From contig JAFSGW010000043.1 in the NCBI GenBank assembly GCA_017440585.1, positions 1-45,076 of the forward strand: DNA of 45,076 nt, in the 5' to 3' direction. The DNA comes from Clostridia bacterium. GTDB taxonomy: Bacteria; Bacillota; Clostridia; UMGS1883. Made by a program: the position numbers and the translations under genes. Shown here in pieces: positions 1 through 45,076 of this stretch. Every line of letters begins with the position of its first letter. Within the stretch, counting starts at the first letter, position 1. The notes beneath the pieces were generated by a model. The model had not been told where the DNA came from, did no database searches, and saw only the letters and a program-made list of their open reading frames with translations.

Positions 1-326
1 GCTATGCATCACATCTTGGTATTGATCCAAAATACTTTAAAGGCGAAAATAACAGCAAAAAGGGAATAGAATTTTATCATAATATTGTAAAACCGTTGTT
101 TTTTAATGAACTTAACGAGGATGTATCACCTTTTTATTTGTATGTAAATGTAACAACCCCTGAAACACTCCGTAAAGTACTTGCAAATCCTGAAAAATAT
201 GCACCGAGCGGTGTTTATATTATGAGAATTCACGGAACATTTGTAAACTTTCTTGATTTATCTCCTGAAATACAGCAGGATATTATTACAAGACTGGATT
301 TGAAATCTACAACAATAGAATGCTAG
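1..326 (+). CDS. C-terminal end of a glycyl-radical enzyme (pyruvate formate-lyase-like), 5' truncated by window edge
   Basis: The reading frame is open from base 3 to the TAG at 324-326, so the TTG at 96 is not a real start; this is the tail of a longer gene. The last ~50 residues follow the pattern of the glycyl-radical domain of PFL-like enzymes: a stretch resembling ETLRKVLANPEKY, then a segment with R-I-H-G-T around the expected radical glycine, then FLDLSPEIQQDIITR, which matches the family's usual C-terminal helix. In known enzymes the glycine is normally followed by an aromatic residue (RVxGY/F); here it is followed by Thr, so this is a divergent member or a different subfamily. Glycyl-radical enzymes are oxygen-sensitive and need a radical-SAM activase, which is not in the window. 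Substrate cannot be told from the tail. Confidence 0.6.
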   Translation, partial: YASHLGIDPKYFKGENNSKKGIEFYHNIVKPLFFNELNEDVSPFYLYVNVTTPETLRKVLANPEKYAPSGVYIMRIHGTFVNFLDLSPEIQQDIITRLDLKSTTIEC

Positions 327-497
327 GCCTTTCTCGGGATAATGGGATACAGTTGTTTCGCACCTTATCTGCTCAACGACCGTAAGCAAAAGCTTACAGT
401 ATCCGTTTCACACCTTTTTGCCTAAAAATAGTTCACAGGACTGTTTTTTAACGGTAAAAACCTCCTTGAGGTTCAAATCCTGTTTAATAATTGATAG
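327..497. other. Non-coding stretch with a short perfect hairpin
   Basis: No supported gene. A perfect 6-bp stem with an AAAA loop lies at 382-397 (GTAAGC/GCTTAC). It is enclosed by a second complementary pair, GGATAC (345-350) and GTATCC (399-404), so a transcript reading through from the upstream gene could fold. Its role is unknown. Confidence 0.35.
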
Positions 498-539
498 AAA
501 AAAGATGAGCAACATCTGTTGATGCTACTCATCTTTTTT
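498..539. terminator. Bidirectional intrinsic terminator after the glycyl-radical enzyme gene
   Basis: Twelve-base perfect inverted arms (498-509 and 528-539) start with A6 and end with T6, around an 18-base loop that can itself pair. It has the U-tract needed on either strand. Confidence 0.7.
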
Positions 540-618
540 GGTGCGAGTGTTCTTATAGGATTTGTACGTAAATGCAGTAATAGTAAGGGGTTTAGGCATT
601 GTATTTTATAAAATAAGT

Positions 619-635
619 GTTTTGCAGAGCAAAAC
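619..635. repeat. Small perfect hairpin GTTTTGC-AGA-GCAAAAC
   Basis: A seven-base perfect stem with a 3-base loop in the non-coding stretch 540-642. No promoter or gene could be assigned to this stretch. Confidence 0.35.
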
Positions 636-642
636 TACAATC

Positions 643-721
643 ATCTTTTCTCTATTCTCTTTTATCTCTTATCTGGAAACGACAATTTTTGTGAAGAGTG
701 AAAAGAGAAGAACGAAAAGAT
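643..721. repeat. Long interrupted inverted repeat downstream of tRNA-Leu
   Basis: The arms 643-663 and 701-721 are complementary over an outer 8 bp and an inner 9 bp, separated by a 4-base internal loop on each side. They enclose about 37 bases. It lies downstream of the tRNA terminator on the minus strand and may be a second termination or processing structure, or remnant ends of a small element. Confidence 0.4.
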
Positions 722-731
722 AAAAGTACAA

Positions 732-770
732 AAAGAAACGACAACTTCCTGTCGAAATTGTCGTTTCTTT
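732..770 (-). terminator. Intrinsic terminator of tRNA-Leu
   Basis: A 13-bp perfect stem (732-744 with 758-770) is followed on the minus strand by a T-rich run. It starts two bases from the 3' CCA end of the tRNA. Confidence 0.75.
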
Positions 771-771
771 C

Positions 772-858
772 TGGTGCGGATGACAGGACTTGAACCTGCA
801 TGAAATTGCTCTCATATGGACCTGAACCATACGCGTCTGCCAATTCCGCCACATCCGC
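772..858 (-). tRNA. tRNA-Leu, anticodon CAG, CCA encoded
   Basis: On the minus strand the sequence folds as a class II tRNA. The acceptor arms GCGGATG and CATCCGC pair over 7 bp, followed by discriminator A and an encoded CCA. The anticodon stem TATGG/CCATA encloses loop TTCAGGT, giving anticodon CAG (reads CUG Leu). A long variable arm and the T-arm GCAGG-TTCAAGT-CCTGT are present. The total of 87 nt fits tRNA-Leu. The first ~20 nt are copied twice more upstream in a tandem repeat. Confidence 0.93.
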
Positions 859-1260
859 AAATAAAATATTAAATTGTAAAAACTGCACATCAGAAAGGAC
901 AGATGGCAGCCGCGTTACGCGTATCCGTTTGCGGTGCCCTGCATCAACGTCCCTTCGGTCGTTGCTTGCAGACCGCGGCACAACTCTGCGCATTCGCTTT
1001 ATCGTCCACAGGACGCGCTCATGCTCGATTCCAATTCCGCCACATCCGCAAATATAGTATTTAGTTGTAAAAACTGCACATCAGAAAGGACAGATGGCAG
1101 CCGCGTTACGCGTATCCGTTTGCGGTGCCCTGCATCAACATCCCTTCGGTCGTTGCTTGCAGACCGCGGCACAACTCTGCACATTCGCTTTATCGTCCGC
1201 AGGACGCGCTCATGCTCGATTCCAATTCCGCCACATCCGCAAATAAAGTATTAAGTTGCA
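840..1260. repeat. 191-bp tandem repeat carrying copies of the tRNA-Leu 5' end
   Basis: The word CCAATTCCGCCACATCCGC (minus-strand 5' end of tRNA-Leu) begins at 840, 1031 and 1222, an exact 191-base period. The two full units, 840-1030 and 1031-1221, differ at only a few positions. The third copy is just the tRNA-derived start plus about 20 bases. Each unit holds a structured core (934-981 and 1125-1172) in which GTGCC/GGCAC, TGCA/TGCA and CAACG/CGTTG pair in nested order. One difference between copies keeps pairing as G-U in one RNA sense. A second small stem, CGTCC/GGACG, lies nearby. The extra copies diverge from the real tRNA inside the D-loop, so they are not functional tRNAs. Confidence 0.85.
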
Positions 1261-1361
1261 TTCATCAACCTTTTGAATTATAACATAAGGTTTTGAAAAA
1301 TGCAACAGTTTTATTTAAAATATTTCACGTCAAATTTAAAGTCTGTATTTCAAGAAAAGTA

Positions 1362-1390
1362 TTGAAATGATGGGAAAAGTGTAATATAAT
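1362..1390 (+). promoter_or_regulatory. Sigma-A promoter of the CotH-family gene
   Basis: -35 TTGAAA (1362-1367), 17-base spacer, -10 TATAAT (1385-1390), followed by a short leader and a GAGGG ribosome site before the ATG at 1423. Confidence 0.75.
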
Positions 1391-1422
1391 ATTCTTGATT
1401 AAATATAAAATGAGGGATTATT

Positions 1423-3654
1423 ATGAAAAAAGTTACATCGGCGATATTGGCTATTTGTATTTTACTTACCGGCGTAATTAGCTACGTTTATGCTGAAGAG
1501 GCAGTGGTAGGTGCACCGTCCTTTTCGGCGGAGGGTGGTATATACAGCGAGGAATTTACACTTACTATTGACGGAGGCGGAAATAAGGTTTACTACACCT
1601 TAGACGGCAGTATGCCCGATGAAAAAGCTCATCTTTACAGCGAGCCTATAACAATTGACCCTGTAAAGGTTTCACCCAGAAGCATTCAGGGAAGAGTGGC
1701 TCAGCAGAGATGGGAAAAGGGTATTGTTGTACGTGCCGTAGCGGTTGACGCTTTCGGAAATATGTCTCCGGTGGTGACAAATACATATTTTATTTCCGAT
1801 ATGGTAGGTAAGCTTAATAAGAACGTTCCCATTGTGGCAATTTCCGGTAACCCTTACGATTTCTGGGATTACGAAGAAGGTATTTATACAAACTACGAAT
1901 ACGAGCATAACATTTTAGGATATGTTGAATATTTTGACAATAACGGTGAGGGCTTTGAAAGAAGCCTTGAGTTGAAGGTTTCGGGTCATGGCTCCAGAAG
2001 TAACCCCAAGAAGAGTATTCGTCTTTACTTTACAAAGGGCGATACAGAGGGCAGAAAGAACCTTGAATATGATATGGTTGAAATTGCCGACAAGAACTTT
2101 TACGATGCAAGCAAGGTTGAGAAGCACGGTAAGATAACCTTCCGTATTTCTGACTGGGCAGAAACAGACCTTCGTGACCCTGTTGCACAGAGGATTACTG
2201 ATTTCATGCGACCCGACACAGCGGCATCTACACCTGCGGCATTATTCATTAACGGTGAGTTCTGGGGTATTTACGAAACACGTGAACAGTACGACAACCG
2301 CTATCTTGACTTCCACTATGAAGATATAGGTAAGGATGACGTTGTTTTCCTTGACCGTGACTGGACAACAGAAAACTATACCTTTACTCTTTCCGACAAC
2401 GGCTACGAGGGCATTGAAAGAATCCTTTACGAGGAAGGCCCCGAAGAGGATGAGGAATACTACCGTGACCAGTATAACTATGTTCAGTATCTGATGCTTA
2501 ATGCAGAGGACGAAGAGGTGTATAAGGAGCTTTGCGGTTATCTTGACATTGATAACTTTATTGACTATCTCTTTGTTTGCTTCTACTGCGACAACATTGA
2601 CTGGCCCGGCAACAACTTCAAGTTCTGGAGAACTACAATGGAAAGAGCTAACGGCGATTCCTATGCGGCAGACGGCAAGTGGAGGTTCATGGTACATGAC
2701 TTTGACCTTGCCTTTGACGGTGTGACAAACAACACCATGGAATATGTGTTGAAGAGTAAGCTTCCCGAAACAGATGCAAGACATCCCGGCTTTGTGGCTG
2801 AAAGGTTTGAAGGGCTCTTTAAGAATGAGAATTTCAGAAACCGCTTTGCACAGCGTGCAGCGGCATACCTTGGCACAGCTGTTTCCGTTGAAAACATGAC
2901 GGCGATTGCAGAAGACCTTATAAAGGACCGTGAGGCAGTTAAGGGCTATGACCTTATGCGCTGGAACAACATGAGCGGTACTTTAAAGAGCAGAACAGAT
3001 AACTGGAGAGAAAGAGTGAGAAGTAAGTTCGTTGGCTTTGCGGAAGGAAGAAACCCTTACTTTGAAAAAATGGTTTCCGATTTCTACAAGAAGTACTATA
3101 AGAGTGAAATCGGCGATGTGACGAGCTTTAAGTTTGAAATTGATACAGACAAGGCAAGCGTTGACATTGATGGTGCAGTTGTAAGAGAAAGCTTTTACGG
3201 CGATAAGGCAAAGAGCTTTACTTCAGATTTGTATACAAACATTCCCGTTACAATTACGGCAGAATGTAAGGAAGGCTACTTTGTTAAGTCAATAACTGTA
3301 AACGGCGAAAAGTTTGAGGGCAGCTTTGTAACCCTTACCCCTGAAAAGAAGGAATATACAGTTTCCTTTGAAATTGCAGAGGGCAAGAGTGAGGGAGAGT
3401 CTGTAGCTGAGATTGCTGTTATGAGAAAGGGTCGCTTTACAAAGATGAATGTTGGAGAAAAGCTTCCTGTAGAGGTTATCGGAAGGAAATCAACAATGGG
3501 CGTTGACAGAGTTTTCGGCTATGATGTAAAGTGCGACAGCAGCATTATTGAAATTGGCGAAAATGGTATTATCACGGCAAAGGAAGCAGGCAAGGCAGAA
3601 ATTACCGTTAATTACCGCAATTTGTCAGAAACATTCCCCGTTGAGGTTAAATAA
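1423..3654 (+). CDS. Secreted CotH-kinase family protein with chitobiase-like and Ig-like domains
   Basis: 743 residues. Residues 1-24 form a signal peptide ending VYAEE. Residues ~32-122 resemble the chitobiase/beta-hexosaminidase C-terminal domain often appended to surface proteins (YYTLDGSMPD motif). Residues ~140-540 carry the CotH fold: HGSRSNPKKS near residue 189, NGEFWGIYETREQ, DNIDWPGNN, and WRFMVHDFDLAFDG near 418, which in CotH kinases holds metal- and nucleotide-binding aspartates. The C-terminus (~665-743) resembles a bacterial Ig-like (BIG2) domain. Family knowledge: CotH of Bacillus is an atypical protein kinase that phosphorylates spore coat proteins; many clostridial homologues are secreted and may modify surface proteins. 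It stands alone behind its own promoter. A sporulation role is not shown by the context. Confidence 0.85.
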   Translation: MKKVTSAILAICILLTGVISYVYAEEAVVGAPSFSAEGGIYSEEFTLTIDGGGNKVYYTLDGSMPDEKAHLYSEPITIDPVKVSPRSIQGRVAQQRWEKGIVVRAVAVDAFGNMSPVVTNTYFISDMVGKLNKNVPIVAISGNPYDFWDYEEGIYTNYEYEHNILGYVEYFDNNGEGFERSLELKVSGHGSRSNPKKSIRLYFTKGDTEGRKNLEYDMVEIADKNFYDASKVEKHGKITFRISDWAETDLRDPVAQRITDFMRPDTAASTPAALFINGEFWGIYETREQYDNRYLDFHYEDIGKDDVVFLDRDWTTENYTFTLSDNGYEGIERILYEEGPEEDEEYYRDQYNYVQYLMLNAEDEEVYKELCGYLDIDNFIDYLFVCFYCDNIDWPGNNFKFWRTTMERANGDSYAADGKWRFMVHDFDLAFDGVTNNTMEYVLKSKLPETDARHPGFVAERFEGLFKNENFRNRFAQRAAAYLGTAVSVENMTAIAEDLIKDREAVKGYDLMRWNNMSGTLKSRTDNWRERVRSKFVGFAEGRNPYFEKMVSDFYKKYYKSEIGDVTSFKFEIDTDKASVDIDGAVVRESFYGDKAKSFTSDLYTNIPVTITAECKEGYFVKSITVNGEKFEGSFVTLTPEKKEYTVSFEIAEGKSEGESVAEIAVMRKGRFTKMNVGEKLPVEVIGRKSTMGVDRVFGYDVKCDSSIIEIGENGIITAKEAGKAEITVNYRNLSETFPVEVK

Positions 3655-3669
3655 TAATTAAGTTTAAAT

Positions 3670-3700
3670 TTGGAGGAAGCGAAAGTTTCCTCCAACAATT
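3670..3700 (+). terminator. Hairpin between cotH-like gene and aminopeptidase gene
   Basis: Arms TTGGAGGAA (3670-3678) and TTCCTCCAA (3687-3695) pair around an 8-base loop, followed by a weak T-run. It probably terminates or attenuates upstream transcription. No clear separate promoter for the next gene was seen, so read-through is possible. Confidence 0.5.
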
Positions 3701-3724
3701 TTATGAAAAAAGAGGTTGATTGGA

Positions 3725-4966
3725 ATGGACAGAACATTTTACATGGGCAACAGAAAGTCTCTTTATGATACCCTTGCCCCGGGAAGCATGGTAGTTATGT
3801 ACTCAGGTCATGCTCCGAGAAAGACGGCAGACGAGCCGTATCCTTTCTTTGCGGACCGCAGCTTTGTGTATATGACGGGTGTTACAAAGGAAAACATTAT
3901 TTTTACTGCCGTTAAAACAGACAGCGGTGTTGAGGAAACAATGTTTATTCTTCCTCCCGATGCACATGCTGAAAGATGGAACGGTGCAAGAATAAAGGCA
4001 CACGAGGCGGAGGAAATTTCCGGTGTTACAAAGTACAGATACGTTAAGGAATTTGGTGCATATCTTAAAGGCTTGGCAACAAGCGGAAAAATTGACACCG
4101 TATGCCTTGACTTTGATAAGTATTTTGAAAACGAAGAGCCCCGTGAGGCATTTGTTTTAGCTAAAATAATTATGAAGGAATACCCTTATCTTAATTTAAA
4201 GAATATACATAAGACAATTGCTAACATCAGAACAATCAAGAAGCCCTGCGAAATTGAAGCAATGAGAGTTGCCGAAAGCATTAACAAGGAAGGCATCATC
4301 AATATGATGAAGGCTTCAAAGCCCGGTATGTATGAATACCAGTACAAGGCTGTATGGGATTACACTCTTATGCAGCACGGGGTTTTAAGCCCTATGTTCC
4401 CGTCTATTATTTCTGCAGGTAAGAACAACTTCTGTATTCATTATTACGATTATCTTGGCAAAGCACAGGATGGGGATATGATACTTAACGACGTAGGCTC
4501 TGTATGGGATTTCTGCGGTACTGACGTTTCACGCGGATGGCCCTGCAACGGTAAGTTTACCGATAAGCAGAAGGTGCTTTATGAATGTGCATATGAAACA
4601 AGTAATTACATGTTCTCCATTTTAAAGCCCGGCTTTAAGATGGCAGAGGTGGATGCTACTGCTAAGGAATATAACGCTAAGCTTTTACGTGAGGTTGGCG
4701 TTTTAGGTAAGGATGAGGACCCCGGCAAGCTTATCTGGCACGGTGGTGCACATCACGTTGGCTTTGATACACATGATGTTGTTGATGTGGCAGGCAAGGC
4801 TATTGAACCCGGTATGGTTTTCTGTGTTGACGTTGGTATTTACTGCGAGGAATGGGGCATTGGCTTCAGGTTGGAGGATAACTGCCTTATTACAGAAAAT
4901 GGCTGTGAAAACCTTTCAAAGGATGTTCCCAGAAGCATTGAAGAAATAGAAAGTATAATGGCATAA
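3725..4966 (+). CDS. M24-family metallopeptidase (Xaa-Pro aminopeptidase-like)
   Basis: 413 residues from the ATG at 3725, chosen over an in-frame TTG at 3716 because AGAGG (3711-3715) is correctly spaced from it. Residues ~5-150 match an AMP_N/creatinase N-terminal domain (FFADRSFVYMTGV; LPPDAHAERWNG). The C-terminal half is the pita-bread fold with dinuclear metal ligands in order: NDVGSVWDFCGTDVSRG (two Asp), WHGGAHHVGFDTHD (His), then Glu in the following segments, ending in FRLEDNCLIT. The family removes N-terminal residues preceding proline in the cytoplasm. No signal peptide is present. It lies convergent to the arabinofuranosidase gene and shares its terminator. Confidence 0.85.
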   Translation: MDRTFYMGNRKSLYDTLAPGSMVVMYSGHAPRKTADEPYPFFADRSFVYMTGVTKENIIFTAVKTDSGVEETMFILPPDAHAERWNGARIKAHEAEEISGVTKYRYVKEFGAYLKGLATSGKIDTVCLDFDKYFENEEPREAFVLAKIIMKEYPYLNLKNIHKTIANIRTIKKPCEIEAMRVAESINKEGIINMMKASKPGMYEYQYKAVWDYTLMQHGVLSPMFPSIISAGKNNFCIHYYDYLGKAQDGDMILNDVGSVWDFCGTDVSRGWPCNGKFTDKQKVLYECAYETSNYMFSILKPGFKMAEVDATAKEYNAKLLREVGVLGKDEDPGKLIWHGGAHHVGFDTHDVVDVAGKAIEPGMVFCVDVGIYCEEWGIGFRLEDNCLITENGCENLSKDVPRSIEEIESIMA

Positions 4967-4999
4967 AAATAAGGACTGCACCCGCAGTCCTTATTTTTA
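4965..4999. terminator. Bidirectional terminator shared by convergent genes, overlapping a stop codon
   Basis: A 14-bp perfect stem (4966-4979 with 4984-4997) with a 4-base loop has A-rich and T-rich flanks on both sides. The aminopeptidase stop codon ends at its left foot and the minus-strand GH51 stop (4997-4999) lies in its right foot. Confidence 0.85.
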
Positions 5000-7900
5000 T
5001 CTTATAATGATATAATCTGTGATGTAGTTTGAGTTATCAAGCATAAAGGCTTTTACGGAAGCCTCCTCAGAAAAGCAGGAAAGAGGGATTGAGCATTCCC
5101 GTTCATCTTCTGTAAGGTGTTTTGTTTTAACGATTGTCATTGAGCCTTCACTGTCATAGGCGGCAACAACTGCCAGTATATCGCTTTTGTTTTCACCACG
5201 GGAGAAGGCTACGCTAAAATTTACGCTTTCACCACTTACGGTAATTGCAGGCTCGACTATAACAGAAGGGGCGGTTTCCTCGATTGTAACCTCTGCATAG
5301 GCATAAATAGAAGAGTTTTCAATTTTGCCTTCAACTGTTACCGTGCCTGAAGAATGGGTAAATTCGGGAGGGATAGAATCCCATGTAACGCTCTTTACAG
5401 CCTTTGAACCGTCAAGATGTGTAACTTCAACCTCCTCGGGTAAAAGGAGCTCGTTGCCCTTTGTGAGGCTTATTTTAACCTTTTCACTACTAACTACTGC
5501 ATCTTCCTTTGTGTGAATACGGAAAACGGTGAAGGAATTGGCAGGAAGGTTATAGGTGAAGCTGTCTGAAACATCTGTGGTGAAGGTTACGGGAGCAATG
5601 TTTTTGGGGCTCTCGGTACTGTTTACAGCCCAGATATCATTTGTACTAAGCTCTGTTACGTGAGCAATAGGTGCTATATGGTTTGCATTAATGTTAAACA
5701 GGGTTTCCATAGCATCAGTTGATGTATTAACAGCCTTTATGATAATGTCGCCCGTTTCTTCGTGGAAGGAGGAGGTTGAATACACATTCTGCCTGAAGGA
5801 GGCAAAGTTTACAACCTCGCCGTCAAGGTAGCAGGTGAGCTTATGAGGCTCAACTGTTATTTTAATTTCATACTCACGGTTTTCCTCGATATAGGTTGTG
5901 GTGTTCTGCACTGAATATTCATAGGTGTTGCCGTTTTCGGTACGCTGGATGGCAGAATATGCATTGCCCCAACCGCCTATGTTGCAGGTAAAGTAGTTGT
6001 TTTCGTCCTCCCACATAACGGGGATAAGGAAGCCTTCTGTACCTGAATGCTTTTTTGCCTTCAGGGTAAAGGTATAGTTTTCCATATCCGTTGTACCGAA
6101 AAGCAGTGCAGGAGCCTGAGCACGGTTGTCCTCCTGAGTATAGCCGTTTTCATCCTTACGCCAACTTCCGGAACCGGTGGAGGTGGGGTCACCAAGGTCG
6201 ATTGTTTCGCCCGTCTTGTTGTTGGTTATTTTCATATCATAGAAGGAGGCAGAGGTTGTCCAGGTGCTTATGCCTGCCTTACCGTGGGGAACAAATGCAT
6301 TGTTGAAGTTTTCGGTTTTATTTTCAACGGTGTATGAGCCCGTGTTATTTGCATACATACTCTGCACATAATAATCGGGTGCACCGAACGCAACGGAATT
6401 GTTGAAGCCTATAAGGTCGGGATACCACTGTGTGTAGCCTTCACGTGCAAAGAGGGGAGCATAGGAGGCAAGTGCCACAACATCCGCATTCTTTTCAAGA
6501 CTTGTCATAAAAGCTGCTATTGACAATGCAGAATTCATGTTGCTTTCCCATTTTGACTGACTGCGACGTGATGCATATTCCCCGGGGAATGCCTTGTAGC
6601 CATCTCTTGAGTAGCCGTCATAACGGTCAAGGTTTGTATAGAACCAGTCAGGTGTGCGGTAATAGTGCTCATCCACCGCATAGGCAAAGTTTTCCTCGCC
6701 ATTGTCAAGGTGTGATTTAAGGAAATTCCAGGCTCTGTCAAAGCGGTCACCGGAAGCATCGGGGCCCGAGGTTGCAATTAATTTAATATCGGGGTAAACC
6801 TTGTGGATTTCCTTTTCAAAGGCTTCGTAACGCTCAAAGAAATTAACACGGTCTGTTTCCCATTGCTCGTTACCGATGCCGATATATTCAAGGTTAAAGG
6901 GCTCAGGATGACCCATGGAGGCACGAAGTGCACCCCATGTGGTGTCTGTATCACCGTTTGCAAACTCGATTAAATCAAGAGCATCCTTGATATAGATGGA
7001 GTATAAATCCTCCATGGATGATACATCACCCGTCTGGAACTGACAGCCGATACCAACGTTTACAACGGGAAGAGCGAATGCACCTATATCCTCACAGAGG
7101 AGGAAGTATTCATAAAAGCCTAAACCATAGGACTGACAGTAAGCGTAGCGACCGTCACCGCCTGTGTGAAGCTGCCAGCGGTTCCAGTTTTCACGTCTTT
7201 CTTCAACGGGACCGACGGTGTCCTTCCAGGAGTAGCGGTTTGAAAGGTTATAGCCTTCTATGATGCAACCGCCGGGGAAACGTAAAAAGCCCGGGTGCAA
7301 ATCCTTAAGCATCTGAACAAGGTCGGCACGGAGACCGTTTTTGCGGTTCATCCATGTGTTCTGCGGGAAGAGGGAAACCATGTCAAAGTCAATGCTTCCT
7401 TCCATGCTGTTAAGAATTGTAATTTTAACAGTAGCATTTGTTGCAGAGGCTACTGCAGTTATTTCCTTTTCATATTTCGTCCATTCAGAAGATAGATTAC
7501 TGATAAAAGTTCTGCCTATAATGCGGTCACCTTCCAGAAGTGTGACCATTATCTGTCCCGTATAGTTGCCGTTTGTGCGAATAAAGGCGGAAAAATCGAA
7601 CTTTTCACCGCTTTTTACATTAAAGCCTTCATAGCAGGCGTTTGAAAAATTGGTTAACCTTTCGGGATTTATAAAACGAAGGAATGTGGTGTTGTTTTCA
7701 TTCAAGGGGTTTTCCTTTGAAAAGGTGGGAGAGGAAGAAAATGACCAGGCGTGGTCGGGGATGGGCTTTGGGTTAGCATCCCACTGTGCGTTCACGGCTT
7801 CAAAGGAGCGGTTCTGCACACATTCTGCATACAAGCCACCGTCTGCGGCATAGTTAATGTCTTCAAAGAAAAGACCAATCATATCGGGATTGATGTCAAC

Positions 7901-8902
7901 GCCCTTTTTTGTTGCATCTATGGTGATTACTGCATTAACGTTTGTTACGGAGGGGACGAGGAGAGTATATGAAAAAACATTTTCCTCACCATTTGTTGTA
8001 ACGTGGGCTGTGAGGGTAACCGTTTCATCGCCTTCGCCTCTTGTAACTGTACCGTCGGGTGCGATAATACTTTCGTTACTGCTTGCCCAGTAAATTTTTG
8101 TTGCTTCCCCTTCAAAGGTGGGGAGGTGTATGCTTTCCTTAACTGTCAAACCGTCAAAAAGTGCGGCAGTTTCCGCAATATATGCTGCAAAGTCGCTTTT
8201 AACGCCACAAGCCATGTTTTCAATTATTTCATCACGGTTAAGAGCACGGGTGAATACCTTGAATTCATCTATAAGACCTTTAAAGTAAGGGTCAGCAGAA
8301 AACTGTGATTTGCCTATGTATGATGCGGCATTATCAATATCTGCAGGGGAATTTGTGCCGAAAGCATTGCTTTCAGCCTTTAAAATACCGTTTACGTAAA
8401 GCTTCATAAGGGTATTTTCACGAACTAATGTGAAATGATGCCACTTTGCTTCAGTTACTGTACCCGTAGCTGTCATATTAAGCTCGGAGGCTGTTTTATC
8501 GGTTAAAAGAGCATAGCGTAAGTCATTGGGTGCACTGAGACCTAAAAAGGCATAGCTTCTGTCGTTTTCGCCAAAGTCAAAAAGACGCATCCAATAGCTT
8601 AAGGTGTCAAAGCTTGCCCAGAGGGAAATGGTAAAGTCACCTCCTAAAGCTTCGTTTACATGATAGGGAAGCTTTAAGTAGGAGGAGTTACCATCCATAT
8701 ATACTGCCTTGCCGTTTACGCCGCTTTGTGTAAAGCTCACGTTGAAGGCTTCAGCAGCTTCACCAACTGCGGCATTGGAGCCGTCCTCAAAGGGGTAGTA
8801 CAGAATCAGTGATTCGTCCTCAAAGGCTTCGGCGTAAACCGAAAAGGGACAGATGGAAAAAACAAGTATCAATGCCAGAATAAGAGAAAAAACTTTTTTC
8901 AT
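4997..8902 (-). CDS. Large secreted GH51 alpha-L-arabinofuranosidase, multidomain
   Basis: 1301 residues from the ATG at 8902; an in-frame GTG at 8911 lies within the AGGGTG ribosome site and is rejected. A signal peptide ends near residue 24 (VYAEA). Then follow a LamG-like concanavalin domain (~30-215; SLWASFDT, KLYVNG, YIGKSQF, LIDEFKVFTRAL), an Ig-like domain (~235-310), and the catalytic GH51 module with an inserted carbohydrate-binding-like region. Catalytic Glu679 lies in IGIGNEQW (acid/base) and Glu775 in PGEYA (nucleophile). A C-terminal GH51 beta domain holds an inserted second concanavalin-like segment (~880-1050), then an Ig-like domain (LLLPEEVEVTHLDGS) and a short tail. It removes arabinofuranosyl side chains from arabinoxylan, arabinan or similar polymers outside the cell. 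No sortase or SLH anchor is visible. Confidence 0.88.
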   Translation of the reverse strand: MKKVFSLILALILVFSICPFSVYAEAFEDESLILYYPFEDGSNAAVGEAAEAFNVSFTQSGVNGKAVYMDGNSSYLKLPYHVNEALGGDFTISLWASFDTLSYWMRLFDFGENDRSYAFLGLSAPNDLRYALLTDKTASELNMTATGTVTEAKWHHFTLVRENTLMKLYVNGILKAESNAFGTNSPADIDNAASYIGKSQFSADPYFKGLIDEFKVFTRALNRDEIIENMACGVKSDFAAYIAETAALFDGLTVKESIHLPTFEGEATKIYWASSNESIIAPDGTVTRGEGDETVTLTAHVTTNGEENVFSYTLLVPSVTNVNAVITIDATKKGVDINPDMIGLFFEDINYAADGGLYAECVQNRSFEAVNAQWDANPKPIPDHAWSFSSSPTFSKENPLNENNTTFLRFINPERLTNFSNACYEGFNVKSGEKFDFSAFIRTNGNYTGQIMVTLLEGDRIIGRTFISNLSSEWTKYEKEITAVASATNATVKITILNSMEGSIDFDMVSLFPQNTWMNRKNGLRADLVQMLKDLHPGFLRFPGGCIIEGYNLSNRYSWKDTVGPVEERRENWNRWQLHTGGDGRYAYCQSYGLGFYEYFLLCEDIGAFALPVVNVGIGCQFQTGDVSSMEDLYSIYIKDALDLIEFANGDTDTTWGALRASMGHPEPFNLEYIGIGNEQWETDRVNFFERYEAFEKEIHKVYPDIKLIATSGPDASGDRFDRAWNFLKSHLDNGEENFAYAVDEHYYRTPDWFYTNLDRYDGYSRDGYKAFPGEYASRRSQSKWESNMNSALSIAAFMTSLEKNADVVALASYAPLFAREGYTQWYPDLIGFNNSVAFGAPDYYVQSMYANNTGSYTVENKTENFNNAFVPHGKAGISTWTTSASFYDMKITNNKTGETIDLGDPTSTGSGSWRKDENGYTQEDNRAQAPALLFGTTDMENYTFTLKAKKHSGTEGFLIPVMWEDENNYFTCNIGGWGNAYSAIQRTENGNTYEYSVQNTTTYIEENREYEIKITVEPHKLTCYLDGEVVNFASFRQNVYSTSSFHEETGDIIIKAVNTSTDAMETLFNINANHIAPIAHVTELSTNDIWAVNSTESPKNIAPVTFTTDVSDSFTYNLPANSFTVFRIHTKEDAVVSSEKVKISLTKGNELLLPEEVEVTHLDGSKAVKSVTWDSIPPEFTHSSGTVTVEGKIENSSIYAYAEVTIEETAPSVIVEPAITVSGESVNFSVAFSRGENKSDILAVVAAYDSEGSMTIVKTKHLTEDERECSIPLSCFSEEASVKAFMLDNSNYITDYIIIR

Positions 8903-8932
8903 AATAATCACCCTGAGATTTATAGTTACTTA

Positions 8933-8961
8933 ATTTTACCATGAAAAAGCCGTAAAAGCAA
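8933..8961 (-). promoter_or_regulatory. Promoter of the GH51 gene
   Basis: On the minus strand: -35 TTGCTT (8961-8956), 17-base spacer, -10 TAAAAT (8938-8933). It overlaps the region just after the terminator of the upstream gene. Confidence 0.55.
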
Positions 8962-8962
8962 C

Positions 8963-8988
8963 AACAAGAAGCCAAAAGGCTTCTTGTT
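8963..8988 (-). terminator. Hairpin terminator of the membrane-protein gene
   Basis: An 11-bp perfect stem (8963-8973 with 8978-8988) with loop AAAA covers the stop codon of the minus-strand gene at 8987. Its T-tract is weak. Confidence 0.6.
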
Positions 8989-9538
8989 ATGTAAAAAATG
9001 TGGATATACGTAAAAATGAAAGGTAGGAGATACACAAAAATGCAACTGTAAAAAAGAGATTTATAAGCATACTGAATATGAGATTGCCGGCAGACTCTTC
9101 GGTGCTGTTAAAGCACGCTTTCATGCCTTCCGCAAAAAGCGCTGACAGTTCAAGCATAAGTGTTGCCGCACACATTAAGAAGGATGCGGCATCATTTACT
9201 GTATGCACCACAAACGGGGGATGTGCACCACGGGCGCCGTGGGTGCCGCTCTCAAGGATAACAATGTCTTCTTCTTCAATTACAGGGCAATAATAAAGCT
9301 GATATATGCAAAAGAACAACGTGAAAATGCATAAAGCATAAAGAAGTATGCCCTGAATGAGAAGCTTGTCCCTCTTTGGCTTTGGCTTAAGTGTGGGATG
9401 AGTGCCCGTGAGAATATAGCCTGACCATTTATGCTTCAGCTTTATATGTGCTTTAAAAAGAGAGTTTTCATGGTGCAGGCTTAGCAGACGGGCAATATAG
9501 AAAATTGCAAGTATAAGCAGCATTATTACCATTTTCAT
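8987..9538 (-). CDS. Uncharacterised four-helix membrane protein
   Basis: 183 residues from the ATG at 9538, set by TTGGAGG eight bases upstream; a longer TTG start at 9553 lies inside that ribosome site. Predicted membrane segments: 4-19, ~62-82, ~115-140 (moderately hydrophobic) and ~153-177. A basic loop (KLKHKW, KPKPKRDK) follows the first helix. An acidic, His/Gly-containing segment (EEEDIVILESGTHGARGAHPP) sits between helices 2 and 3 and may face outward. I do not recognise the family. It is separated from galactokinase by a terminator, so co-function is not implied. Confidence 0.6.
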   Translation of the reverse strand: MKMVIMLLILAIFYIARLLSLHHENSLFKAHIKLKHKWSGYILTGTHPTLKPKPKRDKLLIQGILLYALCIFTLFFCIYQLYYCPVIEEEDIVILESGTHGARGAHPPFVVHTVNDAASFLMCAATLMLELSALFAEGMKACFNSTEESAGNLIFSMLINLFFTVAFLCISYLSFLRISTFFT

Positions 9539-9565
9539 AGAGTGTGCCTCCAATATACGAAAGAA

Positions 9566-9590
9566 AAAGGGGAGCTTATTGCTCCCCTTA
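9566..9590 (-). terminator. Intrinsic terminator of galactokinase
   Basis: Stem AAGGGGAGC/GCTCCCCTT (9567-9575 with 9581-9589), 5-base loop, followed on the minus strand by TTTCTTT. Confidence 0.8.
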
Positions 9591-9606
9591 ATAAGTTAAA
9601 GTTAAA

Positions 9607-10794
9607 TTACTTTACTTCGTGACCGCCGTCGCCGATGTCATCTACATAGAAGGAAGCGGGGTAGCCGATAATTGCTTCGTATGCCTTACCAACTTCTTCA
9701 ATGAACTTTTCAACTGCATCTTCACGAACGATGCTCATTGTGCAACCGCCGAAGCCTGCACCTGTCATTCTGGAACCGATTGTGCCGTCGATCTTTCTTG
9801 CTTCAGCAACAAGTGTGTCGAGCTCCTTGCCTGTTACTTCGTAAAGGTCACGGAGGGAGTCGCCGCTGGCATTGATAAGACGACCAAACTCAAGAATGTC
9901 GCCCTTTTCCAAAGCTTCGATGGACTTAAGAACTCTGTCATCCTCTTCGATAACGTGTGTAACTCTCTGACGCACGATGTCGCGCTTGATAAGGTGCTTA
10001 TTAGCTTCAAATTCAGCAAGGGAAATGTCACCGAGGCATGTAGCATTGGGGAGAGCCTGCTGCAATTCTGCAAGACCTTCTTCTGTTTCAGCTCTTCTTT
10101 CGTTGTACTTACTGTCAGCAAGACTTCTCTTCTTGTTTGTGTTGGAGATAACAATCTTGTAGCCGTCCATCTTTAAAGGAACAAGCTTATAGTCCTCAAG
10201 CTTTCTGCAGTCGAGGAAAATAACGTGGTCCTTTTTGCCCATAGCGGAAGCGAACTGGTCCATGATACCGCAGTTAACACCACAGTAGTTGTTTTCAGCA
10301 CCCTGACCGCAAAGAGCCATTTCGATCATATCGAGGGGTTCATCTATACCCTTAAGTTCGTTGGAGAATGTTGCAAATGTGATAGCTGTAGCAACTTCAA
10401 TAGCTGCAGAGGAGGAAAGACCGCCACCGTGAGGAATAGTATCGTCGAAGAGAAGCTCACAGCCAACGATTTCATAGCCACGCTTTTCAAGCTCAGCTGC
10501 AACACCTAACTGATAGTTACCCCAGGAAAGGTGCTTGTAGTCGTTAATTCTTGTAGCATCTGCTTCTACATAGTCGGGAAGGTCTGTTGCACGCATCTTG
10601 ATGATTTTGTCATCTGTCTTTCTTGCGGCAATATATGTACCCATTGTGATAGCAGCGGGGAAAACAAAACCGCCACAGTAGTCAGTATGTTCACCGATGA
10701 GGTTTACTCTGCCGGGGGACATAAAAATGCGAACGTCATCTTCGCTGCCGCCGTAATACTTGACAAATTCCTTTTTTAATTCTGCAATTGTCAT
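9607..10794 (-). CDS. galK: Galactokinase
   Basis: 395 residues, the usual length. GHMP-kinase signatures are in order: the galactokinase motif GRVNLIGEHTDYCGG near residue 28, the ATP-binding loop PHGGGLSSSAA near 123, a central region with the base-activating Asp (NCGIMDQFASAMG), and the C-terminal RMTGAGFGGC motif. It phosphorylates alpha-D-galactose to galactose-1-phosphate, the first committed step of the Leloir pathway, in the cytoplasm. Neither galT nor galE is adjacent. It has its own promoter and terminator. The ribosome site AAAGGAG lies ten bases before the ATG. Confidence 0.97.
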   Translation of the reverse strand: MTIAELKKEFVKYYGGSEDDVRIFMSPGRVNLIGEHTDYCGGFVFPAAITMGTYIAARKTDDKIIKMRATDLPDYVEADATRINDYKHLSWGNYQLGVAAELEKRGYEIVGCELLFDDTIPHGGGLSSSAAIEVATAITFATFSNELKGIDEPLDMIEMALCGQGAENNYCGVNCGIMDQFASAMGKKDHVIFLDCRKLEDYKLVPLKMDGYKIVISNTNKKRSLADSKYNERRAETEEGLAELQQALPNATCLGDISLAEFEANKHLIKRDIVRQRVTHVIEEDDRVLKSIEALEKGDILEFGRLINASGDSLRDLYEVTGKELDTLVAEARKIDGTIGSRMTGAGFGGCTMSIVREDAVEKFIEEVGKAYEAIIGYPASFYVDDIGDGGHEVK

Positions 10795-10832
10795 TTCTCT
10801 AACTCCTTTTATAAATATATTTATATATTTTA

Positions 10833-10861
10833 ATTATATAATTTTGTTAAAACTAAGTCAA
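10833..10861 (-). promoter_or_regulatory. Sigma-A promoter of galK
   Basis: On the minus strand: -35 TTGACT (10861-10856), 17-base spacer, -10 TATAAT (10838-10833). The ~40-base AT-rich leader before the start codon shows no obvious operator. Confidence 0.75.
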
Positions 10862-10881
10862 GGTTTAATATTCAAAAACTG

Positions 10882-11421
10882 TTAATTTTCGCCCTCTGTG
10901 TCAACAAGCATGGAAAAAACCGATGTGTAGAAGGTCTGTGGGTCACGTTTGAAGCGACCACACATTGCCTTTGCCATCTTTTCGGTGCCTGCAGTTATTT
11001 TTAAATTGAATATATCACCGCCCCGCTCCATAATACGTAAGGTTACGGTATATTCAAAATCGTTAGCTTTTTCGTAGGTAGCCTGCACCGATTCATCGTT
11101 TAAAAATGCCCTGGCGTTTTCCTTTGCTGTTGCAAAAAGCCTTTCACGTACGGTGAGGGGTATTTTTGATGAAAAGTAGCTCACCGTGTCCTTACCTTTC
11201 TGTGTGAGAGAGTAGTAACGGGTTTCGTTTTCGATGTAATAGGTTACAAGGCTTGTTTCCGTAAGCTCATGAAGATACTGCATTATATCGATATATTCCA
11301 CAAAGGAATGGGTAAGCACGGTATCAACAATCATCGCGTTTGTAATTGGTATGTTAAAGTTATTTATAACAGTGAGAATGATTAATTTAACATCCTCTTT
11401 AGAATCAAAATGATAGTCCAT
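10882..11421 (-). CDS. DUF4364 family protein (winged-helix-like)
   Basis: 179 residues. The N-terminal ~85 residues look like a winged helix-turn-helix (VKLIILTVINNFNIPITNAMIVDTVL, then YLHELTETSLVTYY and YYSLTQKGKDTVSYF). The C-terminal half (RIMERGGDIFNLKITAGTEKMAKAMCGRFKRDPQTFY) is the conserved part of DUF4364, a family common in Clostridia and of unknown function. The HTH-like fold suggests DNA binding, but no target is known. The next gene on the strand is galK, which has its own promoter. Confidence 0.75.
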   Translation of the reverse strand: MDYHFDSKEDVKLIILTVINNFNIPITNAMIVDTVLTHSFVEYIDIMQYLHELTETSLVTYYIENETRYYSLTQKGKDTVSYFSSKIPLTVRERLFATAKENARAFLNDESVQATYEKANDFEYTVTLRIMERGGDIFNLKITAGTEKMAKAMCGRFKRDPQTFYTSVFSMLVDTEGEN

Positions 11422-11434
11422 AATTTCACCTCTA

Positions 11435-11567
11435 AGGTATTATTATACCATAAGTCCGAAGGAATTTATAGTATAATTGGCACATTGCCGTTTCCGAGTA
11501 CACGAGGAAAATTTCGGCAGTGCATAAAATCCTGCGGAGCATATAATAATCGTTTTCGATTATTATA
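11435..11567. other. Intergenic hairpins upstream of the DUF4364 gene
   Basis: Three structures: a palindrome GGTAT-TATT-ATACC at about 11437, whose minus strand also contains TATAAT and may hold the DUF4364 -10 box or an operator; a long imperfect hairpin at 11478-11525 (GCACaTTGCCG with CGGCAgTGC, inner TTTCC/GGAAA); and a perfect 11-bp AT-rich stem, TATAATAATCG, loop TTTT (11542-11567). The last lacks a U-tract. No reading frame supports a gene here. Confidence 0.5.
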
Positions 11568-11608
11568 GCACAAATTCATTTGATATGCTATATTAAATTT
11601 AAAAAATG

Positions 11609-11637
11609 TTGAAAAAAGTGCTACCGTTTGATACAAT
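11609..11637 (+). promoter_or_regulatory. Sigma-A promoter in front of a truncated reading frame and hairpin array
   Basis: -35 TTGAAA (11609-11614), 17-base spacer, -10 TACAAT (11632-11637). It drives transcription into the 18-codon frame at 11692 and the hairpin array beyond it. Confidence 0.65.
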
Positions 11638-11691
11638 AATTATCAGGAATTCAGTAAGGATATTGAAAATGGGCGAAAGAGAGGACAGACG

Positions 11692-11748
11692 ATGAAGATT
11701 TTTCGCAAAAAGGCAAAAACAATTATTTTAGCGGTAAGTAATTTGTAG
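11692..11748 (+). pseudogene. 18-codon reading frame, possibly a truncated secreted or membrane protein start
   Basis: ATG at 11692 has GAGAGG eight bases upstream and a promoter at 11609. The peptide MKIFRKKAKTIILAVSNL has the basic N-terminus and start of a hydrophobic core of a signal peptide or membrane anchor, and then stops, with the hairpin array beginning seven bases later. Either an insertion of the array truncated a former gene, or this is a short leader peptide. No downstream continuation was found. Confidence 0.4.
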
Positions 11749-11754
11749 TCTGGA

Positions 11755-11946
11755 ATTGATGCGAGAATATGCGGTCTGCGACCGCAATGAATTGCCTTCG
11801 GCATGAATTGAAATCAGAGATTTCATGAATTGAGCCTGACGGCTCATGAATTGCACCTTCGGTGCATCAAAAGGCAATTCAATTCATGGAGCGTAGCGAG
11901 AATTCATGGCTTTAGCCAATTCATGACAACAACGTTGTCAATTCAT
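11755..11946. repeat. Array of small hairpins separated by ATGAATTG / CAATTCAT words
   Basis: Perfect stem-loops follow one another: GCGGTC-TGC-GACCGC (11771-11785), TGCC-TTC-GGCA (11793-11803), GAAATC-AGA-GATTTC (11810-11824), GAGCC-TGAC-GGCTC (11832-11845), TGCACC-TTC-GGTGCA (11852-11866), a less regular GGAGCGTAGCGAG, TGGC-TTTA-GCCA (11907-11918) and TGACAAC-AAC-GTTGTCA (11924-11940). In the left half the separator is ATGAATTG (11787, 11803, 11825, 11846). In the right half it is the reverse complement form (A)ATTCAT. The whole can thus also fold as one large inverted repeat. Stem sequences differ while the separators are constant. Confidence 0.8.
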
Positions 11947-11950
11947 TAAA

Positions 11951-11993
11951 AAGATTGGCATCTGGATTATACAGTCTTTATATAAAGATTGTC
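11951..11993 (+). repeat. Leader repeat, copy A (upstream of the gene at 12020)
   Basis: By eye 33 of 40 bases match copy B at 13051-13090. The shared core is GATTATACAGTCTTTATA. TTGGCA followed after 17-18 bases by a TATA-rich hexamer makes a promoter possible. Part of the tail (ATATAAxGATTGTCGAA) recurs at about 12405-12421 before the second gene. Confidence 0.6.
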
Positions 11994-12019
11994 GAATAAT
12001 GTTGAAAGGAGGCGATAGT

Positions 12020-12391
12020 GTGAAAAAGCTTTTCAGAAAATTCAGAAAAGAAAAACGAGCAGTTCCACCAATGCCTGAATGGAACGAGATAATTGATATG
12101 CTTTATGACAAAAATCTTGATTTTGTAGATTCAACAGTAGAGAAAGTTATATATTCAAAGGATAAGTCAAAAAGATATGTCGTTTTAAAAAGTGATAAAG
12201 GTTTCTTTACATATCGTCTTGAGAGAATATATCAATTTGATGAAGAAGACTGGAGCTATAGACACAGCTTTGATTTAGCACCGGCATTTTGGCAGGAAGT
12301 CAATAATGGAACAAAGTCAATTTTTTCTACTTTGGAAGATGCTTTAAAGGAATTGGAGCACGAAGGAGAATATAAATTTTTTTGGTCCTGA
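12020..12391 (+). CDS. Hypothetical soluble protein, 123 residues
   Basis: The GTG at 12020 is chosen because AAAGGAGG lies seven bases upstream; the in-frame ATG at 11999 precedes this site. The N-terminus is strongly basic (VKKLFRKFRKEKR). The remainder is an acidic alpha/beta-looking domain (FFTYRLERIYQFDEEDW, FSTLEDALKELEHEGEYKFFW). There is no signal peptide or membrane helix. I do not recognise the family. The size and C-terminal pattern recall small immunity-like proteins, but this is a guess. Codon use is more AT-rich than in the flanking housekeeping genes, suggesting recent acquisition together with the next two genes. Confidence 0.6.
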   Translation: MKKLFRKFRKEKRAVPPMPEWNEIIDMLYDKNLDFVDSTVEKVIYSKDKSKRYVVLKSDKGFFTYRLERIYQFDEEDWSYRHSFDLAPAFWQEVNNGTKSIFSTLEDALKELEHEGEYKFFWS

Positions 12392-12446
12392 ATTGACAAA
12401 ATCATATAAGGATTGTCGAATTTTGACGGATAAAGAAGGAGAAGAC

Positions 12447-13004
12447 ATGAGTATTTTAACATCATTAGTAGTGATTTTTGTAATAATATCATTAGGATTC
12501 GTTATAATCAAAAAATTGCTTAGGAAATTGCAGGATAAAAGTATTAGAATTGGTCTAATAAGTGGCTTTGCAACGATAATAATTTATATTGCATTTTCCT
12601 ACAGTGTTAATGTGTTAACCAAAGGCGAATGTTTTATTACTTATTGGCAAACGCACGAGATTATAAATGGTATTTCGTTTGATGTATTAAAGGCTATAGG
12701 AATATGTCTTTCATCTTTTGTGCCTATAATTTTATGTAGGTATAAAAATGCTAAAGAAGTTTTTAAATATTTAATATCTGCATGTTTGACTTATGTATCG
12801 TTATATATGCTTATATGGGTGAGTATATACATAGTTGTTTTAATTAGTTTTGTCACAAAAGTAGACTTAAAATTCCCTTTGAACACATGGGATTCAATGT
12901 TTTTTGCTCTACTATATTTTCCTATTGGTAGTTTTGTGGGGGCTTTGATTTCGATAGTTATAAATTTAATTTTAAATATTTGCCCAAAGAAAAGAGTGTA
13001 CTAA
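12447..13004 (+). CDS. Hypothetical integral membrane protein, 185 residues
   Basis: ATG at 12447 has AGAAGGAG six bases upstream; a longer TTG start at 12393 has no such site. About five hydrophobic segments are visible: residues ~3-22, ~33-53, ~76-97, ~108-138 and ~150-178, with basic ends consistent with a cytoplasmic C-terminus (CPKKRVY). No family is recognised. It lies 55 bases after the previous gene in the same AT-rich patch. Confidence 0.6.
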   Translation: MSILTSLVVIFVIISLGFVIIKKLLRKLQDKSIRIGLISGFATIIIYIAFSYSVNVLTKGECFITYWQTHEIINGISFDVLKAIGICLSSFVPIILCRYKNAKEVFKYLISACLTYVSLYMLIWVSIYIVVLISFVTKVDLKFPLNTWDSMFFALLYFPIGSFVGALISIVINLILNICPKKRVY

Positions 13005-13050
13005 AACTATTTTGTTTTTTAGTCTTAACGAGATATAATCTACCACTAAC

Positions 13051-13093
13051 AAGACTGGCATCCAGATTATACAGTCTTTATAGTAAGGGTGTC
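13051..13093 (+). repeat. Leader repeat, copy B (upstream of the gene at 13116)
   Basis: Second copy of the leader described at 11951. CTGGCA is followed after 18 bases by TATAGT, again promoter-like, then GTGTC and the ribosome site AAAAGGAGGG. Confidence 0.6.
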
Positions 13094-13115
13094 AGAAAAC
13101 AAAAGGAGGGCTGAT

Positions 13116-13712
13116 ATGAAAAGAAAGATATCGTGGATTATACCATTAATTCTTCTTGCTGTTTCTTTAATTGTACTTTTCAGACCATACCATATGACTT
13201 TTGATAAATCGGTTTCAGAAACAAGAATTATTTTTGAATACGAGATTTTTGGTTGTGGGAGCCTTGTGCGCAAAGTTTTAGATGGTGGAGAAGAAATCAG
13301 TTCTTCTTTTGCCGAAGAATACCCGGATATTGCGGTAAATGAGGTTGTGTTTTCGGAAGAAAGTGATGAGCCAAGAAAGCATTTGGATTCGGAAAATTTT
13401 TTCAGCGGTTTGGCATATGAACTTACATATGTAGTAGAAGGAAATCCTGTGGGTGTTACACACGGTGCACCTGATTGTTGCGACCCGAACGGATTTGCAT
13501 ATAACGAAAATGTTGTGGAGTTTAAGGTTGATAGATGGTATGTATTATCATATCTGCCTTATTTGCTCTTTGGAAATATATTTGTAACGGAGTGCGCAGT
13601 TTTTATTATGTGGTTTTCGCTATGCTGGTTATTCTTAGTGTTGGTTTATCGGCTATATAAATTTGTACTAAACGCCATGACGGGAAATTTCATTAAAAGA
13701 GGATTGAATTAA
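13116..13712 (+). CDS. Hypothetical membrane-anchored protein with external domain, 198 residues
   Basis: ATG at 13116, AAAAGGAGGG six bases upstream. An N-terminal membrane anchor (~4-22) is followed by a ~110-residue acidic segment (EEISSSFAEEYPDI, THGAPDCCDPNGFAYNE with a Cys-Cys pair), then two hydrophobic helices near 140-155 and 160-183 and a basic end. The middle part probably lies outside. No family is recognised. It ends one base before radA, but radA codon use is unlike it, so any co-transcription is probably accidental. Confidence 0.6.
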   Translation: MKRKISWIIPLILLAVSLIVLFRPYHMTFDKSVSETRIIFEYEIFGCGSLVRKVLDGGEEISSSFAEEYPDIAVNEVVFSEESDEPRKHLDSENFFSGLAYELTYVVEGNPVGVTHGAPDCCDPNGFAYNENVVEFKVDRWYVLSYLPYLLFGNIFVTECAVFIMWFSLCWLFLVLVYRLYKFVLNAMTGNFIKRGLN

Positions 13713-13713
13713 T

Positions 13714-15072
13714 ATGAAGCAAAAAACAGTTTTTGTATGTAAAGAATGCGGATATGAAGCCGTAAAGTGGCTGGGCAAGTGCCCCTCCTGCGAAACCTTT
13801 ATGAGCTTTATTGAAGAAAAGGCGGAAAGAACAAGTGCTGCAAGTGAAAATATAAAGAAGGCAACAGTAACCAAGATTGACGAAATCACAATGGAAAACG
13901 AGGAAAGGACGGAGTCGGGAAGTAGGGAGCTTGACCGTGTTTTAGGCGGTGGCATTGTAAAGGGAAGCCTTGTTTTGTGCGGTGGTGAGCCGGGTATAGG
14001 AAAGTCCACCCTTCTTTTGCAGGTTGCATCCTTCTGTTCAAAAAGTGCACCGGTTTTATATGTATCGGGGGAGGAAAGCGAAAAGCAGATAAAGATACGT
14101 GCCGAAAGGCTTGGCATTAAAAATTCCGACATGCTTGTTTGCAACGAAACAGACCTTGACAGCATTATTGATGCAGTTCTGGAAAAGGATGCAAGGGTTT
14201 GTGTTATTGACAGTGTGCAGACCATTTATTCCTCGGAATTGTCCTCTGCACCGGGCAGTGTTGGTCAGGTAAGGGAATGTACCCTTCGTTTTATGAAAAT
14301 TGCAAAGGAGAAGGGCATTACCTTCTTTATTGTTGGCCACGTTACAAAGGAAGGCAGTATTGCGGGACCGAGAGTTTTAGAGCACATGGTTGACTGTGTA
14401 TTGTACTTTGAAGGTGAAAGGCATCAGAGCTACCGCATTGTAAGGGCAGTTAAAAACCGTTTTGGCTCAACGGACGAAATAGGCGTTTTTGAAATGAGGG
14501 ACAAAGGCCTTGTGGATGTGCCTGACCCGTCTTTGATGCTGCTTTCAGGCAGGCCCGTGGATGTGCCCGGAAGTGCGGTTGTGTGTGCCGTGGAGGGTAC
14601 AAGACCGATTTTAGCTGAAATACAGGCACTTTGCGTTAAAACAAGCTTTGCTTCGCCAAGAAGAACGAGCGACGGTGTTGATTATAACCGCCTTACCCTT
14701 ATGTGTGCCGTTATTGAAAAGGCACTTGGCTTTAAAATGAGCGAAAACGATGTTTACATAAATGTTACGGGCGGAATACGTATACCCGAGAATGCCTGCG
14801 ACTTAGGCATTGTGTGTGCGATTATTTCCTGCTATTTAAATAAGCCACTTCCTGAGGATATGACCTTCTTTGGCGAGGTTGGCTTAACGGGCGAATTAAG
14901 AACTGTTTCTATGGCACAGCGCAGGCTTTATGAAAGTAAGAAAATGGGCTTCAAGAGGTGCATGATGCCCTTTGATGCATTGGGCTCCATTGAAAAAACA
15001 GACGGCATCGGAATTGTGAGCGTGCGAAACCTTGGTGACGTTGTGGCATATATTAAAGGAGAAGAAAAATGA
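13714..15072 (+). CDS. radA: DNA repair protein RadA
   Basis: 452 residues, full length. The N-terminal C4 zinc finger is CKECGYEAVKWLGKCPSC. The RecA-like ATPase carries Walker A GGEPGIGKST (~90) and Walker B VCVIDSVQT, the RadA-specific KNRFG motif near 245, and a C-terminal Lon-protease-like domain without catalytic residues (FFGEVGLTGELR). RadA is a RecA-related branch-migration helicase that processes recombination intermediates. It is coupled to the following gene by an ATGA overlap. Confidence 0.97.
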   Translation: MKQKTVFVCKECGYEAVKWLGKCPSCETFMSFIEEKAERTSAASENIKKATVTKIDEITMENEERTESGSRELDRVLGGGIVKGSLVLCGGEPGIGKSTLLLQVASFCSKSAPVLYVSGEESEKQIKIRAERLGIKNSDMLVCNETDLDSIIDAVLEKDARVCVIDSVQTIYSSELSSAPGSVGQVRECTLRFMKIAKEKGITFFIVGHVTKEGSIAGPRVLEHMVDCVLYFEGERHQSYRIVRAVKNRFGSTDEIGVFEMRDKGLVDVPDPSLMLLSGRPVDVPGSAVVCAVEGTRPILAEIQALCVKTSFASPRRTSDGVDYNRLTLMCAVIEKALGFKMSENDVYINVTGGIRIPENACDLGIVCAIISCYLNKPLPEDMTFFGEVGLTGELRTVSMAQRRLYESKKMGFKRCMMPFDALGSIEKTDGIGIVSVRNLGDVVAYIKGEEK

Positions 15073-15788
15073 GTAAAAACGTGCTGATAACAGGCGGAAG
15101 CGGCGGTATAGGTAATGCAATTGCTTCACTTTTTGCAAAAAATGGCTATAATGTGGGCGTTGTTTACAACAGCGACAAAGAAGGAGCAGAGAAGCTTGCA
15201 AATGAGAGCGAAAAAATAGAAATATTTAAATGTGATGTGTCAAAACGTGATGAGGTTGAGGCATTGTTCACACAGTTTCACGAAAAATTGGGTGATGTGG
15301 ACATTCTTATAAACAATGCAGGTATGGCGCAGCAAAAGCTCTTTTTAGATATAACAAACGAGGAATGGGAAAGGATTTTTGCAGTTAACGTAACGGGCAT
15401 TTTCAATATGTGTCAGTGTGCCCTTCGTGATATGGTCAGAAGGGGTAAGGGAAGCATTGTAAACGTTTCAAGCATATGGGGGTTAAAGGGTGCTTCCTGC
15501 GAGGCTCATTACAGTGCAACAAAGGCGGCAATAATAAGTTTGACGGAGTCGCTTAGCAAGGAATACGGCTTGTCAGGCATAAGAGTTAACTGTGTGGCTC
15601 CCGGTGTTATTGACACAAAAATGAACTCCCATTTGTCAAATGAGGATATAAGTGAATTGGCAGACGGGGCGGCATTGGGTAGAATAGGCACGGCAAATGA
15701 GGTTGCTGAAGCGGTTTATTTTTTAGCAAGCGAAAAGGCAAGCTTTATAACCGGGCAGACGCTCGTTTGCGACGGCGGTTTTATTTAA
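15069..15788 (+). CDS. Short-chain dehydrogenase/reductase, FabG-like
   Basis: 239 residues. Rossmann motif TGGSGGIG at ~8-15, NNAG near 85, catalytic Ser in VNVSSIWG (~137) and YxxxK in HYSATKAA (~150-154), and the C-terminal FITGQTLVCDGGF typical of 3-oxoacyl-ACP reductases. It reduces a keto group with NAD(P)H. There are no other fatty-acid synthesis genes nearby, so it may be a FabG homologue of other specificity rather than the fabG of lipid synthesis. It overlaps radA by 4 bases and is followed by a terminator. Confidence 0.85.
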   Translation: MSKNVLITGGSGGIGNAIASLFAKNGYNVGVVYNSDKEGAEKLANESEKIEIFKCDVSKRDEVEALFTQFHEKLGDVDILINNAGMAQQKLFLDITNEEWERIFAVNVTGIFNMCQCALRDMVRRGKGSIVNVSSIWGLKGASCEAHYSATKAAIISLTESLSKEYGLSGIRVNCVAPGVIDTKMNSHLSNEDISELADGAALGRIGTANEVAEAVYFLASEKASFITGQTLVCDGGFI

Positions 15789-15810
15789 GTAGCAAAAAAA
15801 TATCTTCATG

Positions 15811-15848
15811 AATACTATGTAGTGTAGCTCGCTACATAGTATTTTTAT
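15811..15848 (+). terminator. Intrinsic terminator after radA-SDR
   Basis: Twelve-bp arms AATACTATGTAG / CTACATAGTATT (15811-15822, 15832-15843) with a T5 tail. Confidence 0.8.
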
Positions 15849-15862
15849 TTGGAGGTATAAGT

Positions 15863-16305
15863 ATGGATGAAAATACAAATTGCTCCTTTGGTTGCCGTGA
15901 GAAGGTTTGTATACAGACTGACCAGGTTTACGACTCCTGCAGAAGCAAGGAATGCATAGAATGCTTAAGGGTGTACCTTACGGAAACGGGACAGGAGGCA
16001 ATAAACCGTGCTCTTGACGTAAAGTGCAGAAAGAGCGAGGTTATATGGGTGTTTACAAATACAGAAAAAATGCCCTTTAACCGAGGCTATTACACCGTTG
16101 ATTTAAACTATTTCTTTAAGATTACCCTTGATGTATACACGGGTGTGTCACGCCCTGTATGTGTTGAGGGCTTGGCAACCTTCAACAAAAAGGTTGTGCT
16201 CTTCGGCAGTGAGGGTAGTGCAAAGATTTTTGAGTCACGCTATAAGGAAGACAGCTTCGACCCTCAGTCCTGGCAGAAAACGAATTTGCCCAAGGCTGTG
16301 GTTGA
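15863..16305 (+). pseudogene. 5' part of a cysteine-rich conserved gene split by the serine-recombinase element
   Basis: ATG at 15863 with GGAGG upstream encodes 147 residues up to the junction, then two element-derived codons and a TGA at 16310. The N-terminus is cysteine-rich (CSFGCREKVC, SCRSKECIEC), followed by a beta-rich domain (YYTVDLNYFFKITLDVYTG, GLATFNKKVVLFGSEGS). The text breaks off at NLPKAVVE and resumes at 19913 as EVVDPIVLGAKIAE in the same codon register. The joined product has 266 residues. I recall similar uncharacterised proteins in clostridial genomes, possibly surface or spore-related, but I cannot name a domain. It could be functional again after excision. Confidence 0.8.
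16304..16305 (+). other. attL crossover dinucleotide GA
   Basis: Host sequence GCTGTGGTT lies to the left and element sequence AATATGAG to the right. The position is inferred from frame restoration together with attR (19913-19914) and from the symmetry of the rebuilt attP. Confidence 0.6.
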
Positions 16306-16349
16306 AATATGAGTTTACAAAATGTGTTTTTTACATATTTTAGAAGAAT

Positions 16350-16377
16350 GAAAGCAGACAAGTGCTTTCTTTTTTTG
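16350..16377 (+). terminator. Terminator at the left end of the element
   Basis: Stem GAAAGCA/TGCTTTC (16350-16356, 16363-16369), 6-base loop, then T7. It shields the element genes from transcription of the interrupted host gene. Confidence 0.8.
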
Positions 16378-16407
16378 TATACAGCGTAAAACGACATAGA
16401 AAAACTA

Positions 16408-16436
16408 TTGACGAGATACAACTGTAGTAGTATAAT
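16408..16436 (+). promoter_or_regulatory. Sigma-A promoter of the toxin-antitoxin-like operon
   Basis: -35 TTGACG (16408-16413), 17-base spacer, -10 TATAAT (16431-16436). The spacer contains ACTGTAGTAGT, a possible operator for the HTH protein encoded downstream. Confidence 0.75.
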
Positions 16437-16477
16437 GATTTTAGGGTAATATTGAGTTTGTTTTTGGAGGTAATAGT

Positions 16478-17149
16478 ATGATTTTATATCATGGAAGTGA
16501 AAAAATAATAGAAGCACCTGAATTTGGAAAGGGCAATTTGCGTAATGACTACGGCAGGGGTTTTTATTGTACAGAAGATGAAGAACTGGCAAAGGAATGG
16601 GCTTGTTCAAATAACAATAATGGGTTTGCAAATAAATATGAATTTGATATGGATGGACTGAATGTTTTGTATCTGAATTCAGATAAATATATATTACTTA
16701 ACTGGCTTGCTGTGCTTACAAGAAATCGTACCTATTGGGAAAACAGTACCGTATCGGAAATGGCTAAAAAGTATCTGGCAGATAATTTTATGATTGATAC
16801 ATCTATGTATGATGTAATAATAGGATACAGAGCAGATGACTCGTACTTTTCATTTGCACAGGATTTTGTTTCCGGTGCGATTTCATATCGACAGCTTGGA
16901 GAAGCTATGAGGCTTGGAAAGCTTGGTGAACAAATTGTCCTTATGTCAGAAAAAGCATTTAAGAGAATTAAGTATATTTCAAACAGTCCTGCGGATGCTG
17001 CAATTTATTATAAAAAGAAAAAAGAACGCGATAGAATTGCACAAAAAGAGTATAGACAAGCAAAGGGTGAAAACATTTCAGCAGACGAATTGTTTATTGT
17101 AGATATTATAAGAGAAGGAATGAAACAAAATGATGAACGCTTACGATAA
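16478..17149 (+). CDS. DUF3990 protein, probable ADP-ribosyltransferase-type toxin
   Basis: 223 residues with GGAGG eight bases before the ATG. The N-terminus LYHGSEKIIEAPEFGKGN...DYGRGFYCTEDEELAKEWA is the DUF3990 hallmark. His5 and the GFY tyrosine (Tyr30) fit the H-Y part of the NAD-binding signature of diphtheria-toxin-like ADP-ribosyltransferases, and GEQIVLMSEKAF near 150 is the likely third motif. The C-terminus is a charged helix (YKKKKERDRIAQKEYRQAK). The fold assignment comes from family knowledge. The toxin role is inferred from position: first in a three-gene unit with an HTH protein overlapping its end by 20 bases, on a mobile element. The cellular target is unknown. Confidence 0.75.
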   Translation: MILYHGSEKIIEAPEFGKGNLRNDYGRGFYCTEDEELAKEWACSNNNNGFANKYEFDMDGLNVLYLNSDKYILLNWLAVLTRNRTYWENSTVSEMAKKYLADNFMIDTSMYDVIIGYRADDSYFSFAQDFVSGAISYRQLGEAMRLGKLGEQIVLMSEKAFKRIKYISNSPADAAIYYKKKKERDRIAQKEYRQAKGENISADELFIVDIIREGMKQNDERLR

Positions 17150-17768
17150 AGAATATTTGTATCATGCACAAAAGAATTTTGGGCACATGGTGGATTTTGC
17201 AGTAAATACTTGCGATTTTGATATAGATGAATTCTTTAATATGTTTCTTGCTTCAAATGTGTGTGTACAATTTGAAAATGGTAACCCTTCATATATTGCA
17301 GGAAGGACAGGCTGTGAACTTACAAGGTTAATTGTAAGTGAAATCAAAAATGAGGATATTGTGCACGATGATGCTATGTATCTTGATAAAAGCGAGGAAT
17401 ATTGGCTTGGATGGGCTCTTTGCTATTATATATGGCTGAGGAATTATAAGTTTAAATACGTATTGTCTGCTGTTGGTGCAGGTGAAATGATTGGAATGTA
17501 TGATACTATGCATGAGGCAGATATTTCAAAGTTTGTTGAAACTGTTGACGAAAAATTAACTGAGTTCTATACTCAGACTGCACTTACGAGAATTAGGACT
17601 GCCCATGGGATGTCTCAAACCGAACTTGCCGAAAGATCAGGTGTTAATGTAAGAGTTATCCAGAGCTACGAACAAAGGTTAAGAGATATAAATAAGGCTC
17701 AATTTTCTACAGTAGTTGCTTTAGCAAGAGCATTAGAATGTGAAGCAGAAGATTTGATGGATAAATAA
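17130..17768 (+). CDS. XRE-type HTH protein with N-terminal partner domain, probable antitoxin
   Basis: 212 residues (or 211 from the next ATG at 17133). The N-terminal ~145 residues form an uncharacterised alpha-helical domain (FDIDEFFNMFLASNV, EYWLGWALCYYIW). Residues ~150-212 are a Cro/C1-type helix-turn-helix (ALTRIRTAHGMSQTELAERS, VNVRVIQSYEQR, VVALARALECEAEDLMD). The gene overlaps DUF3990 by 20 bases, implying coupled translation. The likely role is to bind and neutralise DUF3990 through the N-terminal part and to repress the operon promoter through the HTH; this is inference from architecture. Confidence 0.78.
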   Translation: MMNAYDKEYLYHAQKNFGHMVDFAVNTCDFDIDEFFNMFLASNVCVQFENGNPSYIAGRTGCELTRLIVSEIKNEDIVHDDAMYLDKSEEYWLGWALCYYIWLRNYKFKYVLSAVGAGEMIGMYDTMHEADISKFVETVDEKLTEFYTQTALTRIRTAHGMSQTELAERSGVNVRVIQSYEQRLRDINKAQFSTVVALARALECEAEDLMDK

Positions 17769-17777
17769 GGTGAGAGC

Positions 17778-17996
17778 ATGAGTAAAGAAGGCAGATTTCT
17801 AATCTTTTGTATGGAAATATATAAAGCGGCAAAAGGCCTTACGGGTAGACAAGTTGCGGAATTATTTAGAAAATATGAATTATATGACTATATTGTTGGC
17901 TGTTACGGGGCTTTGCATACTACAGGAACAAACTATATAATAAATGATATAGATTTGTATATTGAAGCGAGACAAGATGGTTGTAAAGTCTTGTAG
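17778..17996 (+). CDS. DUF3791 protein, third component of the module
   Basis: 72 residues with AAGGTGAG before the ATG, 9 bases after the HTH gene. FLIFCMEIYKAAKGLTGRQVAELFRKYELYDYI and ALHTTGTNYIINDIDLYIEAR match DUF3791 over the whole length. As I recall, the family is often found next to DUF3990 in Clostridia. It is all-alpha and soluble. It could be a second antitoxin, an adaptor or a regulator; its function is not established. Confidence 0.78.
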   Translation: MSKEGRFLIFCMEIYKAAKGLTGRQVAELFRKYELYDYIVGCYGALHTTGTNYIINDIDLYIEARQDGCKVL

Positions 17997-18034
17997 CGAG
18001 AGCTGCAGCATTATCAAAATGTAGAACGTACGAC

Positions 18035-18070
18035 AAAAGAGAAGTTTGGACTCCAAACTTCTCTTTTGCT
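18035..18070 (+). terminator. Intrinsic terminator of the toxin-antitoxin-like operon
   Basis: A 15-bp perfect stem with a 3-base loop (18035-18049, 18053-18067) ends in TTTT. Confidence 0.85.
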
Positions 18071-18158
18071 ATATGTTCTATGTAATTAAATAATTTTAAA
18101 AATCCGGGCAATTTTGATGGTGTCATTCGTTAATATATTATAGAGAGGCGAAAAGTGG

Positions 18159-18389
18159 ATGACATATGTTGAATATGAATTTGTTAGTCGGCATAATAAT
18201 TAGCACAAGAAAATGATTTCGAGGGGCTGATTATATCAATTGCAAAACATTAAAATTTATACATGTTGATAAAAAGCCGGGATTACCAGATGGAGAAATC
18301 GAAAGAATTTTAATAGAATTAATAATTAATCATACATATCCGTTAAAAAAGAAGAAGCATTAAATGAATTTTTTGACATAAGAAGTTAG
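18159..18389 (+). pseudogene. Decayed reading frames between cargo and recombinase
   Basis: ATG at 18159 (GAGAGG upstream) gives 14 codons, MTYVEYEFVSRHNN, then stop. From about 18243 another frame reads KTLKFIHVDKKPGLPDG and onward to a stop at 18363. A one-base shift then continues as EEALNEFFDIRS to 18389. This looks like one small gene broken by stops and frameshifts. Family unknown. Confidence 0.35.
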
Positions 18390-18401
18390 TTGTGATATTT
18401 G
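18373..18401 (+). promoter_or_regulatory. Promoter of the serine recombinase
   Basis: -35 TTGACA (18373-18378), 17-base spacer, weak -10 TATTTG (18396-18401), nine bases before AAGGAGG. Confidence 0.5.
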
Positions 18402-18423
18402 TATTGGTGAAGGAGGTTGTAAA

Positions 18424-19887
18424 TTGAGATTAGTAGCATACTGCAGAGTATCTACTGATAAAGAAGAACAGTTAGAATCATTAGCAAACCAGCAGGAGTT
18501 TTTTGAAAAATTTGCTGCCAGAAACAATCATGAGCTTGTGAAAATTTATAGTGATGAAGGGATAAGCGGAAAACAAATGAAGAACAGAAAGGAATTTATG
18601 CAACTGATGGCAGATGCAAAGCAAGGTTTATTTGATATGGTAGTTGTAAAGGATATTTCCAGATTTGCACGTAACACAGTAGACTTTTTGGTTTCAATTC
18701 GTGAATTAAAAGCACTTAATATTGAAGTCCAATTCGTATCTATAAATCAAACCGTGTTAGGTAACAGCGAATTTGTTCTCACGATGTTTTCAGCTATCGC
18801 ACAGGAGGAAAGCGCGAATTTGTCAAGTCGTGTAAAATTTGGGAAAAAGATTAATGCAAAGCACGGCAAGGTGCCAAACCAGATATATGGATATGACAGG
18901 ATTGACAGGTTTACATTAAAAATAAACGAACAACAGGCTGAAGTCGTTCGTGGAATATTCCATATGTATGTGCATGAGGGTTTAGGGTCCAGGCGTATTG
19001 CAATTAATTTAACAGAAAGAGGAATAGCTACATTCAAAGGTGCAGAGAGATGGCTTCCAAAGACTGTCAGGCGTATGTTGATAAACCCTATATACAAAGG
19101 GATTTTGATTTCTAAAAAAACTGAAGGTGTAAATTTCTTGACGGGTGAAAGAAGAGTTCTTGATGATGTAAGTGAATTTACATTCAATAAGCCGGAGCTT
19201 GCAATCATAAGTGCTGAACTGTTTGATGAAGCACAAAGGATTATGGAATATAGGCAAGAGGTATACAAGAATGAAAATCCAAACAGCCGTGTGAGTACCC
19301 AATATCCGTTCAGCACATTGATTCAATGTGAGCATTGCGGTTATTCCTTTACAAGGCGGTTAGTAAAACTGAAAAAAGGTACTTTTGCAAGGTGGAAATG
19401 TGCAGGAAGAAATATTAACAACAGCAAGTTTTGCCCAAATAATACGGTTATTGATGAGGATGCATTGATTGATGAAATTCGCAAGTATCTGTATGATAAG
19501 ATATGCGATAAGGAGAGCTTTATAAAGAACTATGAAGCTTTAAGTCGTACATATTTAAAAAATGAAACCGGTACAAGCGAATTTGAGCAAGAAATTGAAA
19601 AACTTCAGAAATTAAAATTGAAGTACCGAGAAATGTACATTAATGAAGTTATTGATTTGACAGAATTAAAAAATGAAACTGAAAAAATAAACAAGCGGGT
19701 AGCATTGTTAAAATCACAGCTAATAGGTTTGCAGAGAATTACAGAACATTCACACATAACCGCAGAAGAAATATTCGAATACATAGGCGAGGTTCTGAAA
19801 GGCGATTATTCGAATGTTGCTTTGAAGAAAATTATCGACAAAATTTATGTCAATAATTCAGGTGAGGTTAAGATTGTGTGGAAATAA
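18424..19887 (+). CDS. Large serine recombinase (integrase/excisionase of the element)
   Basis: 487 residues from a TTG at 18424 with AAGGAGG seven bases upstream; no ATG fits. The N-terminal resolvase domain has catalytic Ser10 in CRVSTDKE, plus DEGISGK, VVKDISRFARN and FAIAQEES-type motifs (here SAIAQEESANLSS). The Recombinase domain is ~165-270 (NQIYGYDR, RRMLINPIYKGI). The zinc-ribbon has CEHCGYSF and later Cys in WKCAGR and KFCPN (~300-345). A coiled-coil follows at ~375-440. Such enzymes catalyse directional attB x attP integration through a 2-bp staggered cut; excision needs a directionality factor, and none is recognised here. The gene ends 27 bases from the inferred attR. Confidence 0.95.
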   Translation: MRLVAYCRVSTDKEEQLESLANQQEFFEKFAARNNHELVKIYSDEGISGKQMKNRKEFMQLMADAKQGLFDMVVVKDISRFARNTVDFLVSIRELKALNIEVQFVSINQTVLGNSEFVLTMFSAIAQEESANLSSRVKFGKKINAKHGKVPNQIYGYDRIDRFTLKINEQQAEVVRGIFHMYVHEGLGSRRIAINLTERGIATFKGAERWLPKTVRRMLINPIYKGILISKKTEGVNFLTGERRVLDDVSEFTFNKPELAIISAELFDEAQRIMEYRQEVYKNENPNSRVSTQYPFSTLIQCEHCGYSFTRRLVKLKKGTFARWKCAGRNINNSKFCPNNTVIDEDALIDEIRKYLYDKICDKESFIKNYEALSRTYLKNETGTSEFEQEIEKLQKLKLKYREMYINEVIDLTELKNETEKINKRVALLKSQLIGLQRITEHSHITAEEIFEYIGEVLKGDYSNVALKKIIDKIYVNNSGEVKIVWK

Positions 19888-19912
19888 TTTGTGCATTTTA
19901 GGGTCTGATATA

Positions 19913-19914
19913 GA
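19913..19914 (+). other. attR crossover dinucleotide GA
   Basis: Element sequence GTCTGATATA lies to the left and host sequence GGTTGTTGACC to the right. See the attL entry for the inference. Confidence 0.6.
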
Positions 19915-20272
19915 GGTTGTTGACCCCATCGTTTTAGGTGCAAAAATTGCAGAGCGTGGTGACGCGTGCAATTATTCCTGCGAGGATATTGACATATGCA
20001 ACATTCCCGACTGTGTAAGAAGGGTATTTGATGACCGCTTTGTAGGGCAGATGGGTGACGGTGGCAGAAATGTGTATGTGTCCCTGGGACTTTTCACAAT
20101 AGTGAAGTTAGAGCGGACAGTACAGCTTTTAATTCCTGCCTATGACTTCTGCATACCCGAGAAGGAATGTGTGGCATCAACTGTTGACGACCCCTGCAAC
20201 ATTTTTGAGAACATTTCCTTCCCCGTGGACGAATTTTTCCCGCCCAGGCAAGGTTGCTTTGAAGAAGATTAA
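19913..20272 (+). pseudogene. 3' part of the split cysteine-rich gene
   Basis: 119 codons in the register of the 5' part: EVVDPIVLGAKIAERGDACNYSC, then DVCNIPDCV-like cysteines, a beta-rich stretch (NVYVSLGLFTIVKLERTVQLLIP), YDFCIPEKECVAS and a Pro-rich end (FPVDEFFPPRQGCFEED). The ORF continues upstream into element sequence to an ATG at 19847, but that portion lies over the recombinase end and is not native. It has no ribosome site of its own and is therefore probably untranslated while the element is in place. Confidence 0.8.
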
Positions 20273-20283
20273 GTAAAAACCAC

Positions 20284-20322
20284 AAAAACCCCTTGTTTTT
20301 TTCATAAACATGGGGTTTTCTG
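20284..20322 (+). terminator. Terminator of the split gene
   Basis: AAAACCCC (20285-20292) pairs with GGGGTTTT (20312-20319), and the loop sides TGTTT/AAACA extend the stem. Confidence 0.75.
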
Positions 20323-20351
20323 TTGCATTGTGTGTAAAATTATGGTATTAT
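20323..20351 (+). promoter_or_regulatory. Promoter of the leucine-rich-repeat gene
   Basis: -35 TTGCAT (20323-20328), 17-base spacer, -10 TATTAT (20346-20351), overlapped by TATAAT starting at 20349. Confidence 0.5.
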
Positions 20352-20383
20352 AATTCATATGAAAAACGAAAGGATGAAAAATA

Positions 20384-22816
20384 ATGAAAAAGAAGGTTTT
20401 AATTTCTTTCATTGCTCTTGTTTGCCTTGTTTTTTGTTTAAGCATGATTTCTGCTCAGGCAGAGGTTATTACAGGTGAATGCGGTGAAAATGCCCTTTAC
20501 AGCTTAAATACCGAAACAGGCGTGATGACAATAAGCGGTGAAGGTAAAATGAATGATTACGGATGGGGCAATACACCCTGGGAGTACAACAAGGATTACA
20601 TTAAGAGTGTTGTAATCGAAGAAGGTATAACAACAGTTGGTGCATATGCATTTAAGGAATGCCCTCAGCTGACAACAATAAGCCTTCCCGATGGCTTGGA
20701 GGAGATCAAGGACAGTGCCTTCTACTACAGCAGTAAAATACAGGACTTTACAATTCCCGAAAGCGTGAAGCTTATAGAAACAGGTGCATTCATAGGCTGT
20801 GGTGAGCTTACGGAGATTATTATACCCGACAACGTGGAAGAAATCGGCAACAGTGCTTTTGCGGGCTGTATGAAGGTTGAAAAGGTTGTGCTTGGTGAAA
20901 AGCTTGAGCTTATTGATGACTACGCCTTCTCAAGCTTGAAAATTACAGAGCTTGTAATTCCCGACAGCGTGACATATATAGGCAGGGAAGCCTTCAGTGG
21001 ATGCACAAACCTTAAAGAGGTTACCATAGGTGAAAAGGTTAACTACTTAGGAAGCGGTATATTCAGTTCTTCAAGAAACCTTGAAAAGATAACATGGAAG
21101 GCAAAGGATGCAGGCGATTCCTATTCGGGAAGCAATCTTTTTAATACAGAAAAGAAGGTTACCCTTGTAATTACTGATAACGTTGAAAAAATCCCTGCAT
21201 ATTGTTTTGAATCCACACTTGGTATATGGATAAACGATATAACAATAGGAAAGAATGTAAAGGAAATAGGTGCATCTGCTTTCAAAAACGGAAGGGTTAC
21301 AACTGTTAATATTGCAGATTTGGGTGCCTGGTGCCAGATTGATTTTGAAGATGAAAACTCCAACCCCATAAAGAGTGCAACAATGTTTTATGTTGACGGC
21401 AAGGTTGTAGAGGATTTAGTTGTTCCCGATAACGTACAAAAAATCGGCAATTATGCTTTTTATTGTGCTACTGCATTAAAGACCGTTACAATACCCGACA
21501 GCGTGAAAACAATCGGGAATTATGCCTTTGCTTTCTGTAAGGGCATGACAAACCTTGAGCTTGGTGAAAATGTTGCAGCTATCGGAGATTTTGCCTTTGA
21601 AGGTTGTGAGGTGCTTGAAAATATTACATCTTATGACAATATTGTGAAGGTGGGCACAGAGGCTATACATGACACACCTTATTTTAAGAGTATTATGTCT
21701 GCTAAAAAGCCCGTTTACCTTGGTAAGTGCTTGATTTCTATTCGTCCCGATGTGATTGGTACCGATCTGGTTGTTGAAGATGGCACAAAGGGTATTGCTA
21801 ATTCTGCATTTCAGAATTTCACTGGCATTCAGAATATTACAATACCCGACAGCGTGGAATATATCGGCAACAGAGCCTTTTCATATTGTTCAGGTGTTAA
21901 AACACTTACAATAGGCACGGGACTTAAAGAGGCTGACGAATTCGCTTTTGAATCCTGCGGTAAGGCAATAACCTTCAATTATAACGGCACAATCAGCGAT
22001 TGGGCAAAAATTGAATTTGCAAATCATACTGCAAACCCTGCGCATAACACTATAGGCTCCTGGACAAGCGGTACGTTTTATGTAGACGGTAACGAAGTTA
22101 TGGGTGATATAGTAATTGAAGAAGGGGTAGAGAAAATAGGTAATTACACCTTCTATAACCTGAAGAATATTACCTCCGTGACACTTCCTGACAGCTTAAA
22201 AACTGTTGGTGAATATGCTTTCTATGCCTGCAACGGTATGACAAAGCTTGACTTGGGCTCCGGCGTTGAGGTTATTGACAACCATGCGTTTGAGAATTGC
22301 GGCAGATTAACTTCTGTAACAATTCCTGACAGCGTTTACGAAATTGCCATATATGCATTCAAGGGAGGCAGTAATCTTACTGAGGTTAAGTTAGGCAAGG
22401 GTGTTGAAGATATACAGTCTTATGCATTTAACTCGTGCAACAAATTAACGGACGTGTATTATGCAGGCAGTCGTGGGATGTGGAGAAAAGTGTCCATAGG
22501 CACACCAAATGACAGCCTTGAAATTGCTACTATGCATTACGGCATTGAAATGCCCGGTGAAATTGATATGGAAGTAACCCAGACCTGGTATGACAGTGTA
22601 ATAATCGAAAGCGATGAAATTAAGGAAGAAAACAAGATTGTTGCAATAAAGTTTACAGGCGATAGCTACGTTCACGAAGAGGTTAATTTTGAAGACGGCT
22701 TCGGCGAGGTTGAATGCAGTGGGGCAGAATCTGTGAAAATTTTCGTATGGGAAAGCTACGAAACAATGAAGCCCTTATGTGAGCCTATCGAATTTGAATT
22801 CAGTACCGACTATTAA
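20384..22816 (+). CDS. Secreted BspA-like leucine-rich-repeat (LRR_5) protein
   Basis: 810 residues. The signal peptide ends near residue 26 (SAQAE). A short N-terminal domain (GECGENALYSLNTETGVMTISGEG) precedes many ~23-residue LRR_5 repeats of the form IPDSVxxIGxxAFxxCxxLxxVxxG, running from ~65 to ~735 with two interruptions near 300-345 and 550-600 (DLGAWCQIDFEDENSNP and DWAKIEFANHTANP, both preceding FYVDGxxV). The C-terminal ~75 residues form a beta domain without repeats. BspA-type proteins are surface or secreted binding proteins; the ligand here is unknown. No LPxTG motif, SLH domain or membrane anchor is seen at the C-terminus, so attachment is unclear. Confidence 0.88.
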   Translation: MKKKVLISFIALVCLVFCLSMISAQAEVITGECGENALYSLNTETGVMTISGEGKMNDYGWGNTPWEYNKDYIKSVVIEEGITTVGAYAFKECPQLTTISLPDGLEEIKDSAFYYSSKIQDFTIPESVKLIETGAFIGCGELTEIIIPDNVEEIGNSAFAGCMKVEKVVLGEKLELIDDYAFSSLKITELVIPDSVTYIGREAFSGCTNLKEVTIGEKVNYLGSGIFSSSRNLEKITWKAKDAGDSYSGSNLFNTEKKVTLVITDNVEKIPAYCFESTLGIWINDITIGKNVKEIGASAFKNGRVTTVNIADLGAWCQIDFEDENSNPIKSATMFYVDGKVVEDLVVPDNVQKIGNYAFYCATALKTVTIPDSVKTIGNYAFAFCKGMTNLELGENVAAIGDFAFEGCEVLENITSYDNIVKVGTEAIHDTPYFKSIMSAKKPVYLGKCLISIRPDVIGTDLVVEDGTKGIANSAFQNFTGIQNITIPDSVEYIGNRAFSYCSGVKTLTIGTGLKEADEFAFESCGKAITFNYNGTISDWAKIEFANHTANPAHNTIGSWTSGTFYVDGNEVMGDIVIEEGVEKIGNYTFYNLKNITSVTLPDSLKTVGEYAFYACNGMTKLDLGSGVEVIDNHAFENCGRLTSVTIPDSVYEIAIYAFKGGSNLTEVKLGKGVEDIQSYAFNSCNKLTDVYYAGSRGMWRKVSIGTPNDSLEIATMHYGIEMPGEIDMEVTQTWYDSVIIESDEIKEENKIVAIKFTGDSYVHEEVNFEDGFGEVECSGAESVKIFVWESYETMKPLCEPIEFEFSTDY

Positions 22817-22819
22817 TTA

Positions 22820-22852
22820 AAAAAGGAAGAAGCGGTTTGCTTCTTCCTTTTT
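22820..22852. terminator. Bidirectional terminator between the LRR gene and engB
   Basis: A 14-bp perfect stem, A5GGAAGAAGC with its complement (22820-22833, 22839-22852), has a 5-base loop and A/T tracts on both sides. Confidence 0.85.
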
Positions 22853-22861
22853 GTGTGTAAA

Positions 22862-23455
22862 TTATTTTTCAACCTCACAGATTTCGCATATTGCTTCCCA
22901 GGCATCGTCAACGCCGAGACCTGTTTGGGCAGAAAAGGGAATCATGATATCGTCATCTGTTAAGTTTAATGTGTAGTAAATATCATCAAGATGGTCGTTT
23001 AATTTTGTTTTTGCGATTTTGTCGCACTTGGTAACAAAAATTAAAAGATAACCGTGACGTTCTCTTATCCAGTCTGCCATCTGGGCATCTTCCTTTGTGG
23101 GCTTATGACGGGCATCCACCAGAAGTGCTGTGATTTTCAGCTGTTCACGTGAGTTGAGGTAGGTTTCAATCATTTTACCCCATTTTGCCTTTTCTTCCTT
23201 GCTTACCTGAGCAAAGCCGTAACCGGGAAGGTCAACAAAGTTTATTGCATTGTCGATATTATAAAAGTTGATGGTTGCGGTTTTGCCGGGCTTGGAGCTT
23301 GTACGGGCAAGGCTCTTGCGGTTTAAGAGCTTATTTATAAAGCTCGATTTACCAACATTACTTCTGCCTGCAAAGGCAATGTCGGGAAAAGAGGTGTCGG
23401 GATACTGCTTGGGGTTTACTGCAGATATTGTAAGTGAAGCGTTATGAATGTTCAT
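22862..23455 (-). CDS. engB: Ribosome biogenesis GTP-binding protein EngB (YsxC/YihA)
   Basis: 197 residues. G1 GRSNVGKSSFIN near 31, switch-I segment SKPGKTATINFY, G3 VDLPGYGFA near 76, G4 TKCD near 143 and G5 SAQTG near 174, all in family order. It is an essential GTPase in assembly of the large ribosomal subunit. Its ATG overlaps the lon stop (ATGA), with AAAGGAG inside the lon end, so the two are translated together. The lon-engB order is common in Firmicutes. Confidence 0.96.
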   Translation of the reverse strand: MNIHNASLTISAVNPKQYPDTSFPDIAFAGRSNVGKSSFINKLLNRKSLARTSSKPGKTATINFYNIDNAINFVDLPGYGFAQVSKEEKAKWGKMIETYLNSREQLKITALLVDARHKPTKEDAQMADWIRERHGYLLIFVTKCDKIAKTKLNDHLDDIYYTLNLTDDDIMIPFSAQTGLGVDDAWEAICEICEVEK

Positions 23456-25848
23456 GCTGTTACTCCTTTGTGGGGATTGCTCCGTGCCTTTGAGGGGGTA
23501 AAGACAGTATCTTCCTTTTTGCCCTTTTGGGGAAGAAGAGCTGTGCCTATAACCTCATCCGCAGAGGAAACAACCTTGAATGCTATTTTTTTGCGGACAT
23601 TTTCGGGAATATCCTTTAAGTCCTTTTCGTTTTCACGGGGGATAATGATTGTATCAACACCACTGCGGTATGCAGCAAGCACTTTTTCTTTCAGACCACC
23701 TATTGCAAGCACTCTGCCGCGGATGGTAATTTCGCCCGTCATTGCAAGGCGGGGGCGTACTGCCCTTTTTGTAAGTGCACTTACAAGTGCAGTTGCAATT
23801 GTAATACCTGCAGAGGGACCATCCTTGGGCGTTGCACCCTCGGGCACGTGAATGTGAATATCGCAGTTTTTGTAGAAGGAGGGGTCAATGGAATATGTGT
23901 CTGCCTTGGAGCGGATGTAGGAAATGGCTGCCTTTGCCGATTCCTTCATAACATCGCCCAGGCTTCCCGTAAGCTCAATTTTGCCCGTGCCTTCCATAAT
24001 GTTTACTTCGATGGAAAGTGTGTCGCCACCAACCTGAGTCCATGCAAGACCTGTTACAACACCGACCTCACCTTCGCCTGTTGCCTTATCAAAGGTGAAC
24101 TTGGGAGCACCGAGGTATTTTTCAAGAACTGCTTTTGTGACAGTTACGCTCTTTTTGCCTTCTTCGGAAAGCTCTACGGCACATTTACGGCAGATTGATG
24201 CAATGGTACGCTCTAAGGTACGTACACCCGATTCCTTAGTGTAGCCGTTTATAATATCAAGAAGAATTTCGGAGGAAATTTTAAGCTGTGACTTTTTAAG
24301 TCCGTGAAGCTTAATCTGCTTGGGAACAAGGTGACGGGAGGCAATCTGAAGCTTTTCTTCGTCTGTGTAGCCGGGCACCTCGATTAATTCCATTCGGTCA
24401 AGAAGGGGACGGGAAACTGTGGATAAGTCGTTAGCGGTTGTTATAAACATTACGCGGGATAAATCCACGGGGATTTCCATATAGTGGTCAGTAAAGGCAT
24501 TGTTCTGGTCAGAGTCCAGAACCTCCAGAAGTGCAGATGCAGGGTCACCCTTATAGTCACGGGAGAGCTTGTCGATTTCATCCAAAAGAATGATAGGGTT
24601 TGATGACTTTGCCTTTATAAGAGCATTTATTATTCTGCCGGGAAGAGCACCTACGTAGGTACGTCTGTGACCCATGATTTCTGCTTCATCACGTACACCA
24701 CCTAAGGAGATACGAGTATAGTTTCTGCCCATAGCCTCAGCAAGAGATTTTACGATTGATGTTTTACCGACACCGGGAGGACCGTACAGACATAAAATTG
24801 CAGGAGCCTTACCACCCGTGAGATTATGTACTGCAAGATGCTCTATGATTCTGTCTTTAACCTCTTTCATGCCGTAGTGGTCACGCTCAATAATTTCCTT
24901 CGAGGCGGAAATATCGGTGTTTTCCTTAGTGGTTTTGTTCCAGGGAAGGTTAAAGAGTGTGTCAAGATAACCATGTGAAATTGCACTTTCGGGAGACTGA
25001 GGGCTTAAACGTGTAAGCCTGTCAAGCTCCTTTTTAATTCTTTCTGTTACATATTCGGGGCACTCAAGGTCGGCAAGCTTCTTTTCATACTCTTCAATGT
25101 CTTTTAAGTTGCCATCCTTTTCGCCTAATTCTGCAGCGATTGCCTTTGCTTCCTCACGGAGGAAGTATTCGCGGTTGTTTTCGTCCATCTGCTCCTTAAC
25201 ACGAGCCATAAGGTCGGATTCAACCTGGAGAACCTTTACCTCACGGATAAGGTAGTCGATAAGGAGCAAAAGTCTGTTCTTTACGTTCTTTGTTTCAAGA
25301 ATTTTTTGTTTGTCTTCAATTTCGGCAAGGAAATTTTCGGCAATGGAGTCGGCAAGTGTAGAAGGGCTTTCCTCGTTGATGCCTGCTATGAGTGTATCAG
25401 GAGAAGCCTTTGTATTTGCACGGAAGTAAAGGTCGATGAGGGAATGAATCTGCCTTGAAATTGCACTATATTCCTCACTGCCAAGGGTTTTGAAGCTTGA
25501 ATTTGCCTCGGTTATTGTTGCTTTGATGTAGCTTCCCTTAGTGTCGATAGAATTGTAGGTCGCACGGCATACACCTTCTGCAAGCACCCTTATGCCTTCA
25601 CCGGGAAGACGGATAAACTGCTTGATTTTAACAACAGTACCTGTTTTGAAAACATCGTTGCCCGTAGGGTCTTCAATGCTTATGTCCTTTTGTGTTGTAA
25701 GAAACACAAGACCGTCGGATTCACTTGCTGCCTCTAAAGCCTTTATTGACTTTTTCCTTATAACGTCAAAATGAAATACCATATGAGGAAAAACCACAAG
25801 CCCGCGCATTGCTATTGCGGGAAGGGTTTTAGCTTTTATTTTAGCCAT
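23452..25848 (-). CDS. lon: ATP-dependent protease Lon
   Basis: 798 residues from the ATG at 25848 (MAKIKAKTLP), with AGGTG upstream; the in-frame extension to 25914 covers the promoter and is rejected. LON substrate-binding domain ~1-205, helical linker, AAA+ module with Walker A GPPGVGKTS (Lys362) and Walker B ILLDEIDKLS, and protease domain with the catalytic dyad Ser679 (PKDGPSAG) and the Lys of GGLKEKV (about 720). It degrades misfolded and some regulatory proteins in the cytoplasm. No CIRCE-type or CtsR-type repeat was found in the short upstream region. Confidence 0.97.
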   Translation of the reverse strand: MAKIKAKTLPAIAMRGLVVFPHMVFHFDVIRKKSIKALEAASESDGLVFLTTQKDISIEDPTGNDVFKTGTVVKIKQFIRLPGEGIRVLAEGVCRATYNSIDTKGSYIKATITEANSSFKTLGSEEYSAISRQIHSLIDLYFRANTKASPDTLIAGINEESPSTLADSIAENFLAEIEDKQKILETKNVKNRLLLLIDYLIREVKVLQVESDLMARVKEQMDENNREYFLREEAKAIAAELGEKDGNLKDIEEYEKKLADLECPEYVTERIKKELDRLTRLSPQSPESAISHGYLDTLFNLPWNKTTKENTDISASKEIIERDHYGMKEVKDRIIEHLAVHNLTGGKAPAILCLYGPPGVGKTSIVKSLAEAMGRNYTRISLGGVRDEAEIMGHRRTYVGALPGRIINALIKAKSSNPIILLDEIDKLSRDYKGDPASALLEVLDSDQNNAFTDHYMEIPVDLSRVMFITTANDLSTVSRPLLDRMELIEVPGYTDEEKLQIASRHLVPKQIKLHGLKKSQLKISSEILLDIINGYTKESGVRTLERTIASICRKCAVELSEEGKKSVTVTKAVLEKYLGAPKFTFDKATGEGEVGVVTGLAWTQVGGDTLSIEVNIMEGTGKIELTGSLGDVMKESAKAAISYIRSKADTYSIDPSFYKNCDIHIHVPEGATPKDGPSAGITIATALVSALTKRAVRPRLAMTGEITIRGRVLAIGGLKEKVLAAYRSGVDTIIIPRENEKDLKDIPENVRKKIAFKVVSSADEVIGTALLPQKGKKEDTVFTPSKARSNPHKGVTA

Positions 25849-25885
25849 AATAATCACACCTATGCTTTTTAAAGTATCGATAGAG

Positions 25886-25914
25886 ATTATACTATAACAT
25901 AAGAAAAAAAGCAA
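25886..25914 (-). promoter_or_regulatory. Promoter of lon-engB
   Basis: On the minus strand: -35 TTGCTT (25914-25909), 17-base spacer, -10 TATAAT (25891-25886). Confidence 0.6.
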
Positions 25915-25987
25915 GAAGCATATTCTTCTTATTGTTGAATAAAAAAGAATTTCTGCGATGAAAATATAAAAAAGGAGTTGATTGGTA

Positions 25988-27079
25988 TTGAAAATAGTTA
26001 TTTATGCAGTTGTGGTTATGCTTGTTTCGATGTTTTCCTACGCTGCGGGAGAAAGTGCCGAAAGGGTAAAAAACGATGCTGAAGGGGAAAGGGTTGTTGT
26101 AAGGGAGATTCAGAGTGAGCCTGTTATACCTGATGGTAAAGAAGAGTTTACAAAGGTTGTGGAAAGAGTTCTGCCGACTGTTGTGGGCATTGAAACGGTT
26201 TCGGGCAGACGGGGCGGCGAGGTGAGCCTGGGAAGCGGCGTTATTGTGTCGGAAATGGGGTATGTGATAACAAATCAGCATGTTGTGGGAGAAAGCCCTT
26301 ATAAAATTAATGTTACTCTCTCTGACGGAAGCGTGAAGGAGGCAGAGTTATGCTGGAGCGATAAAAGCCTTGATGTGGCAGTGGTTAAATTTAACGGAAA
26401 GGTGCCTTCGGTGGCGAAAATGGGTGAGTACAGTACCGTAATGGTAGGAGAGGATGTTTTTGCCATAGGAAACCCATTGAGTCTGCAGTTTGAAAGAAGC
26501 GTTACAAAGGGTATTGTAAGTGCTAAAAACAGAACTATAAGCATAGATGACGGAGAGAACAGGGTATACATGGAGGATCTGATACAGACAGATGCCTCCA
26601 TAAACCCGGGCAACTCCGGCGGACCGTTGATGAATGTAAAGGGTGAGGTTATAGGTATCAATACCATAAGGGTATCTTCTGCCGAGGGGATGGGCTTTGC
26701 CGTGCCCGTAAATATTTGCGAAAGCGTTATAAAAAGGCTTGAGGAAACGGGTGAATATGAAACCCCTTACCTTGGGCTTTATGCATACACCTCTCAGACA
26801 GCACGTTATTTAAAGGGCGATATGCCTCCCTTTAACGGGCTTTATGTGATAAGCCTTGACGTGAATGCCCCTGCATATAAGTCAGGAATACGCTACGGCG
26901 ATGTTATAACAAAAATTAATTCAACCCCCGTTACCGGGATGCTTGAATTAAGGCGTGAGCTTTTTAAATACGGAGCAGAGGATACGATTTTCCTTACGGT
27001 TATACGCTCGGGAAAGGAAAGAGAGGTCAAGGTTGATCTTGAAAGCATGGGAAAAGAGGATAAAGGAGGAAATCAATAA
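25988..27079 (+). CDS. Membrane-anchored HtrA/DegP-like serine protease with PDZ domain
   Basis: 363 residues from the TTG at 25988 (MKIVIYAV); an alternative TTG at 25982 is only four bases from GGAG, so the start is uncertain. One N-terminal membrane segment (~1-20). Trypsin-like domain with catalytic His98 (TNQHVVG), Asp129 (DKSLDVAVVKF) and Ser210 (NPGNSGGPL). PDZ domain ~260-355 (YVISLDVNAPAYKSGIRYGDVI). The family performs quality control of exported proteins at the outer face of the membrane. It is divergent from lon, another stress protease. A ribosome site AAAGGAG is present. No terminator follows before the maf promoter. Confidence 0.9.
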   Translation: MKIVIYAVVVMLVSMFSYAAGESAERVKNDAEGERVVVREIQSEPVIPDGKEEFTKVVERVLPTVVGIETVSGRRGGEVSLGSGVIVSEMGYVITNQHVVGESPYKINVTLSDGSVKEAELCWSDKSLDVAVVKFNGKVPSVAKMGEYSTVMVGEDVFAIGNPLSLQFERSVTKGIVSAKNRTISIDDGENRVYMEDLIQTDASINPGNSGGPLMNVKGEVIGINTIRVSSAEGMGFAVPVNICESVIKRLEETGEYETPYLGLYAYTSQTARYLKGDMPPFNGLYVISLDVNAPAYKSGIRYGDVITKINSTPVTGMLELRRELFKYGAEDTIFLTVIRSGKEREVKVDLESMGKEDKGGNQ

Positions 27080-27098
27080 AAAAATAGTGAAGATTTAG

Positions 27099-27127
27099 TT
27101 GAAAAACAAACAGGAATGTGATATGAT
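27099..27127 (+). promoter_or_regulatory. Promoter of the maf-mre-min cluster
   Basis: -35 TTGAAA (27099-27104), 17-base spacer, -10 TATGAT (27122-27127), 50 bases before the maf ATG. Confidence 0.65.
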
Positions 27128-27177
27128 ATTTCAGTCAAGGAGTGTCTTGTCTTATTTGTGTGGAAAGGAGCAGTCTT

Positions 27178-27759
27178 ATGAAAAACTTTATACTGGCATC
27201 GCAGTCGCCAAGAAGGCAGGAAATTTTAAAGGAAGCAGGTGTTATACACCGCGTTATTCCCTCTGATGCAGATGAAAACATATCCGATGCTCTTCCACCT
27301 GAAAAATACGTTATGGAGCTTGCACTTTTAAAGGGCGCCGCTGTTGCAAAAAATGCAGAAAAGAACGATATTGTTATATCGGCAGATACAATAGTTGTTC
27401 TTGATGGCGAGATAATGGGTAAGCCGAAGGACTTTGAGGATGCAAAAAGTATGCTCATGAAGCTTTCGGGAAAATGGCACAGCGTTCTTACAGGCTATTC
27501 CGTTATAAGCGGTGCAGACGGTTCTGCAAGCGTAAAATATGAGGAAACGAAGGTTAAGTTCCGTGAAATTACCGAAAAGGAGGCTCTGCGCTACATAAGA
27601 AGCGGTGAGAGCATGGACAAGGCAGGAAGCTACGGCATACAGGGCAAGGGCAGGCTTTTGGTTGAAAGAATAGATGGCGACTACTTCAATGTGGTTGGTT
27701 TACCAATTTGTGCTCTTGCAAAAATGCTTAAGGAAGATTTCGGAATTGATATATTGTAA
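27178..27759 (+). CDS. maf: Maf-family nucleoside triphosphate pyrophosphatase
   Basis: 193 residues from the ATG at 27178, set by AAAGGAG; a longer ATG-initiated frame from 27142 precedes the ribosome site. Signatures: ASQSPRRQEIL (residues 6-16), SADTIVVLDGEIMGKPKD (~65-82) and DKAGSYGIQGKG (~144-155). Maf proteins hydrolyse non-canonical or canonical NTPs to NMPs and in Bacillus affect septum formation; maf next to mreBCD is a classical Firmicutes arrangement. First gene of the cluster. Confidence 0.95.
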   Translation: MKNFILASQSPRRQEILKEAGVIHRVIPSDADENISDALPPEKYVMELALLKGAAVAKNAEKNDIVISADTIVVLDGEIMGKPKDFEDAKSMLMKLSGKWHSVLTGYSVISGADGSASVKYEETKVKFREITEKEALRYIRSGESMDKAGSYGIQGKGRLLVERIDGDYFNVVGLPICALAKMLKEDFGIDIL

Positions 27760-27774
27760 TTGAGGATTGATTTT

Positions 27775-28773
27775 ATGCGGGGACTTTGCGTTGATCTCGG
27801 TACGGGAAGCACCTGGGTTTGTTCCTTGCCCGGAGGGGCAACGGTTTGTGAGCCCAGCGTTGTAACCGTTGATACAGAAGATGGTATAATAATTGATGCA
27901 GGCAGTATTTCAAAGGAAGCCATTGGTAAAACGCCTGAAAGCTTAATGGCGATAAAACCTCTCTCAGGTGGCGTTATTGCTGATTATTCGGCGGCTGAGG
28001 GCATGGTTAAAATGCTTGTTAAAAAGGCATTGAACAGAACTGTTCTGACGGGTGTTACAGCCTTGGTGACGACACCCTCCAATGCGACACAGATGGAAAG
28101 GCGTGCAGCGGCTGAAACTGTTAAAAACTTAGGTGTTTCAACTGCCTATACAATTCCCGGCAGTATGGCGGCGGCACTTGGTGCAGGCGTAAATGTGCTC
28201 ACCCCTACGGGTAACATGGTTGTTGATATTGGAGCAGGCACGGCAGATTCTGCAGTTATTGCCCTTGGAACAATTGCCACGGGAAACTGCATTAAGGAAG
28301 CAGGCGACAGCATGGATGCTGCCATTGTTTCCTACGTGAAGAGAAAATATAATGTTATAATAGGCGAAAACACAGCGGAGAAAATGAAAATTGAGCTTGG
28401 CTGTGCACTGCCTAAGGCTAAAAACGAGCTGAAAAAGTATAAAGGACGGGATATTTCCACGGGGCTTCCCAGGGAAATTGCTCTTTACAGCGAGGAAATA
28501 CGCCTTGTTGTTGCAGACATAATTAAGAAGATTATTGATTCGGTTATTATAACACTTGAAAAAACACCTCCGGAGCTTCTCAGTGATGTAATGGAGGCAG
28601 GAATTATACTTACGGGCGGTTGCTCAAATCTTTACGGAATAGAAGAGCTTTTTACACAGAAGACGGGCTTTAAAACAAAGGTGGCAGAGAGCCCATCGGG
28701 ATGCACAATCCGTGGTGCACAGAAGGTTATAAGCGATAAAAAGCTCAAAAAATTACTTAAAATAACTGATTGA
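27775..28773 (+). CDS. mreB: MreB-like actin homologue (rod shape-determining protein)
   Basis: 332 residues from the ATG at 27775 with GAGG nine bases upstream, rather than the TTG at 27760. Actin-fold motifs: phosphate-1 DLGTGS (6-11; DLGTAN in most MreB), IKPLSGGVIADYSAAEGM (normally RPLKDGVIADF), phosphate-2 DIGAGTADSAV (normally DIGGGTTEIAV) and TGGCSNLYG (normally TGGGALL). Length and the mreC-mreD neighbours support MreB. The substitutions show it has diverged and may be a specialised paralogue. It polymerises under the membrane and guides the elongation machinery. Confidence 0.85.
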   Translation: MRGLCVDLGTGSTWVCSLPGGATVCEPSVVTVDTEDGIIIDAGSISKEAIGKTPESLMAIKPLSGGVIADYSAAEGMVKMLVKKALNRTVLTGVTALVTTPSNATQMERRAAAETVKNLGVSTAYTIPGSMAAALGAGVNVLTPTGNMVVDIGAGTADSAVIALGTIATGNCIKEAGDSMDAAIVSYVKRKYNVIIGENTAEKMKIELGCALPKAKNELKKYKGRDISTGLPREIALYSEEIRLVVADIIKKIIDSVIITLEKTPPELLSDVMEAGIILTGGCSNLYGIEELFTQKTGFKTKVAESPSGCTIRGAQKVISDKKLKKLLKITD

Positions 28774-28802
28774 CAGAGGGTTAATCCCGGGATGTGAATT
28801 AA

Positions 28803-29621
28803 ATGAAAAGATTTTCCAAAAATTTTTATATAAGAGTTGCTGTTGCCAGTGCAGTAATACTGCTTGTGATGGCAATTTCCACTTTGTCTGTGGGAAAGGC
28901 AGATATACTTACAAATGCTGTGAATATGGTCACAGAACCCATGCAGAAGTGCTTTAGCTTTGTTTACGACAAGGTTTCCGGGGTTGTTGACTCCTTTGTT
29001 AAGGCAGGCAGCTATGCTGAAGAAAATGAGCTTTTGAAGGCGAGAATTGCCATACTTGAAAATGACTATTCCGACATTGAGGCTTACAAAGCTGAAAATG
29101 AGAGGCTTCTTAATCTTCTTAACATGAAGTCGTCAATGCCGCAGCTTAACCTTCAGGGAGCCTCTGTAATTTCCATTGAGGCAGACAACTGGTACAATGT
29201 TATATCCATTGACAAGGGCTCAGGCATGGGCGTTAAGCTCAATGATGTTGTGCTGACGGCACAGGGGCTCGTGGGCACTGTTTACGAGGTGGGCACAACC
29301 TGGGCAAAGGTAAGGGAAATTGTTGACATGGAGTCATCCATAAGCGTGGTTTGTGCAAGAACGGGCGACAGAGGTGTGCTTGAGGGCGACTTTAACCTTG
29401 CGGCAAAGGGCAGATGTAAGCTTAATTATCTGCCAAAGAATGCAAAGGTTGTTATAGGTGACAGAATTGAAATATCCGATACGGGAAGCATTTATCCCAA
29501 GGGTGTTTATGTAGGTAAAATTGTTGAAATTTATGACGATGATGACGGGTTGACACTTACTGCAATTGTTGAAAGTGAGGTTAACTTCAATTCACTCAGT
29601 GAGGTGCTTGTAGGAAGCTGA
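28803..29621 (+). CDS. mreC: Rod shape-determining protein MreC
   Basis: 272 residues. N-terminal membrane helix (~12-30), coiled coil with heptads (~65-105; ENELLKARIAILENDY, KAENERLLNLLN), then the extracytoplasmic double beta-barrel domain (GASVISIEADNWYNVISIDKGSGMGV, VGTVYEVGTTWAKVREIVD). It links MreB to the penicillin-binding proteins of elongation. The ribosome site is weak (GGGATGTG), suggesting coupling to upstream translation. Confidence 0.93.
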   Translation: MKRFSKNFYIRVAVASAVILLVMAISTLSVGKADILTNAVNMVTEPMQKCFSFVYDKVSGVVDSFVKAGSYAEENELLKARIAILENDYSDIEAYKAENERLLNLLNMKSSMPQLNLQGASVISIEADNWYNVISIDKGSGMGVKLNDVVLTAQGLVGTVYEVGTTWAKVREIVDMESSISVVCARTGDRGVLEGDFNLAAKGRCKLNYLPKNAKVVIGDRIEISDTGSIYPKGVYVGKIVEIYDDDDGLTLTAIVESEVNFNSLSEVLVGS

Positions 29622-29636
29622 TGAAGGAGGGATAAA

Positions 29637-30149
29637 ATGAGCTTAAGATATAAATCGGTTATGCTGGCTGTGGTTATTTTGCTTCAGCTCACAGTGTTGT
29701 CTCATTTTACTCCCTTTGGCATTATTCCAAACTACATTCTTGTGTTTACCCTTGCTGTGTGTATTATATGTGACAGTGTTGAAAGTGTGGTTTTTGCCGC
29801 ATGTATCGGGCTTCTTGCAGATATGCTCACGGGAGCACCTATGGGGCTTAACACAATTATTTACATGTACCTTGCAATTTTTGCAGTTGCAGTTACGGGC
29901 ATGGTTTACACAAAAAGCATAAAGGTTGTTACTCCCATGTGCTTTATCGGAGCCTTTTTATACGAGCTTATATTCGGTGTTTTAAGCTCTCTTATGCGAG
30001 GCTCGGCATTTTATCCCGAGGCAATTTTCCGTGTTATTCTGCCATCGGCATTTATTAACACTCTCATTTTCATTCCCGTGTACTTTGTTTTGTCAAAGCT
30101 CAGGTTTGAGAAGAGGAGAAAGGGGATAAAATATGAACGGCAGATATAG
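29637..30149 (+). CDS. mreD: Rod shape-determining protein MreD
   Basis: 170 residues, almost entirely five or so membrane helices (~8-25, ~32-55, ~58-80, ~95-125, ~135-155), with the typical FGIIPNYILVFT and GLLADMLTGAPMGLNTIIYMY segments. AAGGAGG before the ATG. The gene overlaps the next by 17 bases. Partner of MreC in the elongasome. Confidence 0.92.
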   Translation: MSLRYKSVMLAVVILLQLTVLSHFTPFGIIPNYILVFTLAVCIICDSVESVVFAACIGLLADMLTGAPMGLNTIIYMYLAIFAVAVTGMVYTKSIKVVTPMCFIGAFLYELIFGVLSSLMRGSAFYPEAIFRVILPSAFINTLIFIPVYFVLSKLRFEKRRKGIKYERQI

Positions 30150-32175
30150 AGTATTATATGTTATCCTCGCAGTTATTGTCGCATCCTTTGCGTTAAGGCT
30201 TGTTTCAATTCAGCTCATATCCGGGCAGGAATACCGTGAACAAAGCCAGAAAAGAACAACCAAGACAACTGTTAAGGAAGCTCCCAGAGGGGATATAATT
30301 GACCGCTACGGCAGGGTTCTTGTTACAAATAAAATGTCCAACTCCCTTATAATAAAAAAGGTTAAAGGGCAGGATGATAAGGCTCTAAACTCTCTTATAA
30401 AGAGCCTCTACAAGCTTTCAGAAAGCTGTAATCACTACGTTTCCACAACTTTTCCAATTATTTACGAAAACGGCACTGTGAAGTTTCTTTTTGAAGAAAA
30501 TGAAGCAGAACCTAAAAAGAGAGAATATGCATGGAAGAAAAAGTACGGTATTGATGAGAATGCCACTGCAAATGAGGCGTTGCAGTTCTTTTCCGAGAAG
30601 TATTCGGTAAGTGAACCCAATATGGAATACCGCCTTAAAATAACTTCCACAAGGTACGAAATGACACTTCGTGATTTTTCGTATACTATTGATTTTACAT
30701 TTGCAAGCAATATTCCCATGGATATGATTACTGTTATTAAGGAACAGCAGAATCTTTTCTATGGTGCAGATATACTGACAAGCGCCACCCGTGATTATAA
30801 GTACCCATATACGGCAACACATCTTTTGGGAAGAGTGGGTAAGATAAATGCAGAGGAGCTTGAACTTATGCGTGAGGATGGCTACAACATAAACTCTGTT
30901 GTGGGTAAGCAGGGCATTGAAAAGTATGCCGAAAGCTATCTTCGCGGTATTGACGGTTTAAGCGGTATTGAACAGACCAAGGGCGGTAAAAACATATCAG
31001 AAAACGTGCTTGAGGAAGCTATACCCGGAAATAATGTTACACTTACCATTGACCTTGACCTGCAGAGGGCGGCAGAGAGTGCTTTGTATGAAACAATTGT
31101 TGACGTGCGGGCAAACGCTGAGGATGCTGCAAGCGGAAGATATGCCGACTCGGGAGCGGTTGTTGCATTGGATGTGAATACCGGTGAGGTGCTTGCAATG
31201 GCATCGTACCCCACTTACGATACAACCCTTTTCAATCAGCGTTATTCCGAGCTTCTCAATAACGGGGCAAAGCCTCTTATAAACAGAGCACTTTCCGGCG
31301 AATATTCCCCCGGCTCAACTTTTAAGATGCTTATTGCTGCCGCTGCTATGGAGGAAGGCGTTATAACACCCTCAGATATTATAACAGACAAGGGTATTTA
31401 TACCTATTACAGGGACTATCAGCCCCGTTGCTGGGCATACAGACAGCACGGCACGGTCCATGGGGCAATTAATGTTACCGGGGCATTGAGAGATTCCTGC
31501 AACTACTTTTTCTACGATGTGGGAAGAAGGCTCACCATTGAAAAAATTGATGAGTATGCGGAAAAGTACGGCTTCGGGCAGATTACGGGCATTGAAATCC
31601 CTTCTGAGGAGCACAAGGGTGTGGTTGCATCCCCTGAAAACAGAAAGAAGAATAATGGCACCTGGTACCCCGGCGATACCCTTCAGGCATCTATAGGTCA
31701 GTCCGACACACTTGTGACACCTATTCAGCTTGCAAGCTATGTTGCAACAATTGCAAACGGAGGCACACGCTATAAGCCCTATATAATCAAAAGCATTGAG
31801 GATGATGCAGGCAAGGTGCTTGAAGAGACAAAGAGCGAGGTTGTGGGCGAAATAAAGCTCAGTGACGAGGCTTACGCGGCAATTACCCGTGGCATGAGGC
31901 TTGTTGTGACAGAGGGTACGGGCGAAGCGGCATTCAAGGGTTGCCCCGTTGCTGTTGCGGCAAAATCGGGCTCAGCACAGATGGGCAGATACACAAACGG
32001 TATTTATGTTGCCTATGCACCCTATGAAAATCCGCAGATTGCAGTAGCTGTTGTTATGGAAAAATCAGGTGGCGGCAGTGACGCTGCACCCGTTGTAAGA
32101 AAGGTAATTGAAAAGTATTTTGCAGGCGAGGTTGAGGAAGACACAATCAACGACAGAAATACTTTGATTCAGTAG
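30133..32175 (+). CDS. mrdA: Penicillin-binding protein 2 (class B transpeptidase of elongation)
   Basis: 680 residues. N-terminal membrane helix (~5-22), pedestal domain (PRGDIIDRYGRVLVTN) with a long lobe to ~300, and transpeptidase domain with Ser395 in STFK, SCN (SCNYFFYDVG) and KSG (AAKSGSAQMG; KTG in most enzymes). It cross-links peptidoglycan during rod elongation. It overlaps mreD, and the mreBCD-PBP2 order supports PBP2 rather than FtsI. The short linker is followed directly by minC. Confidence 0.92.
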   Translation: MNGRYRVLYVILAVIVASFALRLVSIQLISGQEYREQSQKRTTKTTVKEAPRGDIIDRYGRVLVTNKMSNSLIIKKVKGQDDKALNSLIKSLYKLSESCNHYVSTTFPIIYENGTVKFLFEENEAEPKKREYAWKKKYGIDENATANEALQFFSEKYSVSEPNMEYRLKITSTRYEMTLRDFSYTIDFTFASNIPMDMITVIKEQQNLFYGADILTSATRDYKYPYTATHLLGRVGKINAEELELMREDGYNINSVVGKQGIEKYAESYLRGIDGLSGIEQTKGGKNISENVLEEAIPGNNVTLTIDLDLQRAAESALYETIVDVRANAEDAASGRYADSGAVVALDVNTGEVLAMASYPTYDTTLFNQRYSELLNNGAKPLINRALSGEYSPGSTFKMLIAAAAMEEGVITPSDIITDKGIYTYYRDYQPRCWAYRQHGTVHGAINVTGALRDSCNYFFYDVGRRLTIEKIDEYAEKYGFGQITGIEIPSEEHKGVVASPENRKKNNGTWYPGDTLQASIGQSDTLVTPIQLASYVATIANGGTRYKPYIIKSIEDDAGKVLEETKSEVVGEIKLSDEAYAAITRGMRLVVTEGTGEAAFKGCPVAVAAKSGSAQMGRYTNGIYVAYAPYENPQIAVAVVMEKSGGGSDAAPVVRKVIEKYFAGEVEEDTINDRNTLIQ

Positions 32176-32183
32176 GAGTAAAG

Positions 32184-32786
32184 ATGAAATTTTCGGTAAA
32201 ACTTGACAGAGATATTTTAATATTGAAATTGGATGAGGAAAGAAGCTTTTTGGAGCAGAAGGAAGAGGTTGAAAAATACCTTCTCGGCATGAAGAGCTTT
32301 CTTACAAACGGCAATGTACGCTTTGGCTACGAGGGCTGTGACCTTTCCTTTGATGAAGAGCTTGAGCTTTGCACTATTGCAGACAAGGCCTTCGGCTACG
32401 AGGTGAATTTTGTCCACAAAAAAATGCCACCCCGTGAAATGACACGCCATATGGGCGGAAATGGTGAAAAGCTTGTCAGGAAGGTTTACGGCACTGTAAA
32501 GCCCGGTGAGGTGATAGTATCCGACGGTGATATACTTGTTTTAGGTGACGTTAACCCCACAGGTGAGCTTAAGGCTGCAGGAGATATATTTGTTATAGGT
32601 AATTTAAGAGGCGTTGCACATGCAGGCTGTTCAGGCGATGAAGGTGCGGTTATATATGCAATGCACATGAACCCCGTTATGGTAAAAATTGCTGAAAAAA
32701 TAGGGTTTGTGCCTTCAAACACCGGCGACAACCTCAATGGGCTTGCGCAGATTACAGATGGCGAAATTAAGGTGAAATTAGTATAA
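32184..32786 (+). CDS. minC: Septum site-determining protein MinC
   Basis: 200 residues. N-terminal domain ~1-95 (SFLEQKEEVEKYL, FLTNGNVRFGYEGCDLS) and C-terminal beta-helix domain ~100-200 (VRKVYGTVKPGEVIVSDGDI, LGDVNPTGELKAAGDIFVIG, RGVAHAG). It inhibits FtsZ polymerisation away from mid-cell together with MinD. GGAG ribosome site, 8 bases after PBP2. Confidence 0.92.
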   Translation: MKFSVKLDRDILILKLDEERSFLEQKEEVEKYLLGMKSFLTNGNVRFGYEGCDLSFDEELELCTIADKAFGYEVNFVHKKMPPREMTRHMGGNGEKLVRKVYGTVKPGEVIVSDGDILVLGDVNPTGELKAAGDIFVIGNLRGVAHAGCSGDEGAVIYAMHMNPVMVKIAEKIGFVPSNTGDNLNGLAQITDGEIKVKLV

Positions 32787-32799
32787 ATGAGGGATTAGT

Positions 32800-33594
32800 A
32801 TGGGTGAGGCAATAGTTATTACAAGCGGTAAAGGCGGTGTGGGTAAAACAACACTTTCCGCAAACCTCGGCTGTGCACTGGCACTTTCGGGATCAAAGGT
32901 GCTTCTTCTTGACACTGATATAGGACTCAGAAATCTTGACATTCTTTTAGGCTTTGAGGACAGAATAGTTTATGACATCGTTGATGTGTGCCATGGGGAT
33001 TGTACAAGGGAGAAGGCAACCATAACGGACAAAAGAACCGAAAACCTTCACTTTATTCCTGCATCCCAGGCAAAAGGGAAGGATGCTGTTACACCTTTGC
33101 AGATGAAAAACCTTATTTCAAAGGCGAAGGCAGAATACGACTACATAATTATCGACTCGCCTGCAGGGCTTGAGGCAGGCTTTGAAAATGCCATAGCAGG
33201 AGCAGACAGAGCAATTGTTGTGGCGGTGCCCGAAATGGCATCTGTACGTGATGCAGACAGAATTATGGGTTTACTTGAAAAGCAGGGCATTGACAGGGCA
33301 GAACTTGTTATAAACAGACTTAACATGAAATCTGTTGAAAAGGGCTACATGCTTTCCATAGAAGAGGTGCTCGACATACTTTCTGTAAATCTTTTAGGTG
33401 CCGTGCCTGAAGATGACAGCATTTCCTTTGCGGCAAACAATGCCACACCCTGTGTTTTTGACGAAAAGTCGAAGGCAGGAGAGGCATATTCCAATATAGC
33501 AAGGCGAATTAAGGGCGAAGAGGTTCCTCTTGTGAACTTCAATAACAAGAAAAACGTTTTTGGCCGCATCATTGATGCGATACTCAATAAGTAA
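32800..33594 (+). CDS. minD: Septum site-determining protein MinD
   Basis: 264 residues. Deviant Walker A SGKGGVGKTT (~9-18), LLLDTDIGLRNLDILLG, IIIDSPAGLEAGF, and a C-terminal amphipathic membrane-targeting helix (KNVFGRIIDAILNK). The ATPase recruits MinC to the membrane. No minE follows: the next gene is mgsA after 45 bases, so spatial control must use MinJ/DivIVA-like or other means. Confidence 0.96.
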   Translation: MGEAIVITSGKGGVGKTTLSANLGCALALSGSKVLLLDTDIGLRNLDILLGFEDRIVYDIVDVCHGDCTREKATITDKRTENLHFIPASQAKGKDAVTPLQMKNLISKAKAEYDYIIIDSPAGLEAGFENAIAGADRAIVVAVPEMASVRDADRIMGLLEKQGIDRAELVINRLNMKSVEKGYMLSIEEVLDILSVNLLGAVPEDDSISFAANNATPCVFDEKSKAGEAYSNIARRIKGEEVPLVNFNNKKNVFGRIIDAILNK

Positions 33595-33639
33595 AATTTT
33601 GGCACAAAATGCCGTCAATAATATAAGGGGGAAGAGAAT

Positions 33640-34056
33640 ATGCATATAGCATTAATTGCACACGATAAGAAAAAGGAACTGATGGTTCAGTTCTGTATGG
33701 CGTATAAGAGCATTTTTTCAAAGCATAAGCTTTGTGCAACAAGAACAACAGGCAGTATGATAGTTGAGGCTACAGGTCTTAACGTGGAAAAGCTTCTTGC
33801 AGGTCATCAGGGTGGCGTTCAGCAGATTGCCGCACGTATTGCCTATGATGAAATTGACCTTGTGCTTTGCTTCCGTGACCCTGTGTCGGCACGTAAGTAT
33901 GAACCGGATTTAAGTAACCTTATGTCTCTTTGCGATATTCACTCCGTTCCCATTGCAACAAATTCTGCAACAGCAGAGGTTCTTATTCAGGGCTTGGAAC
34001 GCGGTGACCTTGACTGGAGAAATATTCTTAATCCCAAAAACAAAGTACAAGACTGA
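33640..34056 (+). CDS. mgsA: Methylglyoxal synthase
   Basis: 138 residues, typical length. IALIAHDKKKELMVQFC (1-20), LCATRTTGSMIVEATGL (~32-48; the TGxT/G phosphate-binding region), and the LLAGHQGGVQQIAARI and DLVLCFRDPV segments carrying the catalytic Asp. It converts dihydroxyacetone phosphate to methylglyoxal and phosphate, a glycolytic overflow bypass. GGGGGAAG ribosome site. It is placed directly after minCD, an arrangement I recall from other clostridia. Confidence 0.95.
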   Translation: MHIALIAHDKKKELMVQFCMAYKSIFSKHKLCATRTTGSMIVEATGLNVEKLLAGHQGGVQQIAARIAYDEIDLVLCFRDPVSARKYEPDLSNLMSLCDIHSVPIATNSATAEVLIQGLERGDLDWRNILNPKNKVQD

Positions 34057-34073
34057 AAAGTAATTTTTAACAG

Positions 34074-34102
34074 TTGAAATACATAAATTTAGCTGTTATA
34101 AT
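34074..34102 (+). promoter_or_regulatory. Sigma-A promoter of DUF1934-argS
   Basis: -35 TTGAAA (34074-34079), 17-base spacer, -10 TATAAT (34097-34102). It is only 40 bases from the start codon, so there is no room for a T-box leader. Confidence 0.75.
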
Positions 34103-34141
34103 GCTTTGTATGGCAAAAGCCACAGGTTAGAAGGTGAACAC

Positions 34142-34567
34142 ATGAAAAAGGTATATGTTTCAATCATTGGCGAAAGCAAGGTTGACGGAGACGGAGACAG
34201 AACCGAGATGGTTACGGAGGGCGAATACGCCTACCGTAACGGAAAATACCTTTTGCGCTACAAAGAGCATCTGGCAGATGTGGGCGGTGACTGCACAACG
34301 GTTATAAAGCTTGACACAGAAAGTGTTGTAATGAGCCGTAACGGCAATATCAACACACAGATGATTTTTGAAATGGGTAAAAGGCATATGAGCCATTACG
34401 AAACCCCGCTTGGAAGCTTCACTATAGGTGTAAGCACCGACAACCTTTCACTTGACGTGAATGAGGACGGCGGTAATGTTGAAATTAAATATATTCTTGA
34501 TATAAACAATTCTGCTCAGGTGGAAAACTACCTGCACTTAAATATACGGACAGAAAGGACAGTTTAA
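34142..34567 (+). CDS. DUF1934 family protein (YwiB-like, lipocalin-type barrel)
   Basis: 141 residues from the ATG at 34142 (AAGGTG upstream); the longer frame starting at 34106 is just downstream of the -10 box and has no ribosome site. Beta-rich throughout (MVTEGEYAYRNGKYLLRYKE, SFTIGVSTDNLSLDVNEDGGNVEIKYIL). The DUF1934/YwiB family lies immediately before argS in many Firmicutes, as here with one base between stop and start. Its function is unknown. Confidence 0.85.
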   Translation: MKKVYVSIIGESKVDGDGDRTEMVTEGEYAYRNGKYLLRYKEHLADVGGDCTTVIKLDTESVVMSRNGNINTQMIFEMGKRHMSHYETPLGSFTIGVSTDNLSLDVNEDGGNVEIKYILDINNSAQVENYLHLNIRTERTV

Positions 34568-34568
34568 A

Positions 34569-36245
34569 ATGTATACATTACAAAAGAAAAAGGCGGAGGT
34601 TTACTCTGTTGTTGAAAATGCCGTGAAAAAAGCATTCGGTGAGGTTGAAATGCCTGCGTTTGCCGTTGAAGAGCCCCGTGATAAGGCTCATGGTGATTAT
34701 GCGGTTAATGCTGCTATGCTTCTTGCGAAGGCTCTTAAGAAGAACCCCAGGGAAATTGCAACTGCAATTATTGAAAATATTGACAACTCCTCCCTTAAGG
34801 CTGTGAAGATTGAGCCTGCAGGCCCCGGCTTCATCAATTTCACACTGGATAAGGACTACATAAAGAATGTACTCTTTGAAATTGAAGAAAAGGGCGAAGG
34901 ATATGGTGACGTGAACGTTGGCGAGGGCAAAAAGGTTATGATTGAATTTGTCAGCGCAAACCCCACAGGTCCCATGCATATGGGTAATGCACGCGGTGGT
35001 GCATTGGGTGATACTCTTGCAAATGTGCTCAAGAAGGCAGGCTGGGACGTTACAAAGGAATTTTATATCAACGATGCAGGTGCACAGATTGAAAAATTCG
35101 GTAACAGCTTAGAGGGCAGATATATTCAGATTCTCAAGGGTGAGGATGCAATTGAATTCAGCCCCGACTGGTACCAGGGTGACGATATAAGGGTGCATGC
35201 ACAAAATTATATTGACCTTTACGGCGACGGTCTTTTAAATGTCACAAGCGAGGAAAGACGCGCAAAGCTTATAGACTATGCACTTGAGCTTAACATTGAT
35301 GCTTTAAAGAGTACTCTTTCAAGCTACAGAATTGATTATGACGTATGGTTCCGTGAAAGCGTACTGCATGAAGCAGGCGACGTTATGGAAACAGTCAACA
35401 AGCTTGTTGAGAGTGGAATGGCTTACGAAAATGAAGGTGCAATCTGGCTTAAGAGCACACTTTTCGGTAGTGAAAAGGACGATGTACTTGTTCGTCAGAA
35501 CGGTATTCCCACATATTTTGCGGCAGATATTGCATATCACAGAAATAAGATTGAAACAAGAAACTTTGACCTTTGCATTAATATCTGGGGTGCAGACCAT
35601 CACGGTCATATTGCACGTATGAAGGGTGCACTGGAAGCTGTCGGACAGAATTCCGAAAAGCTTATGGTTCTTATTATTCAGCTTGTAAGGCTTATGAGTG
35701 AAGGTCAGCCCGTGAGAATGAGCAAGAGAACCGGTAAGATGATTACACTTTCTGACCTTATTGATGAAATTGGCGTTGATGCGGCAAGATTTTTCTTCAA
35801 CATGCGTGCAGCAGGCAGTCATATGGATTTTGATTTGGACCTTGCTGTTAAGCAGAGCAACGATAACCCCGTTTTCTATGTTCAGTATGCTCATGCACGT
35901 ATATGCTCCATTGTACGTCTTCTTACGGAGGAAGGAACAAAGGTGCCATCCGTGAAGGATATTGACCTTGGCGTGCTCAATGCAAAGGAAGAAATTGAGC
36001 TTATGAAAAAGCTTGGTGAGCTTCCCGAGGAAATTACAAATGCGGCAACAGCCTTTGAACCCAGTAACCTCACACGTTACGTTATTGATCTTGCATCCTG
36101 CTTCCATTCCTTCTATTCTGCGTGCAGAGTAAAGGATGACGACGTGAAGGTGAGAGAGGCAAGACTTAAGCTTGCTGATTCAACAAGAGCTGTTATCAAG
36201 CTTGTTCTTGATATTCTCGGTGTATCAGCTCCCGAGCAAATGTAA
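34569..36245 (+). CDS. argS: Arginyl-tRNA synthetase
   Basis: 558 residues, class Ia. N-terminal Arg-S additional domain (~1-90), HIGH-like motif in NPTGPMHMGNARG (~133-145), WGADHHGHIARMKGALEA (~345), KMSKS-like motif RMSKRTGKMI (~384), and C-terminal DALR anticodon-binding domain (VQYAHARICSIVRLL onward). It charges tRNA-Arg. Shares the promoter at 34074 with DUF1934. Confidence 0.97.
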   Translation: MYTLQKKKAEVYSVVENAVKKAFGEVEMPAFAVEEPRDKAHGDYAVNAAMLLAKALKKNPREIATAIIENIDNSSLKAVKIEPAGPGFINFTLDKDYIKNVLFEIEEKGEGYGDVNVGEGKKVMIEFVSANPTGPMHMGNARGGALGDTLANVLKKAGWDVTKEFYINDAGAQIEKFGNSLEGRYIQILKGEDAIEFSPDWYQGDDIRVHAQNYIDLYGDGLLNVTSEERRAKLIDYALELNIDALKSTLSSYRIDYDVWFRESVLHEAGDVMETVNKLVESGMAYENEGAIWLKSTLFGSEKDDVLVRQNGIPTYFAADIAYHRNKIETRNFDLCINIWGADHHGHIARMKGALEAVGQNSEKLMVLIIQLVRLMSEGQPVRMSKRTGKMITLSDLIDEIGVDAARFFFNMRAAGSHMDFDLDLAVKQSNDNPVFYVQYAHARICSIVRLLTEEGTKVPSVKDIDLGVLNAKEEIELMKKLGELPEEITNAATAFEPSNLTRYVIDLASCFHSFYSACRVKDDDVKVREARLKLADSTRAVIKLVLDILGVSAPEQM

Positions 36246-36257
36246 AGGAATGATTTC

Positions 36258-37718
36258 ATGAAACAAAATAACAAAAAGACGGTGTTGTCACTTATACTTG
36301 TGACAATACTGACCATCACCTGCTTTGTAGGTGCATATGCCGAGGAGGTTGTAAAGCCTTCAGCATACCAGGCATCACTTATGAAGAACAGCATTGCAAA
36401 TTTATGCATTCAGATTGCTGACAACTATTACTATGGCGTTACAGACGAGGACCTGCTCTACAGGGCGCTCTGCAGTGCGATAGACGAGGGTAAGTTTGAC
36501 TTTGACAAAGCTGTTGAAAAAATAGTAGGGCTTCTTAAAGACGGCTACAGTGAGTTTTACACTTCCGAGCGTTTTGAAAGCTTTTACACAGACATTACAG
36601 GGGAATTTTACGGTATCGGCGTGCAGATTATGCTCTCCGGCGACCACGTTGTTGTGGCAAGCGTTTTCCCCGGTTCACCCGCAGAAAAGTCGGGTATTTT
36701 ACCCTACGATACAATTGTTTCTGTTGACGGAAAGGATATTTCCGGCCTCAGTGTAAATGACGTTGCAACTCTCATCAAGCGTGAAAAGGGTGCAAGGGTG
36801 CAGATTGGCGTTATAAGAAACGGACTGCCCAGAACAATTGACTGTTTCTGTGACGAGGTAAGTCAGAGCCCCATTTCCTATGAAATTCTTGAAGATGGTA
36901 AAATAGGATATATTTATCTTTCTACCTTCTCTCTGACACTTGATGAATTTATTGACCCCGTTTTAAAGGAGTTTGAAGAAAAGGGAATAAAGAAAATTAT
37001 TCTTGACATAAGAAACAACGGCGGCGGTGAACTTACAGCGGCAATTGAGCTGGCAAAACGCTTTGTTCCCGAAGGAACAATTGCAAAGCTCAAGTACAAA
37101 AACCCCGAAAAGAACGAGGATGTGACCATTGCAAACGGCTTGAAAAACGCTCCTTATGAAATGGTGCTTCTTGTTAACGGCTACAGTGCATCTGCTTCCG
37201 AGCTTTTTGCAGGTGCCGTAAAGGACCGTAAGGCGGGCACAATTATCGGCACAAACACTTACGGTAAGGGAAGCATGCAGTCTGTGTTCAGACTCATTAC
37301 CGGCTGTGGCGTAAAGTACACCGTTGCAGAGTTCCATTCACCCAACGATACAAGAATCCATACTGTTGGTGTTGCACCTGATTTTGCTGTTGAAAATACC
37401 GTGCACAAAATTACGGAAGAAGACCTTGAGCCTATGGTTTTCAGCAACGAAAAGGAAAACGATACAAAGCTTAATTTAGCAATAGAGCAGAGGCTTGAAG
37501 CCTTAGGCTGTTTCCATAATGAGCCCGATGAGGTTTTTGACGAGGAAACAGGTGAGGCGTTAAAATATTTTCAGATGCTTAAAAATCTGGAAATTACAGG
37601 CGAGGCAGACATTTATACCCTTGTGGCACTCAATGACATCATCTATGAATATGAATATACCGATGATGATCAGCTTGAGGCTGCAAAGGCATATCTTCTC
37701 ACAGGAAAAATCAATTAA
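36258..37718 (+). CDS. Exported S41 C-terminal processing protease with PDZ and peptidoglycan-binding domains
   Basis: 486 residues. Signal peptide or anchor (~9-28, VGAYAEE). PDZ domain ~100-190 (FYGIGVQIMLSGDHVVVASVFPGSPAEKSGI). S41 peptidase ~200-390 with the nucleophile Ser of GYSASASELFAGAV and the Lys of GKGSMQ about 25 residues on, the usual Ser-Lys dyad. C-terminal peptidoglycan-binding-like segment (RLEALGCFHNEPDEVFDEETGEALKYFQ). CtpA-type enzymes process exported proteins at the cell envelope. It starts 12 bases after argS and is followed by a terminator. Confidence 0.92.
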   Translation: MKQNNKKTVLSLILVTILTITCFVGAYAEEVVKPSAYQASLMKNSIANLCIQIADNYYYGVTDEDLLYRALCSAIDEGKFDFDKAVEKIVGLLKDGYSEFYTSERFESFYTDITGEFYGIGVQIMLSGDHVVVASVFPGSPAEKSGILPYDTIVSVDGKDISGLSVNDVATLIKREKGARVQIGVIRNGLPRTIDCFCDEVSQSPISYEILEDGKIGYIYLSTFSLTLDEFIDPVLKEFEEKGIKKIILDIRNNGGGELTAAIELAKRFVPEGTIAKLKYKNPEKNEDVTIANGLKNAPYEMVLLVNGYSASASELFAGAVKDRKAGTIIGTNTYGKGSMQSVFRLITGCGVKYTVAEFHSPNDTRIHTVGVAPDFAVENTVHKITEEDLEPMVFSNEKENDTKLNLAIEQRLEALGCFHNEPDEVFDEETGEALKYFQMLKNLEITGEADIYTLVALNDIIYEYEYTDDDQLEAAKAYLLTGKIN

Positions 37719-37731
37719 ATATGCTCTTATG

Positions 37732-37769
37732 AAATCCGTGGAATTTTACAAAAAATTTCACGGATTTTT
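37732..37769 (+). terminator. Intrinsic terminator after the S41 protease gene
   Basis: AAATCCGTG (37732-37740) pairs with CACGGATTT (37759-37767), the stem extending through AATTTT/AAATTT, with a T5 tail. Confidence 0.8.
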
Positions 37770-37813
37770 CATTGTAATACTGCGAATATTAGTATTGTAT
37801 TGGGGGCAGAAAA

Positions 37814-38320
37814 ATGTACGAAAGCTATTTAGGGCTGAAAGGCAGACGTGTCTCTAGCAAGGATACAGATAAGTATTTCGGCAGGCTTTCGGATATACTC
37901 GTCAATAAAGATACAAGTGAAATAATCGGTATCATTTCAAAAAACGAATCCATTATTTACAAGCACCGTTTGTTTTTTATGCGGGATATTGTAAAAACGG
38001 ATGAGCTTTGTATCCAAGTTAAAGGCTATGGCGAAAAATTTATAAAAGTTGTGCCTTTATACGAGGATTTCAAGAGCTGTGAAAATGATATCTTCAAAAA
38101 GAGAGCCTTGTACCAAAACGGCAGAACGGCAGGCTTTGTGAGAGATATAAGCTTCAACTTTGAAGCAGGGGTCATGTCGGGCTTTGAGGTGGGCTCTTCA
38201 TTAATTCAGGATCTTATTAACGGACGATTGGTATGCCCGAGCGGCAATACGGTTAATTATCTGAGCAATTGTATAGTTATTGATGCGGCTGTTCAGAAAT
38301 CACTCTTCGGTGAGGTGTAG
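37814..38320 (+). CDS. PRC-barrel domain protein
   Basis: 168 residues, GGGGG ribosome site. Two PRC-barrel-like halves: ~1-75 (YLGLKGRRVSSKDTDKYFGRLSDILVNKDTSEIIGIISK) and ~95-160 (RALYQNGRTAGFVRDISFNFEAGVMSGFEVGSSLIQDLINGR). PRC barrels in Firmicutes occur in small sporulation- or envelope-associated proteins and in RimM; this one is neither RimM nor a photosystem protein. Followed two bases later by a YtxH-like gene. Confidence 0.75.
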   Translation: MYESYLGLKGRRVSSKDTDKYFGRLSDILVNKDTSEIIGIISKNESIIYKHRLFFMRDIVKTDELCIQVKGYGEKFIKVVPLYEDFKSCENDIFKKRALYQNGRTAGFVRDISFNFEAGVMSGFEVGSSLIQDLINGRLVCPSGNTVNYLSNCIVIDAAVQKSLFGEV

Positions 38321-38322
38321 AA

Positions 38323-38502
38323 ATGATTTTTTCAAAGGGCTTTGTAACAGGGCTTTTTATGGGTGCTGTTGCAGGCGGTATTATGGGTATGTGCATTGAC
38401 CCGTTGAAGGATAAGGATTCCGAGAAGATGAGAAAAAGTGCAGGTAAAATTGTACACTCCATGGAAAACATGGCAGACAGCCTTTCAACAATGCACAAAT
38501 AA
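38323..38502 (+). CDS. Small YtxH-like membrane protein, 59 residues
   Basis: ATG at 38323 lies two bases after the PRC-barrel stop, with GAGGTG in the end of that gene as ribosome site. MIFSKGFVTGLFMGAVAGGIMGM is a glycine-rich N-terminal membrane segment, followed by a charged helix (DPLKDKDSEKMRKSAGKIVHSMENMADSLST). This pattern matches the YtxH/general-stress small protein class. A terminator follows directly. Confidence 0.7.
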   Translation: MIFSKGFVTGLFMGAVAGGIMGMCIDPLKDKDSEKMRKSAGKIVHSMENMADSLSTMHK

Positions 38503-38523
38503 AAGGGGGGTTACCCCTTTTTT
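38501..38523 (+). terminator. Intrinsic terminator after the YtxH-like gene
   Basis: AAAAGGGG pairs with CCCCTTTT across a 5-base loop and ends in a T6 run; the left arm begins in the stop codon. Confidence 0.8.
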
Positions 38524-38540
38524 ATTACATAGGAAATTGC

Positions 38541-38640
38541 GCGCAGAATGTGCGCATATTTGCTTGTAAAATAAAAGTGTACCTTTTCGTCCCCCAAGAT
38601 TGGGGGAGCGAGGGGGTTGAAGTGTTAAAACACTTTTTTA
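38541..38640 (+). other. Non-coding stretch with three consecutive hairpins before the AI-2E permease gene
   Basis: Hairpins: GCGCA-gaatg-TGCGC (38541-38555); CCCCC-aagatt-GGGGG (38591-38606), followed by GAGCGAGGGGG, which could compete for the same C-run; and AAGTGT-TAAA-ACACTT (38620-38635) with a T6 tail, terminator-like. The last would end any short transcript from here, so a small RNA or an attenuated leader of the next gene is possible. Confidence 0.45.
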
Positions 38641-38661
38641 CATATGAAGGTGGGTGGATAT

Positions 38662-39612
38662 ATGCGCGATAAACCGCTTTTTATTTCCTCGGTTATAGCG
38701 TTTGTTGTTTTTCTTGTATTTATTATAATTCTCTTCAGCCCTTTAAGGAGCGTGTTTTCGCCGTTTGTTACCACGTTTGTGCTCGTTTATATGTTTTCAC
38801 CGGTTGTGGGCATGCTTGAAAAGTGGGGCATAAAGAGCAGTCTTGCAACCTTTTTTGTGTATGGTGCTGTTTTATCCTTAGGAGCTTTTGCTCTTCTTTA
38901 CGGAGCACCTAAAATATATACGGCAGTCTTAAAAATATCAGATATGCTTTCAGAATTTGCCATGGGCGAAGCCGGGCAGAAAATTCAGGAGGGCTTCCTT
39001 TCCGGGGGGATAGGGAGGGTTTACACAACGGTTGTTTCGGCAACAAAGGGCACATTTAATATTATGGTGAGCTTTGTTGCAGCTTTTTATATACTCTGCG
39101 ACATGAAAAATGTGAAAAAAGCATTTGGTGAATTTATTCCCGAAAAGCTTGTTGTGCCACTGAAGGTAATTGGTGACGACATAAAAAGCTCCTTCAATTC
39201 CTTTTTCCGCGGACAACTGCTCATTGCTGCAATACTGTTTGTAATTGACGGAGCATTTTTATATGCTGTTAAAATTCCTTACAGCATAGGGCTTGCTTTT
39301 ATTGCGGCGGTACTGGACATTGTGCCCTATGCAGGGGCAATAATTGCAATGGGTCTGATAATTCTTGTAACTCTTATAAGTGAGCCGGGGAAGGTTATTA
39401 TTGTAGCCATAGGGCTTCTTATAATACAGCAGATTGAAAATAACATTATAACCCCTAAAATTTCCTCCGATACCCTTTCTCTTCATCCTGCAATTACGGT
39501 TTTCGCCCTTTATCTTGGTGCATTCGGAGGCTTCTGGGGCATACTTTTTGCAATTCCTCTTGTGTGTGTATTCAAAAGAATATTTCTTCGGTTTATTCAG
39601 TCAATAATGTGA
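38662..39612 (+). CDS. AI-2E family transporter (PF01594-type permease)
   Basis: 316 residues from the ATG at 38662 (MRDKPLF), with GGTGGGTGG before it; an ATG at 38644 is a less likely start because no ribosome site precedes it. Seven to eight membrane segments: ~8-28, ~32-52, ~60-85, ~145-165, ~195-215, ~220-255 and ~275-305, with the family segment FNSFFRGQLLIAA and the glycine-rich IGLAFIAAVLDIVPYAGAIIAM. Despite the name, many members export other small molecules or act as cation/proton exchangers. The substrate is not predictable here. Confidence 0.85.
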   Translation: MRDKPLFISSVIAFVVFLVFIIILFSPLRSVFSPFVTTFVLVYMFSPVVGMLEKWGIKSSLATFFVYGAVLSLGAFALLYGAPKIYTAVLKISDMLSEFAMGEAGQKIQEGFLSGGIGRVYTTVVSATKGTFNIMVSFVAAFYILCDMKNVKKAFGEFIPEKLVVPLKVIGDDIKSSFNSFFRGQLLIAAILFVIDGAFLYAVKIPYSIGLAFIAAVLDIVPYAGAIIAMGLIILVTLISEPGKVIIVAIGLLIIQQIENNIITPKISSDTLSLHPAITVFALYLGAFGGFWGILFAIPLVCVFKRIFLRFIQSIM

Positions 39613-39621
39613 AGAAAGTTC

Positions 39622-39650
39622 TTGATTACCAACGGATTTAGGTGTATAAT
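39622..39650 (+). promoter_or_regulatory. Promoter of the TSCPD gene
   Basis: -35 TTGATT (39622-39627), 17-base spacer, -10 TATAAT (39645-39650). Confidence 0.7.
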
Positions 39651-39690
39651 ATGTACAATTATGTCCTACTATGCACGGAAGGGGATGAAA

Positions 39691-39951
39691 ATGGTGAAAT
39701 ACACATATAAAACAAAAGGTACCTGTGCGGCTCAGATAAGCTTTGACATTGAAGGTGATAAAATCACAAACGTGAGCTTCCTTGGTGGCTGTAACGGCAA
39801 CCTTAAGGCTATTTCCAGAGTTGTTGACGGTATGAGCGTTGAAGAAATTGAGGAATACTTCACAGGGCTCACATGCGGTTACAAGGATACAAGCTGTTCC
39901 GACCAGCTTGCAAAGGCCGTAAGATGTGCATATAACGAACTTAATGCTTGA
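39691..39951 (+). CDS. Four-cysteine TSCPD-domain protein (TIGR03905-type)
   Basis: 86 residues from the ATG at 39691 with GGAAGGGG six bases upstream. Conserved cysteines are in KGTCAAQ, LGGCNGN, GLTCGYKDTSC, with the final SCSDQLA matching the TSCPD signature. The four cysteines suggest metal or Fe-S binding. The family is small and of unknown function, frequent in anaerobic Firmicutes. Its stop overlaps the -35 box of alaS. Confidence 0.85.
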   Translation: MVKYTYKTKGTCAAQISFDIEGDKITNVSFLGGCNGNLKAISRVVDGMSVEEIEEYFTGLTCGYKDTSCSDQLAKAVRCAYNELNA

Positions 39952-39977
39952 CAACAATGTGCATAAATATGTATAAT
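39948..39977 (+). promoter_or_regulatory. Sigma-A promoter of alaS
   Basis: -35 TTGACA (39948-39953), 18-base spacer, -10 TATAAT (39972-39977). The ~25-base leader leaves no room for a T-box. Confidence 0.75.
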
Positions 39978-40005
39978 AGTAAAGATTACGAAGGAGTGAA
40001 CATAT

Positions 40006-42654
40006 ATGGAAAGACTTGGTTTGAATGAAATCAGAGAGAGATACTTAAGCTTTTTTGAGTCTAAGGGTCATCTCAGACTGCCCTCGTTCCCGCTTGTGCC
40101 TCAGAACGATGACAGCTTATTACTTATAAATGCAGGTATGGCTCCCTTGAAGCCCTACTTTGTAGGAAAGGAAATTCCTCCCAGAAACCGTGTTACAACA
40201 TGCCAGAAGTGTATTCGTACACCCGATATCGAAAGAGTTGGTAAAACTGCAAGACACGGTACATTCTTTGAAATGCTTGGTAACTTCTCCTTTGGCGATT
40301 ACTTCAAGCACGAAGCAACAGCCTGGGCATGGGAGTTTATCACAGAGGACTTGAAGCTTCCCAAGGACAAGCTCTGGGTTACTGTTTACGAGGATGACGA
40401 TGAAGCAATCGATATCTGGGTAAACGAAGTAGGCGTTGAAAGAGAAAGAATAAAGAAGATGGGCAAGGAAGACAACTTCTGGGAAATCGGTACAGGTCCC
40501 TGCGGTCCCTGCAGTGAAATTTACTTTGACCGTGGCGTTGAAGCGGGCTGTGGAAAGCCTGACTGTGCTGTAGGCTGTGACTGTGACAGATTTGTTGAAT
40601 TCTGGAACCTTGTTTTCACACAGTTTGATAAGGACGAGGACGGTAACTACAACCGCCTTGCAAAGCCCAACATTGATACAGGTATGGGTCTTGAAAGAAT
40701 TGCTGCAATTATGCAGGGAGTACAGAATCTTTTCGAGGTTGATACAGTACGTAACATTATGCTTGAGATTTCCAAAATTGCAGGCGTAAACTACGGCGAA
40801 AGCGAAAAGACAGACGTTTCCTTACGTGTTATTACAGACCATATCAGAAGCACAACCTTCCTTGTTTGTGACGGTGTAGGCCCCTCCAACGAAGGCAGAG
40901 GCTATGTTCTCCGCAGACTTCTCCGCCGTGCGGCTCGTCACGGAAGGCTTTTAGGCATTAAGGGCAACTTCCTTTACAATATTGCCGATACAGTTATAAA
41001 CGAATCCAAGAATGCTTATCCTCAGCTTGAGGCAAAGCGTGACTATATCAAGAAGGTTATTCAGATTGAAGAAGCTCGTTTCTCCGAAACAATTGACGCA
41101 GGTCTTTCCATTCTTGAAGAATACATTGCTTCTCTTGAAGAAAAGAACGAAAAGCTTCTCAGTGGCAGTGATGCATTCCGTTTGTATGATACATACGGTT
41201 TCCCCATTGACTTAACTTCTGAAATTCTTACAGAAAAGGGTCTTGATGTTGATATGGATGCTTTCACAGCATGCATGAACGAACAGAAGAACCGTTCAAG
41301 AGAAGGCAGAAACGTTGGCGAAGAGGCTGCATGGAGCGAAGACGTTTACATGCAGATAGGCAAGAGCGTAACAAGTGAATTTGTCGGCTACGAAAACGAA
41401 GAGGCAGAGGGCAAGGTTATTGCAATTGTTAAGGACAACGCCATTGTAAATTCTCTTTCCGACGGTGAAAACGGTGTTGTAATCCTTGACAAGACAGCTA
41501 TTTACGGCGAAAGCGGCGGTCAGAAGGGCGATATGGGTACAATTTGTGCTGATGGCGTTAAGATGACTGTTACTGATGCAAAGAAGCTTGGCGACGGCAA
41601 AATCCTTAACTTTGTATATGTTGAAGAAGGCAGTGTTTCCGTTGGTGACGGTGTTACTTCCTCCTATAACAAGGAAAGAAGAATGGACACTGCAAGAAAC
41701 CACTCTGCTACACATCTTTTACAGAAGGCTTTGCAGGAGGTTGTGGGAAGTCATATCGAGCAGGCAGGTAGCTTTGTTGACGATAAGAGACTCCGTTTCG
41801 ACTTTACACACTTTGAAGCAATAAGCACAGATGACCTTAAGAAGGTTGAAGCAAAGGTTAACGAGGCTATTATGGCTTCCTACGATATTGACGTTAAGGT
41901 AATGCCCATTGAAGAAGCAAAGAAGATGGGTGCAATGGCACTCTTCGGTGAAAAGTACGGTGAAACTGTACGTGTTGTAAACATGGGTGGTTATTCTATT
42001 GAATTCTGTGGTGGTACACACCTTAAGAACACTGCTCAGGCAGGTCTCTTCAAAATTCTTTCTGAAGGCGGCGTTGCTGCAGGCGTAAGAAGAATTGAAG
42101 CTACAACAGGTCGCGGTGTGCTTGAATACATTGCGGAAAAGGACAGTGTTATTGCTCAGACTGCAGAAATTCTTAAGACAAATACAACAGAGCTTGTAAA
42201 CAAGGCTGAAAGTGTTACAGGCGAATTGAAGGCACTTCAGAAGTCCCTTGAAGAGGTTAAGGCAAAGATGGCTCAGGCTGCAGCTAACGACCTTCTCACT
42301 TCCATCAAGCATGTTGGCGGAGTTGATGTGCTTACTGCACAGCTTGCCGGTGTAAGTGCTGATGAACTGAAGATGCTTACAGACAGGATGAAGGAAAAGT
42401 GTGAGTGCGGTGTTGCTGTACTTGCAAGCGTTGACGCAGATAAGATTACTTTTGTTGCAGCGGCTACAAAGGCAGCAGTTGCAATGGGTGTACATTCCGG
42501 CAACATCATTAAGGAAATTACAAAGGTTACAGACGGTCGTGGCGGCGGTAAGCCTGACATGGCTCAGGGTGGCGGTAAGCTTGTAAGCAAGGTTGACGAC
42601 GCTCTTGCTATGGTTGACGACCTTGTAATAGCCCAGACAGGAGGCAAAAACTGA
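40006..42654 (+). CDS. alaS: Alanyl-tRNA synthetase
   Basis: 882 residues, full length. Class II catalytic core with LRLPSFPLVPQNDDSLLLINAGMAPLKPYF (~22-50), the FEMLGNFSFGDYFK motif (~90) and the GMGLERIAAIMQG motif 3 (~225). Editing domain with zinc-binding HSATHLLQ (~567) and CGGTH (~670), then the C-Ala oligomerisation part with a coiled coil (ELKALQKSLEEVKAKMAQ) and a Gly-rich end (GRGGGKPDMAQGGG). It charges tRNA-Ala and clears mischarged Ser and Gly. The stop overlaps the HIT gene start (TGATG). Confidence 0.98.
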   Translation: MERLGLNEIRERYLSFFESKGHLRLPSFPLVPQNDDSLLLINAGMAPLKPYFVGKEIPPRNRVTTCQKCIRTPDIERVGKTARHGTFFEMLGNFSFGDYFKHEATAWAWEFITEDLKLPKDKLWVTVYEDDDEAIDIWVNEVGVERERIKKMGKEDNFWEIGTGPCGPCSEIYFDRGVEAGCGKPDCAVGCDCDRFVEFWNLVFTQFDKDEDGNYNRLAKPNIDTGMGLERIAAIMQGVQNLFEVDTVRNIMLEISKIAGVNYGESEKTDVSLRVITDHIRSTTFLVCDGVGPSNEGRGYVLRRLLRRAARHGRLLGIKGNFLYNIADTVINESKNAYPQLEAKRDYIKKVIQIEEARFSETIDAGLSILEEYIASLEEKNEKLLSGSDAFRLYDTYGFPIDLTSEILTEKGLDVDMDAFTACMNEQKNRSREGRNVGEEAAWSEDVYMQIGKSVTSEFVGYENEEAEGKVIAIVKDNAIVNSLSDGENGVVILDKTAIYGESGGQKGDMGTICADGVKMTVTDAKKLGDGKILNFVYVEEGSVSVGDGVTSSYNKERRMDTARNHSATHLLQKALQEVVGSHIEQAGSFVDDKRLRFDFTHFEAISTDDLKKVEAKVNEAIMASYDIDVKVMPIEEAKKMGAMALFGEKYGETVRVVNMGGYSIEFCGGTHLKNTAQAGLFKILSEGGVAAGVRRIEATTGRGVLEYIAEKDSVIAQTAEILKTNTTELVNKAESVTGELKALQKSLEEVKAKMAQAAANDLLTSIKHVGGVDVLTAQLAGVSADELKMLTDRMKEKCECGVAVLASVDADKITFVAAATKAAVAMGVHSGNIIKEITKVTDGRGGGKPDMAQGGGKLVSKVDDALAMVDDLVIAQTGGKN

Positions 42655-42998
42655 TGTCAGATTGCCTTTTCTGTAAAATAGTAGCAGGCGAAATCCCCTC
42701 GGGTAAGGTTTATGAGGACGAATACGTTTATGCATTTAATGACATTTCGCCCGAAGCCCCCGTGCACGTTTTAATTGTTCCCAAGGAGCATATTGCATCT
42801 GCAAATGAAATAACAGAAGAAAACGCTTTCATCGTGTCGAAAATTTTCCTTGCGGCAAAGAAGATTGCAGAGGATTTGGGCATAGCTGAAGGCGGCTACA
42901 GAATAGTTAACAATTGCGGTGAAAACGGCGGTCAGACGGTTAAGCATCTGCATTTTCACCTCCTTGGCGGACGCTCTCTTAACTGGCCTCCCGGTTGA
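42654..42998 (+). CDS. HIT family protein (HinT-like nucleotide hydrolase)
   Basis: 114 residues. CLFCKIVAGEIPSGKVYEDEY at the N-terminus with a CxxC pair, VLIVPKEHI (~42), and the histidine triad in KHLHFHLLGGR (~100). HinT-type enzymes hydrolyse phosphoramidates such as adenylylated lysine, including aminoacyl-AMP by-products of tRNA synthetases. Translational coupling to alaS fits that. Confidence 0.93.
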   Translation: MSDCLFCKIVAGEIPSGKVYEDEYVYAFNDISPEAPVHVLIVPKEHIASANEITEENAFIVSKIFLAAKKIAEDLGIAEGGYRIVNNCGENGGQTVKHLHFHLLGGRSLNWPPG

Positions 42999-43033
42999 TT
43001 GAAAAAAAGTTTCAAATTATATCAAATTTACTC

Positions 43034-43062
43034 TTGACATATTGACATGTTGAAAGTATAAT
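43034..43062 (+). promoter_or_regulatory. Sigma-A promoter of rpsU
   Basis: -35 TTGACA (43034-43039), 17-base spacer, -10 TATAAT (43057-43062), a near-perfect consensus suited to a ribosomal protein gene. The ~60-base leader has no obvious structure. Confidence 0.85.
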
Positions 43063-43126
43063 TTATTTGTCACTATATGCGGTTCTAACTCGTTCATACG
43101 GTAGAGTCGTGAGGGGAGGTACGAGA

Positions 43127-43303
43127 ATGTCTGAAATAAGAGTTAAGGATAATGAATCTTTAGATAGCGCTCTTAGGAGATTTAAGCGCTCCTGTGCGAA
43201 AGCCGGTGTTTTGTCCGAGGTTAGAAAGAGAGAACACTACGAAAAGCCCAGCGTAAAGCGCAAGAAGAAATCCGAAGCAGCAAGAAAAAGAAAGTTTAAG
43301 TAA
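43127..43303 (+). CDS. rpsU: 30S ribosomal protein S21
   Basis: 58 residues from the ATG at 43127 (GGGGAGG upstream); an in-frame extension to 43067 overlaps the promoter. The sequence [20 protein letters not shown], then [23 protein letters not shown] and the basic RKRK tail is typical S21. It binds the 3' end region of 16S rRNA and assists initiation. Confidence 0.97.
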
Positions 43304-43329
43304 TTAGATTTATTTTCCCTGCAAATGAT

Positions 43330-43365
43330 GAGCCATACTCCAAACGGGGTATGGCTCAATTTATT
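43330..43365 (+). terminator. Intrinsic terminator of rpsU
   Basis: GAGCCATAC (43330-43338) pairs with GTATGGCTC (43349-43357), extended by CC/GG, followed by an AT-rich T-run. Confidence 0.8.
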
Positions 43366-43382
43366 TATTACGGAGGAGCAGT

Positions 43383-43862
43383 ATGTGCGAATTTAAGGTG
43401 CGTTCCATGCGCATGTCGGAATTTAATACTGTGGCACAGCTCGTTTACGACAGCGTGCATACTCTTTGCACAAAGGAGTATACCAAAGAGCAGCTCGATG
43501 CATGGGTGCCCAAGGATTTATACATGCCTGCATTCCGTCGTTCAATTTTCCGTTGCTATGCAATAGTTGCGGTATGTAATAAAGAAATTATAGGCTTTAT
43601 GTCAACGGAAAGAGACGGTTATATAAACCGTCTTTACACAAGCCCCGACTGGGTTAAAAAAGGCGTTGCCACGGCTCTTCTTGAAAATACAGAGGAGTGG
43701 GCAAAAGTACATAAAATTAAAGAACTTGTTCTTGAAGCAAGCAAAAGTGCAGAGGGCTTTTACATAAAGCGTGGCTTTGTAAAGACGGGCGAAATAAGAA
43801 GCATTAAAAATAATCTTGAATTTGTCAGTGCTAAAATGAGAAAGGAGCTAAAAAATGGTTAA
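43383..43862 (+). CDS. GNAT family N-acetyltransferase
   Basis: 159 residues, CGGAGGAG ribosome site. The acetyl-CoA fold is visible from ~65: [38 protein letters not shown] (motif A with the Q/RxxGxG/A-type loop KKGVATA) and [24 protein letters not shown] (motif B). The substrate is unknown. It overlaps ung by 8 bases. Confidence 0.9.
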
Positions 43863-44529
43863 ACTGGGAAATGACTGGGATAACATGATAGGACAAGAAT
43901 TCGAAAAGGAATATTATCTCAGACTGAGAGCTTTTTTGAAAACAGAATATGCAAACTACACCGTTTACCCTGATATGTATGAGCTTTTTTCTGCATTGAA
44001 GGTTACAAGCTATTCGAAAACCAAGGTTGTTATTATAGGGCAGGACCCTTATCATGAGCCCAACCAGGCACACGGTATGTGCTTTTCGGTAAAACCCGGG
44101 GTACAGATTCCCCCTTCACTTTTAAACATGTACAAGGAAATACGTGATGAATATGGCTATGAAATACCAAATAACGGCTATCTGATGCCCTGGGCAGAGC
44201 AGGGCGTGCTTTTACTGAATGCTGTTCTCACCGTAAGGGAAGGGCAGGCAGGAAGCCATGCAAACAAAGGCTGGGAAGAGTTTACTGACAGCGTTATAAG
44301 AGCTCTCAACAAACGTGAAGACCCGGTAATTTTCCTTCTCTGGGGTAATTACGCCAAGAAAAAGGCAGAGTTTATCGACAAAAGCCGTCATTTTGTGCTT
44401 GAGGCTGCTCATCCGAGTCCTCTTTCCGCATCACGTGGTTTTATGGGCTGCGGTCATTTTCGTGAAGCAAACGAAATTCTCCTGAAGCTTCTTAAAACAC
44501 CTATTGACTGGAGAATACAAAATATATAA
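43855..44529 (+). CDS. ung: Uracil-DNA glycosylase
   Basis: 224 residues, family 1. Water-activating loop [13 protein letters not shown] with Asp64, uracil-specificity Asn in [27 protein letters not shown], and the minor-groove intercalation loop [11 protein letters not shown]. It removes uracil from DNA to start base-excision repair. Coupled by overlap to the GNAT gene. Confidence 0.97.
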
Positions 44530-44556
44530 GCTGAAGAACAATTTTCCAAATACTAC

Positions 44557-44586
44557 TTGATTTATTTGGACAAGTTGTGATAAAAT
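44557..44586 (+). promoter_or_regulatory. Promoter of the Fe-S scaffold-like gene
   Basis: -35 TTGATT (44557-44562), 18-base spacer, -10 TAAAAT (44581-44586). Confidence 0.5.
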
Positions 44587-44618
44587 ACCATTATGAATTC
44601 TTGAAAGGAGAAGAGACT

Positions 44619-45076
44619 ATGAATTATTCACATGAAGTTGAGAATATGTGCGTGGTTAACAAGGGCGTAAGCCATGGTCCTGCACCTATTCCTCAGGAAG
44701 GCAGATGGACAGAGTCCAAGCAGATTACAGATATCTACGGTCTTACACACGGTGTGGGCTGGTGTGCACCTCAGCAGGGCGCATGTAAGCTTACTCTTAA
44801 CGTTAAGGGCGGTATCATCGAGGAGGCCCTCGTTGAAACACTCGGTTGCTCCGGTATGACTCACTCTGCAGCTATGGCAGCAGAAATTCTTCCCGGTAAG
44901 ACACTTCTCGAGGCTCTTAATACTGACCTTGTTTGCGACGCTATTAATACCGCTATGAGAGAACTCTTCCTCCAAATCGTTTACGGAAGAAGCCAATCTG
45001 CATTTAGCGAAAATGGTCTTTCTATCGGTGCTGGTCTTGAAGACCTCGGTAAAGGACTCCGTAGCCAAATCGGTAC
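44619..45076 (+). CDS. Iron-sulfur cluster assembly scaffold-like protein, 3' truncated by window edge
   Basis: ATG at 44619, AAAGGAG ribosome site; open to the end (152 codons seen). The protein starts MNYSHEVENMCVVNKGVSHGP and has the NifU/IscU-like segment IIEEALVETLGCSGMTHSAAMAAEILPGKTLLEALN, with cysteines at Cys11, Cys49 (GWCAPQQGAC), Cys56 and in LGCSG. In Clostridia this gene is usually followed by a GGGtGRT-family protein, which would lie just outside the window. The Fe-S scaffold function is an annotation by similarity to IscU. Confidence 0.8.
   Translation, partial: MNYSHEVENMCVVNKGVSHGPAPIPQEGRWTESKQITDIYGLTHGVGWCAPQQGACKLTLNVKGGIIEEALVETLGCSGMTHSAAMAAEILPGKTLLEALNTDLVCDAINTAMRELFLQIVYGRSQSAFSENGLSIGAGLEDLGKGLRSQIG

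Follow-up and report, generated by a model that had tools for sequence, protein, structure and literature searches.

Mobile hairpin arrays with conserved structure and a cognate four-helix-bundle gene in Clostridia

We describe a dispersed, structure-conserved and mobile array of small hairpins that is linked to a cognate four-helix-bundle (4HB) gene, one copy of which, a chain of roughly 165 bases, lies in a 45,076-nucleotide stretch of a Clostridia bacterium contig (JAFSGW010000043.1), the whole of which is hereafter called the window. In our reading, to which we assign a probability of roughly 0.6, the array serves as the structured part of a small mobile element with a single identifiable protein, a 4HB protein of the Avd/IVP type, and the copy in the window is most plausibly a solo array that lacks the gene and is non-autonomous. 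The arrays look like mobile genetic elements of an undescribed kind, where "undescribed" means that papers on such arrays were not found in an incomplete coverage of the literature.

Array anatomy

The structure comprises a leading hairpin (H0) and seven mini-hairpins (H1-H7), and its features, together with those of its surroundings, are as follows (positions of the window; direct reading unless stated otherwise):

11770-11948: whole structure, leading hairpin plus seven mini-hairpins
11770..11786, plus strand: H0, leading hairpin TGCGGTC-TGC-GACCGCA, abutting the array
11785..11948, plus strand: core hairpin array AATGAATTG ... CAATTCATT with a 9-bp terminal inverted repeat and H1-H7 (model R1, 189 bits; alignment A1, 70 copies; covariation)
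11787..11865, plus strand: left half, four ATGAATTG words and H1-H4
11787, 11803, 11825, 11846: starts of the ATGAATTG words
11794-11802, 11810-11824, 11832-11845, 11853-11865: H1, H2, H3 and H4
11788..11798, plus strand: TGAATTGCCTT, first word plus H1 5' arm (exact 11-bp complement to the middle segment)
11871..11881, plus strand: middle segment AAGGCAATTCA, anti-H1 (complementarity)
11880..11946, plus strand: right half, inverted words CAATTCAT/GAATTCAT and H5-H7
11880, 11917, 11939: starts of CAATTCAT, with the variant GAATTCAT at 11900
11888-11900, 11908-11917, 11925-11939: H5 (G/A mismatches), H6 and H7
11944..11993, plus strand: post-array leader, GGCATCT, 17 bp, TATAAA, then TGTCGAA (repeated at 13044-13093)
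11643..13680 (approximate ends), plus strand: segment of about 2.05 kb with the array and small ORFs (two same-genus genomes lack it at their DUF4364/radA site)

A preliminary description of this DNA had reported a chain of hairpins joined by an 8-bp word that inverts half-way, and direct reading bears this out, since the separators are ATGAATTG four times and then its reverse complement four times, one of these being the variant, with the orientation flipping at about 11870. The array start given there (11755) falls some 15 bases before H0, and the perfect pairing claimed for every stem holds for six of the seven, the exception being H5 (GGAGCGTAGCGAG; GGAGC...GCGAG), which forms two G-C pairs at most, with G/A mismatches on both sides; in other copies this position is a true stem (GTTGC...GCAAC). 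The stretch formed by the first word and the H1 5' arm has two possible partners, as it complements the H1 3' arm (through GCC) and also the middle segment. A GAGCGNAGCGA motif at H5 would be in keeping with a very stable mini-hairpin of DNA and occurs on the plus strand only; as just 8 of 35 other arrays have it, it was dropped as an argument.

The folding energy of the array lies below that of all 200 dinucleotide shuffles (z of -4.2 as RNA and -6.1 as DNA), and both strands beat their shuffles. Covariance model R1, built from 70 copies with the window copy among them, scores 189 bits at the array, its sole match within the window, and the terminal inverted repeat AATGAATTG/CAATTCATT is paired in 96.8% of cells over these 70 copies, as in MITEs. 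Rfam 15 gave no match up to E = 1 between 11400 and 13200. A CRISPR array, from which the structure had already been set apart, was rejected because the variable parts are paired stems conserved across copies and the words invert half-way.

Copies and stem covariation

About 80 array copies were gathered from metagenome-assembled genomes (MAGs) of Oscillospiraceae/Clostridia and from phages. The window's own genome holds further copies on contigs C97 and C18 and degenerate ones on C69, C6 and C103. Among the 98 relatives' genomes searched, the array was present in 14, with up to about 11 copies per genome and with the best full-length copies across families being 80-91% identical; among 391 genomes of the class, 33 carried it. 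Furthermore, it was found in 73 public genome stretches, nearly all of them MAGs named Clostridia or Oscillospiraceae and mostly from ruminant hindgut, and in one viral contig, while phage records and plasmid records gave no array match. These counts come from a sample made up mostly of MAGs and from an in-depth search mainly of one class, with absence calls bounded by genome completeness and several thresholds chosen after inspection.

Across the 70 aligned copies (A1), both sides had changed in 16 of 32 hairpin pairs, with 65 covarying cells observed against 9.3 in shuffles and at most 16 when the partners were slid. H4 switches from GCAC/GTGC to GTGC/GCAC, H3 from GAGCC/GGCTC to GCACC/GGTGC, and H5 from GTTGC/GCAAC to GATGC/GCATC. 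Judged from these aligned sequences, the array structure is under selection. The preliminary description had named a lack of other copies and of stem covariation as the sign of a chance or one-off structure, and both copies and covariation were found. It had also offered two folds, many small hairpins or one long nested structure; the first gains support from the covariation, and the second is possible but unproven, because cross-array pairing of the words, seen in 96-99.6% of cells, comes with zero double changes. Variants that keep pairing on one strand only (G-T versus A-C) number 40:17 in the separators and 16:18 in the hairpins, which is ambiguous as a test of strand.

Linked four-helix-bundle gene and word families

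At about nine array loci a 4HB gene, or a remnant of one, lies directly downstream in the same direction, and at none does it lie upstream. The array-linked protein belongs to PF05635/TIGR02436, the Avd-like "23S rRNA intervening sequence" family, with PF05635 above the family cut-off and TIGR02436 scores of 98-115 bits for the 4HB proteins of complete units; the window copy is without such a gene. Among proteins of solved structure, the nearest to it by sequence is 2rld, which has five chains and is uncharacterised. At three loci (G000:C103, G001:C52, and G002:C8) the gene sits between two array halves, and at another copy (L106) about 30 residues of it are left, as a decayed unit would show, while most solo copies have no adjoining 4HB gene. 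PF05635 was detected in 12 of 14 high-quality array-bearing genomes, and the two with no match (G025 and G053) indicate that the protein is unneeded for array persistence there. Weak PF05635 matches were also seen beside reverse transcriptases (G024:C9, 47839-49354; G009:C99, 5607-6971; G182:C19, 19023-20505); these are likely real Avd-reverse transcriptase pairs of diversity-generating retroelements (DGRs), distinct from the array-linked 4HB genes.

When PF05635 genes were examined regardless of ATGAATTG, arrays of the same anatomy appeared on other words, among them AGCTAAAT, ATGAAATA, ATTTCATC, TATATCGA, GCGATATA and ATGATATG. A word statistic of at least 4, a threshold picked after looking, was reached by 24 of 35 4HB loci versus 2 of 52 window ORFs, which are controls rather than a gene-matched set, and about one-third of the 4HB loci have no word array by this measure. 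The relation between the H1 arm, its H1 partner and the middle recurs 70-80 nt apart in several word families, with variants GCC/GGC, CGC/GCG, TCT/AGA with GACGGA, CTC/GAG and TCC/GGA; the automatic search caught part of these families and the others were read by eye.

Word and protein match. Identity between 4HB proteins averages 0.76 for same-word pairs and 0.52 for different-word pairs, a difference reached by none of 1000 label permutations; the AGCTAAAT word-protein pair occurs in four taxonomic families (f1, f12, f19, and f29), and at least three such pairs, all different, coexist in the window's genome. The protein-binding scaffold proposed in the preliminary description has thereby gained a candidate partner in the cognate 4HB gene; since linkage alone could yield the word-protein match, the binding itself is something that we infer.

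Evidence for mobility

A prophage (contig JAFWXR010000037) and a viral contig (IMGVR_UViG_3300029305_012123) have terminase, portal and major head genes in common, their aligned stretches being roughly 82-96% identical, and at several intergenic sites near these genes the array is present in one and absent in the other, which indicates that it is mobile. The array-less sites hold short runs of a different word type (AATTCGGAATGCGGAATTC) rather than a clean empty site, and neither a target duplication nor an excision product was seen in these phage comparisons. Moreover, one genome (G160) carries at two loci with unrelated flanks a 637-bp array-4HB stretch, running from the leader up to the ribosome-binding site of the following gene, whose two versions are 98% identical, so that array-plus-gene units move as wholes. 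Together with the dispersed copies and the covariation, the occupied and unoccupied phage sites directly support the mobile hairpin module that had been suggested at the outset.

In the window, the segment at 11643-13680 sits between the radA promoter and radA, and its absence from two same-genus genomes shows the array there to be part of a larger insertion; the promoter at 11609, from which the preliminary description suggested looking for a transcript, is part of a radA leader common to relatives and was rejected as the element's own. The three small ORFs inside the insertion (11999-13712) match no Pfam or NCBIfam family, and the whole 2.05-kb insertion was discarded as a single element because arrays occur elsewhere without its ORFs. 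On contig C18 of the window's genome an array lies upstream of a gene whose translation reads as topoisomerase-like, and two sister genomes hold at this site half-arrays of other words, after TATAAT and a hairpin.

Other repeats were observed nearby. One interspersed repeat, about 117 bp long (window 11442-11558) and missing from this site in G002 and G003, is flanked by the direct repeat ATTATTATA (11439 and 11559), has copies 78-89% identical elsewhere in those two genomes, and looks like a separate MITE-like element. Another high-copy repeat, of about 280 bp, stands beside the array at G000:C18 (L002, ~1730-2050) and has about 40 matches in the window's genome. A DUF3990 gene with a weak ADP-ribosyltransferase-like match, an HTH gene and a large serine recombinase follow one another at 16478-19887, which suggests that the window has a further mobile island. 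Simpler words (AATTCGGAATGCGGAATTC, AATGCAGAATGCAG, and AATGAGGAATTAGG) build short arrays at phage intergenic sites and also beside other four-helix-bundle genes (L129 at ~615, 9248 and 11491 in reverse-complement coordinates; L133; L137), and these may be less elaborate relatives of the hairpin arrays.

Mobility of this kind could also belong to a non-autonomous element of an ordinary transposase, either a MITE or a REP-type element served by a Y1/HUH enzyme, with the hairpins as recognition sites and the 4HB gene as a passenger. The 9-bp terminal inverted repeat, the hairpin ends and the relation of solo to complete copies do resemble MITE/REP biology, and Y1 transposases occur in 14 of 20 array-bearing genomes; yet Y1 is absent from 4 of the 14 high-quality carriers (G025, G077, G113, and G304), a target duplication was not seen at the phage sites, whose unoccupied versions carry other short repeats, the recurrent cargo is a 4HB gene with its own word in each lineage and no other gene, and seven covarying hairpins with inverted words are more than Y1 or DDE ends need. 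We hold this explanation to be unlikely, although it fares best among the alternatives.

Genomic placement and leader

Among 82 distinct copies, gene and array are co-directional for 57 of 62 upstream neighbours and 59 of 66 downstream ones, the downstream genes being unrelated to one another. The copies that were read lie beside protein genes or after tRNA terminators, and none lies inside a 23S rRNA gene, as a ribosomal intervening sequence (IVS) would. The left border coincides with the end of a hairpin (at least 6 bp) in 60 of 78 copies, compared with 3 of 78 for the right border and 1% of shuffled sequences; these left hairpins are terminators, hairpins that follow a TATAAT-like box, or hairpins near a stop codon. 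The H0 type of the window is also found in other genomes (L127 and L031), and copies inside one prophage carry the same H0 type (GATGATGAAAC...GTTTCATCAT), which implies that H0 travels with at least some copies and weakens the idea of H0 as a mere target hairpin.

Past the right end, the leaders at 11944-11993 and 13044-13093 (50 bp, 82% identical) each precede a small ORF and have in common GGCATC, 17 bp, a TATA-like box and then TGTCGAA or a close variant; 28 of 79 copies have GCATCY no more than 25 nt away, and similar leaders follow arrays in other genomes. The TGTCGAA of the leader resembles a Spo0A box.

Such placement would also suit a cis-acting RNA (an attenuator, stabiliser or switch) in leaders and intergenic regions, spread by recombination, with the two partners of the H1 arm forming the switch. 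The strong co-orientation with genes, a promoter-like TATAAT box within 30 nt before H0 in 33 of 79 copies, the two possible partners of the H1 5' arm in several word families and the stability of the alternative folds all speak for it. Against this stand the unrelated downstream genes, the presence or absence of the array in near-identical phages, the lack of an Rfam match and the many copies placed right after terminators or stop codons. A cis-RNA role may be true as a secondary effect; as the full explanation, we regard it as quite improbable.

Proposed element and remaining alternatives

The mobile-element reading is the one that we prefer. A full unit (some 640 bp for the word family AGCTAAAT) would run from H0 or a terminator through the left word-hairpin half, the middle, which is complementary to the first word plus the H1 arm, and the inverted right half, with the 4HB gene just downstream of the array or between the halves and with an 8-bp word peculiar to each 4HB lineage. 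The 4HB protein would bind folded arrays that carry its own family's word, with the transcribed strand as the most probable form, and the complex would be placed beside hairpins between co-directional genes. Solo arrays would have been moved in trans or would be deletion remnants.

More tentatively, and with the chances rather against it, these arrays may form a new class of element in which an element's own Avd-like 4HB protein recognises a word-marked folded array and places it beside hairpins in transcribed intergenic DNA without a conventional transposase or an element-borne reverse transcriptase, the choice of partner by the H1 arm switching between expressed and mobilised forms, and ribosomal IVSs and the Avd of DGRs supplying the protein's relatives. 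In this context, the 14 high-quality carriers include 10 with Y1, 4 with a reverse transcriptase and 12 with PF05635, none of the three being present in all.

A DGR-like element, retrohoming through RNA to DNA hairpins by means of an Avd-like protein and a reverse transcriptase acting in trans, would draw on the homology of PF05635 with Avd (PMC10053308), on the need of DGR homing for a structure-dependent hairpin just after the target (PMC3240598) and on the fact that the arrays abut hairpins diverse in sequence. It appears very unlikely, as RVT_1 is found in only 4 of the 14 high-quality carriers, none was found in the window's genome (a 93% complete MAG), and no template or variable repeats were seen. 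Chance or an assembly artefact can be set aside, as nearly all copies do come from MAGs but the assemblies are independent, the changes compensatory and the same locus recovered in separate genomes (L101 and L109; L011 and L013), the copies and covariation having already refuted it.

Genes for IVP/S23 four-helix bundles are widespread and have been without a clear function since their discovery in 23S rRNA intervening sequences; the cognate arrays give them a likely partner and a testable role in mobility. The arrays also account for one class of repeats dispersed between the genes of gut Clostridia and of their phages, and they bring ribosomal IVSs, the accessory proteins of DGRs and anonymous intergenic repeats together under a single question. 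If the arrays are bound word by word, they would make up a natural set of orthogonal protein-nucleic-acid pairs.

Comparison with known systems

We file the arrays in none of the IVS, DGR and Y1 families, and treat their likenesses to IVSs and DGRs as analogies. REP/BIME, BOX, ERIC, Correia and other MITE-like repeats are interspersed, intergenic, palindromic and non-coding, as the arrays are; the arrays differ from them in their seven covarying hairpins, near-invariant joints and cognate 4HB gene, and from REP-type elements also in that no Y1 transposase was found in several carriers.

With the 23S rRNA IVSs of Coxiella and Leptospira the arrays have in common the protein family (PF05635/TIGR02436), the format of a short, selfish-looking element and structured inverted ends. 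IVSs replace hairpin loops, and a mobility role for their ORF has been proposed before (PMC4990558). However, an IVS lies inside rRNA and forms one long stem, whereas the array copies that were read are found between protein-coding genes or behind tRNA terminators and consist of word-spaced hairpins, with many solo copies and with the gene outside the array or between its halves.

In DGRs, Avd is a homologous four-helix bundle (PMC10053308), and the hairpin that homing requires beside the target acts more through its structure than through its sequence (PMC3240598). Unlike DGRs, the arrays have no template or variable repeats, and most array-bearing genomes, the window's own included, are without a detected reverse transcriptase. 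Finally, organellar double-hairpin and repetitive hairpin elements are likewise short, mobile-looking intergenic repeats, some of them without target duplications (PMC2800124); these have two to three hairpins and no cognate gene, whereas the arrays combine seven hairpins and inverted words with a linked protein, in bacterial chromosomes and phages.
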